From Candidatus Fibrimonadaceae bacterium (lineage in GTDB: Bacteria; Fibrobacterota; Fibrobacteria; Fibrobacterales; Fibrobacteraceae), in contig JAITFP010000053.1 of NCBI GenBank assembly GCA_031281275.1, forward strand, positions 1 to 45,789: a stretch of 45,789 nt of DNA, written 5' to 3'. Shown here one piece after another: positions 1-45,789 of this stretch. The position numbers and the translations under genes were made by a program. The notes under the pieces are model-generated. The model saw only the letters and a program-made list of their open reading frames with translations. It ran no database searches and was not told where the DNA came from. Every line of letters starts with the position of its first letter. Positions within the stretch are counted from its first letter, which is position 1.

Positions 1-872
1 CTCAATTTTGTCTGTATTTTTGAAATGATTTCCTGTGCGGATTTTTCTTTGTAGGGAACAACAATTCGCCCATTCACCGTGAAAGACAAGCCAAGCGATG
101 AAAGTTCATTTGTCAAAGCAGTTCTATCGTCTGCGTCCATAATCAATTCGTGTTTCAGCAAATTACGCTTCAATTCCATAGGCGAGCAGCAAGCCGAAAT
201 TTTGCCTTTGTTGATTAGGCACACTGTATCAACATTTTCAGCTTCGTCAATATAATGCGTTGTCAAGAAAATGGTTGTCCCGTATTTGTCGCGAGTTTCG
301 TTAATGTATTCCCACAGAGTGCGGCGGCTCACAGCATCAAGCCCTTGCGTAGGTTCGTCTAAAAACAACACCTTAGGCGTATGTATAAGGCTGCGGATAA
401 TTTCCAATTTGCGTTGCATTCCACCAGAAAGTTTCTTTATAGGTTTGAAAAGCGCATCTTGTATGCCCACAATTTCTGCAAGCTCCATAACCCTATTGCG
501 ATATGCGGCTGGCATAAATTTGAAAGCTGGTCGGTATCCATACATTCCGTAAAGACAAGCGTGAAAGCGAATATTCTGCTCCGCAGTTAATTGCGGGTCA
601 AGACTTGGCTGTTGAAAAATTATTCCCACTTTCTCTCGCACCTTCCGTGCCTCTTTTTCTATATCAAATCCGGCAATTTTAACTTCACCAGAAGTTTTAG
701 ACAATGTGGTTGTAAGGATTGAAATAGTCGTAGTTTTTCCCGCCCCATTTTCACCCAAAAAGGCAAAGAATTCCCCTTCACCCACCGAAAAGCTGATATC
801 ATCCACCGCAGGTTTATCTGCACCTTTATACCGTTTTGTCAGGTTTTGTACTGTAATGACTGAGTTGTTCAT
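1..872 (-). CDS. ABC exporter ATP-binding protein, partial (3' end off the window)
   Basis: Cytoplasmic ATPase subunit of an ABC export system; 290 codons are present and the C-terminus lies beyond the left edge. All nucleotide-binding motifs are intact: Walker A GENGAGKTT (residues 40-48), Q-loop FQQ (86-88), signature LSGGM (148-152), Walker B LFLDEP (169-174) and the H-loop histidine in TTHY (about 206). The sequence LDAVSRR after Walker B and the stretch after TTHY resemble the DrrA/CcmA-type drug or polymer exporter ATPases, so a permease gene is expected next, outside the window. The ATG is preceded by AGAGGA about 8 nt upstream, which fixes the start. The substrate cannot be told from this sequence. 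Confidence 0.93.
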   Translation of the reverse strand, partial: MNNSVITVQNLTKRYKGADKPAVDDISFSVGEGEFFAFLGENGAGKTTTISILTTTLSKTSGEVKIAGFDIEKEARKVREKVGIIFQQPSLDPQLTAEQNIRFHACLYGMYGYRPAFKFMPAAYRNRVMELAEIVGIQDALFKPIKKLSGGMQRKLEIIRSLIHTPKVLFLDEPTQGLDAVSRRTLWEYINETRDKYGTTIFLTTHYIDEAENVDTVCLINKGKISACCSPMELKRNLLKHELIMDADDRTALTNELSSLGLSFTVNGRIVVPYKEKSAQEIISKIQTKL

Positions 873-877
873 TTTAT

Positions 878-924
878 TTTCCTCTATAGTATAAGACGAA
901 TAAGATAGGAAAATATTTTATTTT
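878..924. repeat. imperfect direct repeat, copy A
   Basis: 47 nt with about 80% ungapped identity to 1414-1460; both copies share the 12-mer TATAAGACGAAT. Copy A is the leader of the ABC gene. Together the copies bracket the truncated lipoprotein gene at 964. Both are AT-rich, so part of the similarity may be compositional. Confidence 0.45.
888..893 (-). promoter_or_regulatory. candidate -10 box (TATACT) of the ABC gene
   Basis: TATACT on the minus strand lies 15 nt upstream of the ATG at 872, leaving room for the AGAGG ribosome-binding site. No clear -35 element is visible. Confidence 0.4.
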
Positions 925-927
925 TTC

Positions 928-933
928 TATATT
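928..933 (+). promoter_or_regulatory. -10-like box TTTTC-TATATT of the gene at 964
   Basis: TATATT preceded by TTTTTTC, 30 nt upstream of the GTG start at 964. This is a leadered transcript with AGAGG as ribosome-binding site. Confidence 0.6.
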
Positions 934-963
934 ATAATTACTATCTTTTTAAAAGAGGCTTTT

Positions 964-1392
964 GTGAAAACTTCTATTATAACGCTCGTTTGCATATTTA
1001 CTGTGGCAGTCGCATTTTTGTCTTGCGACTTTGGTACAAATAACTCAAATATGCAAAGCAATTCTTCAAGTTCTTTTGAACCGCAATGCGATGGAACAGA
1101 TTTGTCCTTATATGGATATGGTAACCCGTGTGGCTGTGTACTTCCGACAATATTTATTAAGACTGAACAATGCGGCGACGAATATATACTTATTGGTGAA
1201 TATGAAAGATGTGAAAATGGTGTTGTTGAAAGAAGATGTGGAGATGAATGGTATAACACAAAAACGCAATTTTGTTATGAATATAATGTTTTTGATAAAT
1301 GTGATGGAGAAATATATTACCCACCAGATCAAATATGCGAAAATAATGTTATACACATACCTAACGTGCCGCCTCAACCCACCTCACCGTAG
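964..1392 (+). CDS. Short Cys-repeat lipoprotein (FISUMP-less paralogue, probably truncated)
   Basis: 142-residue predicted lipoprotein: lipobox FLSC (Cys about 21), a short Ser-rich linker, then Cys-rich repeats of the form CGDxxY...QFC...CDG...QICENN. The same repeats precede the FISUMP domain in the proteins at 14302 and 16069, but here no FISUMP domain follows. The reading frame runs into sequence that, on the other strand, is a copy of the 3' end of the M23 gene (1372-1416), so the last residues PPQPTSP and the stop look accidental. The GTG start is supported by AGAGG 7 nt upstream. Likely a gene fragment that may still make an outer-membrane lipoprotein; role unknown. Confidence 0.65.
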   Translation: MKTSIITLVCIFTVAVAFLSCDFGTNNSNMQSNSSSSFEPQCDGTDLSLYGYGNPCGCVLPTIFIKTEQCGDEYILIGEYERCENGVVERRCGDEWYNTKTQFCYEYNVFDKCDGEIYYPPDQICENNVIHIPNVPPQPTSP

Positions 1393-1417
1393 AACTTGTT
1401 GAATCGCTTATGCTTTC
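1372..1417 (-). pseudogene. Displaced copy of the M23 gene 3' end
   Basis: Ungapped alignment of 1372-1416 with 1760-1804 (the last codons of the live M23 gene) gives 34 of 45 identical bases. In frame it reads ESISDSTSSTVRWVEAAR followed by TAG (1361-1363), against KSINDSTEATVKWVKE and TGA in the live gene. Conservative replacements (K/R, N/S) show it is a homologous coding tail. The 99-residue gene 1459-1758 lies between the two tails. Confidence 0.7.
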
Positions 1418-1460
1418 CTCTACAATATAAGACGAATTAGGTGGAGAAATATTTTAATTT
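1414..1460. repeat. imperfect direct repeat, copy B
   Basis: Partner of 878-924. It lies between the displaced M23 tail and the 3' end of the small membrane-protein gene, i.e. at a recombination junction. Confidence 0.45.
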
Positions 1461-1758
1461 ATTTCTGCGCTTTATCTAAAAAGTGCGAGCAACTTTTGCA
1501 ACTATTAAGTTTCTTTTGTTTATGGCAGCAAAATCCAACATACTGGGGTTTAGTATATATATCATTTCGCATAAAATGAAAACATTCATTGCAGGTAAGT
1601 TTGTTTTTCTCCATTCGTTTTTTTATTAATTCCATAATTTCAACTATCAATACACATACACCCCCTGTGATTATAGCGGCTAGAAACATTTTGCGTGCTA
1701 TGAAAATGGTAGCTGTTACTGCTCCTGCAAATAATATTTTTTCGTAAATTTTTCTCAT
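1459..1758 (-). CDS. Small membrane protein with Cys-rich cytoplasmic tail (hypothetical)
   Basis: 99 residues: two adjacent hydrophobic segments (about 8-24 and 26-46), then a basic linker and a C-terminal domain with three CxxC-like pairs (TCNEC, FCCH, SCKSC) that could bind zinc. I do not recognise the family. The ATG overlaps the stop of the M23 gene (ATGA), so translation is probably coupled to it. It sits exactly between the live and displaced copies of the M23 3' end, which makes it the likely cargo of an insertion. Confidence 0.6.
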   Translation of the reverse strand: MRKIYEKILFAGAVTATIFIARKMFLAAIITGGVCVLIVEIMELIKKRMEKNKLTCNECFHFMRNDIYTKPQYVGFCCHKQKKLNSCKSCSHFLDKAQK

Positions 1759-3089
1759 TCCTTAACCCATTTCACAGTTGCTTCTGTTGAATCATTTATG
1801 CTTTTAGGTTCGGCAATTTCGGTTTTTGAGAGTATTATTTTTATGCTTTTTACCTGCTCTTTCAAGGCTTCAAATTTTGCTCCTTCAAGTTTTGGCGTAG
1901 CTATCATTTTTTTCAGTGCCGGATTCATCCAAGAGCCATTTGGCTGTTTTATGGCAAAATGCAAATGAGGTCCGTTGCTCCTGCCTGTGTTGCCAACCTT
2001 GCCTATAATTTGCCTGCCTTTAACTCGTTGCCCAGCACCCACGCCTCTCTGCGATAAATGCAAATACCAGCTCTGGCTGTTATCGGAATGTTTAATAGCT
2101 ATGTGATTCCCATTATCTTCACCATAAGAAGATTGCACAACAATTCCATCTGCCACTGCATAAACAGGGGTTCCAACCGTGCCTCTGTAATCTATTCCGC
2201 TGTGGAACATCCTTGAACCTAAGGTGGGGTGAATACGATAACCAAAGCCGCTTGTTATGTGCAGCCTGTCTAACGGATACCTTAAACCCGAATGCACAAG
2301 AGCCTCGCCGTCTTCGGTATAATGGGCGTTAAAGGAGCTTTTTGGGTCTGCTTCTTCATATAAAAAAGCCTCGCTGCGCTTTACTCTTGAGCCATCATAG
2401 CCAGCATACAAAACCTTTCCGCCTATCCATATAGAGTCTTGAAAACGAGTTTCCTTTAACAGAATTTTGAACCTATCCCCTACCCTTGCATCTGTTCTAA
2501 AACTCACTTTGCACTCCAAAACCCCAGCCACAATTCCAACCATGTTTTGAGGAATGCCTATATCCCTTAAAGTATTGTATAAATTGCCGCCCTCCTTTAA
2601 AATACCCTCATACATAGCATAGCGCACATTCAGCGGCTTTTCAACTATCTTATATTTCCATTCTTCCGTTACGATATCTTTCACTAAAAAATGAAGCGTT
2701 GCAAGGTTTTCCGCATATCTGAACATAACGGCTTTTGTGGTGTCTATTTGGTCAAAGCCTACCCAAAAAACCTGCCCTGCCTTTAAAGAGCCAAGTTCCA
2801 CGGTATCTGCAAGGGTATTTATGATTTTCAAGGTTTGCTTTAATTCCAAACCAACTTTTTGTAAAGTTTGAAAAAGCCCAAAATTAGGCTCAACCATAGC
2901 AGGCTTTAAAATTGGCTGATTTGCTATAAAATTTTCAAGAGAATCTATTCGGCTTTTAATTTCTGCGAACCGAGCCTCAGGGTCAGGGTCTGCCTTTTTT
3001 TCTTCGATTTCTTTTTTGCAAGAAAACGTCTGAACCCCGAGTCCCCCGATTATTAGGATAAACAGGATTTTTTTTAAACCACTAGCCAC
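1755..3089 (-). CDS. M23 (LytM-type) peptidase lipoprotein
   Basis: 444-residue predicted lipoprotein (lipobox TFSC, Cys about 24), followed by an acidic/coiled stretch, a central domain and a C-terminal M23 metallopeptidase domain. Zinc ligands are visible as HxxxD in FHSGIDY (about 295) and HLHF (about 374), the set expected of an active glycyl-glycyl/cross-bridge endopeptidase of peptidoglycan. The start is a GTG inside a 7-bp tandem repeat (3079-3106); other GTGs in the repeat are out of frame. It follows the SH3-like gene by 22 nt, so both are probably one transcript acting in the periplasm on the wall. The 3' end is duplicated at 1372-1417. Confidence 0.9.
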   Translation of the reverse strand: MASGLKKILFILIIGGLGVQTFSCKKEIEEKKADPDPEARFAEIKSRIDSLENFIANQPILKPAMVEPNFGLFQTLQKVGLELKQTLKIINTLADTVELGSLKAGQVFWVGFDQIDTTKAVMFRYAENLATLHFLVKDIVTEEWKYKIVEKPLNVRYAMYEGILKEGGNLYNTLRDIGIPQNMVGIVAGVLECKVSFRTDARVGDRFKILLKETRFQDSIWIGGKVLYAGYDGSRVKRSEAFLYEEADPKSSFNAHYTEDGEALVHSGLRYPLDRLHITSGFGYRIHPTLGSRMFHSGIDYRGTVGTPVYAVADGIVVQSSYGEDNGNHIAIKHSDNSQSWYLHLSQRGVGAGQRVKGRQIIGKVGNTGRSNGPHLHFAIKQPNGSWMNPALKKMIATPKLEGAKFEALKEQVKSIKIILSKTEIAEPKSINDSTEATVKWVKE

Positions 3090-3106
3090 TAACCACTAAC
3101 CACTAG
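3079..3106. repeat. 7-bp tandem repeat (CCACTAR x4) at the M23 start codon
   Basis: Four consecutive copies of CCACTAG/CCACTAA. On the coding strand each copy carries a GTG, but only the one at 3087-3089 opens the long frame; the copies at 3082, 3096 and 3103 hit stops within five codons. Confidence 0.8.
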
Positions 3107-3111
3107 CCTCG

Positions 3112-3552
3112 CTAGTTTTCCTGATTTCGCATTTCGGTTTGTTCTCTGTCAACGGTGTTTTTCAAGTACTCGTTGAAGTTACGGTCTATGTTAATGCCTT
3201 CAAAGCTACCAGCATCTTGATCCAAAACGAACACCGCACTTGGGTTATCCATCCAGCCCACAACGTCCACGGCTTCGATTTTCATTCCTTTGTCGCCTGG
3301 TCCTTGCAAAACTCTTTCTACTTCTGAGTTGCTCACCCAACCCTGACAAGGTCCTTTAACCAAAGCGTAAGAGGATGTTTGCTTGATAATGGTCAACTCA
3401 TCGTTAAAGCCAGCGGTACAAACTACCTTGCCACCACCTTCGGCATCTCTAAGGTCCACATCGCCCCTTTTGGATTTAACTTTGTTTGTAGCTTTTTGTG
3501 CGAAAGCAAGCGCAACCGCGAAAACGAGCAAAATAACAAGAATTTTTTTCAT
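3112..3552 (-). CDS. Secreted SH3-like (SH3b) protein
   Basis: 146 residues: Sec signal peptide ending near FAQ (about 18), then a domain of about 60 residues resembling a bacterial SH3 fold (VDLRDAEGGG ... YALVKGPCQGWVSNSEVE) with two cysteines likely to form a disulfide, and a charged C-terminal tail. SH3b domains usually bind cell-wall peptides; cotranscription with the M23 peptidase 22 nt downstream fits a wall-targeting or regulatory partner. GAGAGG precedes the ATG. The ligand is inferred, not shown. Confidence 0.75.
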   Translation of the reverse strand: MKKILVILLVFAVALAFAQKATNKVKSKRGDVDLRDAEGGGKVVCTAGFNDELTIIKQTSSYALVKGPCQGWVSNSEVERVLQGPGDKGMKIEAVDVVGWMDNPSAVFVLDQDAGSFEGINIDRNFNEYLKNTVDREQTEMRNQEN

Positions 3553-3581
3553 AAAGACCTCTCAGGGTAAATATATATAAA

Positions 3582-3587
3582 AATATA
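3582..3587 (-). promoter_or_regulatory. -10-like box TTTTC-TATATT of the SH3-like/M23 operon
   Basis: TATATT with an upstream TTTTTTC, 29 nt before the ATG at 3552; the leader carries GAGAGG. Confidence 0.6.
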
Positions 3588-3617
3588 GAAAAAAGCTAAG
3601 AAAAAATAAAATATTGC

Positions 3618-3623
3618 TAAATT
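3618..3623 (+). promoter_or_regulatory. -10-like TAAATT, 6 nt before the ATG at 3630
   Basis: TAAATT ends 6 nt from the start codon, with no ribosome-binding site in between: leaderless type. Confidence 0.5.
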
Positions 3624-3629
3624 TCCCGT

Positions 3630-4472
3630 ATGGAACTCTCAGATAGGCTTTTTATTCTGTTTTATAACACTCTTAAAGCGTGTTTTGAGCAAATTTTATG
3701 GCTTTGGGGGGTATTTTTCCTCATTGGCTTTGCTCTATACTTTATTTCCAACCTTAGGGACAAAGCTTTTGCCGAATCTGTTGGTCATAAAGTTGAATTA
3801 TATTTAACAGGCTGGATTGGAATACCCGTGCACGAAATGGGTCATGCGGTTTTTTGCGTTATTTTTAGGCACAAAATAACGGATGCAAAGTTTTTTTCAC
3901 CAAAAGAAGACGGAACTATGGGCTACGTAAAGCATGAATTCAACCCAAGAAGCACTTATCAAAAAATCGGTAATTTTTTTATAGGCATAGCTCCTATGCT
4001 CTTTGGCACAGTGGTTATTTACGCCTTGCTTGGGATTTTGCTCCCTGATTATTTGCCCGAAGAATTAACCGGCAGCATAGCAGAAACGGGCTGGGAAATT
4101 TTCAGTAATTTTTTCAGTTTCAGCAATTTTAGCGATTTGCGTTTTTGGATATTTATCTATCTCTCGCTCGGAATAGCCAGCCACATGAAATTGAGCATTC
4201 AGGATTTTAAGGGGGCAACCAGCGGCTTTGTAACTTTGCTTGCCTTAATTTTCCTAATAAATTTAATTGCCAATGCGTTTTTGGATTTTGGGTTAAAAAG
4301 CATATCTGTTTCGTATTGGTTCACAACCAAAATAAACGTGTTGCTTTCCCTGTTTTATTCAATAATGCTTTACGCCCTTGTGCTATCGGTTCTTTATTTG
4401 CTGTTCTCTTACTCGGTGCGTGGGGTTTCAAGGGTTGTGAGGTCTAAGGGCAAAAATCTATTGGCAAAATAG
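3630..4472 (+). CDS. M50-like membrane metalloprotease (HExxH)
   Basis: 280-residue inner-membrane protein with about six hydrophobic segments. HEMGH (about residues 69-73) in the second segment is the zinc-binding HExxH of site-2-protease-like M50 enzymes, preceded by GWIGIPV. The second-ligand motif (LDG/NPxxDG) is not obvious, so it could be a divergent or inactive member. The C-terminus overlaps the convergent PIN gene by 29 nt. Its last seven residues GKNLLAK differ from the end KVRR encoded by a second copy of the 3' end at 5189-5252, so the present tail seems to have been supplied by the inserted toxin-antitoxin unit. Confidence 0.75.
   Translation: MELSDRLFILFYNTLKACFEQILWLWGVFFLIGFALYFISNLRDKAFAESVGHKVELYLTGWIGIPVHEMGHAVFCVIFRHKITDAKFFSPKEDGTMGYVKHEFNPRSTYQKIGNFFIGIAPMLFGTVVIYALLGILLPDYLPEELTGSIAETGWEIFSNFFSFSNFSDLRFWIFIYLSLGIASHMKLSIQDFKGATSGFVTLLALIFLINLIANAFLDFGLKSISVSYWFTTKINVLLSLFYSIMLYALVLSVLYLLFSYSVRGVSRVVRSKGKNLLAK
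4397..4449 (+). repeat. 53-bp direct repeat, proximal copy (live 3' end of the M50 gene)
   Basis: 49 of 53 bases identical to 5189-5241, no gaps. Homology stops 3 bp after the PIN stop codon is entered on the opposite strand. Confidence 0.9.
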
Positions 4473-4854
4473 CTTTGATTTCGGAATTCAAAAAATCTGA
4501 TGTATTTCTGGTCACAATAAAATCCACGCCTTTGTTTTTTGCACATTCTACTTGCAGGCAATCTTCAAAATCTACAAAAGATTCGTTATTTATGGAATTA
4601 AATATATGTTCTTTGTTTATGCCTGCAACCTCTAAAATATTGCAAATTTCATAAAGTAAATGCCGCCTTTCTTCAATTGAACAATGTTTTCTCAAAATAT
4701 AAAATATGTTATTTACGGAATGAGCCGAAATATAGCCATCAACATCTTCTAGGCATCTTTGAATGACAGCATAAGACTCCTTAAAGAAAGGCTCCCTGTT
4801 TGTCAAAAAATCAAGTATAATATCAGTGTCTATTAGAATTTTCATATTTTTCAT
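4444..4854 (-). CDS. PIN-domain ribonuclease toxin
   Basis: 136 residues (133 if the second ATG, 4845, is used). The PIN fold is recognised by the N-terminal MKILIDTDIILDFL with acidic residues, a central acidic pair in DFEDCLQVECA and the C-terminal TRNTSDF, giving the metal-binding acidic set. Such toxins cut RNA when their antitoxin is lost. The 5' end overlaps the RelB/DinJ-like gene by 32 nt, the usual arrangement of a coupled toxin-antitoxin operon. The gene is convergent with, and overlaps, the M50 gene. Target RNA unknown. Confidence 0.85.
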   Translation of the reverse strand: MKNMKILIDTDIILDFLTNREPFFKESYAVIQRCLEDVDGYISAHSVNNIFYILRKHCSIEERRHLLYEICNILEVAGINKEHIFNSINNESFVDFEDCLQVECAKNKGVDFIVTRNTSDFLNSEIKAILPIDFCP

Positions 4855-5140
4855 ATTTCTCGTTCCTAATTACTTCCAATTCTTTTTTGTAGTCAAAATC
4901 TGCTGGCAAAATTTTCTTATACTTCTGCAATCTTTGAAAAGCCAATTTTGCTTCTGCCTTTTTATCTGTTTGAGGAATGCCAACACGAATATTAAATGGA
5001 ATTCCACCAAAAACAATTGCCTGCTTAAAAAACATACGTATCGCCGAAGCCGTATCTATGCCAATTTCGCGAAATAATTTTTCAGCCTGTTCTTTAAGCG
5101 AAGGCTCTATGCGAACTTGAAGTAAACTAGTTTGTGCCAT
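4823..5140 (-). CDS. RelB/DinJ-family antitoxin
   Basis: 105 residues. The N-terminal half (LLQVRIEPSLKEQAEKLF ... ASAIRMFFKQAI ... GGIPF) is the ribbon-helix-helix DNA-binding region of RelB/DinJ antitoxins; the charged C-terminal half would wrap the toxin. It precedes and overlaps the PIN toxin gene, so it likely neutralises PIN and represses its own promoter at 5166. Pairing a RelB/DinJ-type antitoxin with a PIN toxin rather than RelE/YafQ is a mix-and-match arrangement. Confidence 0.85.
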   Translation of the reverse strand: MAQTSLLQVRIEPSLKEQAEKLFREIGIDTASAIRMFFKQAIVFGGIPFNIRVGIPQTDKKAEAKLAFQRLQKYKKILPADFDYKKELEVIRNEKYEKYENSNRH

Positions 5141-5165
5141 AACAACTCCATACTTTTATCATATA

Positions 5166-5171
5166 AATATA
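5166..5171 (-). promoter_or_regulatory. -10-like TATATT of the toxin-antitoxin operon
   Basis: TTTAC-TATATT lies 25 nt before the antitoxin ATG, whose leader has GGAG. The repeat copy of the M50 tail begins 17 nt further out, so the insertion carries its own promoter. Confidence 0.6.
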
Positions 5172-5188
5172 GTAAATTGTAATGCTAT

Positions 5189-5252
5189 TTTGCTGTTCTC
5201 TTACGCGGTACGTGGGATTGCAAGGGTTGTGAGGTCTAAGGTGAGGCGTTGA
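5189..5252 (+). pseudogene. Displaced 3' end of the M50 gene
   Basis: Reads in frame LLFSYAVRGIARVVRSKVRR then TGA (5250-5252), against LLFSYSVRGVSRVVRSKGKNLLAK in the live gene at 4398. It has its own stop but no start or promoter, as expected for the original gene end pushed 792 bp downstream by insertion of the toxin-antitoxin unit. Confidence 0.85.
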
Positions 5253-5532
5253 GCTTGTGATTGAGGCTTCTCCCAATTTTTAGGTTTTAACAGAACAATA
5301 AAAAACGCCCATCTGTAAAACCTTTACCAAGTGTCTGTTATACTTATTTGCATTAGGGTGACTGGAATGTAGATTCCATGCCTTTTCACGATTGCAATGC
5401 AGAATGTTTAATTTCGCAATTCAAAGGCGAAACTTCTTGCAACGTTTATTTTATATCAATTTTTGTGTAGTGCCAAACTGTGTTTTCCATTTCTTTTCTC
5501 CTTGGGCAAAGCCCATCTTGTTTTCCCTAATC
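5253..5532. other. Gene-free stretch
   Basis: 280 bases with no convincing reading frame. It contains only small inverted repeats: TGGAAT-4-ATTCCA near 5370, and TGGGC-3-GCCCA at 5507-5519 just after the FISUMP stop. Neither has a T-tract. No RNA family recognised. Confidence 0.5.
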
Positions 5533-6534
5533 TTAATCTTGCAAGCAACGGACACTATACAAGTAGTCCTTACCGTATCCGAGGTAGCCCACGCCCTCGT
5601 AGTCGTAGTCCATGAGCCGGTAGTAAGCGCGGTTGCTACCGTCCTCGCTAGCGCTAGCACTCCACCAGTAGCCGTAGTTACCGACATTGCTGAAACTACC
5701 ATCGGAATTGCCGGCGCCGCCCGGCAGGGCGGAAAAGCCATACGTGTCCTCGCCATTGCCAGATTTTCCATTGGGATCAGCCCATCCGCTCGTTGCCTTT
5801 AATTTTTTTCCCGCACCTTCACAATTGCTATTGTCAGGGCAGATAGGATTGACGAATTTCATCAAAACATTCCAATCCGCATTGCTTGGCAAATGCCAAC
5901 CGCTAGGACAAACAGTATTTGCTGTTGCCCAAGTGTAAAGCCTGCCGTAAATCGCACAATTGGATTCTTTGTTATCATAACATTTGCTGCCACTTACATT
6001 GTAGTCAAGGTTTTCCGCCATCCATACCTGCTCACCTATTTTAATAGTTCTATAATTCGCTATATCGTTGCCTTTGCTGGTTACCGCAGTAGAGTTTGAA
6101 CTTGATACAACAGAGCTACTGCTTGGCGTTGCACTGGAACTGCTGCTTGGCTTTGAACTTGACGAAGATACTGCCACAGAACTAGAACTAAGAGCGAAAG
6201 AAGAACTGCTTGATACTGTTACGCTTGACGAAGAAACAACCGCCGAGCTAGAACTTGGCACAGCAACGGAGGAACTACTAAGCGGTGCATTAGAACTGCT
6301 GCTCTGCTTAGAGCTTGACGAAGACAATGCCGCTACCACCGAAGAACTAGAACTTGGCACCGCTACGGAGGAACTGCTGCTCTGCCTTGTGCTTGACAAA
6401 GGCACTTTATCAGAACTAGAACTGGATTTCCCGATATAGTTGGGGCTTTCCGGATCATCGGGATTGTTGAACTTCATTTCCGAGCAAGACGCAAAAAGAA
6501 ACACTGCTGCGAATAGAAAAAATCTTAAAACCAT
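5533..6534 (-). CDS. FISUMP-domain lipoprotein with long poly-Ser linker
   Basis: 333 residues: lipobox FASC (Cys about 17), the Fibrobacter-type motif FNNPDDPESPNY, about 110 residues of Ser-rich linker (runs of 4-5 Ser separated by short hydrophobic/Pro spacers), then a C-terminal FISUMP domain of about 175 residues (IKIGEQVWMAENLDY ... GWHLP ... ALPGG ... YWWSAS ... YSVRCLQD). Exposed on the cell surface by the linker; the function of FISUMP domains is not established. Its ATG overlaps the end of the upstream TolB/CsgG-like gene by 10 nt, so the two are translated together. Confidence 0.9.
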   Translation of the reverse strand: MVLRFFLFAAVFLFASCSEMKFNNPDDPESPNYIGKSSSSSDKVPLSSTRQSSSSSVAVPSSSSSVVAALSSSSSKQSSSSNAPLSSSSVAVPSSSSAVVSSSSVTVSSSSSFALSSSSVAVSSSSSKPSSSSSATPSSSSVVSSSNSTAVTSKGNDIANYRTIKIGEQVWMAENLDYNVSGSKCYDNKESNCAIYGRLYTWATANTVCPSGWHLPSNADWNVLMKFVNPICPDNSNCEGAGKKLKATSGWADPNGKSGNGEDTYGFSALPGGAGNSDGSFSNVGNYGYWWSASASEDGSNRAYYRLMDYDYEGVGYLGYGKDYLYSVRCLQD

Positions 6535-7307
6535 ATATGCACTCCCATACCCGAAGCCAAAGCCACACCGCCAATGACATAAAGCATATTCCTGCTGTTG
6601 CGGCTGCTTTCCGCATCTTTGCGGGCATCTTTATAATATTCAAGCGTTTGCCCTCTTTTGTTGTATTTATCCAATGCCTCATTCATCTCCGAGTTTTTTA
6701 CAACCCCAACAGAAACAACCGCTACTCCCAGAATATCTAAGCCAAGGGCAACCCAAAAACTGGTTTTGACAGGCTTCTTTGGCTCATAAACAATGCCCGG
6801 CATTTTCCCGAACATTTCCGGTGCTTTCTTATTCAAAACATCAAGCAAGCCTGAGATGTCTTCAGCCTGCCCGGTAATCGCAGGAGCAGCCTGCAACCCG
6901 CTTCCGCTGTTGTATAGCTCCACGACTATTGTCAGGTTACCGCCAAAACGCCCCAGCCTTGCCTGTCCTATGTAATCCGCGTTTATTCTTCTGCCCAATT
7001 GTGCCAAGCAACCCTCAGTTTCCTTGCAAACTTTCACCGCAATTTCCCTGCCACCCAGCTTGTCAATAATGCTCTGCTCCGTCATAATGCCATAATTATT
7101 CTGCAAAACATTGCCGGCAATTTCGCGCAGCCTTCCAGTGAGGAAAAATAAGTCAGTAATCTCCACAGACGGTTCGCCGTCATCCACAGTTCTCAATATC
7201 GCAACACGCTTCTGCTCCTCCTGCCCATAAGCGATAAAAGCAAAAAGCAGCAGAATGAAAACCAAAAGATCTACATTAAGTCGGAGAGAGGGAAAAATAG
7301 TACGCAT
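6525..7307 (-). CDS. TolB/CsgG-like N-domain membrane protein (FISUMP partner)
   Basis: 260 residues: signal sequence ending near AYGQ, then a domain of about 150 residues (RVAILRTVDDGEP ... MTEQSIIDKLGG ... ADYIGQARLGRFGGNLTI ... MFGKMPG) that is clearly paralogous to the N-terminus of the protein at 21816, and finally two hydrophobic segments flanking a charged helix. The domain pattern recalls TolB-N/CsgG-type periplasmic folds, but I give this as a fold guess. A TTG 42 nt upstream opens the same frame, but the TTTTCTATCTT promoter lies between, so ATG 7307 is chosen. Translationally coupled to the FISUMP lipoprotein at 6534. Confidence 0.65.
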   Translation of the reverse strand: MRTIFPSLRLNVDLLVFILLLFAFIAYGQEEQKRVAILRTVDDGEPSVEITDLFFLTGRLREIAGNVLQNNYGIMTEQSIIDKLGGREIAVKVCKETEGCLAQLGRRINADYIGQARLGRFGGNLTIVVELYNSGSGLQAAPAITGQAEDISGLLDVLNKKAPEMFGKMPGIVYEPKKPVKTSFWVALGLDILGVAVVSVGVVKNSEMNEALDKYNKRGQTLEYYKDARKDAESSRNSRNMLYVIGGVALASGMGVHIWF

Positions 7308-7317
7308 ATTTAGCCGT

Positions 7318-7323
7318 AAGATA
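7318..7323 (-). promoter_or_regulatory. -10-like TTTTC-TATCTT of the 7307 operon
   Basis: Ends 10 nt before the ATG at 7307; its position inside the longer possible frame argues for the shorter start. Confidence 0.55.
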
Positions 7324-7365
7324 GAAAAGCAAAACGAGGGCAACCGCAAGGGTGCCCATACATTC

Positions 7366-8157
7366 CTAAATAAATTCCAACTCCGGCTGCATTCCGCAAA
7401 GCTCGTAAAATATTTTCAATGATTTTTCGTGCTGGCTGGTGAAGCTGTAATCTATCGCATTGTAGTAGTCGCAAGCTAGATTTTGCGGCAAGTTGTGAGG
7501 ATAATATTTTTCCCATTTTTGCAAACATTCTTTTCTGTTTTCTTTGAAATCTTTTATGCTCATTTCCGTTTCATTTAAATAATTTTCTAGCAAGGGTCGC
7601 AAGCCTCCACCCAAGGCTTCTTTTCTTATTATCCATAGCGCAAAAACAAAAGGCAAATTTTGCCATTCTTGCCAAATGGAAGCCAAATCGTAGGAATATT
7701 CCCATTTGCCTGCAACGCTTTCCCGCAAAGCGTTATCGCCTATCAACAGCTTGGCATCGCAGCTCTCGGCATTATCTGTCCAAATTGGCTTGACCTTGAA
7801 GTAGAGGCTTGAGAGCAATTTTAGCAAGCTAACCGAAGTGTCGCTTTGTTCGGTTGTGAAAACGGCTTTATCGCTCAAATTTTCCCATTTATGCTTTGAA
7901 AATAGCTTCACGGAACGTATTTCAAGGGTGCTTGATGTGCAAAATCGGTTGCAAATAACGTAATTTTTTTGATTTTTGGCGTATTCTATGGAAGAAGAGG
8001 GGGAAAGCATTATTTTGCCCTCCCTTAGGTTTTTGTTTTGCTCGCTTGGGGTTCCATCTAAAAAACGAATTTTTGGCGGAAAATTATCCAAAAAATGGTG
8101 AAAAAAGGGGGCACAAACCAAAAAAGGAATGCGTCCTACTGTTAAAATATGTTCCAT
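7366..8157 (-). CDS. mqnA: Chorismate dehydratase MqnA (futalosine menaquinone pathway)
   Basis: 263 residues of the MqnA/MqnD periplasmic-binding-protein-like fold: N-terminal GRIPFLVCAPFF, SPSSSIEYA (SSIEYA is typical), LLIGDNAL, then YDLASIWQEW and PFVFALW. MqnA removes water from chorismate to give 3-[(1-carboxyvinyl)oxy]benzoate, the first step of the futalosine route to menaquinone. LIGDNAL and FVFALW favour MqnA over MqnD. Length is typical. No other mqn gene is nearby. It implies a menaquinone-dependent anaerobic electron transport chain. Confidence 0.88.
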   Translation of the reverse strand: MEHILTVGRIPFLVCAPFFHHFLDNFPPKIRFLDGTPSEQNKNLREGKIMLSPSSSIEYAKNQKNYVICNRFCTSSTLEIRSVKLFSKHKWENLSDKAVFTTEQSDTSVSLLKLLSSLYFKVKPIWTDNAESCDAKLLIGDNALRESVAGKWEYSYDLASIWQEWQNLPFVFALWIIRKEALGGGLRPLLENYLNETEMSIKDFKENRKECLQKWEKYYPHNLPQNLACDYYNAIDYSFTSQHEKSLKIFYELCGMQPELEFI

Positions 8158-8214
8158 ATAGAAATAAAATTAAATTTTTTCGCTTTTTATTGTTGCGTTT
8201 TGTCAAAAAAAAAC

Positions 8215-8220
8215 TATATT
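8215..8220 (+). promoter_or_regulatory. -10-like TATATT before the 8276 gene
   Basis: ACTATATT after a run of A, 55 nt upstream of the ATG at 8276 and 9 nt upstream of a short open frame starting at 8230. Confidence 0.4.
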
Positions 8221-8229
8221 TATATAACA

Positions 8230-8283
8230 ATGACTCACTGTATTCAAAATTTCACGTCGATTGGTGCTTTTGACCATGCCTAA
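8230..8283 (+). CDS. Possible 17-residue upstream ORF
   Basis: ATG at 8230 opens a frame of 17 codons (MTHCIQNFTSIGAFDHA) that stops at 8281-8283, after the ATG of the next gene at 8276. It is the first ATG after the predicted promoter and overlaps the downstream start in another frame, so it could act in translational coupling. There is no independent evidence that it is translated. Confidence 0.3.
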   Translation: MTHCIQNFTSIGAFDHA

Positions 8284-8560
8284 GTTTCTTGTTAAAAAAA
8301 CCGCTCCCTCAGAGGATGGAAAATCCCTTATATTCAAAGGTAAGGTAGTGGAAGGTCCAATAAATAAGGGAATGGCTCTTTTAATTTCCATTGCAGGTCA
8401 AGCTGCCATCCCTGTGAAAATAGCAGACATCGTGCATTTTGAAAAATCCAAAGACGATTCCAAAAAAGTGGGATTGGTTGCAGATTTTGAAGACGAGCCA
8501 GATGATATGAATATGATTATGGCTCTGCGCATCACAGATGAAGAAATTGAGTGCAGATAA
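8276..8560 (+). CDS. Small conserved-looking protein, hypothetical
   Basis: 94 residues starting MPKFLVKKTAP. The segment IFKGKVVEGPINKGM ... IPVKIADIVHF has the alternating pattern of a small beta-barrel and recalls domain 2 of translation GTPases (the EGPI-KGM turn), but that is only a fold impression. The C-terminus is acidic. It is cytoplasmic (no signal or membrane segment). No strong ribosome-binding site precedes the ATG, which overlaps a short upstream frame. Convergent with the 8562 gene, 1 nt apart. Confidence 0.6.
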   Translation: MPKFLVKKTAPSEDGKSLIFKGKVVEGPINKGMALLISIAGQAAIPVKIADIVHFEKSKDDSKKVGLVADFEDEPDDMNMIMALRITDEEIECR

Positions 8561-8561
8561 G

Positions 8562-8939
8562 CTAAATGGTAATTCTTCTCAAAAAATCGTCGTAGTTGTC
8601 GCTTTCTCTAATATCTTTTAGCATATTTCCAAATACGCTTTCGTCTATTTGTTCTTTGGCAATGGCTGTGGGACGACCCTGCCGTGTGAAAGCCATTCCC
8701 CTTAGCCTTTCCTGCTCGCTCATTTTTCTTTCCATTGCCCGCTGAAAATTCTCAAATGATTTTTTATCAAGTTCCACCGCCGAGTTTTCGTTTGCCTGAT
8801 AAGAGACTGGGGTGTGGCAGCTTGGGCAAGTGAATACAAAACCGAGTACCTCGCCTTTTCTTGGCGTGGCATTGTCGTTGCCTATGCCAAATGTTATTTG
8901 CATATTGCAATGCGGACAGGTTATTGATAAGTCGGGCAT
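8562..8939 (-). CDS. Zinc-ribbon protein, hypothetical
   Basis: 125 residues. An N-terminal zinc ribbon is formed by CPHC (about 8-11) and CPSC (about 38-41); the remainder is a charged helical region (FENFQRAMERKMSEQERL) and a short C-terminal helix. No membrane segment. It could be a nucleic-acid- or protein-binding adaptor. It has its own promoter (8946) overlapping the 3' end of the preceding FISUMP gene. Confidence 0.6.
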   Translation of the reverse strand: MPDLSITCPHCNMQITFGIGNDNATPRKGEVLGFVFTCPSCHTPVSYQANENSAVELDKKSFENFQRAMERKMSEQERLRGMAFTRQGRPTAIAKEQIDESVFGNMLKDIRESDNYDDFLRRITI

Positions 8940-8945
8940 AATTAT

Positions 8946-8951
8946 AATGTA
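8946..8951 (-). promoter_or_regulatory. -10-like TTTTC-TACATT, 6 nt before the ATG at 8939
   Basis: Leaderless type: the hexamer ends exactly 6 nt from the start codon and no ribosome-binding site fits between. Confidence 0.65.
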
Positions 8952-8957
8952 GAAAAC

Positions 8958-9563
8958 TTAATCCGCTACGCACCGTACCGAAAAGAAAGAGCCTTGCTTA
9001 GATTCCTCTACGGAAACGGTTTCTTCTAGCACTGCTTTATCGGAGCTTATGCCTCTATAGTAGGCTTTTGTGTTGCTAGGACCGCTATTCGTCCACCAAT
9101 ATCCTTTGTTGCCAGCATTGCTAAAAACAGATTTGCTGTTGCGGTGGCCACCGGGCAAAGCCGAAAATCCGTAATCATCAGCTCCGTTGCCGCTTCCATC
9201 CCAACCGCTTGTCGCTTTCAATTTCGTGCCTGCTCCTTTGTAGCCGCCCATTTTTGTGATTAAACCGCTCCAATCCTGGCGAGACGACAAGTGCCAACCT
9301 GCGGGGCAAGCCTCCAATGCCTCCTTCCACTCATACAACCTGCCGTACTTTTCACAGTTGGCTTCATCTTCATTATAGCACAAGCTACCATCGGTTTTTG
9401 TATTCAGGTTCTCCGCCATCCACGTCAGACTACCTATCTTTATCGTCTTGTAGGTTTTGTCGTCCCGTGTGTCTGTGAAGGTTCCTGCCAGTTCGTCAGC
9501 ATACGCCACGCAAAAGGCTCCCATAATCGCCAATGCTACCAATGATTGTCTAAATTTCTGCAT
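8958..9563 (-). CDS. Secreted FISUMP-domain protein (minimal form)
   Basis: 201 residues: a Sec signal peptide (cleavage near AYA-DE, about 22) followed almost at once by one FISUMP domain (YKTIKIGSLTWMAENLNT ... CPAGWHL ... FSALPGG ... GYWWTNS ... FSVRCVAD). Unlike its paralogues it has neither lipobox nor Ser-rich linker, so it should be periplasmic or released. It lies 17 nt after the CAP-domain lipoprotein gene, in the same orientation, and is probably co-transcribed with it. Confidence 0.88.
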   Translation of the reverse strand: MQKFRQSLVALAIMGAFCVAYADELAGTFTDTRDDKTYKTIKIGSLTWMAENLNTKTDGSLCYNEDEANCEKYGRLYEWKEALEACPAGWHLSSRQDWSGLITKMGGYKGAGTKLKATSGWDGSGNGADDYGFSALPGGHRNSKSVFSNAGNKGYWWTNSGPSNTKAYYRGISSDKAVLEETVSVEESKQGSFFSVRCVAD

Positions 9564-9580
9564 TCTAAAAATCCCTTATG

Positions 9581-10813
9581 TTATAATGTAAAAAATTCCA
9601 CTTCATACTCAATTTTTTGTGCCTTGTCGGATTTATCCACTAAGCCTTCAATTTCAACTTTGAATCGTTTGTTTGAGTTAAAGGAGGAAAGACCATCTGG
9701 GCGGAATATAATGCAATATGGCGTTCCGTAACCGCTTGTTTCAACATTAAAATATTTTCCCTTTTTGTCGCTATCGCTTGTGGAAAATACCCATTCTTTT
9801 CCATCATCTAGGGAGGTTAGTTTTACTGTTGGTTTGCATTTGCTAAAATTATAATTTTTGGAATTTAAACTAACACTCCAAGCCTGTGTTGTTTTGAAAA
9901 AATTGTTAGGGAAATAACCTTTATTGGGCCACAATACATATTCAGCATCAAGTTTTTCAGTCGTGTTGCTCTTGTCAAAAATCTGCATTGGAATATAAGA
10001 GGCAGTTGATGATGTTGCGTAGCCAAATCCTATTTTTTCAAGCGGCGGATGAAGCATCCAGCGCCTATGACCCAATGCACCTATGTTTGATTCGCCAGAA
10101 TCATCGCAAAAAGTTTTTACAGCATCTTCTAAAGTGCTTGTCTTTGAGCCACTCATATAGAGATTTGCCGATGTTGTGCTTTTATAAGCTTTTTCGTAAA
10201 AATCATCATCCATATCTGCTGGCTTTGAAGGCGTATGCGTTAATTGCCCCAAGCTGGCTAGTAAAACCGCACCGTGTTGAGCGATGTCGTTTAATTCATC
10301 TGTATAAACAATATTTTCCGATAAGCCCGCCAAATAGCGAACAAATTTGAACATATTTAATCCATTGGTCAAAAATTCAGTTGTTAAAGAACCCGTTTCA
10401 TAAGGATTTTTAACGCTTGGAGTTTCCACAAAAACAGTTGCTGCATTTTGGGGCTGATATTGTTGCCATTTTGCTCTTATTTCATCAATTCTTGTGCTGG
10501 AATCATTGCTTTGCTGTTGGCTAGAACTGCTTGACAAATAACTACTTGATGAATAGCTGGAACTACTGCTTGACAAATATATACTAGAACTAGATGATGA
10601 TATACTAGATGAGGAACTAATTTTTGCCTCTGAGCTGGAGCTGCTACTTGATGAACTAATTTCCGCTTCTGAGCTGGAACTAATGCCTGATGAGCTACTA
10701 TCCTCTTCCGAGCTAGAACTGTTGACTTCGTTTAGTACTTCATCCTTGTCGCGGTTGCTACAAGAGATAGTCAGCACCAAACCTGCTACGAGAAAAGCGA
10801 ATTTTAGTTTCAT
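9581..10813 (-). CDS. CAP (SCP/PR-1) domain lipoprotein with poly-Ser linker
   Basis: 410 residues: lipobox TISC (Cys about 18), a Ser-rich linker of about 80 residues, then a CAP-superfamily domain (LNMFKFVRYLAGL ... LNDIAQHGAVLLA ... LTHTPSKPADM ... NIGALGHRRWMLHP ... GFGYA). The HTP and HRRW histidines are the usual CAP-cavity residues. A C-terminal domain of about 130 residues follows. Bacterial CAP proteins are secreted and bind or cleave diverse ligands; no substrate is implied here. ATG 10813 is preferred over a TTG 18 nt upstream. Divergent from nadM with only 41 nt between the starts. Confidence 0.85.
   Translation of the reverse strand: MKLKFAFLVAGLVLTISCSNRDKDEVLNEVNSSSSEEDSSSSGISSSSEAEISSSSSSSSSEAKISSSSSISSSSSSIYLSSSSSSYSSSSYLSSSSSQQQSNDSSTRIDEIRAKWQQYQPQNAATVFVETPSVKNPYETGSLTTEFLTNGLNMFKFVRYLAGLSENIVYTDELNDIAQHGAVLLASLGQLTHTPSKPADMDDDFYEKAYKSTTSANLYMSGSKTSTLEDAVKTFCDDSGESNIGALGHRRWMLHPPLEKIGFGYATSSTASYIPMQIFDKSNTTEKLDAEYVLWPNKGYFPNNFFKTTQAWSVSLNSKNYNFSKCKPTVKLTSLDDGKEWVFSTSDSDKKGKYFNVETSGYGTPYCIIFRPDGLSSFNSNKRFKVEIEGLVDKSDKAQKIEYEVEFFTL
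9585..9590 (-). promoter_or_regulatory. possible internal -10-like TACATT before the 9563 gene
   Basis: TTTTTTACATT overlaps the last codons of the CAP-domain gene, 21 nt upstream of the FISUMP start; could give independent expression of the second gene. Confidence 0.35.
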
Positions 10814-10842
10814 AGTTTTATTAAAATACAAAACTATAATTC

Positions 10843-10848
10843 TATATT
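10843..10848 (+). promoter_or_regulatory. -10-like TTC-TATATT, 6 nt before nadM
   Basis: Leaderless type; the whole divergent intergenic region is 41 nt, leaving no room for a long leader. Confidence 0.65.
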
Positions 10849-10854
10849 TACGCT

Positions 10855-11874
10855 ATGGCAAAATTTTCCGCACTCATATATATAGGTCGCTTTGAGCCGC
10901 CTCACAATGGGCATCTTGCAACCATTCGCACAGCGTTGGAGCAAACAGAAAAAATGCTGGTTTTCATAGGTTCGCACGAGGCTTGCCGTAGCTTGCGCAA
11001 TCCCTTTACATCAGACGAGCGAATGGAAATGCTCCGCATTTCTTTGACGGAAGTTGAACAAAAGAAAGTGATCTTTATCCCAATCCACGATTCCAATTAC
11101 AATCACGTAGAATGGCTAAAAGAGTTAAAGGAAAAAGTTTTAGACAATGAGCCAAAAGTTATAGAGCGCATAGGGATAATTGGGTACCAAAAAGACCGCA
11201 CTTCTTATTATCTGGATTTATTCCCTGAGTGGGAATTTCTGGAAATGCCGCTTTTTGCAAACGGACTTTCTTCTACCGAAATTCGGAATAAATGGTTTAG
11301 CGGAACCTTAACCGACCAAGATAAAATTCCTCTTTCCGTTTATACCTACCTTAAATACAAAGAGAACGAAGTTTGGGCAAAAAATTTGAAAGAAGAATAC
11401 AGATTGGTTGAGGAATACAAAAAGGAATGGGCTGGTACTCCTTACCCTCCGATTTTTGTAGCAGGAGATGCTTTGGTTATTTGCCGAGAACATATCTTGT
11501 TAATAAGAAGGGCAGCCTTTCCAGGCAAGGGTCTGTATGCTATGGCTGGAGGCTTTTTAGATAGCAGAGAACCCATAAGGCATTGCGCTATAAGAGAACT
11601 TATTGAAGAGACTGGCATTGAAGTAAACTACCGAGAATTGGACAAAAGCATTAGAGAATACCAAGTTTTTGACGACCCTCACAGGGAACCTCGCGGAAGA
11701 ATGATATCGCACACTTTTCTTTTTGATTTGCACGCACCGGAACTTCCAAAACTAAAAGCGAGCGATGATGCTTCGGAGGCGGTGTGGTATCCGCTGAGTG
11801 AATTGAAAAAAATCCGAGAGCTATTTGCCGGAGACCATTATAAAATCATAATGAATATGCTTTCAAATTCCTAA
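10855..11874 (+). CDS. Bifunctional NMN adenylyltransferase / Nudix hydrolase
   Basis: 339 residues. N-terminal nucleotidyltransferase: GRFEPPHNGH (H17, H20 of the HxGH motif) and LSSTEIR (about 139), as in NadM-type enzymes that make NAD from NMN and ATP. C-terminal Nudix domain: the box reads GFLDSRE-x7-REUxEETG (about 231-253), complete in all catalytic glutamates, as in the ADP-ribose pyrophosphatase of the known NadM-Nudix fusion family. It links NAD salvage with removal of ADP-ribose in the cytoplasm. The dedA gene starts 9 nt downstream. Confidence 0.92.
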   Translation: MAKFSALIYIGRFEPPHNGHLATIRTALEQTEKMLVFIGSHEACRSLRNPFTSDERMEMLRISLTEVEQKKVIFIPIHDSNYNHVEWLKELKEKVLDNEPKVIERIGIIGYQKDRTSYYLDLFPEWEFLEMPLFANGLSSTEIRNKWFSGTLTDQDKIPLSVYTYLKYKENEVWAKNLKEEYRLVEEYKKEWAGTPYPPIFVAGDALVICREHILLIRRAAFPGKGLYAMAGGFLDSREPIRHCAIRELIEETGIEVNYRELDKSIREYQVFDDPHREPRGRMISHTFLFDLHAPELPKLKASDDASEAVWYPLSELKKIRELFAGDHYKIIMNMLSNS

Positions 11875-11883
11875 ATTAAGGAC

Positions 11884-12528
11884 ATGGAATATTTACTGCT
11901 TTCTTTGGATTTTATTCGGCATATAGATGTTTATTTGAAGCAAATCGTTGATCAGTACGAGATTTGGGTTTATGCTTTGATTGCTCTTATAATCTTTTGC
12001 GAAGTGGGTTTGGTTGTTGCTCCCTTTTTGCCAGGAGATTCAATGCTTTTTGCGATTGGTGCTTTATGCGCAACTGGAGCTATGGATATAAGCATTGTTT
12101 TATCTGTTTTTCCCATAGCGGCAATTTGCGGAGATAATACCAACAGATTTTTAGGGGTTAAAATTGGGCACAGAGCCTTTGCAAAAGGCACGGGAAAATT
12201 TTTCAATACGCACAACTACAACAAAGCCCACAACTTTTTTGAAAAATTCGGACCAAAGGCTGTTACCATTTGCCGTTTTTTGCCTTTCTTCAGAACATTC
12301 GTGCCTTTTGTTGCGGGAATGAGTGGAATGAGTTTTAAATCATTCTTCCCTTGGAGCATTTTGGGTGGCACAGGCTGGATATTTTTATGCACATTCGCGG
12401 GCTATTTCTTGGGAAATATTCCATTTATCAAAGCCCATTTTGAGCTTGTGATTGTATGCATACTATGCGTATCGGCTATCCCTGCCTTAGTGGAGTGGAT
12501 TAAGCACCGAAAGGAATCACATTTATAG
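11884..12528 (+). CDS. DedA-family inner-membrane protein
   Basis: 214 residues with four to five hydrophobic segments and the DedA family pattern: FLPGDSMLF early, GDNTNRFLG, then KFGPKAVTICRFLPFFRTF and FVAGMSGM (about 118-150). The conserved arginine and the re-entrant-loop prolines of the SNARE-associated/VTT domain are visible. DedA proteins move polyprenyl phosphate or phospholipid between leaflets. Second gene of the nadM operon; its last codons overlap the convergent gene at 12523 by 6 nt. Confidence 0.9.
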   Translation: MEYLLLSLDFIRHIDVYLKQIVDQYEIWVYALIALIIFCEVGLVVAPFLPGDSMLFAIGALCATGAMDISIVLSVFPIAAICGDNTNRFLGVKIGHRAFAKGTGKFFNTHNYNKAHNFFEKFGPKAVTICRFLPFFRTFVPFVAGMSGMSFKSFFPWSILGGTGWIFLCTFAGYFLGNIPFIKAHFELVIVCILCVSAIPALVEWIKHRKESHL

Positions 12529-12771
12529 ATCAGTCCTAGGTCGTTTTCTCTTGTTAACGCACATATGATAGCCATCACCTTGCTTCCCAAGCCTTTCCTG
12601 TTTTTCAAAGGATATATCGTAGTTTTTCATTATAAATCGGAATCCCTGCACAATAGGATTATTAGTTTCTACAGAATCCCAGTAAGCATCGGCTCTGTAA
12701 GCAGCCTCTACATTATACTGTTCTATAACTTTTTTCTGCTGTCCTTCATCAATAATCGACGCTTTGGGCAT
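12523..12771 (-). CDS. Small hypothetical protein
   Basis: 82 residues, soluble, charged, with a basic C-terminus (NKRKRPRTDL) that could contact nucleic acid. No family recognised. The gene has a good ribosome-binding site (AGGAGAG) and its own TTTTCTATATT promoter 28 nt upstream, which supports its being real. Confidence 0.55.
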   Translation of the reverse strand: MPKASIIDEGQQKKVIEQYNVEAAYRADAYWDSVETNNPIVQGFRFIMKNYDISFEKQERLGKQGDGYHMCVNKRKRPRTDL

Positions 12772-12799
12772 AGGGTCTCTCCTGGTTATGAATAGTTTT

Positions 12800-12805
12800 A
12801 ATATA
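12800..12805 (-). promoter_or_regulatory. -10-like TTTTC-TATATT of the 12771 gene
   Basis: 28-nt leader with AGGAGAG; leadered type. Confidence 0.55.
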
Positions 12806-12822
12806 GAAAATTCATTTGAAGG

Positions 12823-13350
12823 CTAAGCCCCCATCATAACAAGCCGCATTCCAAAACCCGTAGAATTTTTGGAAAATTTATTGTTGAGTAAATTTTTTGC
12901 TGTTATTTCTATCCTAATCCTATAGATGATTTGAAATATGCTAATATTTGATTTTGTTAAATACCCTACGGTACTTTCAGTATAAAAATTGTAATCGAAA
13001 GAAAAATTGTGATCATAAGGCTCGGTATTATCTGCTTTGAATAAATAACCGCCACCGCCACCAAAGTAAAAAGTGTCACCTTTGCCTGAAAAAGGATAAA
13101 AAATTCTAGCCACAGGTCCGTAAACCATTTGCAACAACATTAAATCACAGGAAATTTCTATCCAAAAAGTTCTATTATTAAGAAGAAGTCCTATATCATA
13201 ATCCATTACGCTACCCAAGTCTTTAAAATTATAATATCCAGTAGATACTGGAATATAAAATTTGGCATTTTCTTCAGTTGAAGTTTGAGCATTTGCAGGC
13301 GGTATTGCAAATACAAGAAATAAGAACAAAATGCAGAAGCGTTTTTTCAT
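12823..13350 (-). CDS. Secreted barrel-like protein, hypothetical
   Basis: 175 residues: signal peptide ending near ANA-Q (about 22), then a chain rich in aromatic/alternating segments (YFGGGGGYLF, SFDYNFYTESTVGYL) that looks like a small outer-membrane beta-barrel and ends in a hydrophobic strand. It is the last gene of the operon running from 15150 and starts 7 nt after the barrel-like lipoprotein gene at 13358. Function unknown. Confidence 0.6.
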   Translation of the reverse strand: MKKRFCILFLFLVFAIPPANAQTSTEENAKFYIPVSTGYYNFKDLGSVMDYDIGLLLNNRTFWIEISCDLMLLQMVYGPVARIFYPFSGKGDTFYFGGGGGYLFKADNTEPYDHNFSFDYNFYTESTVGYLTKSNISIFQIIYRIRIEITAKNLLNNKFSKNSTGFGMRLVMMGA

Positions 13351-13357
13351 AATATTT

Positions 13358-14299
13358 TCACCACATATACGCCATTTGAACGCTAAACCCCCAGTATTGC
13401 CCCGGAGATTTAATGCCTGTTATTTGATTTATACCTAGTCTGTATTTTATTTTGTTTGGGGTGTAGGAGATTCCTATATCTTGCATTAGCAAAACAGGAA
13501 ACCAAAAAGAAATATCGGCATCATGAGCTTCTGAAACAGGGAGTTCATCAACAAGCCAAGGATTAGTCATAGAAGCGGCATAGCTAAGTGCAAATTTTTC
13601 CCAATAAAAACTTGCATGAGCAACAAAGCCTGCGTAAGAATGAAAAATATTCACCTTATTTAATTTAATATATTCAAGATTGTCTATAATAGTTTCTTGG
13701 TGACTGTAATCATAGCATATACCATTCGGAGAATCATCACAGCACAAATTATCCTTATTGCAGTTTAATTTAGCAACAGGTTTAGCGAACGATGGTCCGA
13801 AGTCAGGTTCATAATAATACCACCATCCTTCATAGGAAGCTTTGTTTATCGTTAACCCCCAAAATCCAGCTCCGCCGATTTCAAAAAATTTTCCATTGTG
13901 CCCAAGCATAGCAAAAACATAAGGCTGGTTTTGTACTCCAACACCAAATCCTGCGTAATAATCTTTATAATCTTTGATTGCTTTATGGAATTGAACTCCC
14001 AAAGTATTTTCTATTAAGCGATAATTTATATCTGCTGGCATTTCTGGCATATAATATATATGATTATAAACTCTATCAACCTGTACTTTATTATTCATTT
14101 TTCCTGGCAGAGGAATAGTTTTGTTTTTTCCGATACTAGCATCAAAAGAAATTATATAGTTGGTGTCATTTGCTAAATAACGATCATTGCCATAAATATT
14201 AGGCGGTTTTACAGTTTGGAAAGTGCCTCGTCCCACATTTAATTTACTCGTGGAGCAAGAAACAATAAGAATGAATAATATTATGTAAAGTAATCGCAT
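13358..14299 (-). CDS. Barrel-like lipoprotein, copy 1 (paralogue of 15173)
   Basis: 313-residue predicted lipoprotein (lipobox IVSC, Cys about 15) followed by GTFQTVKPPNIYGN and a long region of alternating hydrophobic/aromatic strands; it ends in YWGFSVQMAYMW, a C-terminal strand pattern common in outer-membrane barrels. Strongly paralogous to the 15173 protein over its full length (shared EGxWYF, FHSY, YWEKFALSYAAS and DIGISYTPNKIKYRLG blocks). It starts 2 nt after the FISUMP gene at 14302, the same spacing as in the second copy. Confidence 0.7.
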   Translation of the reverse strand: MRLLYIILFILIVSCSTSKLNVGRGTFQTVKPPNIYGNDRYLANDTNYIISFDASIGKNKTIPLPGKMNNKVQVDRVYNHIYYMPEMPADINYRLIENTLGVQFHKAIKDYKDYYAGFGVGVQNQPYVFAMLGHNGKFFEIGGAGFWGLTINKASYEGWWYYYEPDFGPSFAKPVAKLNCNKDNLCCDDSPNGICYDYSHQETIIDNLEYIKLNKVNIFHSYAGFVAHASFYWEKFALSYAASMTNPWLVDELPVSEAHDADISFWFPVLLMQDIGISYTPNKIKYRLGINQITGIKSPGQYWGFSVQMAYMW

Positions 14300-14301
14300 T
14301 G

Positions 14302-15150
14302 TTAATCCTTTATGCAGCGAACATAAGCCATGGCATATCCATAGCTATAAGAAGGGCTAAAATTTAAAGTTGCTTGATTATATTCAATGGTTTGCATATT
14401 GGAACCACCACTCCAAAAAGCTGCTCGTTCCCCTTTTTTTATAAAAGGAGTACCGCCATGATATATAGCAGCATCGTGGTAAAAACCACCTGGCAAAGCG
14501 TTAAAGCCAAAATCATCAGTTCCTTTGCCAGAAATCCAAAGTTCGCTGTTTGCTTTTAATTTTGTTCCTGCACAATCGTTACATTTACTATTATCCTCAA
14601 CAAAATCTCTCAATATATCCCATTCGTAGCTATATGGTAAGTGCCATCCGGCTGGGCAAATATTCTTTGCGGTACTCCAGTCGTATAATATACCAAAAAT
14701 AATGCAATTATCAGGTTCATCATTGTAGCATTCAATATTGGGTGCCTCGCGCCGCAAATTTTCCGACATCCATGTTTGATTACCTATAGTTACATATGTA
14801 TATTCACGAATAACGTTGTTAAAACAATACTCAGAGGATGGATTATAATAATCGTTTCCACATTCGTCAAGTACAATATTATTTTCACATATTTGATTTA
14901 ACGGATTATATCCCCTACCTTCGCATTTATCGTAAACCTTATTATCTTGTTCTGCACAAAATTGCATTTTTGGATCGTAATAACCATTTCCACACGGTTT
15001 TTTCAAAGTATCATTTTCGCATATTTGACTTTCAGAAGTATATTTTTCACCACCACAAGTATCAATATTATTTTCATCAACAAACCCAATGGCTACACAA
15101 CTCAAAAATAAAGCTGCTGCTAAAAGTAGCAGGGAATAAAGTTTTAGCAT
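14302..15150 (-). CDS. Cys-repeat/FISUMP lipoprotein, copy 1
   Basis: 282 residues: lipobox FLSC (Cys about 16), three to four Cys-rich repeats (CGG..Y...QICEN, CGNGYYDP..QFC), then a FISUMP domain (YVTIGNQTWMSENLRR ... CPAGWHLPY ... FNALPGG ... FWSGG ... YVRCIKD). An upstream in-frame start at 15207 exists, but the promoter at 15157 lies inside that extension, so ATG 15150 is used. First gene of the three-gene operon 14302-13358-12823. Presumably surface-exposed and anchored to the outer membrane; ligand unknown. Confidence 0.88.
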   Translation of the reverse strand: MLKLYSLLLLAAALFLSCVAIGFVDENNIDTCGGEKYTSESQICENDTLKKPCGNGYYDPKMQFCAEQDNKVYDKCEGRGYNPLNQICENNIVLDECGNDYYNPSSEYCFNNVIREYTYVTIGNQTWMSENLRREAPNIECYNDEPDNCIIFGILYDWSTAKNICPAGWHLPYSYEWDILRDFVEDNSKCNDCAGTKLKANSELWISGKGTDDFGFNALPGGFYHDAAIYHGGTPFIKKGERAAFWSGGSNMQTIEYNQATLNFSPSYSYGYAMAYVRCIKD

Positions 15151-15156
15151 AAAAAT

Positions 15157-15162
15157 AAGATA
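15157..15162 (-). promoter_or_regulatory. -10-like TTTTC-TATCTT, 6 nt before the ATG at 15150
   Basis: Leaderless type; overlaps the region just downstream of the preceding gene's stop. Confidence 0.65.
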
Positions 15163-15172
15163 GAAAAAAGGT

Positions 15173-16066
15173 TCAATCACCAGAAAAAAGATACGCCATT
15201 TGAACACTAAACCCCCAGTATTGCCTAGGGAATTTTACGCCTGTTATTTGGTTTATGCCTAGCCTGTATTTTATTTTGTTTGGGGTGTAGGAGATTCCTA
15301 TGTCTTGCATTAGCAGGGCGGGGAACCAAAAAGAAATAAAGGCATCTCTGAGGTCATTCTCTTTAAATGGAAAACCGGCTGGGAGTTCATTAACAAACCA
15401 AGGATTGGTTATAGAAGCCGCATAGCTAAGTGCAAATTTTTCCCAATAATAACTCGCATGAGCAGCAGCACCTACATAAGAATGGAAAATTGTAACGTCT
15501 TTGAATTTAATATATTCAAGTTTTTCTACTTCTGATTCTGCAAAAGTACCTCCGTGATAAAAATACCACATACCTTCATAAGAAGCCTTGTTTATAGTTA
15601 AACCCCAAAATCCAGCTCCGCCAACTTCAAAAAACTTTCCATTATAGCCAAGCATTAAAAAGCCATAAGGCTGGTTTTGTACTCCAACACCCCATCCAAA
15701 GTAAGAATCGTTAGAGTTTTTGGTTGTTTTATTGAACTGAATTCCTAAAGTGTTTTCTATTAAGCGATAATTTATATTTGCAGGAGTTTTTTGCATACAA
15801 AATTCATTATATAGTTTTAAATATAATAACTCATGTTCATCACATGAAGTACGTTCATTTGTAATTCCAGGCAAAGGTATGGTTTTATTTTTGCCTATGT
15901 TTGCATTATAAGAAATTATGGAGTTGGTTTCATTTGTTAAATAGCGACCATTGCCATAAATATTAGGGGGTTTTATAGTTTGGAAAGTACCTTTTTCTAC
16001 ATTCATTTCGCTTACTGTAGCGCAGGAAGCAATGAGAAAGAGGAATATTATGTAAAGTAATCGCAT
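15173..16066 (-). CDS. Barrel-like lipoprotein, copy 2 (paralogue of 13358)
   Basis: 297 residues, lipobox IASC (Cys about 15), same organisation as the 13358 protein: GTFQTIKPPNIYGN, IENTLGIQF, GVGVQNQPYGF, FWGLTINKASYEG and the C-terminal YWGFSVQMAYLF. It carries a distinct insert (CDEHELLYLKLYNEFC) with two cysteines near residue 85. Start at 16066, 2 nt after the FISUMP stop at 16069; an in-frame ATG 18 nt upstream would overlap that gene. No function known. Confidence 0.7.
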   Translation of the reverse strand: MRLLYIIFLFLIASCATVSEMNVEKGTFQTIKPPNIYGNGRYLTNETNSIISYNANIGKNKTIPLPGITNERTSCDEHELLYLKLYNEFCMQKTPANINYRLIENTLGIQFNKTTKNSNDSYFGWGVGVQNQPYGFLMLGYNGKFFEVGGAGFWGLTINKASYEGMWYFYHGGTFAESEVEKLEYIKFKDVTIFHSYVGAAAHASYYWEKFALSYAASITNPWFVNELPAGFPFKENDLRDAFISFWFPALLMQDIGISYTPNKIKYRLGINQITGVKFPRQYWGFSVQMAYLFSGD

Positions 16067-16068
16067 TA

Positions 16069-17055
16069 TTAATCCTTTATGCAACGGACACTAAGCCAAT
16101 GATCGCTTATATCATAAGACGAAGGGCAGTTCATCGTATCATTAGTATTAACAAAATGGCAGGCATAAATGGCCGAGTAAGATACAGATGTACTCCAAAA
16201 AATGGCTTCTTCTCCTATTTCCTTAAAATTTTTATCAAAACAATACCCGCCTGGCAGAGCAGTAAAACCAAAATCGTCCGTGCCACCCCAGAGATTGTCG
16301 TTTGCTTTTAGTTTTATTCCGGTGTCCGACCAACCTACGAACTCCCTCAAAATTTCCCATTCATCCCTACCTGGTAAATGCCAACCAGATGGGCAAACAG
16401 TTTTTGCCGTATTCCAATCGTAAAGTCTTCCGTAAATTTCGCAATTATTGCGGTCGTTATCATAACATTTAGAGTTTAGAGTTTCGTATCGCAGGTTTTC
16501 TGCCATCCAAATTTGATTACCTATGTAAACATATTTATATGTTTTACCGTCTCGCGTATCAATAAACTCTTTCTTTTTCATAACAATTCCATCAGCACAA
16601 TATTCAGTATAAGAATTAAAAATTTCATTTCTGCATTTATTGAGTAAAATACCTCCTTTGCATTCATATATTGATGATTCATATTCTTTTCCATCACACT
16701 TATCCAAAACATCATTTCTGATGCAAAATTGCGTTTGTGGGTTGTAATAACCTTCTCCGCATTTTGGTTTTAAAATATTATCTTCACATATTCGATTTAC
16801 ATCAAATGGATTGTAGCTTTCTCCATCGCACTTATTGTAAACCTTAATGTCTTGTTCAAAACAAAATTTTATCTTTGGATCGTAATAAACATTTCCACAC
16901 AGATTTTTCAAAGTATTGTTTTCGCATATTTGACTTCCAGAAGTATATCTTTCGCCACCACAAGTATCAATGTTATTTTCATCTCCAAACCCAATAGATA
17001 CGCAATTCAAAAACAAAGCTGCTGCCAAAAAGAGCAGGGAATAAAGTTTTAGCAT
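16069..17055 (-). CDS. Cys-repeat/FISUMP lipoprotein, copy 2
   Basis: 328 residues: lipobox FLNC (Cys about 16), about six Cys-rich repeats (CGGERY...QICENN, CGNVYYDP..KFC, CDGESYNP, CGEGYYNP..QFC, CDGKEYESS, CRN..NSYTEYC), then a FISUMP domain (YVYIGNQIWMAENLRY ... CPSGWHLPG ... FTALPGG ... FWSTS ... LSVRCIKD). It has about two more Cys repeats than copy 1, so the repeats have expanded or contracted since duplication. Head gene of the second cassette, divergent from 17105 across a palindromic promoter region. Confidence 0.88.
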   Translation of the reverse strand: MLKLYSLLFLAAALFLNCVSIGFGDENNIDTCGGERYTSGSQICENNTLKNLCGNVYYDPKIKFCFEQDIKVYNKCDGESYNPFDVNRICEDNILKPKCGEGYYNPQTQFCIRNDVLDKCDGKEYESSIYECKGGILLNKCRNEIFNSYTEYCADGIVMKKKEFIDTRDGKTYKYVYIGNQIWMAENLRYETLNSKCYDNDRNNCEIYGRLYDWNTAKTVCPSGWHLPGRDEWEILREFVGWSDTGIKLKANDNLWGGTDDFGFTALPGGYCFDKNFKEIGEEAIFWSTSVSYSAIYACHFVNTNDTMNCPSSYDISDHWLSVRCIKD

Positions 17056-17061
17056 AAAAAA

Positions 17062-17089
17062 TAAGATAGAAAAGATATTTTCTATCTTA
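17062..17089. promoter_or_regulatory. Perfect inverted repeat made of two divergent -10-like motifs
   Basis: TAAGATAGAAAA and its exact reverse complement TTTTCTATCTTA are separated by GATA. The minus motif (hexamer 17063-17068) ends 7 nt before the ATG at 17055; the plus motif (17083-17088) ends 16 nt before the ATG at 17105, with AAGGAG between. The same element thus serves one nearly leaderless and one leadered gene. Confidence 0.7.
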
Positions 17090-17104
17090 CAAAAAGGAGA
17101 GACT

Positions 17105-18232
17105 ATGAGAATATATATCTGCTTAGCCTTATTAATAATTTCTTCCTATGCAAACGAACTGGAAGAAGCCATAGAGCACAATAACACCAGAGTTTCGGTT
17201 TATTTGCATCCGGCTTCTTTTCTTTTTTTAAAACTATTTGACATAACCACAATATATTCTACAGTTGAAATTCCGTTTAGTTTATCTAACTCATTAATAA
17301 TCAAACCAAGTTTATTATACGGAAACGAAATCGCACAGGAACGCCATGCATTCAGACTAGGCAGTGATATTGGGTTTCGCCACTACCCAACTGGAAAGGG
17401 TGAGGGTTTGTATTTGCAAGGGCAAATGGGTATATTCTATTACCGTAGTAAATACAATATTCTTCCTTCTAACTATTTTAGCGATAGTGATTGCGATGGT
17501 GATTGCAGTGGCAGTGATACAAAATTCGTATGGTTAGATGCTATGGCTTATATAGGTTATTCAAAGAAATTTTCCAATGTATCTGTATTTACCGATATTG
17601 GAGTTGGAGCATTTATGAAAAATACTGAAATCAGTTACATTACTGGATTGTATGATTTTAACATAGGTATTGGGATTCCTTTTGGTGCTGGCAAACCCGT
17701 AAATACGCAAGAAGAATGGGAGCCAAAACAAGATAATACGAGGCTGTCGGTTTACCTGCACCCATTGTTGTTCTCATTATGTGCTTTAGAAACAGGAAAT
17801 TCAGCACTCCTGCTATATTCAACAATTGAGATTCCATTTGATTTAGAACGTTCACTTATAGTTAAACCTAGTTTCGTAAGTTCAGTGGAAAAATTAGAAA
17901 TACAGCTTAAAGTTGGCAGTGATATTGGAGTACGCACTTATTATAACAAAAAAGGCGAAGGGCTTTACTGGCAAATGCAAACCGGTGCATTTTATTTTAA
18001 TATTGATAAATCAATCGCTGGGGGTGTCGCGGATATTAGATCCAATAACATAATTTGGTTAGACGCTATGGCTTATATAGGTTATTCAAAAAAATTTTCC
18101 AATGTATCTGTATTTGCCGATATTGGAATTGGCTTTGGGCATTTACTTGGTTTTGAATTCGATGGATATTCCCAATACTCAGATTTTTTTCCAGTTATAG
18201 ATGCTAACTTTGGTATTGGGATTCCGTTTTAG
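17105..18232 (+). CDS. Secreted two-repeat barrel-like protein, hypothetical
   Basis: 375 residues: signal peptide ending near YAN (about 17), then two homologous halves (about 27-195 and 212-375), each containing TRxSVYLHP, a strand with SxIIKPS, LKVGSDIG, GEGLYxQ and the identical block WLDAMAYIGYSKKFSNVSVF, and each ending GIGIPF. The second copy ends the protein. The pattern suggests a pair of beta-barrel or beta-sandwich units in the outer membrane. The first half has an Asp/Cys-rich loop (SDCDGDCSGSD) that could bind calcium. Last codon overlaps coaD (convergent). Confidence 0.7.
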   Translation: MRIYICLALLIISSYANELEEAIEHNNTRVSVYLHPASFLFLKLFDITTIYSTVEIPFSLSNSLIIKPSLLYGNEIAQERHAFRLGSDIGFRHYPTGKGEGLYLQGQMGIFYYRSKYNILPSNYFSDSDCDGDCSGSDTKFVWLDAMAYIGYSKKFSNVSVFTDIGVGAFMKNTEISYITGLYDFNIGIGIPFGAGKPVNTQEEWEPKQDNTRLSVYLHPLLFSLCALETGNSALLLYSTIEIPFDLERSLIVKPSFVSSVEKLEIQLKVGSDIGVRTYYNKKGEGLYWQMQTGAFYFNIDKSIAGGVADIRSNNIIWLDAMAYIGYSKKFSNVSVFADIGIGFGHLLGFEFDGYSQYSDFFPVIDANFGIGIPF

Positions 18233-18660
18233 GGGTAAACCTTCCCAAACTTCAACAACTCCCTAACAAACGAACTAGACACGCTCAAATGCTCAGGCTT
18301 GGAACTCAGCAGCACCGTCTCAGTGCCGGGCAAAAGTTTTGCATTATTCCACGCAATGGATTGTTCCAACTCCAAATCGGAACCTCTCCTCACTCCCCTA
18401 ACTAAAAACTTAATATTATTTTTCTGCAAATAATCTACAGTCAAACCATCCCAAATTTCAACGCTTGCTTGCGGAAAATCCTTCATAGCTTTTTTCACAA
18501 ATTCAACTCTTTCTTCGGCGGAGAAATGAGTTTTTTTGTTCACGTTGTTTGCAATTAAAATTATTAGCTTGTCGAAAATTGCGCAGGCTCGCTCGGCAAC
18601 GTCTTTGTGACCGATGGTGAAGGGGTCAAAAGAACCCGCAAAAACCGCTATCCGTTCCAT
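18229..18660 (-). CDS. coaD: Phosphopantetheine adenylyltransferase CoaD
   Basis: 143 residues, slightly shorter than the usual 155-165. Nucleotidyltransferase motif GSFDPFTIGH (TxGH, residues about 9-18), VRGVRRGSD, the central IAWNN block, and SSSFVRELL near the C-terminus (variant of ISSTxVR). It transfers AMP from ATP to 4'-phosphopantetheine in coenzyme A synthesis. Its ATG overlaps the end of ispG by 13 nt, so translation is coupled. The C-terminal helix seen in longer homologues is trimmed. Confidence 0.92.
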   Translation of the reverse strand: MERIAVFAGSFDPFTIGHKDVAERACAIFDKLIILIANNVNKKTHFSAEERVEFVKKAMKDFPQASVEIWDGLTVDYLQKNNIKFLVRGVRRGSDLELEQSIAWNNAKLLPGTETVLLSSKPEHLSVSSSFVRELLKFGKVYP

Positions 18661-19736
18661 TTGCCACGCTCCTTAATTAAATTTTCCAAAGCATCCAAAG
18701 CCTCTTCTTGCGGAATGTTTTTGCGCACGGGTTCTTCTCCTGCGTAAAGAGTGACTTTGCCCTCTGCTGCGCCAACATATCCAAAATCCGCGCCTGCCAT
18801 TTCACCCGGACCATTCACTATGCAGCCCATCACCGCTATGGAAAGATGCTTTAAATGCGAAAATCTTTTTTTAACCTCTATGGTTGTGCTTTGCAAATCG
18901 AAAAGCGTTCTGCCGCATCCTGGGCAGCTTATAAAATCTGCTTTGGTTTTGCGAAGCCCTGCCGCTTGCAAAAGAGCGTAAGCAACAGGAATTTCATTGA
19001 CCGGATTTTCTGTTAGCGAAACCCTTATTGTATCACCAATCCCATCTATTAACAAAGAACCTATGCCAACGGCAGATTTAATTCTGCCGTCTTCGCCCTC
19101 GCCAGCTTCTGTCACTCCCAAATGAAATGGATATGGTTTGTGACCGCCCTCTCTTAACCTATCAGCCATCAAGCGGTTGGCTTCCACCATTTCTCTTGGG
19201 CGACTGGCTTTTAAGCTAAATATAATTTGGTCAAAATTTTCTGCCTCACACATAACCAAAAATTCCATTGCGCTTTCTACCATTCCAAGCGGAGTGTTGC
19301 CGTATTTCTCAAGTATTCTAGAACTTAAAGAGCCGTGATTAACTCCTATGCGAATAGCACGTCCCATTTTTTTTGCTTCTTTAACGAATTGCGGAAAAGA
19401 TTCATTTCCAAAATTGCCCGGATTTACTCTCACCTTTTCCACCCATTTAAGAGCTTCAAAAGCTGCCCTTGGCTGAAAATGTATATCTGCGGAAAGTGGA
19501 ATTTTAATTCCGGCGGCTCTAACTTTTTCTGAAATTTCTTTTAATTTTTCCGCATCGGCAAGCGTAGGAACAGTTATTCTAACAAGTTCGCAACCCACAC
19601 TTGCAAGCTCTATAATCTGTTTTACCGAACCTTCAACATCTTTTGGGCTTGTGGTTGTCATAGATTGAACTAGCACATTTGCACCGTCCCCTATAATTGC
19701 AGAACCCACATTTACGGCTATGGTTTTTTCCCGCAT
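18648..19736 (-). CDS. ispG: 4-hydroxy-3-methylbut-2-enyl diphosphate synthase IspG
   Basis: 362 residues, the bacterial (short) form. TIM-barrel start VGSAIIGDGANVLVQSMTTT (V-QSMT), VRVNPGNFG, GVNHGSLS, LGVTEAGEG, then the [4Fe-4S] half with CPGCGRTLFDLQ and MGCIVNGPGE supplying the three cysteines and a glutamate. It reduces MEcPP to HMBPP in the MEP isoprenoid pathway. It follows fliF by 42 nt and runs into coaD, giving a likely operon fliF-ispG-coaD. Confidence 0.95.
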   Translation of the reverse strand: MREKTIAVNVGSAIIGDGANVLVQSMTTTSPKDVEGSVKQIIELASVGCELVRITVPTLADAEKLKEISEKVRAAGIKIPLSADIHFQPRAAFEALKWVEKVRVNPGNFGNESFPQFVKEAKKMGRAIRIGVNHGSLSSRILEKYGNTPLGMVESAMEFLVMCEAENFDQIIFSLKASRPREMVEANRLMADRLREGGHKPYPFHLGVTEAGEGEDGRIKSAVGIGSLLIDGIGDTIRVSLTENPVNEIPVAYALLQAAGLRKTKADFISCPGCGRTLFDLQSTTIEVKKRFSHLKHLSIAVMGCIVNGPGEMAGADFGYVGAAEGKVTLYAGEEPVRKNIPQEEALDALENLIKERGKWNG

Positions 19737-19778
19737 AAATTATTTCTTCTTTTTAGTTGCGGGGTTTTGTGCTTCCGC

Positions 19779-21296
19779 TCACTCAGAGAGCCATAATTTC
19801 AACAGGTTTGCCGCATTGTCGGGGTTGGCAATAGCCCAGCTCTCCAAACGCTCTATAAGCTCGTTCTGCTTGCGAACCGGCTCTGGAACCTCCTCGGTGT
19901 CTGCCTCAATGGAAATCTCTTCGTGACGCGGCACAGGTGGGTTCATCGCGTTTATCAAACTGAGCACAACCATTCTGAGGAACACAAAAGCCAGAATCAC
20001 AATTAAAACTATTGTTATCCTGAGTGCCCAGGTTTCCCATAATTCCTTGTTGCCCATCTGAACCATAGCCTCTTTTTCTTCTTCCCAGAAACTGCGGTCA
20101 AATTGCATAGAAGCAACATAAACGGTATCGTTTCTCTCTTGAGAATATCCAACGGCATTTTTTACCAGTTGGGTAAGCATTACTATTTCTTCTTCGCTAC
20201 GCGGACGATATATTTTTTTGCCAGAAAGCGTATCTCGCTCGTAAATGCCATCCACGGCTACAGACACCGTTAGCCTTTTTGTTGCGCCCGGGCTTCCTAT
20301 TATTTGCGCTACGCTTCTATTCACTTCGTAGTTTGTAATGGATCCTTCTTTTGTTTCGTTGCCGTTTTCGGGTGGAATTTGTGAACGAGTGCCATCTTCG
20401 CGTTGCTCAGAGCGAACTACTTTTTTTGTGGGGTCATAGCTCTCCACCGTTCTGCTTATCTGGTCAAAATCCAAATCCGCAGAAATTGTTACCGTAGATT
20501 TGTTTGGTCCCAAAACGCCATCTAAAATTCCCAAAACCTGCTTTCTGAGGTATGATTCCGCACTGCGTTTAAATTCCATGTTGTGGTCGGTATGTTCAGC
20601 AACTGCATTGTCTGCATAGCCTTTTGTGAGCATAAGCCCACTATCGTCAGTAACCGTAACCTGCCTTGGCTTTAAGTTATCCACCGCGCTTGCCACCAAG
20701 TGCTGAATGCCCTTTATTTGCCTCTCTTGCAAGTCCGAGCCTGGGCGCAGCGTAACAATAACTACCGCTTTTGCTTCCCTTTCTTTATCCATAAAAAGGG
20801 TTTGCTTTGGAATGGTTATGTGAACACGTGCCTTTTCCACCTCTCTAAAAGTTTCAATTGAGTGTGCAAGCTCGGCTTGAACGGCTCGTAGGTAATTCAA
20901 ATTTTGGGCAAAATCCGTCATGCCAAGCTGGTTTTTGTCAAAAAGCTCAAAACCCTTATCCCTATCTCTTGGAAGCCCCGCTCTGGATAAAGCCATGCGA
21001 ATTTCGTAAAGGGTTTCTTTGGGAACTAAAAGGGTGCGCCCATCGTTGTCCAGTTTGTATTCATATTTGTTTTCTTTCAAAAAAGCGGTTATATCTGCAA
21101 CTGTGCTGACTTCCATATTGGCATAGAGCGTTGCCATACGGGAATCCGTTGCGTTCACAACCTGAAGCGATATAGCTACAATAATAAAGGCAAACAGCAA
21201 AGCCAGAGAAGCAACCAATATGCCTTTCTGCACAATGCTGAATCTTTGCCATATATCCCTAAACTGGGTTAATAATTGCCGAAAAAATTCAGACAT
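19779..21296 (-). CDS. fliF: FliF-type flagellar MS-ring protein, without other flagellar genes
   Basis: 505 residues: N-terminal membrane segment (about 24-46), the ring-building YscJ/FliF region (YANMEVSTVADITAFL ... LVPKETLYEIRMALSRAGLP ... FDKNQLGMTDFAQNLNYLRA ... ELAHSI), a RBM3-like region, a second membrane segment (about 425-445) and a C-terminal tail (AIANPDNAANLLKLWLSE) that matches the FliG-binding end of FliF. An in-frame extension of 57 codons upstream is rejected because the promoter lies in it. No fliG, fliH or fliE is adjacent; ispG follows. Confidence 0.85.
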   Translation of the reverse strand: MSEFFRQLLTQFRDIWQRFSIVQKGILVASLALLFAFIIVAISLQVVNATDSRMATLYANMEVSTVADITAFLKENKYEYKLDNDGRTLLVPKETLYEIRMALSRAGLPRDRDKGFELFDKNQLGMTDFAQNLNYLRAVQAELAHSIETFREVEKARVHITIPKQTLFMDKEREAKAVVIVTLRPGSDLQERQIKGIQHLVASAVDNLKPRQVTVTDDSGLMLTKGYADNAVAEHTDHNMEFKRSAESYLRKQVLGILDGVLGPNKSTVTISADLDFDQISRTVESYDPTKKVVRSEQREDGTRSQIPPENGNETKEGSITNYEVNRSVAQIIGSPGATKRLTVSVAVDGIYERDTLSGKKIYRPRSEEEIVMLTQLVKNAVGYSQERNDTVYVASMQFDRSFWEEEKEAMVQMGNKELWETWALRITIVLIVILAFVFLRMVVLSLINAMNPPVPRHEEISIEADTEEVPEPVRKQNELIERLESWAIANPDNAANLLKLWLSE

Positions 21297-21302
21297 GAGA
21301 GG

Positions 21303-21308
21303 AATATA
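21303..21308 (-). promoter_or_regulatory. -10-like TTTTC-TATATT, 6 nt before fliF
   Basis: Leaderless type; sits between the fliF ATG and the divergent gene at 21361. Confidence 0.65.
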
Positions 21309-21360
21309 GAAAAAATTGTTGTGGCTTATGAGCCAGTGGTAAATTACTATTTTTACCCTT

Positions 21361-21597
21361 ATGGAACAAGAAGAGCAGAATTTTAGCAGAAAAGAATTGG
21401 AATTTACTGTTTTTTGCATTGAAAATATAGCGGAAAAATTGAGAAAAAGCGGGAATGAGGTGTACAAAATGCTAACGGAAAAAAGCGATATCTTGGATAG
21501 CTATATAATTCCGTGCTATGATGTTTTGCATACCCAAGGCAAAAATTATATTGTCAATGATGTTTTAGATTATATGAAAAAAATAGGGGTTATATGA
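21361..21597 (+). CDS. DUF3791-like small protein
   Basis: 78 residues. The pattern FTVFCIENIAEKL ... VYKMLTEKSDILDSYIIPCYDVLHTQGKNYIV matches, from memory, the DUF3791 family. In other bacteria such genes often precede a DUF3990 (ADP-ribosyltransferase-like) gene and are suspected antitoxin or specificity partners. Here no DUF3990 gene follows, only the 70-residue protein at 21594, whose ATG overlaps this stop (ATGA). Upstream TATTTT lies 7 nt before the ATG, so this too may be leaderless. Confidence 0.65.
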   Translation: MEQEEQNFSRKELEFTVFCIENIAEKLRKSGNEVYKMLTEKSDILDSYIIPCYDVLHTQGKNYIVNDVLDYMKKIGVI

Positions 21598-21806
21598 AAG
21601 CACATCCAACATTATTGCAATTGAAATATGATGATGTTATTGAAACTCTGTCAAAAAAAGCAAACGTTTCTCTTAGAGAAGCCTTGGATATGTTTTACAA
21701 ATCGCCTATATACGAAGAAATCAGCCAAGGAATATCTGATATGCACTGTAGAAGCGATATATATCTGGCAGAAGATATTTTACGCTTCGCTTCAGACAAT
21801 GGCTAA
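21594..21806 (+). CDS. Small DUF3791-associated protein
   Basis: 70 residues, soluble and helical: LQLKYDDVIETLSKKANVSLREALDMFYKS ... ISDMHCRSDIYLAEDILRF. It resembles the small helical proteins usually encoded next to DUF3791 genes; the block SDMHCRSDxYLAEE/D is characteristic. Translationally coupled to the 21361 gene. Whether the pair is a functional remnant of a three-gene toxin-antitoxin-like system or acts alone cannot be said. Convergent with the FISUMP gene at 21816. Confidence 0.65.
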   Translation: MKAHPTLLQLKYDDVIETLSKKANVSLREALDMFYKSPIYEEISQGISDMHCRSDIYLAEDILRFASDNG

Positions 21807-21815
21807 CACAACTCG

Positions 21816-23609
21816 CTAGTCTTGGAGACAACGAACACTATACAGGTAGCTCTTAAGGTCGTTGTTCCAACGTACGATCTCGTAGCCGTAAGTCATATAC
21901 CGGCAGTAGGCGCGGTTGCTACTGCCATCGCTGGCACACCACCAGTAGCCGTCGTAGCCGACATCGTTGAAACTGCCATCGGAATTGCCGTAGCCGCCCG
22001 GCAGAGCCGAAAAGCCGAATTTGTCATTGCCGTTGCCATTATTGTTCCAGCCGCTCGTTGCCTTCAAAAATTTACCAGCCGTGTTTACGCCTCCGACAAA
22101 ATTATCCAGCTTGCCATATTCATCCTTGGTAGGCAAATGCCAGCCTTTGGGACAAGCGGTTTTTGCTGTTTCCCAATTATAAAGCCTTCCGTATTTCTGG
22201 CAGTTGCTTTCCTTATTGACATAGCACTTTGAGCCACTTGCATTGTAATTTAAATTCTCTGCCATCCACGTTTGGTTGCCTATTTTCACCATTTTATATG
22301 TCTTGTTGTCTCTGGAATCTTTAAAGCTTGAAATAATAGGAGCAACAGAGACCTCAGGGGTTGTGGAAACAGAAGATTTATTGCTATTGCTTTTTACCGT
22401 ATGCTCAACTTTCTCGTTAGGCTTCAACTTAACATCCACCCTTTCACGATTTTTGCCAAGCTCTATCTCAGCACACACAGGAACAGAATTGCTAAAAGGC
22501 GTTTCGCCTGACTGCTTGCCGTTCACGAAAACTGGCTCGCTAATTGGTTCACCGTCTTTCTCCGCGTTCAAAACCAAACCGCCCTTTTTCAGACTTATAT
22601 GGCTCGCCATATCAGCCATATTAAAAACCTCTCGCTCGTCCTTGTTTATTCCAGCATCAAAACTCAAAACCTCGTAACATCTATGGCTAAGTTCAACCTT
22701 GTATTTACCCGGTGAAAGCCTGTTTTCCCAAGAATAAGCAGCCTTGCCATTTATTGATAAACTCCATTGCTCGTTTCTACCTATCCCTTCCAAGAAAGCT
22801 GGCTTTATCTCCAAAACTCCAAAATTCGCTTTTAGCCTGATGCTTATACTTTGATTATTCTGCTTTATGAATACCGTGGTGTCCGCCCTTTCGTATTGAT
22901 CAAGTGCCGCTACTATGCGAACATTGCCCTCCCCAAGCACTAATTTGCAGGGCGTTTTGGCGCAGCGTGAATCTGGCACTCCGTTAAAGCTCACAACCGC
23001 TCCTTCTGGCTCTGTGACTATATTTGCCAAATAACTTTTTCCGCCTTCAAACTCGTAACCGCCGCCTGTGGATTGCACACCGCTTATGCCGCCTGCAACA
23101 GAAGAGGAAGGGGCTTTTGAACCTGCTAAGGCACCTGGCATTTTGCCAAACATTTGGGGTGCATTTTCGTTTACTATGGCTAGCAAGCCGAATACGTCTT
23201 TGGCATTGCCTGTGAAAGAACCGATTAAATTGCCCCTTGCGCTATGGTACAATTCCATGCTTATGGTCAAATTGCCACCAAAACGACCTAGCCTCGCCTG
23301 CCCAATATAATCTGCGCTTATTTTCCTCCCTATCTCCGCTATGCACTGTGCCTCTTTGCACACTTTTCTGGCATTCTCCACTGAACCCATCATATCTATT
23401 ATACTTTGCGCGGTCATCACAAAATATTTCTCTTCTGGCAATATTTTCACGGCTAACTCGCGCAGCCTCGCATTCAAATAATTCAAATCCGTAAAGTCCA
23501 GATGAGGCTCGCCGTCATCTTCCGTGTTCAATATAGCAACGCGCTCTTGTACCTGCCCGTAAGCGGCAAGCACGAGAAACATCAAAACGAAAAGAGGGGT
23601 TAAATACAT
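21816..23609 (-). CDS. TolB/CsgG-like, PEGA and FISUMP multidomain secreted protein
   Basis: 597 residues: signal peptide (cleavage near AYGQ, about 18); N-domain (RVAILNTEDDGEP ... MTAQSIIDMMGS ... ADYIGQARLGRFGGNLTI ... MFGKMPGA, about 20-160) shared with the 6525 protein; a PEGA domain (PEGAVVSFNGVPDS ... CKLVLGEG, about 200-265) and further PEGA-like beta units to about 410 (LEIKPAFLEG, LVLNAEKDGEP ... VNGKQSGETPF); a short Ser/Thr linker; and a C-terminal FISUMP domain (about 430-597). The order suggests a periplasmic/envelope base carrying a surface display module. Leaderless-type promoter 6 nt upstream. Confidence 0.85.
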   Translation of the reverse strand: MYLTPLFVLMFLVLAAYGQVQERVAILNTEDDGEPHLDFTDLNYLNARLRELAVKILPEEKYFVMTAQSIIDMMGSVENARKVCKEAQCIAEIGRKISADYIGQARLGRFGGNLTISMELYHSARGNLIGSFTGNAKDVFGLLAIVNENAPQMFGKMPGALAGSKAPSSSVAGGISGVQSTGGGYEFEGGKSYLANIVTEPEGAVVSFNGVPDSRCAKTPCKLVLGEGNVRIVAALDQYERADTTVFIKQNNQSISIRLKANFGVLEIKPAFLEGIGRNEQWSLSINGKAAYSWENRLSPGKYKVELSHRCYEVLSFDAGINKDEREVFNMADMASHISLKKGGLVLNAEKDGEPISEPVFVNGKQSGETPFSNSVPVCAEIELGKNRERVDVKLKPNEKVEHTVKSNSNKSSVSTTPEVSVAPIISSFKDSRDNKTYKMVKIGNQTWMAENLNYNASGSKCYVNKESNCQKYGRLYNWETAKTACPKGWHLPTKDEYGKLDNFVGGVNTAGKFLKATSGWNNNGNGNDKFGFSALPGGYGNSDGSFNDVGYDGYWWCASDGSSNRAYCRYMTYGYEIVRWNNDLKSYLYSVRCLQD

Positions 23610-23615
23610 AGCTGG

Positions 23616-23621
23616 AATATA
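23616..23621 (-). promoter_or_regulatory. -10-like TATATT, 6 nt before the ATG at 23609
   Basis: CTTTTC-TATATT ends exactly 6 nt from the start codon; leaderless type. Confidence 0.65.
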
Positions 23622-23682
23622 GAAAAGCTACTCTCAATATCGGTTAAGCAAGCAAAACACCTGAACAAAAGTTCACTTTTTC

Positions 23683-23760
23683 AAAAAAATGCACATTTTT
23701 GCAAACTCCTATTTGCAAAATTCACTTTTTAGGATTTTTTTTCCCAAAAAGTACGTCTAA
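23683..23760 (+). repeat. 78-bp direct repeat, copy 1 (leader of the Rpn gene)
   Basis: 77 of 78 bases identical to 24637-24714 (period 954 bp). It contains two copies of the palindrome TTTGCAAA 14 bp apart, and an inverted repeat ACTTTTT...AAAAAGT. It ends 31 nt before the Rpn ATG. Confidence 0.92.
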
Positions 23761-23791
23761 TAGGTAGAAACTAAAAGAAGGAGAAGTTTCT

Positions 23792-24580
23792 ATGAAAGAC
23801 AACTTACCTGAGCTATTATCCCCAAAAGTGGACATTATATTCAAATTGCTGTTCGGCGATGAGCGGAACAAAGATTTGACAATCAGCTTCATAAGCGCAG
23901 TCTTAGGCTACAAGGACGGCGAATTGGAAGACATTTCCTTTTACGATACTCACCTGAAACGGGAGCATATAGACGGCAAGCTGGAGATTTTGGATATAAA
24001 AGCCAAACTCTCAAATGGAAATGTTATAGACGTGGAGATGCAGTCACGCTGCGTTCCCAGCATCAGGAAGCGAATATCTTATTATAAATCAAATATGCTC
24101 ACCGAGCAAATAGGCAGAGGTGGCTCGTACTCTGGACTAAAACCTGTAAAATCTATAATAGTGGCGGATTTTGATTTTATCCCTGAATCAGAGAAATGCC
24201 ATACTGTTTTTCAAATGCTGGAAAAGGAAGAACACTTCCCTTTTAACGATTTGGAGGAGATACACGTTCTTTGCTTGAAAAAATTATCTAAATTAGATAA
24301 TGAGTGCTTGCATGAATGGTTGAGGTTTATTAATTCTGAAAGCAAAGAGGAATTTATGGAGTTAGCAGAAAAGAGTCCAGTGTTTGAAAAGGCTGTAGAT
24401 GTTTTGGCTACGGTGAGTGCTGACGACTATAACCGTATGCTTTACGAGGCTCGCTTGAAGGAGTGGCGTGATAATAAAGATAGGATAGACGGAGCCTTTA
24501 CAGATGGCATGAAGAAAGTTTTCTCTCTTTTGCGTCAAGGCTATTCCGTGGACGAAGCTGAAAGAAAGTTGGGGTTGTAG
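23792..24580 (+). CDS. Rpn-family (PD-(D/E)XK) nuclease / putative transposase
   Basis: 262 residues of the PDDEXK transposase-like Rpn family: start LLSPKVDIIFKLLFGDE, the catalytic core LDIKAKLSNGNVIDVEMQ with D68, E82 and Q84, then RISYYKSNML and the C-terminal GxxEGxxxGxxK-like helix region (DGAFTDGMKKVFSLL). Rpn proteins are DNA endonucleases that promote RecA-independent recombination in E. coli, and relatives act in phage defence. AAGGAG precedes the ATG. The gene lies inside a 954-bp unit bounded by 78-bp direct repeats, which suggests recent acquisition or duplication. Confidence 0.88.
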   Translation: MKDNLPELLSPKVDIIFKLLFGDERNKDLTISFISAVLGYKDGELEDISFYDTHLKREHIDGKLEILDIKAKLSNGNVIDVEMQSRCVPSIRKRISYYKSNMLTEQIGRGGSYSGLKPVKSIIVADFDFIPESEKCHTVFQMLEKEEHFPFNDLEEIHVLCLKKLSKLDNECLHEWLRFINSESKEEFMELAEKSPVFEKAVDVLATVSADDYNRMLYEARLKEWRDNKDRIDGAFTDGMKKVFSLLRQGYSVDEAERKLGL

Positions 24581-24599
24581 AACACGTATTGTTAAGTAT

Positions 24600-24630
24600 T
24601 TATCCACAATTTATCCACAAAATTTCCACA
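24600..24630. promoter_or_regulatory. Cluster of DnaA-box-like sequences
   Basis: TTATCCACA occurs perfectly at 24600-24608 and 24611-24619, followed by TTTCCACA at 24623-24630. The first two match the widely conserved DnaA consensus. They lie in an AT-rich gap after the Rpn gene. No dnaA, dnaN or gidA gene is near. Confidence 0.45.
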
Positions 24631-24636
24631 CCAATT

Positions 24637-24714
24637 AAAAAAATGCACATTTTTGCAAACTCCTGTTTGCAAAATTCACTTTTTAGGATTTTTTTTCCCA
24701 AAAAGTACGTCTAA
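24637..24714 (+). repeat. 78-bp direct repeat, copy 2 (leader of the 24748 gene)
   Basis: Differs from copy 1 only at 24665 (G for A). It ends 33 nt before the ATG at 24748; weaker similarity (GTAGAA ... AGGAG) continues to the start codon in both copies. Confidence 0.92.
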
Positions 24715-24747
24715 GTAAGTAGAACAAAGAAATAGGAGATTTTTTTT

Positions 24748-27132
24748 ATGAAAACCTTAAATTCAAAGGCTATATGCCTGATCTTAGCTTTTGCCACCCA
24801 GGTATTTGCACAGCGTTTCACCACAACTGAGCCGGAGGTATTTCGAACGCCCAGCAAAACAGAAAATTATCCGCAATATAAGCAAATAGCCGCTTTGGGA
24901 GAGAAAAATTCGGCTTATGCAAATATAATGCTGGTTGGTGGTAGGGATAATGAAAAAGTTGGTACATACAATGTGGTTAAAAGCGATAGCTCTGTGCTTG
25001 GAACTGTGCTTCCATTTATTGCGCCAAATGTTTTCACTTCAAATAATGATACTATCCACGACAATAGTGTAGCCGCAGTAGCCGTTTTGGATTCGTTTAG
25101 CGATAACAAAAAAACGGCAACCGTGATTTTTGCAAGCCTTAGGAAATTGGTTATAATGCAAATAAGCATAAGCAATACAAATAGCATAAGTTCTAGTATT
25201 TTGAGCAATACCAATATGCCAGAATCCATGTGGGAAATAAACGGAACATATGACATAAATAAAAAGCATACTCGAAGGCTTGCCCTTTTGGGAACAAGCC
25301 TAAACGGCGCAAACAAGGTTTATCATTTGGCAACGGGAAATCCACTCAGCAAAAATGGAAAGGGCAGAGTTGATTTTTTTAATATAGAGGAAAATTCTTG
25401 GGCACTTTTGCAACCGAACCAAAACGGACTAACAAGCGGAACAAATGGGCTTGTTTTCAATGATAGCGTTTATTTTGGAAAAGAATTGGCTGTGATTGAT
25501 AATTTTGATAAGAAAGGCGGAAAAGCACTTGTTGTTTTGCTGCCCGACTCCAAGCAATTTCCAAAAAGTGCGCTTTATCTATTTCAAATGGATAATGACT
25601 GGACCCCTAGCACAAAATTGCCGGTGGTGATAGCAGGACTGTCAAAACCTTGGTTTGAAGAACCCGATAAAGAGCAAAGTTGCGGTGGGCTTGGGATAGC
25701 AAATTGGGAAGATGAAACGCCTCATCTGCTCGTTTCCTGTGTTAATATATCTCCACTTGCCGCAAATGGTGGAACCGTTTCATATATCCTTACAATAAAA
25801 GATATTGTTCTGGATTCAACTGGAAATATTTTAAATAACTCCGTATTTTCTTCAAAAAAAATAAGTATGTCATATAGCTCTCCTGGGAATTATAGCATTT
25901 ATTCCAATCCCATTTCAATAAAAAATCATAAAAACGATTTGCATTCTATTTCCTTAATTGCAGCATCTCATATAAATAGCGACCATTACTATTCAATGGC
26001 AACTTTCACGGTAATAGATGCAGACTATTCCAAAAATTTTACAGTAGAAGCTGGCATTCAAGAAGCTATAATCAATATAGATAGCCTTTTTTACAAAAGC
26101 GGAACATCGGGTTTTTCTGCAAAAACGCTTTTTGGGCTTGCGCAATGCTCCATTAACAACAGCAACAAAGAACTTTTGTGCCTTGGCAACGAAAAATCCA
26201 TAGGCTCTTGGAGCGGAATAGAGCTTTCCAGCAGCGGCAACTGCAATTTGTATAAAGCCTGCAAGAAAAAAGATACCATTTTTGTTTATGTGCGTTCCGC
26301 AAGCGAATCTTCAAATACCGCGCTTAGAATTCCCAAAAACATATTGATTCCATATTATGGGCAAGTGAATTTGGGCGATGTAAAACCACTTTCCTATTTT
26401 AAAAATCCAAATTTGCAGAACACAAATATAAGCTGGAACACTGCGAGTTTAAAATTGAGCGTTTTGGCAAACACTCCCGAAAACGGAATTGCAATAACCC
26501 CCTTTTCCAAAAACGAAGGCATAGATACTCTTGTATTTGACCTTTCTTTTCCTCTTTCAGTATCCAAATACCCCATATACCTTCACATTGCAGATACCTC
26601 CAAAATTCTAGGTAGTGCAATACCAGCAAACCCAGGCAACGATACTATATGGAACACAGTCGAAAAAAAATACATTGCCCTGCCGCACCGAAGCTCTAAA
26701 GGCGATATTTACACTTATGATATTGCCCAAGACAGCCTTGGAGCATACTCTGAAATAATAGGCGATTATTTGCATATATCAAGAGTTGACATAATGGATA
26801 TTTCCATTGCATACACGGAAAACGGGCAGATAAAGCACCGCAAAATAACCTTGATGCCAGAACCTAAAGAATTGCCTAACAAAATCGCTAAATCGCAAGC
26901 ATTAAGCCTAAATGCCGCATATATAAAAGGCGGATTGCAAATCAACGGTTTAAACGGAGATTTTGAGCTTAGGGCATATAATATCAAAGGCAGAGAAATT
27001 CAAAGGGAAAAAGCCTATGCCAAAGGCTCTGTTTTTGTGAAACTAAGGCAAAATTGCCCACAAATTGTGCAAATCCGTTCCAACAACGAAAAGATTTCTA
27101 TATTTACTCCCCAGCAACAGCCGGAGTGGTGA
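24748..27132 (+). CDS. Large secreted protein with C-terminal sorting-like domain
   Basis: 794 residues: signal peptide ending near VFAQ (about 22), then a long beta-rich extracellular region with FG-GAP/propeller-like repeats (for example IANWEDETPHLLVSC) but no recognised catalytic motif. The last 70 residues (ELRAYNIKGREI ... GSVFVKLRQNCPQIVQI ... KISIFT) resemble the type IX secretion C-terminal domain found on Fibrobacter and Bacteroidetes exoproteins (xYxxxGRxI then a final short strand). The frame stops inside the tRNA-Leu gene, giving a tail QQQPEW. Leader shared with the Rpn gene. Confidence 0.75.
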   Translation: MKTLNSKAICLILAFATQVFAQRFTTTEPEVFRTPSKTENYPQYKQIAALGEKNSAYANIMLVGGRDNEKVGTYNVVKSDSSVLGTVLPFIAPNVFTSNNDTIHDNSVAAVAVLDSFSDNKKTATVIFASLRKLVIMQISISNTNSISSSILSNTNMPESMWEINGTYDINKKHTRRLALLGTSLNGANKVYHLATGNPLSKNGKGRVDFFNIEENSWALLQPNQNGLTSGTNGLVFNDSVYFGKELAVIDNFDKKGGKALVVLLPDSKQFPKSALYLFQMDNDWTPSTKLPVVIAGLSKPWFEEPDKEQSCGGLGIANWEDETPHLLVSCVNISPLAANGGTVSYILTIKDIVLDSTGNILNNSVFSSKKISMSYSSPGNYSIYSNPISIKNHKNDLHSISLIAASHINSDHYYSMATFTVIDADYSKNFTVEAGIQEAIINIDSLFYKSGTSGFSAKTLFGLAQCSINNSNKELLCLGNEKSIGSWSGIELSSSGNCNLYKACKKKDTIFVYVRSASESSNTALRIPKNILIPYYGQVNLGDVKPLSYFKNPNLQNTNISWNTASLKLSVLANTPENGIAITPFSKNEGIDTLVFDLSFPLSVSKYPIYLHIADTSKILGSAIPANPGNDTIWNTVEKKYIALPHRSSKGDIYTYDIAQDSLGAYSEIIGDYLHISRVDIMDISIAYTENGQIKHRKITLMPEPKELPNKIAKSQALSLNAAYIKGGLQINGLNGDFELRAYNIKGREIQREKAYAKGSVFVKLRQNCPQIVQIRSNNEKISIFTPQQQPEW
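27099..27104 (+). promoter_or_regulatory. -10-like TTTC-TATATT for tRNA-Leu, inside the upstream coding sequence
   Basis: TTTCTATATT lies 15 nt before the tRNA 5' end and encodes part of KISIFT of the preceding protein. tRNA-Ser has the same motif 13 nt before its 5' end. Confidence 0.55.
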
Positions 27133-27203
27133 AATTGGTAGACGCGCTGGACTCAAAATCCAGTAGGGGCAACCCTGTGGGGGTTCAATTCCCCCCTCCG
27201 GCA
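27120..27203 (+). tRNA. tRNA-Leu (anticodon CAA)
   Basis: Acceptor stem GCCGGAG/CTCCGGC, discriminator A, D-arm GTGGTGAAATTGG, anticodon stem CTGGA/TCCAG with loop CTCAAAA (CAA, reads UUG), long class II variable arm and T-arm GGGGGTTCAATTCCCCC. CCA is not encoded. The first 13 bases overlap the end of the upstream coding sequence. Confidence 0.95.
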
Positions 27204-27224
27204 CTTACACTGAGAGGTATATTT

Positions 27225-27863
27225 ATGAAAAAACTGCTGCTCCCCATTATAGCCTTGTGCTTTTCCATGTCTTTTGCCCAGTCAGACGATGATGACGATG
27301 AATGGGCAGATTTTGATTACCAGCACGCAGGGCTGAGCCAAGTCGAATTCCAGAAGGTAAAGGAATCTGGAATGAACAAGAAAAAACTGCTGCACCTACT
27401 GGAGATAGGTGTTCGTCCCGGGACTTATTTGCAAGAGCCTTGGAACGATCTTGGCGTGTCTGAAAGCGAATGGCTTGAACAACGCGCAAATGGAATGGAA
27501 GATGCCGATATAGACCGCACCTACAAAAACAACATCGCTAACCAAAATTTAGCCTATTTGTCTTTTGCGCTGCCTTCGTTTTATCAATGGAAAACAGACG
27601 AAATGGCAAAAGCTATAGCTATGAATGTTTTAGAAGCCTTTGCTATAGGCATAACCGTGTTTTTGTACCAATCAGATACGGATGGCGCAAGCAATTGGAT
27701 TCTATATGGCGTGCCTCTCATAGCTGCGGTTCATTTGTGGTCTGGCATAGATGCTCTAGTTGCAACCCAGTGGGATAACAACCCCACTGCCAAAACTTTT
27801 TCTTGGGGCATTGTGCCAACAGGCAAAAAGGGCTTTGTAGCTGGTGCTGCTTTAAGATTTTAA
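27225..27863 (+). CDS. Secreted/membrane hypothetical protein with acidic N-terminus
   Basis: 212 residues: signal peptide (cleavage near FAQ-S), an acidic stretch DDDDDEWADFDY, two short helical repeats with the pattern GLSQVEFQKVKESGM and GVSESEWLEQRANGM, then two hydrophobic segments (about 135-185) and a C-terminal end GFVAGAALRF like an outer-membrane strand. GAGAGG precedes the ATG. An upstream in-frame extension would run through the tRNA and is rejected. Convergent with nth, 12 nt overlap. Confidence 0.65.
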   Translation: MKKLLLPIIALCFSMSFAQSDDDDDEWADFDYQHAGLSQVEFQKVKESGMNKKKLLHLLEIGVRPGTYLQEPWNDLGVSESEWLEQRANGMEDADIDRTYKNNIANQNLAYLSFALPSFYQWKTDEMAKAIAMNVLEAFAIGITVFLYQSDTDGASNWILYGVPLIAAVHLWSGIDALVATQWDNNPTAKTFSWGIVPTGKKGFVAGAALRF

Positions 27864-28487
27864 TGTGGCAGAGCTTTGCCCCAAAGCTCTGCATATAACG
27901 CATTTCTTTAAATCGTGCCCTCGTGCAGGGCAGAACTTACGACCATAGTAAATAAATTGCAAATGCCTTTTCACCCATTCGTTTTTTGGAAAAGCGGCTT
28001 TTAAATCCTTTTCCGTTTGCAAAACAGAACTGCCATCGCTTAAACCCCATCTATGCGCAAGCCTGTGTATATGAGTGTCTATGGGGAAAGCTGGAACTCC
28101 AAAAATATGAGACATAACAACGCTTGCCGTTTTGTGCCCAACACCCGGTAATGCTTCCAATTCTTCAAATGAATCAGGAACTTTTCCGCTGTGCTTTTTG
28201 ACTATTATTTTTGAAAGCTCTTTTAAAAACTTGCTTTTATTTTTTGCCAATCCGCACAATTTTATAAGAGAGTAAATTTGTTGTTCAGAAAGCTCTGCCA
28301 TTTTTTGCGGGGTTGGAGCCTTTGACATAAGGCTTGGAGTAACCGTATTGACAACGGAATCTTTGCACTGAGCAGAAAGCACAACCGCAATCAAAAAGGA
28401 AAAAGCATCCGTATAAGCGAGAGGAATAGGCGGATTTGGATATAATTTATCTAATGTTGATTTTATAAACGCAAGTTTGCTCCGCAT
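27852..28487 (-). CDS. nth: Endonuclease III (Nth)-type DNA glycosylase
   Basis: 211 residues. Helix-hairpin-helix LPGVGHKTASV with the catalytic lysine, and the catalytic aspartate in FPIDTHIHRLAHR. It excises oxidised pyrimidines and nicks abasic sites. The C-terminus has CPARGHDLKKCVIC, giving three cysteines and a histidine rather than the E. coli spacing C-x6-C-x2-C-x5-C, so the [4Fe-4S] cluster may be altered or absent. ATG 28487 is preferred to an extension of 21 codons that would cover the promoter. Next to rnpB on the same strand. Confidence 0.9.
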   Translation of the reverse strand: MRSKLAFIKSTLDKLYPNPPIPLAYTDAFSFLIAVVLSAQCKDSVVNTVTPSLMSKAPTPQKMAELSEQQIYSLIKLCGLAKNKSKFLKELSKIIVKKHSGKVPDSFEELEALPGVGHKTASVVMSHIFGVPAFPIDTHIHRLAHRWGLSDGSSVLQTEKDLKAAFPKNEWVKRHLQFIYYGRKFCPARGHDLKKCVICRALGQSSATLKS

Positions 28488-28493
28488 TGCGTT

Positions 28494-28499
28494 AAGATA
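28494..28499 (-). promoter_or_regulatory. -10-like TATCTT, 6 nt before nth
   Basis: ATC-TATCTT ends 6 nt from the ATG; leaderless type. It overlaps the T-rich end of rnpB. Confidence 0.6.
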
Positions 28500-28507
28500 G
28501 ATAAAAA

Positions 28508-28865
28508 CAAAAAAACGGGTGGCTGTAAGCCGGGTTCTGTTCGTTTTCACGCGGCTGTCATTTCTCTTGAGCCGCCGTTGCCGGCGGCTTCCAGCAACCT
28601 ACCCGAAATGCCGCAAAAGCGAAACGCGAGCAGCGTTGTCATTTCTGTTTGGTCTTGCATCAAGTGGGGCTTGCACTGCCGCTTTTGTTGCCAAAAACGC
28701 GGTGAGCTTTTACCTCGCCATTTCACCCTTACCAGTTAAACTGGCGGTATATTTTCTGTTGCGCTATCCATACCGTTGCCGATTCTGGCCGTTAGCCAGC
28801 ACTTTGCTCTACGATGCCCGGACTTTCCTCTGCGAAACCCGCAGCGACAACCCGCCACCCGTTTT
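28508..28865 (-). ncRNA. rnpB: RNase P RNA (class A)
   Basis: Catalytic RNA that matures tRNA 5' ends. Hallmarks on the minus strand: GAGGAAAGTCCGGGC at 28830-28816, followed by the CGTAGAGCAAAGTGCTGGCTAA region, and the 3' signature ACAGAACCCGGCTTA at 28540-28526. P1 is formed by AAACGGGTGGC at the 5' end and GCCACCCGTTT at the 3' end, followed by a run of T that serves as terminator. Ends are set from P1 and are good to a few bases. Confidence 0.95.
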
Positions 28866-28870
28866 GGGTA

Positions 28871-28876
28871 AATATA
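28871..28876 (-). promoter_or_regulatory. -10-like TTTC-TATATT of rnpB
   Basis: Ends about 5-6 nt before the 5' strand of P1, the distance expected between a -10 box and +1. This places the motif as a true -10 element. Confidence 0.75.
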
Positions 28877-28880
28877 GAAA

Positions 28881-30107
28881 TCACATACGGGTTTTTATAC
28901 CGCCTTTAGTATTGCGCTGCGGCATAAAGGGGCTGGTTGTTGCTTGACCGCTTTTTTCGTTTGCAATTTGCACGCCAACAACAATGGAAGTGGCAGCATC
29001 CACGCCGTCTAGCACTTGGATTTTTGCTCCGTCAGAAAGACCAAGGCTCACTCGCTTCATGCTCACAGAACCATCCACACCATGCACCCACACTCTGTTT
29101 TTGCTTTGATTTCCTCGCTTGCCACCACCGTCACGACCGCCGCCGAAATGCGCTTCGCCACCGGATGGCGGCACATAACCTGGCGTGTTTTCATCTGGCT
29201 TGAATTGCAGGGCACGAAGCGGAATGGTTAAAACTTGCAAAACCTCTTCAACTATTATATTGCAGTTTGCGGTCATGCCGGGCAAAAGTTTTTGCTCTGG
29301 GTTATTTGCTTTTATAATAACGGTATAGGTCACAACATTTGAGGAAATATTTGGCGAAAGCCTAACCTCTTGAACCTCGCCTGTGAATTTATCATTTGGA
29401 AAAGCATCAACGGAAAACTCAACTTTCTGCCCCATTTTCACCATTCCAATATCCGCTTCATCAACATCGGCTTTAACCTCCATTTGGGTTAAGTCTCTCG
29501 CAAGCGTGAACAGGGTTGGCGCAGAAAGCGAGGCTGCCACGGTTTGCCCTGCTTCCACTGCTCTGCTCAAAACTATGCCATCTATGGGGCTTTTTATTGT
29601 GCAGTTGTTCAAATCCAGCTCTGCCTGCTCCAAATTGCTCTTGGAGTTTATCAAGCTGTTCTGCGCATTTATATATCTGTATTCTGCGGTTTCCAGTTCT
29701 GTTTTGGCAATAGAGCCTTTTTCAAAAAGTTCCAATGTCCTTTCGTAGATTCGTTTTTGATATTGTCTTTCATTTTCCGCAGACCTATAAGCGGCTCTTG
29801 TTTGCTGAACTCTTGCCTTCGCTTTTAGCGGGTCTATTTGCAAAAGCACCTGCCCCTTTTCAACCTGCTGATTGAAATCCGCATATATTTTGCTAACCGT
29901 GCCAGAAACCTCCGTGCCAACATCCACCTGGTCTATGGGTTGCAAACGACCTGTTGCTGTTATTGTTTGAACAATATTGCCAGTAGTTGGATAAACCGTT
30001 TCCAAAGTTGCGTTTTTTTTTGAATTCTTTTGCTTGTAAAAATAAAAGGCTCCTCCCGCCAAGCCAATAATTACCAAAATAATTAAAAATTTCCAAGAAA
30101 CTTTCAT
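28881..30107 (-). CDS. MacA/RND-type periplasmic adaptor (membrane fusion protein)
   Basis: 408 residues: N-terminal membrane anchor (about 7-25), first lipoyl half and hairpin (GRLQPIDQVDVGTEVSGTV ... GQVLLQIDP), a coiled-coil hairpin (about 90-165), second lipoyl half (IKSPIDGIVLSRAVEAGQTV), beta-barrel (PNDKFTGEV, LLPGMTANC) and a membrane-proximal domain with a Gly/Arg-rich loop (FGGGRDGGGKRG). It would bridge an inner-membrane MacB-like or RND pump to an outer-membrane channel. Neither partner is adjacent: rnpB follows and a CDF gene diverges. Confidence 0.9.
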   Translation of the reverse strand: MKVSWKFLIILVIIGLAGGAFYFYKQKNSKKNATLETVYPTTGNIVQTITATGRLQPIDQVDVGTEVSGTVSKIYADFNQQVEKGQVLLQIDPLKAKARVQQTRAAYRSAENERQYQKRIYERTLELFEKGSIAKTELETAEYRYINAQNSLINSKSNLEQAELDLNNCTIKSPIDGIVLSRAVEAGQTVAASLSAPTLFTLARDLTQMEVKADVDEADIGMVKMGQKVEFSVDAFPNDKFTGEVQEVRLSPNISSNVVTYTVIIKANNPEQKLLPGMTANCNIIVEEVLQVLTIPLRALQFKPDENTPGYVPPSGGEAHFGGGRDGGGKRGNQSKNRVWVHGVDGSVSMKRVSLGLSDGAKIQVLDGVDAATSIVVGVQIANEKSGQATTSPFMPQRNTKGGIKTRM

Positions 30108-30113
30108 TATTTA

Positions 30114-30119
30114 AATGTA
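30114..30119 (-). promoter_or_regulatory. -10-like TTTTC-TACATT, 6 nt before the adaptor gene
   Basis: Leaderless type; back to back with the promoter at 30142. Confidence 0.65.
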
Positions 30120-30141
30120 GAAAAGTAAATCCGCTTTTTAC

Positions 30142-30147
30142 TATATT
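30142..30147 (+). promoter_or_regulatory. -10-like TATATT, 6 nt before the CDF gene
   Basis: TTTTAC-TATATT ends 6 nt from the ATG at 30154; no ribosome-binding site. Confidence 0.65.
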
Positions 30148-30153
30148 GCAATT

Positions 30154-31095
30154 ATGTCCGTTCTGCACAAGGCTATGGGAAACAACACTACGGAGGTTCG
30201 CAAGGTAACTTTGCTGGGTATGGGCATTAATATATTCCTCACCATATCCAAGTTTCTTGCCGGGATTTTTGGGAATTCTCGTGCTTTGGTTGCCGATGCC
30301 ATTCACAGTTTGTCGGATTTAAGCACAGATATTGCCATTCTCATAGGTTCTCATTTTTGGAACCAGCCACCAGATGTGGAGCATCCCTACGGGCATCGCC
30401 GCATAGAAACGCTTATATCCGTGGCAATAGGGCTGGTGCTTGCTTCTGTGGGTGTGTTTTTGGCTTTTGAGGCTATAGAATCCCTGAGCGGCGAGCGCAA
30501 GTCCAGTTCGCCAACACTTATTGCCGCTATAATGGCATTTGTTTCAATAGTTGTAAAAGAATGGCTGTATCGTTACACATTGAGCGTTGGCAAACGCACT
30601 AAAAGTTCTGCCACCGTTGCCAATGCTTGGCATCATCGCTCAGATGCCATTAGCTCAATTCCCGTACTTGTGGCAATTTTGGCTTCTTATGTTTTTCCGC
30701 AGTGGTTCTTTTTAGATGCTGTGGGTGCCATATTTGTATCTATATTTATTTTGCAAGCGGCTTTTCATATTGCTTGGCCCGGAATTTCGGAAATTATAGA
30801 CAGAGGGGCATCAAAAGAAATCAAAGGAAAACTTATGAATATGGCTTTGGCTATTCCCGAAGTTAAAAGCGTTCACAATTTACGCACCCGCTATTCCGGT
30901 GGTTCTTTGTACATAGATATGCACATAGTTTTAACACCGAGCATAACCCTGCACCAAGCGCACCTAATCGGCAACCGCGTTAGAGATTCCTTTCTCGCTT
31001 CTGAATTGGATATTATGGAAGTTCTAATACATTTAGACCCGCATGATGACCACGAAGAAGATGAAAGAATAACGGAAAAGTTAATAAACTCTTGA
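30154..31095 (+). CDS. Cation diffusion facilitator (CDF) metal exporter, FieF-like
   Basis: 313 residues, six predicted membrane helices and a C-terminal cytoplasmic domain of about 90 residues. The metal-site pattern DAIHSLSD (helix II) and HHRSDA (helix V), together with HPYGHRR between helices II and III, is that of FieF/MamM-type zinc/iron/manganese-proton antiporters with an HxxxD/DxxxD tetrahedral site. No His-rich loop, in contrast to the second CDF gene at 32942. The stop codon overlaps the T-tract of the terminator that serves the convergent gene. Confidence 0.92.
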   Translation: MSVLHKAMGNNTTEVRKVTLLGMGINIFLTISKFLAGIFGNSRALVADAIHSLSDLSTDIAILIGSHFWNQPPDVEHPYGHRRIETLISVAIGLVLASVGVFLAFEAIESLSGERKSSSPTLIAAIMAFVSIVVKEWLYRYTLSVGKRTKSSATVANAWHHRSDAISSIPVLVAILASYVFPQWFFLDAVGAIFVSIFILQAAFHIAWPGISEIIDRGASKEIKGKLMNMALAIPEVKSVHNLRTRYSGGSLYIDMHIVLTPSITLHQAHLIGNRVRDSFLASELDIMEVLIHLDPHDDHEEDERITEKLINS

Positions 31096-31128
31096 AAAAA
31101 AATTCCCCACTCCTTGCGGCGTGGGGAA
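31094..31128 (-). terminator. Rho-independent terminator of the 31148 gene
   Basis: On the minus strand an 8-bp stem TTCCCCAC/GTGGGGAA with a 10-nt loop is followed by eight T. Confidence 0.9.
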
Positions 31129-31147
31129 GTCAGAAAATTAAGCTAAA

Positions 31148-31744
31148 TTATTTCTCAAAGCCATTGCTGGAAAATTGTAAACTGACTGTTTCTGCGCCAG
31201 TCGCTGTCATAATCACAATGAAGTACTTAACGTCTGTGGACATAACCAAGAACGCTTTATCTTTGGAAATGTCTATATCCCACACTTCATTTGCATCCCC
31301 ACCGTTTACTCCTGAGCCTGCGTTTCCTCCAGTTATCTCATCGTCCGCAAAGGCTTTTAAAAAATCTGCTATTTCGGAACGTTTTGTGGCAGATTTTAGA
31401 GCTGCTTGATATTTTTGTGGGATAGGATAAAGTTCTGGAACTCCGCACTCTGTGGCGATAGGCGTATAGGCGATGCCACAAGGGTTAAAAACCTTATTGC
31501 CTGCTTCAGAAGTATAATAGGCAACTATGTCAATGTCTGCCGCTTTAGTGGTTGCTTCGGCTTGCTTATAAGTTTTAGCAGCATCAAGGTCACCATAGCT
31601 CGCGTCTGCTTTAGAAAGAGTGAATGACTTTTTGATTAAGTCAACATCTTCTTCGTCGACTGGGTCTTCTATATCAGTACAGGACACCATTGAAAGAGCA
31701 ACTGCAACTGCGCCAGTTAAGGCAAATTTTTTGAATGTAAACAT
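31148..31744 (-). CDS. Lipoprotein, hypothetical
   Basis: 198 residues: lipobox MVSC (Cys about 22), an acidic segment (DIEDPVDEEDVD), then a soluble domain with a CGIAYTPIATEC disulfide-like pair in the middle, a Gly-rich loop and beta-strands at the end. No family recognised. GGAG precedes the ATG; an in-frame extension of 18 codons upstream lacks such a site. It has its own promoter (31780) and terminator, so it is monocistronic. Confidence 0.7.
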   Translation of the reverse strand: MFTFKKFALTGAVAVALSMVSCTDIEDPVDEEDVDLIKKSFTLSKADASYGDLDAAKTYKQAEATTKAADIDIVAYYTSEAGNKVFNPCGIAYTPIATECGVPELYPIPQKYQAALKSATKRSEIADFLKAFADDEITGGNAGSGVNGGDANEVWDIDISKDKAFLVMSTDVKYFIVIMTATGAETVSLQFSSNGFEK

Positions 31745-31779
31745 CTGGAACTCCGTTTTGTTAAAGGTTTTCGCTACAA

Positions 31780-31785
31780 AATATA
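31780..31785 (-). promoter_or_regulatory. -10-like TTTTC-TATATT of the 31744 gene
   Basis: 35-nt leader with GGAG; leadered type. Confidence 0.6.
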
Positions 31786-31819
31786 GAAAATTTTTCAAAA
31801 ATTGTCAAGGGGAAATCAG

Positions 31820-31862
31820 AAAAAATAAAAAACCGCCCCTTAAAAGATAAGCAGGCGGGTAA
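31820..31862 (-). terminator. Rho-independent terminator of the 31878 gene
   Basis: On the minus strand CCCGCC ... GGGCGG stem (15-nt loop) followed by TTTTTTATTTTTT. Confidence 0.9.
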
Positions 31863-31877
31863 AATCCAAGTTTTTAT

Positions 31878-32315
31878 TTATTTATTCTTGGCAGCAGCTT
31901 TTGCGGCAGCTTTAGCAGCGGCTTTTGCATCAGCTTTGGCTTCGGCTTTGGCTTCGGCTTTTTCTGCGGCTTTTTCTGAAGCTTTAGCTCTTACATCTTC
32001 TTGTGCGGCTTTCACTTGTTCAGCTTTTGGCTTTGCGGCAACTTTTTTACCACTTTTAGCAGCAGCAATGGAATCAGCAGTGGCTATGGAATCGGCAACT
32101 CTTTTCGCAGCTTCTGCAATGGAGTCTTGAATTCTTCTCTCTGCGGCTAGCTTCTCAGCTTCGGCAGCTTCGGCGGCTTTGGCTTCGGCAGCGGCGGCTT
32201 CAGCAGCGGCTTTTTGGGCGGCAGCTTCGGCTTCGGCTTTCTTTTTGTCTTCGCCACAGGCTGTAAAGGCTAGGGCTATTGAAGCAACTACTGCTATTTT
32301 AGCAAACTTATTCAT
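31878..32315 (-). CDS. Ala/Lys/Glu-rich coiled lipoprotein
   Basis: 145 residues: lipobox FTAC (Cys about 20), then an almost uninterrupted helix-forming sequence of A, K, E and D with short repeats such as ADSIA and AKAEAKA, ending KAAAKNK. It resembles small abundant envelope lipoproteins that tether the outer membrane to peptidoglycan (Lpp-like in role, not in sequence), with a free basic C-terminus. This role is inference. GAGAGG precedes the ATG, a promoter lies 35 nt upstream and a strong terminator follows, features of a highly expressed single gene. Confidence 0.75.
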   Translation of the reverse strand: MNKFAKIAVVASIALAFTACGEDKKKAEAEAAAQKAAAEAAAAEAKAAEAAEAEKLAAERRIQDSIAEAAKRVADSIATADSIAAAKSGKKVAAKPKAEQVKAAQEDVRAKASEKAAEKAEAKAEAKADAKAAAKAAAKAAAKNK

Positions 32316-32350
32316 TTGAGGATCCTCTCTCGGTTAAAGCTTTGGTGCAA

Positions 32351-32356
32351 AATATA
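32351..32356 (-). promoter_or_regulatory. -10-like TTTTC-TATATT of the 32315 gene
   Basis: 35-nt leader, the same length as at the neighbouring lipoprotein gene 31744. Confidence 0.6.
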
Positions 32357-32421
32357 GAAAAAAAATAGCTGGCTGTCAAGGGTATTTGTCATTTTAAGCC
32401 TCTACCAGAGGCTTTATTTTC

Positions 32422-32427
32422 TACATT
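32422..32427 (+). promoter_or_regulatory. -10-like TTTTC-TACATT, 6 nt before the OmpH gene
   Basis: Leaderless type. Confidence 0.65.
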
Positions 32428-32433
32428 TCCAAT

Positions 32434-32952
32434 ATGTTATTACCTAGAAAATTCTTGTTTTTTCTATTATTATCCGCCTCTTTTGTGGCGGCAGCAGACG
32501 GGATGCGCATTGCCCACGTGGATTCAAAACTCATATTTGAAGGCTACAAAGGCACAAAAAAGGCACAAGAAGAATATGACCGGCAGGTGGCAAAATGGGA
32601 ACAGCAGGCTAATTTGCTCCAAAAAGAGCTGGGTTATGTGAAAGAAAGGCTGGAAAAACAGAGCCTAATGATTTCCGATGAGCATAAAAGGGAATTGGAG
32701 GCGGAATATGCCCGCAAAGACACGGAACTTAAAAAATTCATTGAAAAAATCTATGGCAGAAACGGCGAACTTTTAACCGAAAACGAAAAAGTAAGCGCTC
32801 CCATAATAGCCTTGATAAAAAAAGCCATAACCGAAATAGCCCTGAGCGAAGGCTATGATTACGTTTTAGACAGAGCCACTGGTGCAGTGCTTTTTTGGAA
32901 AAACGAGAACGATTTAACCCAAAAAGTATTGGATTATTTAAATGCACGATAA
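32434..32952 (+). CDS. OmpH/Skp-family periplasmic chaperone
   Basis: 172 residues: signal peptide ending near VAAA-D (about 22), the family opening MRIAHVDSKLIFEGYKG, a long coiled-coil (about 40-110, EEYDRQVAKWEQQANLLQ ... EYARKDTELKKFIEKIYG) and a C-terminal beta segment (LSEGYDYVLDRATGAVLF). Skp trimers hold unfolded outer-membrane proteins in the periplasm. It usually sits near bamA/lpxD; here it instead overlaps a CDF exporter gene by 11 nt. Confidence 0.88.
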   Translation: MLLPRKFLFFLLLSASFVAAADGMRIAHVDSKLIFEGYKGTKKAQEEYDRQVAKWEQQANLLQKELGYVKERLEKQSLMISDEHKRELEAEYARKDTELKKFIEKIYGRNGELLTENEKVSAPIIALIKKAITEIALSEGYDYVLDRATGAVLFWKNENDLTQKVLDYLNAR

Positions 32953-33865
32953 TCACAGCCATAGCCACAGCCATCACGACCACTCGCATTTTGATGTTCA
33001 AAATGTGCGAAAAGCCTTTATATGGGGCATTGCGTTAAATATAACTTTTACTGCGGTAGAAGCCATCGTTGGTTATTTGAGCGGCTCGCTCGCGGTTTTA
33101 GCAGATGCAGGTCACAATTTGGCAGATACCGCAAGTCTTGTTATAGCGCTTTTGGCACTGCGGCTCGCCCTCGCAAAACCCACTCCAAAATACACCTACG
33201 GCTACAAAAAAGCTACTATTTTAGCCGCTCTTGCAAATGCTATTATTCTTCTGTTCGCGATAGTTGCCATAGTTTATGAGGCTATAGAGCGAATTTCCTC
33301 GCCTGTGGAAATAAATGGAAAGGTTGTTATGCTCACGGCTGGCATAGGTATTTTTATAAACGGTTTTACCGCTATGCTGTTTTTCAAAAGCAAAGAAAAT
33401 GACTTGAATGTAAAGGGTGCATATCTGCACTTGATGGCAGATGCTCTTGTGTCTGTTGGCGTGGTTATTTCCGGTGCTATAATAATGTTCTCAGGTTTTT
33501 ACTGGATAGACAGCGTGGTTAGCATTGTAGTTGCGATTGTGATTTTCATAAGCACTTGGGTGCTATTAAAACAAACTCTGAGAATCAGCATGGACGGAGT
33601 GCCGTACAATATAGATTTCGCAGAAGTTACCGAAGAAATAACAAAGGTAGATGGCGTTAAAAGCGTTCACCATTTGCATATATGGGCACTCTCCACAACC
33701 CAAACCGCATTAACCGCGCATATAGTTCTAAAAAATGAAATATCTCTCAGCGACATTCCAAAAATCAAAGATGATATTCGCCACGAAGCGTTGCATTTTG
33801 GCATCAATCACTGCACGCTCGAAACCGAGCGCGAGGGCGATAAATGCGAGTGTAAAGAGGATTAA
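32942..33865 (+). CDS. CDF zinc exporter, ZitB/CzcD-like
   Basis: 307 residues: a His-rich N-terminus (HDNHSHSHSHHDHSH), six membrane helices with the zinc-site pairs HNLAD (HxxxD, helix II) and HLMAD (HxxxD, helix V), and a C-terminal metallochaperone-like domain with HHLHIW. This HD-HD site is specific for zinc (and cadmium). The gene ends in a Cys/acid tail CECKED. Co-translated with OmpH (11-nt overlap) and convergent with rsmD (4-nt overlap). Confidence 0.93.
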   Translation: MHDNHSHSHSHHDHSHFDVQNVRKAFIWGIALNITFTAVEAIVGYLSGSLAVLADAGHNLADTASLVIALLALRLALAKPTPKYTYGYKKATILAALANAIILLFAIVAIVYEAIERISSPVEINGKVVMLTAGIGIFINGFTAMLFFKSKENDLNVKGAYLHLMADALVSVGVVISGAIIMFSGFYWIDSVVSIVVAIVIFISTWVLLKQTLRISMDGVPYNIDFAEVTEEITKVDGVKSVHHLHIWALSTTQTALTAHIVLKNEISLSDIPKIKDDIRHEALHFGINHCTLETEREGDKCECKED

Positions 33866-34380
33866 AAAATCAGCAAGCTGGATTCCCCATAGCTCCTTAT
33901 TTTTTTTGCCTCGCCTGCCCAGTCGGGCATGGCTCTGGATGGGACTTCAAAAACGGCAAAGCCGTTTTCGCTTAGTTTTGGCAAAAAGATTCTGAGGTCG
34001 GGATATTCTTTGTTGAATGGCGGGTCTGCGAAAATCAAATCGTATTTTTCGGGGGACTCGGAATTTTGCGCTGCAAAGCGCAAAACATCGTTTCTGTGGC
34101 AGATTATTTTTTCTGCGATTTTCCATTTCTCCGCTGTTTCTTTTATTGCCTGCAAAAGGTTGCTTGAAATTTCCACCATTGCAACCGAGCTTGCACCTCT
34201 TGATATGGCTTCAAAGCCCACGGCACCTGTGCCGGCATATAAATCTAAAACCTTAAAGCCTTGCACACAGCCAATAATGTTGAAAAGGGCTTCTCTAGTT
34301 TTTGAAGATGTGGGGCGAACATTTTTGTCTTTCACGGGCAACAAGGCGCGCCCCCGCAAATCGCCTGCTGTTATACGCAT
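33862..34380 (-). CDS. rsmD: 16S rRNA (guanine(966)-N2)-methyltransferase RsmD
   Basis: 172 residues: MRITAGDLRGRAL, RPTSSKTREALFNII, SAM-binding LDLYAGTGAVGFEA and the catalytic DPPFN. It methylates G966 of 16S rRNA on the assembled small subunit. The ATG is only 5 nt after the 3' end of tRNA-Ser on the same strand, with no ribosome-binding site, so tRNA end-processing would leave an almost leaderless mRNA. A longer start would run through the tRNA and is rejected. Confidence 0.93.
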   Translation of the reverse strand: MRITAGDLRGRALLPVKDKNVRPTSSKTREALFNIIGCVQGFKVLDLYAGTGAVGFEAISRGASSVAMVEISSNLLQAIKETAEKWKIAEKIICHRNDVLRFAAQNSESPEKYDLIFADPPFNKEYPDLRIFLPKLSENGFAVFEVPSRAMPDWAGEAKKIRSYGESSLLIF

Positions 34381-34385
34381 TTTAG

Positions 34386-34465
34386 CGGAGAACGAGGGAC
34401 TCGAACCCCCAAGCCTTACGGCGGCGGTTTTCAAGACCGCTGACTTACCATTAGCCTAGTTCTCC
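34386..34465 (-). tRNA. tRNA-Ser (anticodon UGA)
   Basis: Acceptor GGAGAAC/GTTCTCC with discriminator G, D-arm GGCTAATGGTAAGTC, anticodon stem GCGGT/ACCGC with loop CTTGAAA (TGA, reads UCA and UCG), short class II variable arm GCC-GTAA-GGC, T-arm GGGGGTTCGAGTCCCTC. CCA not encoded. Upstream of and probably co-transcribed with rsmD. Confidence 0.94.
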
Positions 34466-34478
34466 AGATTATGCAGAA

Positions 34479-34484
34479 AATATA
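34479..34484 (-). promoter_or_regulatory. -10-like TTTTC-TATATT of tRNA-Ser/rsmD
   Basis: Ends 13 nt before the tRNA 5' end. Back to back with the promoter at 34509. Confidence 0.65.
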
Positions 34485-34508
34485 GAAAATTCTTGAAAAA
34501 AGGTTTTC

Positions 34509-34514
34509 TATATT
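34509..34514 (+). promoter_or_regulatory. -10-like TTTTC-TATATT, 6 nt before the methyltransferase-HNH gene
   Basis: Leaderless type. Confidence 0.65.
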
Positions 34515-34520
34515 TCATCT

Positions 34521-35756
34521 ATGAAAAAGACGTTTACGAATACGCTCTATACTAACGATAATTTGTTCATATTAAATGGACTGAATAGCAATTTAGTTGA
34601 TTTAATATATTTAGACCCACCTTTTAACTCAAAAAGGATGTATTCAGCACCAGTAGGCAGCAAAGCCGCAGGTACAAGTTTCAAAGATATGTGGACTTGG
34701 GATGATGTTAATGAAGAATATCTTAATACTTTGGCAGAGAAATACCCCACCTTACCAACATATATTGCGTCTGTTGGTGCTATACACAGCGAAGCGATGA
34801 AAGCATATTTAACCTATATGGCTCAACGCATTGTGGAAATGCACCGCATTTTAAAAGATACAGGCAGTTTGTATTTGCATTGCGACCCTACAGCAAGCCA
34901 TTATTTGAAAGTGGTATTAGATGAAATTTTTGGCAGGAATAATTTTAGAAATGAGATAGTATGGTGCTATCGTGGCGGCGGTTCGCCGAAAAAGGACTTC
35001 GGCAGACGACACGATGTTATTTTTCGTTATTCAAAATCAGATGATTACACATTCATTTCAGATAGTATAAGAATACCATATCAAGCCGAAGGGTTGGGAA
35101 GAACTGATGATGCAATGTGGGGCAAACACAAAGGAACAGACAAAGTATATAAACCAAACCCGATGGGTAAAATTCCAGAAGATTGGTGGCTGATGAATAT
35201 TTTAAATGCAAATGACCCTGAGCGTACTGGCTATCCTACACAAAAACCACTTGCGTTGTTACATCGAATTATTAAATCTTCTTCAAACGAAGGCGATATT
35301 GTGATGGATCCATTTTGCGGCTGCGCAACAACCTGCGTAGCGGCACAGCAACTCGGCAGAAAATGGATTGGCATTGACATTGAAAAACAGGCAGTTAACA
35401 TATTAATGGAAAGATTAAGCGATGATGCAGGATTATTTAAAAATTTTGCAAATACAGAAGATGTTCCGCAACGAGACGATATACAAATAGTTGAACCAAA
35501 AAAATCAGTTAAAGAACGTTTATACAAAGAGCAAAACGGTTTATGCAAAGGTTGTGGAATTGAATTTACTATTTGGAATATGGAAATAGACCATATTATT
35601 CCAAAATCAAAGGGCGGCGGCGATTATTACGAAAATTATCAGTTATTATGCAGTAATTGCAACCGAACTAAAAGCGACAGCCCAATGGAATTATTGCGAC
35701 TAAAAATAAAAACACGCACAGAATTATTAAAGAAAAAAATATTTTTTGGGAAATAG
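34521..35756 (+). CDS. Beta-class DNA methyltransferase fused to an HNH nuclease domain
   Basis: 411 residues. N-terminal amino-methyltransferase with DPPF (32-35, motif IV) before the SAM motif DPFCGCATT (about 261) and IGIDIE, the permuted beta-class order of N6-adenine or N4-cytosine enzymes (CcrM, type III Mod). The target-recognition region lies between (about 90-250). After an acidic linker comes an HNH domain: CKGC (about 341), DHIIPKSKGGG (about 357), NYQLLCSNCNRTKSD (about 372), complete for the beta-beta-alpha-metal fold with two CxxC zinc knuckles. No separate restriction or specificity gene is adjacent. A one-polypeptide modification-cleavage enzyme is possible. Confidence 0.88.
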   Translation: MKKTFTNTLYTNDNLFILNGLNSNLVDLIYLDPPFNSKRMYSAPVGSKAAGTSFKDMWTWDDVNEEYLNTLAEKYPTLPTYIASVGAIHSEAMKAYLTYMAQRIVEMHRILKDTGSLYLHCDPTASHYLKVVLDEIFGRNNFRNEIVWCYRGGGSPKKDFGRRHDVIFRYSKSDDYTFISDSIRIPYQAEGLGRTDDAMWGKHKGTDKVYKPNPMGKIPEDWWLMNILNANDPERTGYPTQKPLALLHRIIKSSSNEGDIVMDPFCGCATTCVAAQQLGRKWIGIDIEKQAVNILMERLSDDAGLFKNFANTEDVPQRDDIQIVEPKKSVKERLYKEQNGLCKGCGIEFTIWNMEIDHIIPKSKGGGDYYENYQLLCSNCNRTKSDSPMELLRLKIKTRTELLKKKIFFGK

Positions 35757-35762
35757 AGAATG

Positions 35763-35790
35763 GCTGAGAAATTTAAGAGAATTTCTCAGC
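35763..35790. other. 11-bp perfect inverted repeat at the folD 3' end
   Basis: GCTGAGAAATT, 6-nt loop, AATTTCTCAGC. One arm is coding sequence of folD (AEKF) and the loop holds its stop. No T-tract on either side, so not a classical terminator; it may stabilise the 3' ends of two convergent messages. Confidence 0.6.
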
Positions 35791-36606
35791 ACTTTCCACA
35801 GTTTGCCTAATCAGCGTAGCTATAGTCATTGGACCAACTCCGCCTGGCACAGGCGTGTATGCAGAACATACTGAACTCAGTCCCTCTTTTTGAATATCGC
35901 CTATTCCGCCGTTATGGTAGCCTGCATCAATGGCTACAGCTCCATTTTTCAGCCACTCGGTTTTTATGAATTCTGGAATTCCAACCGCCCCAACCACGAT
36001 ATCTGCTTGCTTGGTTATATGCGGCAAATTTTGAGTTTTGCTGTGGCAAATTGTGACCGTGCAGTTTTTATTCAGTAGCATTGCAGCCATTGGCTTGCCC
36101 AAAATTGCGCTACGCCCAACCACAACGGCATATTTGCCTTCTAAGGGAATTTTATAATGCTCCAAAATATTCATTATGCCTTTTGGGGTTGCGGAGCCAT
36201 AAGCCCGCTCTCCCATGCTCATAAGCCCAAATCCTAAAGAGCTTACTCCATCCACGTCTTTTTCTATTGAAATTGCATCAAAGCATTTTCGCTCATTTAT
36301 TTGCTTTGGAACTGGATGTTGTAGCAAAATTCCACGAACAAGGGGGTTTTCGTTAAGTTCTTTTATTTTACCGAGCAATTCTTCTGTTGTAGTAGAGGCA
36401 GGCAGCAATACCGGCAGACTTTCCAAACCCACTCTTTTGCAAGCATTGCCTTTCATTTTAACATAAGTCGCGCTAGAAGGGTCGTCTCCAACCAAAATAG
36501 TGGCAAGAACGGGTATTTTCCCGCCCATTTTCTGAATAACCGCCTGAACCCTGTTTTTGAGTTCCTGCTCAATTTGAGCCGCAAGAGCTTTGCCGTCTAG
36601 GAGCAT
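35773..36606 (-). CDS. folD: FolD methylene-THF dehydrogenase/cyclohydrolase
   Basis: 277 residues. Substrate-binding [21 protein letters not shown] pattern (YVKMK with the catalytic lysine), [13 protein letters not shown], the NADP-binding [17 protein letters not shown] and the end [14 protein letters not shown]. It oxidises 5,10-methylene-THF and hydrolyses methenyl-THF to 10-formyl-THF for purine and formyl-Met synthesis. TATATT lies 9 nt upstream of the ATG. Confidence 0.96.
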
Positions 36607-36615
36607 AATGGCGAT

Positions 36616-36621
36616 AATATA
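36616..36621 (-). promoter_or_regulatory. -10-like TTAC-TATATT of folD
   Basis: 9 nt before the ATG, no ribosome-binding site; near-leaderless. Confidence 0.55.
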
Positions 36622-36643
36622 GTAAGTGCTATTCTCAGTTTTC

Positions 36644-36649
36644 TATATT
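36644..36649 (+). promoter_or_regulatory. -10-like TTTTC-TATATT of the 36682 gene
   Basis: Leader of about 25-30 nt contains AAAAGGAG. Confidence 0.6.
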
Positions 36650-36681
36650 TATTGCATACTTTAAAAGGAGTTCTTGTGCAT

Positions 36682-37146
36682 ATGTCGAAAAAACAGAAAT
36701 CAGAAATGATCATCGCAATGCAATTGATTGGCATGGAGCGATTTGAGGAAAGCGTAAATGACAACATTATGAAAGATAAGGAGTTGCTTCTTGCAATGAA
36801 TTCCGTTGAGGATGTATTGGGACATTTTCAGTGGAAAAAAAGCAAGCTAATGACTGAGGCTATTGACCGCTTCGTTTTGCCTCGTCTTGAAAATTTTGAT
36901 AACTTGGACAATATCAATGCAAGCTTTTTGGAATGGAAAAAGAAATGGCTTGAATACCATAATTATTTGTCGGAGAAAGACCCCGACAGAATGTTAGAGC
37001 TAGAAGAACAATACGATGAATCAGGAGAAAACTCCGAACTAGAAGAAATGACACTCCCTAAAGAATTTGAGTGGACCCCCGTTGACTATACTGCTGAACA
37101 ATGGCAAGACATAGCAGACCTTAAGCAGCAGAGTCAAGGAAATTAA
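36682..37146 (+). CDS. Acidic cytoplasmic protein, hypothetical
   Basis: 154 residues from ATG 36682; a GTG two codons upstream (36676) has better spacing to AAGGAG and may be the true start. Predominantly helical and acidic, with tryptophan-rich segments (FLEWKKKWLEYH, FEWTPVDYTAEQWQD) and an acidic stretch in the middle (LELEEQYDESGENSELEE). No signal, membrane segment or recognised motif. Monocistronic with a strong promoter and ribosome-binding site, so probably a real, well-expressed lineage-specific gene. Confidence 0.65.
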   Translation: MSKKQKSEMIIAMQLIGMERFEESVNDNIMKDKELLLAMNSVEDVLGHFQWKKSKLMTEAIDRFVLPRLENFDNLDNINASFLEWKKKWLEYHNYLSEKDPDRMLELEEQYDESGENSELEEMTLPKEFEWTPVDYTAEQWQDIADLKQQSQGN

Positions 37147-37164
37147 TTAACCGCTGGAAAAAAA

Positions 37165-38049
37165 TTAACCGCCCTTTTCAAACCTTACGAATTGAGCAAC
37201 CGAAAGGCTTGAAATGCCGAGTTTCTTTTGCTCTTCTGCCAAAATTCCAGAAACGGTTTTTTTGTCATCGCTGTAAAACGCTTGTTCTAAAAGGCATAAT
37301 TGTTTCAGGGCTTTTTTAAGGCGACCCTCCACTGCACGGTCTAAAAATTCGGCTTTGGTTTTGCCTTCGTTTTTAACCTGCTCAAGCGCTATTCCTTTTT
37401 CCTTTTCAATGAGTTCTGGTTGCAAATCGCTTTCGGTAAGCGCAACTGGGTTTGACATGGTTACGTGCAAAGCAATGGTTTTTGCCACGGCTTGAACAGC
37501 CTCTTTGCCGCCATTTGGACTGCCTTCAAAAGCGAGCTTTACAATTGTACCTATTTTACCGATACTGTGAGAATCGCTGTGAGAATAATAGGCAACAACT
37601 TCGTTTGCTCCAATGGGCACAACGGCAAATTTGCGAATTTCAATTTTCTCGCCTATTTTTGCGAGTACCTCGTCTATTCGACCCTTAACGGTAATTGAGC
37701 CAACTGGCAAATTCAATACTTCTTCTACTGTGCCTGCACTGCTAGCTTTAATGGCTGCTGAAATATCAGAGCCGAGTTTTATGAAATCTTCGCCTTTGGC
37801 AACAAAATCTGTTTCGCAGGTTAGCACAAAGGCAAAAGCTTTGGTTTCGCTGTAGCCAATAAATACAGAGCCTTCTTTTGCATCTTTGTCTGCGCGTTTC
37901 AAGGCTACATCTGCACCTTGCTTGCGCAGGTATTCAATAGCCTTTTCAATATCGCCTTCGCAAACTGTTAGAGCTTCTTTGCATTTCATCATGCCCACGC
38001 CTGTTTTTTCGCGCAGGGAATTTACCATAGATGCGGTTATAGCTGCCAT
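37165..38049 (-). CDS. tsf: Elongation factor Ts
   Basis: 294 residues. N-terminal UBA-like domain ITASMVNSLREKTGVGMM KCKEAL pattern, the EF-Tu-contacting CETDFVAK (TDFV, about 80), dimerisation region and C-terminal module. It exchanges GDP for GTP on EF-Tu. The start overlaps the rpsB stop as TAATG, and rpsB-tsf is the standard bacterial order; pyrH and frr do not follow here. Confidence 0.97.
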   Translation of the reverse strand: MAAITASMVNSLREKTGVGMMKCKEALTVCEGDIEKAIEYLRKQGADVALKRADKDAKEGSVFIGYSETKAFAFVLTCETDFVAKGEDFIKLGSDISAAIKASSAGTVEEVLNLPVGSITVKGRIDEVLAKIGEKIEIRKFAVVPIGANEVVAYYSHSDSHSIGKIGTIVKLAFEGSPNGGKEAVQAVAKTIALHVTMSNPVALTESDLQPELIEKEKGIALEQVKNEGKTKAEFLDRAVEGRLKKALKQLCLLEQAFYSDDKKTVSGILAEEQKKLGISSLSVAQFVRFEKGG

Positions 38050-38795
38050 TATGCCTTCTCCTCAGCCGCTTTTTCTGCGGTCTTTTCTTTGTTGTTTGGT
38101 GAATTAAACGATGGGTTTTGGCGCGGAACAACATTTGATGCCAAATAATCCACAAGAAGCACCACTGAGCGCAGAGCGTCGTCGTTTGCTGGAATTGGGT
38201 ATTGAACTAGTTCTGGGTTTACATTTGTGTCGCAAATTCCTATTATTGGTATGCGCAAGCGACGTGCCTCAGAAACAGCGATATGCTCGTGGTTCAAATC
38301 GGTTATAACAACAACTCCGGGCAATTGGCTCATTTCTCTGATTCCGCCAAAAACATTCAAAAGTTTTGAACGCTCGCGGTTTTTGTCTAAAACTTCTTTT
38401 TTGCTCATCTGCCTGAAAACGCCTTGGTTTTCCATATCGTCTATTTTGTCTATTTGCTTAATCGATTTGCGCACAGTTTGGAAATTGGTTAACATTCCGC
38501 CAAGCCAGCGGTTTGTGACATAAAAATGGTTGCATTTTGCGGCTGCATCTTGCACGGCTTTTTGGGCGGTGGGTTTGGTGCCAACAAAAAGAACTGTGCG
38601 GTTATTGCCCGAAATTCTGGCTATTGCCTGACCAGCGGCATCTAAAAGCTGCCTGGTTTTTTCCAAATTCAGCACGTGAATGCTGTTTTTTTCGGTTAAA
38701 ATGTAGGGTTTCATTTTTGGGTTCCAGCGTCTGGTTTGGTGCCCAAAGTGCGAGCCTGCGGCAAGCAGGTCTTCTATAGAAGGCAAATTAGCCAT
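38049..38795 (-). CDS. rpsB: 30S ribosomal protein S2
   Basis: 248 residues: LLAAGSHFGHQTRRWNPKMKPYI, the central coiled region, FVGTKPTAQ, NRWLGGMLTNF, LPGVVVITDLNHEHIAVSEA and IPIIGICDTNVNPE, all conserved in S2. C-terminal tail is charged (EEKA). GGAGATG precedes the ATG. A leader of about 95 nt with a consensus promoter lies upstream. Confidence 0.97.
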   Translation of the reverse strand: MANLPSIEDLLAAGSHFGHQTRRWNPKMKPYILTEKNSIHVLNLEKTRQLLDAAGQAIARISGNNRTVLFVGTKPTAQKAVQDAAAKCNHFYVTNRWLGGMLTNFQTVRKSIKQIDKIDDMENQGVFRQMSKKEVLDKNRERSKLLNVFGGIREMSQLPGVVVITDLNHEHIAVSEARRLRIPIIGICDTNVNPELVQYPIPANDDALRSVVLLVDYLASNVVPRQNPSFNSPNNKEKTAEKAAEEKA

Positions 38796-38890
38796 ATCAT
38801 CTCCATTTGGTTGTTCTTCCTAGCTGTTTATACATCCGAGCATTTCTGCCACCGAGGATGCTGAAACGCAGCCAGTGTTTTTTTAGGTTG
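38796..38890 (-). promoter_or_regulatory. rpsB 5' leader with possible alternative hairpins
   Basis: The transcript leader contains AGCAT...ATGCT and the overlapping CATCC...GGATG, which cannot form together, ending near GGAG of rpsB. Leaders of S2 operons are often autoregulated by S2; whether this one belongs to a known family cannot be judged by eye. Confidence 0.4.
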
Positions 38891-38897
38891 GTCTATA

Positions 38898-38926
38898 AAT
38901 ATAGAAATTTTTGACCGGTTTGTCAA
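38898..38926 (-). promoter_or_regulatory. Consensus sigma70-type promoter of rpsB-tsf
   Basis: TTGACA (38921-38926), 17-nt spacer, TATATT (38898-38903), the latter preceded by TTTC. The clearest full promoter in the window. Confidence 0.85.
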
Positions 38927-38927
38927 C

Positions 38928-39461
38928 CTATCCCTCTACCCATTCCCCCAGAACCTCTTTAAACTTAAAGCTATATTGCAAACGGTCTATGCCGTCTTCA
39001 ACGTTTTTTTGCCTTTTTTCCCAAAAATGGAAAACAAAGCCGCCCAAAAATCTGGATAGTCCATTTGATTTTGAATGCCTTGACCCGGCAATGCCACCCA
39101 TGCTCCTTGTTGGCACATTTGGAGCACCTATGCCCATTTCAAGGATTTTTATCATCAAAGGTGGCGGAATATGCTGCAAGTCGCAACAAGTTGGCACTAA
39201 ACCTTCAAAACTATAGCCAGGGATTGTTCCAGAAACAAGGGGTTGTTTGTGTTCCAAGCAGTTTGATGCCAAATTTTCTTTGGTCACGGTTTTCAATTTC
39301 CGTATCCATGCCCCTTTTGTTGAATCCTGCACTTCTCTGCGTAATGCGCCAAACTGGGTGGCTGGCAAAAATGTTGCCAAACAATATGGGCATATACGCA
39401 AATCCAGCGAACTTATTTCTATGCGAACCGGCTCCTGCGCTGAACAAAATGAACATAGCAT
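38928..39461 (-). CDS. Cys-rich zinc-ribbon protein, hypothetical
   Basis: 177 residues: N-terminal CSFC and CPYC pairs (about 3-27) forming a zinc ribbon, then a basic region (GAWIRKLKTV), a block with C..H..PCxD-like residues (LVPTCCDLQHIPPPLMIKIL) and a C-terminal aromatic-rich segment (FVFHFWEKRQKN). No family recognised. It follows the sigma factor gene by 16 nt in the same direction and is probably co-transcribed, so a link to transcription or stress is possible but unproven. Confidence 0.65.
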   Translation of the reverse strand: MLCSFCSAQEPVRIEISSLDLRICPYCLATFLPATQFGALRREVQDSTKGAWIRKLKTVTKENLASNCLEHKQPLVSGTIPGYSFEGLVPTCCDLQHIPPPLMIKILEMGIGAPNVPTRSMGGIAGSRHSKSNGLSRFLGGFVFHFWEKRQKNVEDGIDRLQYSFKFKEVLGEWVEG

Positions 39462-39477
39462 TGGATTTTTACCTTAA

Positions 39478-40344
39478 TTATGAGTCTGTCAAAATATCTT
39501 TCAGGTCTTTTGCGGTGCGAAGTTTTGCCATGGCAGATTCCCTGTATTGACGTACTTTTTCTTTTGTTAAGCCCGTGGTTTGGGCTATTTCTTGCAAATT
39601 GTTTTTTGCGCCGGAGTCAAAGCCGTAAAACAGGTCTATAACCTTTAGCTCAGTTGGTGTTAAATACTCAGAAAGCAGCTTTTTTATTAAGCCCTTTTTG
39701 GTTTTTTGGAAAAATACACTTGAAGCATCGTCTGAAGGGTCTGGGGTTATGCTTATAAGGCTGGTATCGCCATCTTCGCCTATTGGGGCATCTAAACTGG
39801 AAGATTTTACGCCCATTTGCAGAATTTTTTCTATTTCTTCGGCATTGTAGCGGCTGTATCCTTCCAAGGATTTTGGGTCAACAACCTGAGTTCCGCCCAC
39901 AACTTGCTTTAACCTGCCGCCTTTTCTCGCAAAACGGCGAAGTATAAGCTCTTTTTCTGCGGAAATACGCACCAAACGGGCTTTTTCGTTGATTGCCTTT
40001 ATTATATTTTGCCTAACCCACCACACAGCATAGCTTATGAATTTTATGTTTTTGGAGGAATCAAAGCGAACTGCTGCCTCCATTAGCCCTAAATTGCCTT
40101 CGTTTATTAAATCGTTTAAATCCAATCCCTGCCCTTTGTAAAGGTTTGCAACGCGAATCACAAAACGCAAATTTGCCTTTACCAAATGGTTTAGGGCGGC
40201 TTTATCGCCATTAGATACTTTTTGAAGCAAAAGATTTTCTTCGTCTCTTGTAAGCAAGGGTATTTGCGATATTTCATTCAAATATTGAAAATACACATTC
40301 CGCTTTATTTTGGGCTTTGCTTCTTTGACGATCTTTAAAGTCAT
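39478..40344 (-). CDS. rpoD: Primary-type sigma-70 factor (RpoD/SigA-like)
   Basis: 288 residues, the short form seen in Bacteroidetes-like lineages (no region 1.1). Region 1.2 YLNEISQIPLLTRDEE, 2.1-2.2 LVKANLRFVIRVA and LDLNDLINEGNLGLMEA, 2.3-2.4 KFISYAVWWVRQNIIKAI, region 3 DAPIGEDGDTSL, region 4.1 LTPTELKVIDLFYGF, region 4.2 LQEIAQTTGLTKEKVRQYRESAMAKLR. Region 2.4 is close to consensus, whereas the 4.2 recognition helix has KEKVRQYRESAM in place of the usual RERIRQIExKAL. That fits promoters that depend on the -10 more than the -35. Symbol given on similarity; a group 2 paralogue cannot be excluded. Confidence 0.88.
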   Translation of the reverse strand: MTLKIVKEAKPKIKRNVYFQYLNEISQIPLLTRDEENLLLQKVSNGDKAALNHLVKANLRFVIRVANLYKGQGLDLNDLINEGNLGLMEAAVRFDSSKNIKFISYAVWWVRQNIIKAINEKARLVRISAEKELILRRFARKGGRLKQVVGGTQVVDPKSLEGYSRYNAEEIEKILQMGVKSSSLDAPIGEDGDTSLISITPDPSDDASSVFFQKTKKGLIKKLLSEYLTPTELKVIDLFYGFDSGAKNNLQEIAQTTGLTKEKVRQYRESAMAKLRTAKDLKDILTDS

Positions 40345-40350
40345 AACTCA

Positions 40351-40379
40351 AATTTAATTTTTTTTATTGATTTTGTCAA
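40351..40379 (-). promoter_or_regulatory. rpoD promoter TTGACA-N17-TAAATT-N6-ATG
   Basis: TTGACA at 40374-40379, spacer 17 nt, TAAATT at 40351-40356, which ends 6 nt before the ATG at 40344. A full two-box promoter that still predicts a leaderless message. Confidence 0.75.
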
Positions 40380-40473
40380 TAGATATAGGCAAATTTTCCG
40401 ATTTTCTGCGAAAAAAAATGATATATCTTCAAAAAAATCAATTATTTGTCAAAAATCGGTCACTATTTTGTCT

Positions 40474-41856
40474 TTACTCCCAATCCATAGCAGCAGAGCG
40501 ACCTGGAAGTTCGTTTTCAAAAGAATTGTCAAAGAAATAGTCGTTTTGCCTTGTTGAACCTATAACAGCGTGCCAAAGAGCGCCTTCCGTATCTATTTTT
40601 TTACGCTCGCTAATCACATAAGCAAGAGGAACAAGAACAAATGTTCCATTGATACTTCCTATCACCAAATCGGTTTGCCCCGCCATTGCCGCGTGAACGG
40701 CATTTTCGGCAAGCTGAAAGCAGAAAATGGCATCGGAACTGTTTGCTGGAATGCTCCTTATTATGTAGCTAGGGTCTATGTATTTTATATTTATCACTTT
40801 GCCGATTTTCTTAAAATGCTCGGCAATTTTATCCACTAAAAAATGCCCTATATCGTGTTTTAACACATTGCCGCTTGCATCTTTTGCCGCCGCTGTGTTG
40901 AATAAATCTTGCCCCGCACCCTCTGCCACAACCATAACAGCGTGGTCTTTTCGATGCTTGAAAAAACGTCTGTCAAGAGCTTTGAAAAGCCCGTCGTGAC
41001 CCTCCAGCACAAGGGGTACTTCTGGTATTAGGCAGAAATTGGTAACCGAGCTTGCAAGGCTTGCATGTGCGGCTATAAAGCCGGAATCGCGCCCCATAAT
41101 TTTTACCAGCCCAAGCCCGTTTGGAATTCCGTTAGCCTCAACGTGTGCGCTTTTTATTATTTCAGCGGCAGATTGAACGCAGGTGTCAAAACCAAATGTG
41201 CGGTCAATAAGGTTCAAATCGTTGTCTATGGTTTTTGGAATGCAAACCACCGAAATAGGAGCCTTTCTTTTGGTAATTTCCTTAACTATATCTTGCGCAC
41301 CGCGCAGGGTGCCATCTCCGCCCACGCAAAAAAGAATATTCACATTGAGCCGCTGCATGAGAGTATCCACCATTACCTTTGGGTCTTGACCGCCCCTTGA
41401 GCTGCCTAATACGGTGCCACCGGCTTCGTGAATATCGTCAACTCCTTTAACTGTCAAATTCACCGGACTAAGTCCGTAATGAGGATTTAACCCTTGGTAG
41501 CCGTAGCGAATGCCAAATATTTGCCTAACGCCGTAATCGTAAGCTAAAACCTCAACCAAGCCCTTGATTACATTGTTTAGTCCTGGGCACAGCCCTCCAC
41601 AGGTGACTATTGCCACCCTAGTTTGAACAGGGTCGTGGAATAATTTTTTTCGCGGTCCGGCTATTTCCAAAGAGGGAATTTCCTCTTTTCTATGCATTAG
41701 TGATTCTATTTGCACAATTTCGGTGGCAAGGCTTACCCGGCTATTTTCATCCACAAAAGCCTGATTTTTAACCGGAGACTCCAGCTCCGGCTTCCCTATG
41801 GAAGAAACATTCAAATTATACTCTTTTGGATGAGCACAAATTTCATTCAGATTCAT
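40474..41856 (-). CDS. 6-phosphofructokinase, long (group II/plant-like) form
   Basis: 460 residues: an N-terminal extension of about 75 residues, then VAIVTCGGLCPGLNNVI, LGSSRGGQ, GGDGTLRGA (about 177), CIPKTIDNDL, MGRDSGFIA and the substrate-binding RSIPANSSDAI. GGDGT predicts use of ATP; PPi enzymes usually have GGDDS and KTIDGD. It phosphorylates fructose 6-phosphate in glycolysis. Leadered, AGAGGAG before the ATG. A second kinase with PPi specificity is often present in such bacteria but is not in this window. Confidence 0.92.
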   Translation of the reverse strand: MNLNEICAHPKEYNLNVSSIGKPELESPVKNQAFVDENSRVSLATEIVQIESLMHRKEEIPSLEIAGPRKKLFHDPVQTRVAIVTCGGLCPGLNNVIKGLVEVLAYDYGVRQIFGIRYGYQGLNPHYGLSPVNLTVKGVDDIHEAGGTVLGSSRGGQDPKVMVDTLMQRLNVNILFCVGGDGTLRGAQDIVKEITKRKAPISVVCIPKTIDNDLNLIDRTFGFDTCVQSAAEIIKSAHVEANGIPNGLGLVKIMGRDSGFIAAHASLASSVTNFCLIPEVPLVLEGHDGLFKALDRRFFKHRKDHAVMVVAEGAGQDLFNTAAAKDASGNVLKHDIGHFLVDKIAEHFKKIGKVINIKYIDPSYIIRSIPANSSDAIFCFQLAENAVHAAMAGQTDLVIGSINGTFVLVPLAYVISERKKIDTEGALWHAVIGSTRQNDYFFDNSFENELPGRSAAMDWE

Positions 41857-41920
41857 GATTCTCCTCTTGACCTAACCATTCCATAGGGATTAAAGTAGAA
41901 AATTAAATATAGATCTTTTC

Positions 41921-41926
41921 TATATT
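41921..41926 (+). promoter_or_regulatory. -10-like TTTTC-TATATT, 6 nt before the GH45 gene
   Basis: Leaderless type. Confidence 0.65.
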
Positions 41927-41932
41927 ACGATT

Positions 41933-43234
41933 ATGCGCGTATTTTTGTTTGCCGTAGCTTTGGTGCTCGCTGTTTTGGGATGCAGCGATGGCAAGCTCAA
42001 TTTCTTGCTTGTTTTTTGGGGAGACCACGAAGAATCCAGCTCAAGCAGGGAGAGAATCCAAAAAGAGCCGAAATCTAGTTCAAGTGCTCCGATATTAAGT
42101 AGTTCTAGCATTATTATAATAAATAGCAGCAGTAGCATTAGCAGTAGTAGTGTAGATAGTAGCAGCGACAGTAGTTCTAGCGAAGAAATGCCGTCATATT
42201 CCTCAGCTGAAGAGCCGCCAGTGCTTAGTTCCAGCTCCAGTTCCAAAGGGGTTAGGTCTAGCTCTTCAAAAACAGATAGTAATGGTAATACGTATGTAGA
42301 CTATCCTACCCTTAACGAAGGCGCAGCAGGTGTTCAAAAAGGTTGGGCAAGCCGTTATTGGGATGGCTGCAAACAGGATTGCTCGTGGCTACATAAAAAT
42401 AAAGGTATAAAACCTTTTAGAATTTGCAAAAATTGCGATAAAACCAATAAAGAAATTTCTACTTATTTCAAACGTCCAGACTGGAGTGAGTGGTTTACGG
42501 GTTACGATGGCGTGGAAAGTAGTTGCACAGGTGGCAAAGCCTACGCCTGCTGGGATATGGCTCCCATTGCCATTAACGATACTCTAGCTTATGGATTTGC
42601 AGCTGTGAATCCAGACGTAATTGAATGTGGTGCGTGTTATCAACTTGAATTTGATGGCAATTGGCACAGCAATCCAAATCCAAGACCAACTAATAGAGCT
42701 ATTAAAGGAAAAACAATGATAGTTATGGCAAGTAATATAGGAGGCGTTGAACTAAATCAGTTTGATATTATGATTCCAGGTGGCGGTACAGGCGATTTCG
42801 ACAGTTTTTCTAATCAACTTGGTATTAAAAATACAGATTGGAAAATGGGGCAAGAAGACGTAACATTTGGTGGTTTGTTAACCAATTGCTTATATGATGG
42901 CATAAATATGGTACTTGGCCTTAATGGTGCGAATGCTATTCGAGATGGTTCTCACAGAGCAAATCTGGAACAGTGGCAAGAATGTCTTAGAATAGGATGC
43001 AAAAGAATTTTTTCCAATAAAGCAAAAGAACTTTACGATGGTTGCTTATGGCACGTAGATTGGTTTATGGCGGCAGATAACCCTACTCTTTATTATAAAA
43101 AAGTTGACTGCCCTAAATATTTAATTGATAAATATACTTCTTCCATTGATACAGAACCGCCAGCCTTGCCCGAAAATCCTAATGTTCCGTGTTTAATTAA
43201 TGGCAATGACTGCAGACAAATGGGGTGGTGGTAA
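41933..43234 (+). CDS. Glycoside hydrolase family 45 endoglucanase lipoprotein
   Basis: 433 residues: lipobox VLGC (Cys about 17), a Ser-rich linker to about residue 115, then a GH45 domain. Family signatures are GWASRYWDGCKQDCSW (about 137-152, catalytic Asp in YWD), ECGACYQLEF (family CGxCYxL) and NQFDIMIPGGGTGDFD (about 276-291, second catalytic Asp in FD), with 16 or so cysteines for disulfides. It cleaves internal beta-1,4 bonds of cellulose or glucomannan by inversion at the cell surface. The C-terminus CLINGNDCRQMGWW is a short tail. A secreted barrel-like gene starts 1 nt after the stop. Confidence 0.9.
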   Translation: MRVFLFAVALVLAVLGCSDGKLNFLLVFWGDHEESSSSRERIQKEPKSSSSAPILSSSSIIIINSSSSISSSSVDSSSDSSSSEEMPSYSSAEEPPVLSSSSSSKGVRSSSSKTDSNGNTYVDYPTLNEGAAGVQKGWASRYWDGCKQDCSWLHKNKGIKPFRICKNCDKTNKEISTYFKRPDWSEWFTGYDGVESSCTGGKAYACWDMAPIAINDTLAYGFAAVNPDVIECGACYQLEFDGNWHSNPNPRPTNRAIKGKTMIVMASNIGGVELNQFDIMIPGGGTGDFDSFSNQLGIKNTDWKMGQEDVTFGGLLTNCLYDGINMVLGLNGANAIRDGSHRANLEQWQECLRIGCKRIFSNKAKELYDGCLWHVDWFMAADNPTLYYKKVDCPKYLIDKYTSSIDTEPPALPENPNVPCLINGNDCRQMGWW

Positions 43235-43235
43235 T

Positions 43236-43760
43236 ATGAAAAGTCTATTCATTGCAATTATATTTTTGCTGTTCCTTTCCACCCCAGCTTTTAGCGATAT
43301 AGGCGTAGGCGATGTGGGAGCGGAAATTGATTTAGGTTATTCCTCGCCAAACAAAGGGCTTTTGGGTGTCAGAATCTCGCCAGTGCCTTGGTCATTTGGT
43401 GTGATTTTAGGTTCAGTTGGCGTACTTTTAGGCTCAGTTGCAAATTACAGTGATTTTGGTCTTGCGTATTCTTATCATTTCACCAGCCGCACAGGTTTTT
43501 ATGCTTTTCAAAGCCATCATTATCTCAATTCCAAAGTGGGGAATATTTGGGAAATCAATTCAGGGGGAGGTTATCAAGACGTTTGGCTAAAACACTGGCT
43601 TGGTTATGTAGAACTTGGAATCCCCCTTTATATTGGAGGATACCGAGTTTTTCGGCATTACAGAGGAGGAATTCCATCAAATAGGCTAAAAAATGGAGAT
43701 TTAGCTTTAATAGAATTCCGAGCTGGTTTTGGCATAGGCTATTGGTTTGACCTCTTTTAG
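43236..43760 (+). CDS. Secreted barrel-like companion of the GH45 enzyme, hypothetical
   Basis: 174 residues: signal peptide ending near AFS-D (about 20), then Gly-rich alternating strands (GVGDVGAEIDLGYSS, FGVILGSVGVLLGSV, FRAGFGIGYWFDLF) and a C-terminal Phe, typical of small outer-membrane barrels. It begins 1 nt after the GH45 stop, so the two are co-translated; a role in holding or positioning the cellulase on the surface is a guess. A longer frame overlapping the cellulase is possible but ignores the signal peptide. Confidence 0.65.
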   Translation: MKSLFIAIIFLLFLSTPAFSDIGVGDVGAEIDLGYSSPNKGLLGVRISPVPWSFGVILGSVGVLLGSVANYSDFGLAYSYHFTSRTGFYAFQSHHYLNSKVGNIWEINSGGGYQDVWLKHWLGYVELGIPLYIGGYRVFRHYRGGIPSNRLKNGDLALIEFRAGFGIGYWFDLF

Positions 43761-43764
43761 AGCC

Positions 43765-44343
43765 TTACCAATTTTCGCCTAACACTTCAAAATAAGCCTG
43801 CGGATGCAAACAAGCTGGGCATAGTTTTGGTGCTTCGGCAGCTTCATGCAAAAAGCCGCAATTGCGGCAACGCCAAACTACCTTGCCATCTTTTTTGAAC
43901 ACTTTGCCATCTTTTAAATTGTTGTACAAATCGCGGTAGCGTTTTCCGTGCTGTTTTTCCGCAATGCATATATTTTCAAAGCAGGCAGCAACATCGGCAA
44001 AGCCTTCGTCCTTAGCTATTTTTGCAAATTTAGGATATATCTCCTTCCACTCTTCTTCTTCGCCATTTGCCGAAGCTTCTAGGTTTTCAAGTGTAGTGCC
44101 ATTTTTGCCAGCAGGGTAAGCTGCGGTAATTTCCACTGCGCCGCCTGACAAAAATTTCCAAAAACGTTCTGCGTGTTCTTTTTCTTGGCTTGCGGTTTCT
44201 TCAAAAATGGAAGCTATTTGTTCCAAGCCTTCTTTTTTCGCTATGCTCGCCCAGAAGGTGTAGCGATTGCGAGCCTGTGATTCACCTGCAAATGCGGTGA
44301 GCAAATTTTTTTCGGTTTGCGAACCTTTTATATCTTTAGACAT
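43765..44343 (-). CDS. rbr: Rubrerythrin
   Basis: 192 residues: an erythrin four-helix domain with di-iron ligands (AFAGESQARNRY, EETASQEKEHAERF, FENICIAEKQHGKRY) and a C-terminal rubredoxin domain with two CxxC-type knuckles (CRNCGF, CPACLHP). It reduces hydrogen peroxide in anaerobes using electrons from rubredoxin or NADH. AGGAG precedes the ATG; the 44370 TATATT is 26 nt upstream. Confidence 0.96.
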   Translation of the reverse strand: MSKDIKGSQTEKNLLTAFAGESQARNRYTFWASIAKKEGLEQIASIFEETASQEKEHAERFWKFLSGGAVEITAAYPAGKNGTTLENLEASANGEEEEWKEIYPKFAKIAKDEGFADVAACFENICIAEKQHGKRYRDLYNNLKDGKVFKKDGKVVWRCRNCGFLHEAAEAPKLCPACLHPQAYFEVLGENW

Positions 44344-44369
44344 AATTATTCTCCTTTGGTTAAAGGGTT

Positions 44370-44375
44370 AATATA
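44370..44375 (-). promoter_or_regulatory. -10-like TTAC-TATATT of rubrerythrin
   Basis: 26-nt leader with AGGAG; leadered type. Confidence 0.6.
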
Positions 44376-44393
44376 GTAAGTAAAGATTATTAC

Positions 44394-44399
44394 TATATT
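44394..44399 (+). promoter_or_regulatory. -10-like TTAC-TATATT, 6 nt before the Trm112-like gene
   Basis: Leaderless type; back to back with the rubrerythrin promoter. Confidence 0.65.
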
Positions 44400-44405
44400 C
44401 CTATT

Positions 44406-44573
44406 ATGATTTCCAAAGATTTACTCGAAATTTTATGTTGCCCAATAACAAAGCAGCCTTTGCAAGAAGGAGATGCAAACACCCTTGTTACCGCAGATAA
44501 AAAAATAGCCTACCCCATCAGAGGCGGCATTCCCGTTTTGCTCGCCGAAGAAGCTATACAGCTTGAGAATTGA
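44406..44573 (+). CDS. Trm112-family (UPF0434/YcaR-like) small protein
   Basis: 55 residues, too short to be picked up by length filters: MISKDLLEILCCPIT ... LVTADKKIAYPIRGGIPVLL. The order LxxILxCPxxKxxL...YPIxxGIPxLL is the Trm112/YcaR signature; the usual second CxxC pair is missing, as in many bacterial members. Trm112 proteins activate methyltransferases in eukaryotes; the bacterial role is less clear. Three nt before the ung start, so co-transcribed with it. Confidence 0.85.
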   Translation: MISKDLLEILCCPITKQPLQEGDANTLVTADKKIAYPIRGGIPVLLAEEAIQLEN

Positions 44574-44576
44574 AAA

Positions 44577-45251
44577 ATGGTGAAGCTAGAACCCTCATGG
44601 CTAAACCTGCTAGCAGACCTTTTTGAAACTCCTTGGTTTGCAGAAATAAAAAATAAAATTGTAAAAGAGAGAAGTCAATATACTGTTTATCCGCCTGCGA
44701 ATTTATTTTTCAATGCAATGGATTTATGTCCAGTGCCAAATACAAAGGTTGTTATTCTGGGGCAAGACCCTTATCACGGAACAGGGCAAGCACACGGACT
44801 TTCTTTTTCTGTTCCTCGCGGAGTAGGCATTCCTCCAAGTTTGCAAAATATTTACAAAGAGTTGGAAATGGATTTGGGAATTAAACCTGCAACTCACGGC
44901 AACTTGGAGAGCTGGACAAAGCAAGGAGTTCTGTTGCTCAATGCTTCTCTTTCTGTTAGAGCAAATCAAGCTGCATCGCATTTTTACATCGGTTGGGAAC
45001 AATTCACAGATTCAATAATTCAAAGACTTTCGGAGAACAAAGAAAATTTGGTATTCATGCTTTGGGGAAGCTTTGCACGCAAGAAAAAATTTTTAATTGC
45101 TCAAAATAAAAACCACCTTGTACTAGAAGCTCCTCATCCCTCGCCGCTCTCGGCATATCAAGGCTTTATAGGCTGCAAGCATTTCTCTAAAGCGAATCAG
45201 TTTTTGCAAGAGAATGAACTCGAACCTGTTTGCTGGCAGCTACCTGCTTAG
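44577..45251 (+). CDS. ung: Uracil-DNA glycosylase (family 1)
   Basis: 224 residues: water-activating GQDPYHGTGQAHGLSFSV (D about 63), the region VLLLNASLSVRANQAASH and the minor-groove loop HPSPLS (about 185). It removes uracil from DNA. The last 65 nt overlap the convergent HU gene. Third-party regulation not visible; second gene after the Trm112-like gene. Confidence 0.96.
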   Translation: MVKLEPSWLNLLADLFETPWFAEIKNKIVKERSQYTVYPPANLFFNAMDLCPVPNTKVVILGQDPYHGTGQAHGLSFSVPRGVGIPPSLQNIYKELEMDLGIKPATHGNLESWTKQGVLLLNASLSVRANQAASHFYIGWEQFTDSIIQRLSENKENLVFMLWGSFARKKKFLIAQNKNHLVLEAPHPSPLSAYQGFIGCKHFSKANQFLQENELEPVCWQLPA

Positions 45252-45537
45252 GCACAGAGCTTGTTATCTTAGCTTTAAGTTCAGAAGAGAATTTAAAATT
45301 CATGCTTTTACCAGTAGCTAGAGGTATAAGCTCTCCAGTTTGCAAATTGCGACCTACCCTCGGGTTGCAGGTCTTTGGAGAAAATGTACCAAAACCTCTT
45401 ATCTCTAAAGAATTACCGTTTTTTATGGAATCTTTTACAGCATTAAAGAATTGCTCTATGGCAATTCTGACATTATCTCTTGTTATTCCGCATAATATAG
45501 CAGTTTCATTAATCAAATCGTTTTTTGTTATTGGCAT
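45187..45537 (-). CDS. HU/IHF-family DNA-binding protein
   Basis: 116 residues: KNDLINETAILCGITRDNV, GNSLEIRGFGTFSPK (beta-arm entry) and RVGRNLQTGELIPL ... FKFSSELK, all HU/IHF features. A C-terminal extension of about 25 residues (VPKQVAASKQVRVHSL) is longer than in E. coli HU. Bends and compacts DNA. Leaderless-type promoter 6 nt upstream. Its 3' end overlaps ung by 65 nt. Confidence 0.93.
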   Translation of the reverse strand: MPITKNDLINETAILCGITRDNVRIAIEQFFNAVKDSIKNGNSLEIRGFGTFSPKTCNPRVGRNLQTGELIPLATGKSMNFKFSSELKAKITSSVPKQVAASKQVRVHSLAKTDSL

Positions 45538-45543
45538 GGAGGA

Positions 45544-45549
45544 AATATA
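45544..45549 (-). promoter_or_regulatory. -10-like TTAC-TATATT, 6 nt before the HU gene
   Basis: Leaderless type. Confidence 0.65.
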
Positions 45550-45625
45550 GTAAAAAATTGCTGATAAATTTACCAGACCTAGACCCCTAAGCCTTAGGGA
45601 TCTCCTAAAAAAAATTTGATTTTTC

Positions 45626-45631
45626 TATATT
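45626..45631 (+). promoter_or_regulatory. -10-like TTTTC-TATATT before the terminal partial frame
   Basis: 12 nt upstream of the ATG at 45644; supports a real gene start just before the contig end. Confidence 0.5.
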
Positions 45632-45643
45632 TTTTCTGTATAT

Positions 45644-45717
45644 ATGGCAAATTTAATTACTTACCTAGGCAAAATGCAAAAACCTGCCAAAGCAGGCTTG
45701 GGTTATTTTGTCAATTT
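45644..45717 (+). CDS. 5' end of an unidentified gene, cut by a corrupted contig end
   Basis: ATG followed by 25 plausible codons (start MANLITYLGKMQKPAKAG, then LGYFVNL), after which the sequence changes abruptly into a G-run and GC-rich tail. The N-terminus faintly recalls MlaE-type permeases, but this is too little to name it. Confidence 0.4.
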
Positions 45718-45789
45718 GGGGGGGGGGGGGCCGGGCGGGGGCCCGCCCCGGGGCGGCCAGACCGCAGCCCCCAGACAAGGCCGCGCATT
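45718..45789. other. Poly-G/GC-rich terminal tail, probable artefact
   Basis: Thirteen G in a row, then about 60 bases of almost pure G and C, in a genome that is otherwise around 40% GC. The change is instantaneous and at the contig end; likely a sequencing, amplification or assembly artefact rather than genome. Confidence 0.75.

Follow-up and report, generated by a model that had tools for sequence, protein, structure and literature searches.

When an e14-type prophage enters icd, the gene receives an alternative end from the element and the original one is shifted to the element's far side, a reaction that requires the phage integrase. Insertion with long target duplication was reportedly described by Nobusato et al. 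in 2000. It has been documented for restriction-modification genes of Helicobacter pylori (PMC1643837, PMC3031569, PMC3154945). Homology-facilitated illegitimate recombination is known from experiments with transformable bacteria, and has a low efficiency in E. coli conjugation (PMC3240628; discussed in PMC2884548). In the T6SS effector/immunity arrays of Vibrio cholerae, modules are added successively at the 3' region of one gene and the old 3' end is pushed downstream; its authors suggest something similar to homology-facilitated illegitimate recombination as the mechanism (PMC5361080).

The locus described here lies in a window of 45,789 nucleotides from a Candidatus Fibrimonadaceae bacterium, contig 1 of a genome of 124 contigs and 2.7 Mb that is 79% complete (G000). 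As in insertion with long target duplication, the insert is a small gene or gene pair without its own transposase, a long and variable direct repeat of target sequence lies on either side of it, and comparison with relatives reveals it. The known cargo of that process is mainly restriction-modification genes, whereas here it comprises PIN toxin-antitoxins, lipoproteins and orphans; the repeats here lie at gene 3' ends, and at the M23 locus a second repeat, the promoter P, is doubled as well. As in homology-facilitated illegitimate recombination, one homologous anchor, for which the ABC gene is plausible, and one illegitimate end with a short overlap would fuse two versions of an interval additively, but that process is known from experiment, and what is seen here is an outcome in sequence. 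The Vibrio arrays likewise have a gene 3' end displaced downstream by an added module; there the displaced end is that of an effector and orphan immunity genes are kept, whereas here the targets are mostly housekeeping genes and some 30-60 bp are displaced. The alternative gene end and displaced original recall e14 in icd, although no phage integrase is present here. The process is already known in kind from other bacteria. It is distinct from the known kinds in its cargo, its mostly housekeeping targets, the interleaved promoter repeat at the M23 locus and its 3'-end bias, the last being new together with the repeat length of 28-61 bp.

The entry of tiny recombinase-free cassettes, such as toxin-antitoxins and orphan genes, into genomes is poorly understood. 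In the scanned part of this genome a visible entry scar occurs at about 1 in 100 genes, strongly biased to 3' ends, and housekeeping genes such as rbfA and nuoD are included among the targets. Such scars form a countable, datable record that can be used to separate target-duplication insertion from fusion of interval versions, and a scan for tail duplications is a simple finder of recently acquired genes in unannotated genomes.

Two direct repeats behind the M23 gene

Table 1. Features at the M23 and M50 gene ends, in window coordinates.
Feature	Position	Strand	Basis or remark
M23 peptidase gene (target)	1755..3089	-	Pfam PF01551, E 1.2e-29; live stop TGA 1755-1757
T1, live M23 tail, proximal copy, shortened by c99	1760..1804	-	repeat; relatives' M23 ends
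c99, 99-residue gene	1459..1758	-	hydrophobic N-terminus, Cys-rich C-terminus; ATG overlaps M23 stop (ATGA)
P1, copy of the ABC operon's putative ECF-sigma-type promoter, in the c99/T2 interval	1414..1460	-	83% to 878-924
P1/T2 overlap AAA, candidate 3-bp microhomology at the P1-T2 junction	1414..1416	-	bases common to both repeats
T2, displaced M23 tail	1365..1416	-	family-type ending ...TVRWVEAAR, own TAG 1365-1367; repeat; relatives' M23 ends
Small Cys-rich lipoprotein-like gene, convergent	964..1392	+	last codons and stop within T2 antisense
P2, putative ECF-sigma-type promoter before the ABC gene	878..924	-	repeat partner of P1
ABC exporter ATPase gene, runs off contig	1..872	-	Pfam ABC_tran, E 2e-33
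Live M50 tail copy	4397..4449	+	92% to 5189-5241 over 53 bp
Toxin-antitoxin cargo	4444..5140	-	PIN 4444-4854 (Pfam PIN_3, 1.7e-18); RelB-like 4823-5140 (Pfam RelB, 1.2e-6)
Distal M50 tail copy	5189..5241	+	continues into family-type end RSKVRR* (G006 RSKVGK*)

The order on the minus strand is M23-T1-c99-P1-T2-(lipoprotein gene, antisense)-P2-ABC (Table 1), and the M23 gene has orthologues in 11/11 genus relatives. The first-pass annotation had described a doubled M23 tail, and this holds: T1 (1760-1804) and T2 (1372-1416) agree at 34 of 45 bases, ungapped and in the same strand and frame, forming a long direct repeat of the target (76% over 45 bp) that flanks the insert. The minus-strand codons read ...AGC ATA AAT GAT TCA ACA GAA GCA ACT GTG AAA TGG GTT AAG GAA TGA in T1 and AGC ATA AGC GAT TCA ACA AGT TCT ACG GTG AGG TGG GTT GAG GCG GCA CGT TAG in T2, which by this codon check ends in its own TAG (1365-1367) in the frame of T1. 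The c99 start codon (1756-1758) sits on the live M23 stop (1755-1757), one base short of the T1/T2 repeat, so the limit of the repeat does lie near the cargo start.

T2 encodes SISDSTSSTVRWVEAAR*, a family-type M23 ending, including the EA that is absent from the live tail. M23 proteins of relatives end in ...DS(L/V)QATVKWVEAL*, ...VEALD*, ...VEAD* and similar sequences; the live tail ends in ...STEATVKWVKE* (...STDAIVKWVIE* in the sister species G006), terminating where c99 begins, and T2, set against the relatives' ends, runs two codons further than T1. Positions 1369-1392 match the M23 end of G011 at 23 of 24 bases, and 1370-1392 match that of G002 at 91%. Across 48 aligned bases T2 is nearest to G011 (35/48) when T1 is set aside, and T1 is nearest to G006 (42/48). 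It had been allowed that the similarity might be lost once related M23 genes were aligned; the outcome was the opposite, and the relatives' M23 ends strengthen the homology. By these alignments T2 is a genuine M23 end, and the ancestral-type gene end is kept by the distal T2, not by the live copy T1. The residues DST are common to T1 and T2 and, among the other relatives, are seen in G006 only, which points to an origin of both copies in the same or a near lineage. A degraded ABC-gene start had also been considered for T2, as an ABC-type promoter and ribosome-binding site precede it; the match to relatives' M23 ends, including the two codons beyond T1, rules this out.

A second direct repeat, missed in the first-pass annotation, joins 878-924 to 1414-1460 (83% over 47 bp). 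That annotation also passed over the stop codon of the convergent lipoprotein-like gene, which falls within T2. P1 abuts T2 with a 3-bp overlap (1414-1416), a junction of illegitimate type that is weak evidence alone, since chance can give three bases. The insert by itself does not account for all of the duplicated sequence at the locus: what abuts T2 is P1/P2, the promoter of the neighbouring operon. In G011, where the orthologue of the window's ABC gene (90%) belongs to a 119aa-ABC-permease operon adjoining an ECF sigma gene, P stands before both the operon and the sigma gene; in G006 it precedes a 111-aa gene adjoining a partial sigma-like gene at a contig end, a related gene pair. Five copies of P have 29 invariant columns, including TAAAATATTT and TCGTCT (TAAAATATTT...TCGTCT). 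From its position and shape we infer that P is an ECF-sigma promoter. Read along the minus strand, P1 (1414-1460) keeps a GAGGA similar to a ribosome-binding site. It faces T2 and, beyond that, the antisense strand of the lipoprotein gene, from which an active sigma factor may produce antisense transcripts. The lipoprotein-like gene itself (964-1392) resembles part of a Cys-rich repeat family present in every genus genome.

The c99 cassette measures 343 bp and holds a single orphan gene, with neither a recombinase nor a transposase by ORFs and Pfam. Homologues of c99 were found only in G006 (78%, likewise behind M23) and G011 (60%, elsewhere), and at the DNA level G006 and the window agree at 83% in c99 and 90% in M23. 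Membership of c99 in a known family was rejected, there being no Pfam match above cut-off, no NCBIfam or PADLOC family and no relatives among viral contigs.

The M23 layout parallels that of the M50 gene and its toxin-antitoxin pair elsewhere in the window, a direct gene-tail repeat enclosing a small cargo at both, as had been pointed out in the first reading of this DNA. The accompanying view that the M23 event is the older one fits: T1 and T2 share 76% and c99 is common to G006, whereas the M50 repeats share 92% and the toxin-antitoxin pair is absent from the G006 locus. These comparisons agree either with an older M23 event or with a T2 that came from another lineage. Behind M50 in G006 (L046 8150-8500) lies a different small gene pair, the second ORF of which resembles, from its look, the start of a PIN toxin. 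The M50 3' end therefore seems to be a repeated landing site for toxin-antitoxin pairs in two species.

Tail duplications at other gene ends

Each gene tail (last 75 nt + 25 nt) was matched against the 4 kb that follow it, each gene head against the 4 kb that precede it, and mid-gene segments in both directions, paralogues being discarded. The scan covered ~0.96 Mb of G000, 0.76 Mb of G006 and 0.4 Mb of outgroups, and its counts are those of a simple ORF caller, hand curation and partial genomes from one genus. Of the 11 raw cases in G000, curation struck out a reciprocal pair, the start of a neighbouring paralogue and L107, leaving non-dispersed tail duplications at 8 of 822 genes; the sister species had 3 among 643. 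Head duplications numbered 1 in 1,396 and mid-gene segments repeated downstream 1 in 1,469, and none of 325 tails was duplicated in the outgroup sample (400 kb). An excess of tail duplications, on which the first-pass annotation had staked its claim of recurrence, is thus present in these hand-curated counts from partial genomes, with a Fisher p of 0.006 for tails against heads and 0.02 when the two window cases, which had prompted the scan, are left out. The same contrast was much weaker in an earlier, less filtered scan, in which paralogues and dispersed repeats raised the counts of tails and heads alike.

The duplicated tails in G000 are those of M23 (45 bp, 76%), M50 (53 bp, 92%), NuoD (49 bp, 92%), a TonB receptor (56 bp, 84%), a TPR-like gene with a PIN toxin-antitoxin-like pair (41 bp, 98%), a DnaA-like gene (61 bp, 90%), a glycosyltransferase (36 bp, 97%) and an outer-membrane-type protein (58 bp, 76%). 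Those in G006 belong to RbfA, with an RHH-PIN pair (28 bp, 100%), to ThyA (31 bp, 90%) and to a membrane gene with repeated tail copies. Repeat lengths run from 28 to 61 bp (78 with gaps), and the cargos are PIN toxin-antitoxins, lipoproteins and orphans. In most of the genomic cases other than M23 only the gene tail is repeated. A single-copy tail without the cargo in question was found in the relative for NuoD and the TonB receptor (in G006) and for RbfA (in G000). At the TonB receptor locus ~480 bp of extra sequence also lies behind the distal copy, so this locus had more than one event. At L184 4620-7865 in G006 the tail of a membrane-protein gene has three successive copies, separated by different genes, and recurs at an adjacent paralogue; this reads as repeated accretion at one gene end.

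Ten cassettes were compared for shared ends. The best start-start and end-end scores for a common motif were 11 and 13 against a shuffled maximum of 13, in an end-sequence comparison rather than an attC model, and terminal inverted repeats scored 4-9, within background. Ends of the mobile-element type were not found on these ten cassettes.

Origin of the interleaved repeats

The region behind M23 differs in most relatives, and with the downstream sequence so variable no clean empty M23 site was found among them. In G006, M23-T1-c99 is followed by TTAAAATATTT, to which the 61 C-terminal residues of the ABC permease (87% to G011) are joined directly. This arrangement supports the existence of a c99-P-ABC-permease version, in which G006 would have undergone a deletion; a deletion in the window arrangement, with T2 present beforehand, would explain it equally well. 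Neither a pure lipoprotein version (M23-T-lipoprotein-P-ABC) nor an undeleted c99 version is present among the 12 genus genomes, and none of these represents a donor for a fusion. Downstream of M23 in G006, the ABC permease tail with its terminator-like end is doubled ~2.3 kb apart around three genes (L046 2625-2720 and 4939-5139), a further tail duplication close to the M23 locus.

The order T-X-P-T-Y-P, in which interleaved repeats meet at one junction with a 3-bp overlap, is most simply read as one fusion of two versions. We propose, giving the idea about an even chance, that a single illegitimate junction between P1 and T2 (3-bp overlap) joined two versions of the M23-to-ABC interval, carrying c99 and the lipoprotein gene respectively, and that this explains both repeats. 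The interval between M23 and the ABC exporter operon would be a variable site, holding different small genes in different lineages. The resident version would have comprised the M23 tail, c99, promoter P and the ABC operon, and DNA presumably taken up from a lineage with the other version would have brought an M23 tail, the lipoprotein gene, promoter P and the ABC gene, if the direction is read correctly. Pairing would probably have relied on homology in a flank common to both, with the ABC gene as the likely anchor, and the other end would have been joined illegitimately, leaving the versions side by side as T1-c99-P1 and T2-lipoprotein-P2. T2 and P1 would then be duplicated scars of the one junction, probably without a function in their own right. 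The tail duplications at about ten other gene ends are most likely scars as well, left where DNA with a different small gene was attached to the 3' end of a gene common to both; additive joining of this kind, assisted by homology, would account for them.

The fusion model is favoured by the family-type end of T2, by the identity of P as an operon promoter, by the support from G006 for a c99-P-ABC-permease version, by the variable region behind M23, by the recurrence at other gene ends and by the lack of an end motif or terminal inverted repeat in the ten cassettes. Against it stand the tight repeat lengths elsewhere, where random illegitimate ends should spread wider, the absence of either parental version from the 12 genus genomes and the slight weight of three overlapping bases. 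Because G006 is possibly a deletion of the window arrangement, our confidence in the mechanism goes no higher, and insertion with target duplication is its main rival.

In that rival account the M23 3' end received an insertion of c99, P1 belonging to the cargo, and ~45 bp of target were copied on both sides. A long repeat does flank a small gene with a family-type end in the distal copy, the same architecture is seen at M50 and other gene ends (with the single-copy tails of NuoD, the TonB receptor and RbfA in a relative), and the similar repeat lengths fit a staggered-cut process. P1, however, needs a separate explanation, as it copies the promoter of the next operon and not M23, and no relative offers a clean empty M23 site; we consider the account possible but doubtful. 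The first-pass annotation had taken this line, with c99 inserted and the tail copied. It was right that T2 is a real second M23 tail but left the adjoining P1/P2 duplication unexplained. Its wider suggestion of a recurrent cassette route into gene 3' ends stands as regards recurrence and 3'-end bias, whereas insertion with copying, as it was put, does not cover P1/P2.

Tandem duplication of a T-X-P unit (~400-500 bp) by unequal exchange, with X then replaced in one copy, predicts the observed T-X-P-T-Y-P order and its abrupt P-T junction. It is nonetheless unlikely: c99 and the lipoprotein gene, which lack similarity, are encoded on opposite strands and call for a second, full replacement, T2 bears no trace of the c99 overlap, and most other genomic cases lack anything beyond the gene-tail repeat. 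We also think it improbable that the lineage has a dedicated, transposase-free process that puts small AT-rich cassettes at gene 3' ends, copying ~30-60 bp of the end each time and leaving the host gene intact; if true, toxin-antitoxins and orphan genes would have a transposase-free way into operons.

Integrases classically target gene 3' ends, and a recombinase that did so and re-formed the gene end, in the way of islands in icd, rlmH and tRNA genes, would agree with a gene that stays functional through tail copies. Such site-specific integration is very unlikely here, given that no recombinase gene was found in any cassette examined (ORFs and Pfam), that every target differs in sequence and that no motif is common to the cassette ends. 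Chance or convergent tail sequence, for which one may cite a T1/T2 identity of just 34 in 45 bases, can be practically dismissed, as the M23 tail scores 23 in its own downstream region against a best of 19 (0 at >=20) in 5,991 random 4-kb stretches of its genome, and T2 agrees with M23 ends of other species past the region shared with T1.

Other repeats and elements in these genomes

Contig 109 of the same genome (L112 5436-8498) carries a reverse-transcriptase-like ORF, and at 7392-7480 an Asn-rich sequence repeats, in the manner of a template, the end of a gene close by (5436-6359), with substitutions mostly at A positions of the template; the region looks like a diversity-generating retroelement. 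DnaA-like proteins lie beside small lipoprotein genes in both species (L109 10781-13557, L046 1282-2427). The L109 protein combines AAA with a DnaA C-terminal helix-turn-helix, and in G006 a repeat around AATTCCAACTAAAAATTCGCAGTTTTAGCCATTTTT is found at gene borders in this DnaA-like/lipoprotein setting. Together the DnaA-like and lipoprotein genes are possibly a mobile lipoprotein-cassette system.

A dispersed REP-like element, TCGGGAAAATC...GGGGTTCTGACAAT, occupies intergenic positions of the G000 genome in both orientations (L126 10938-10990, L094 5125-5467, L117 1325-1365 and others). Within the window, 23683-23797 and 24637-24753 form a 117-bp direct repeat (89%) of the upstream-region type, which flanks the gene at 23792-24580, and a similar sequence occurs in L141.
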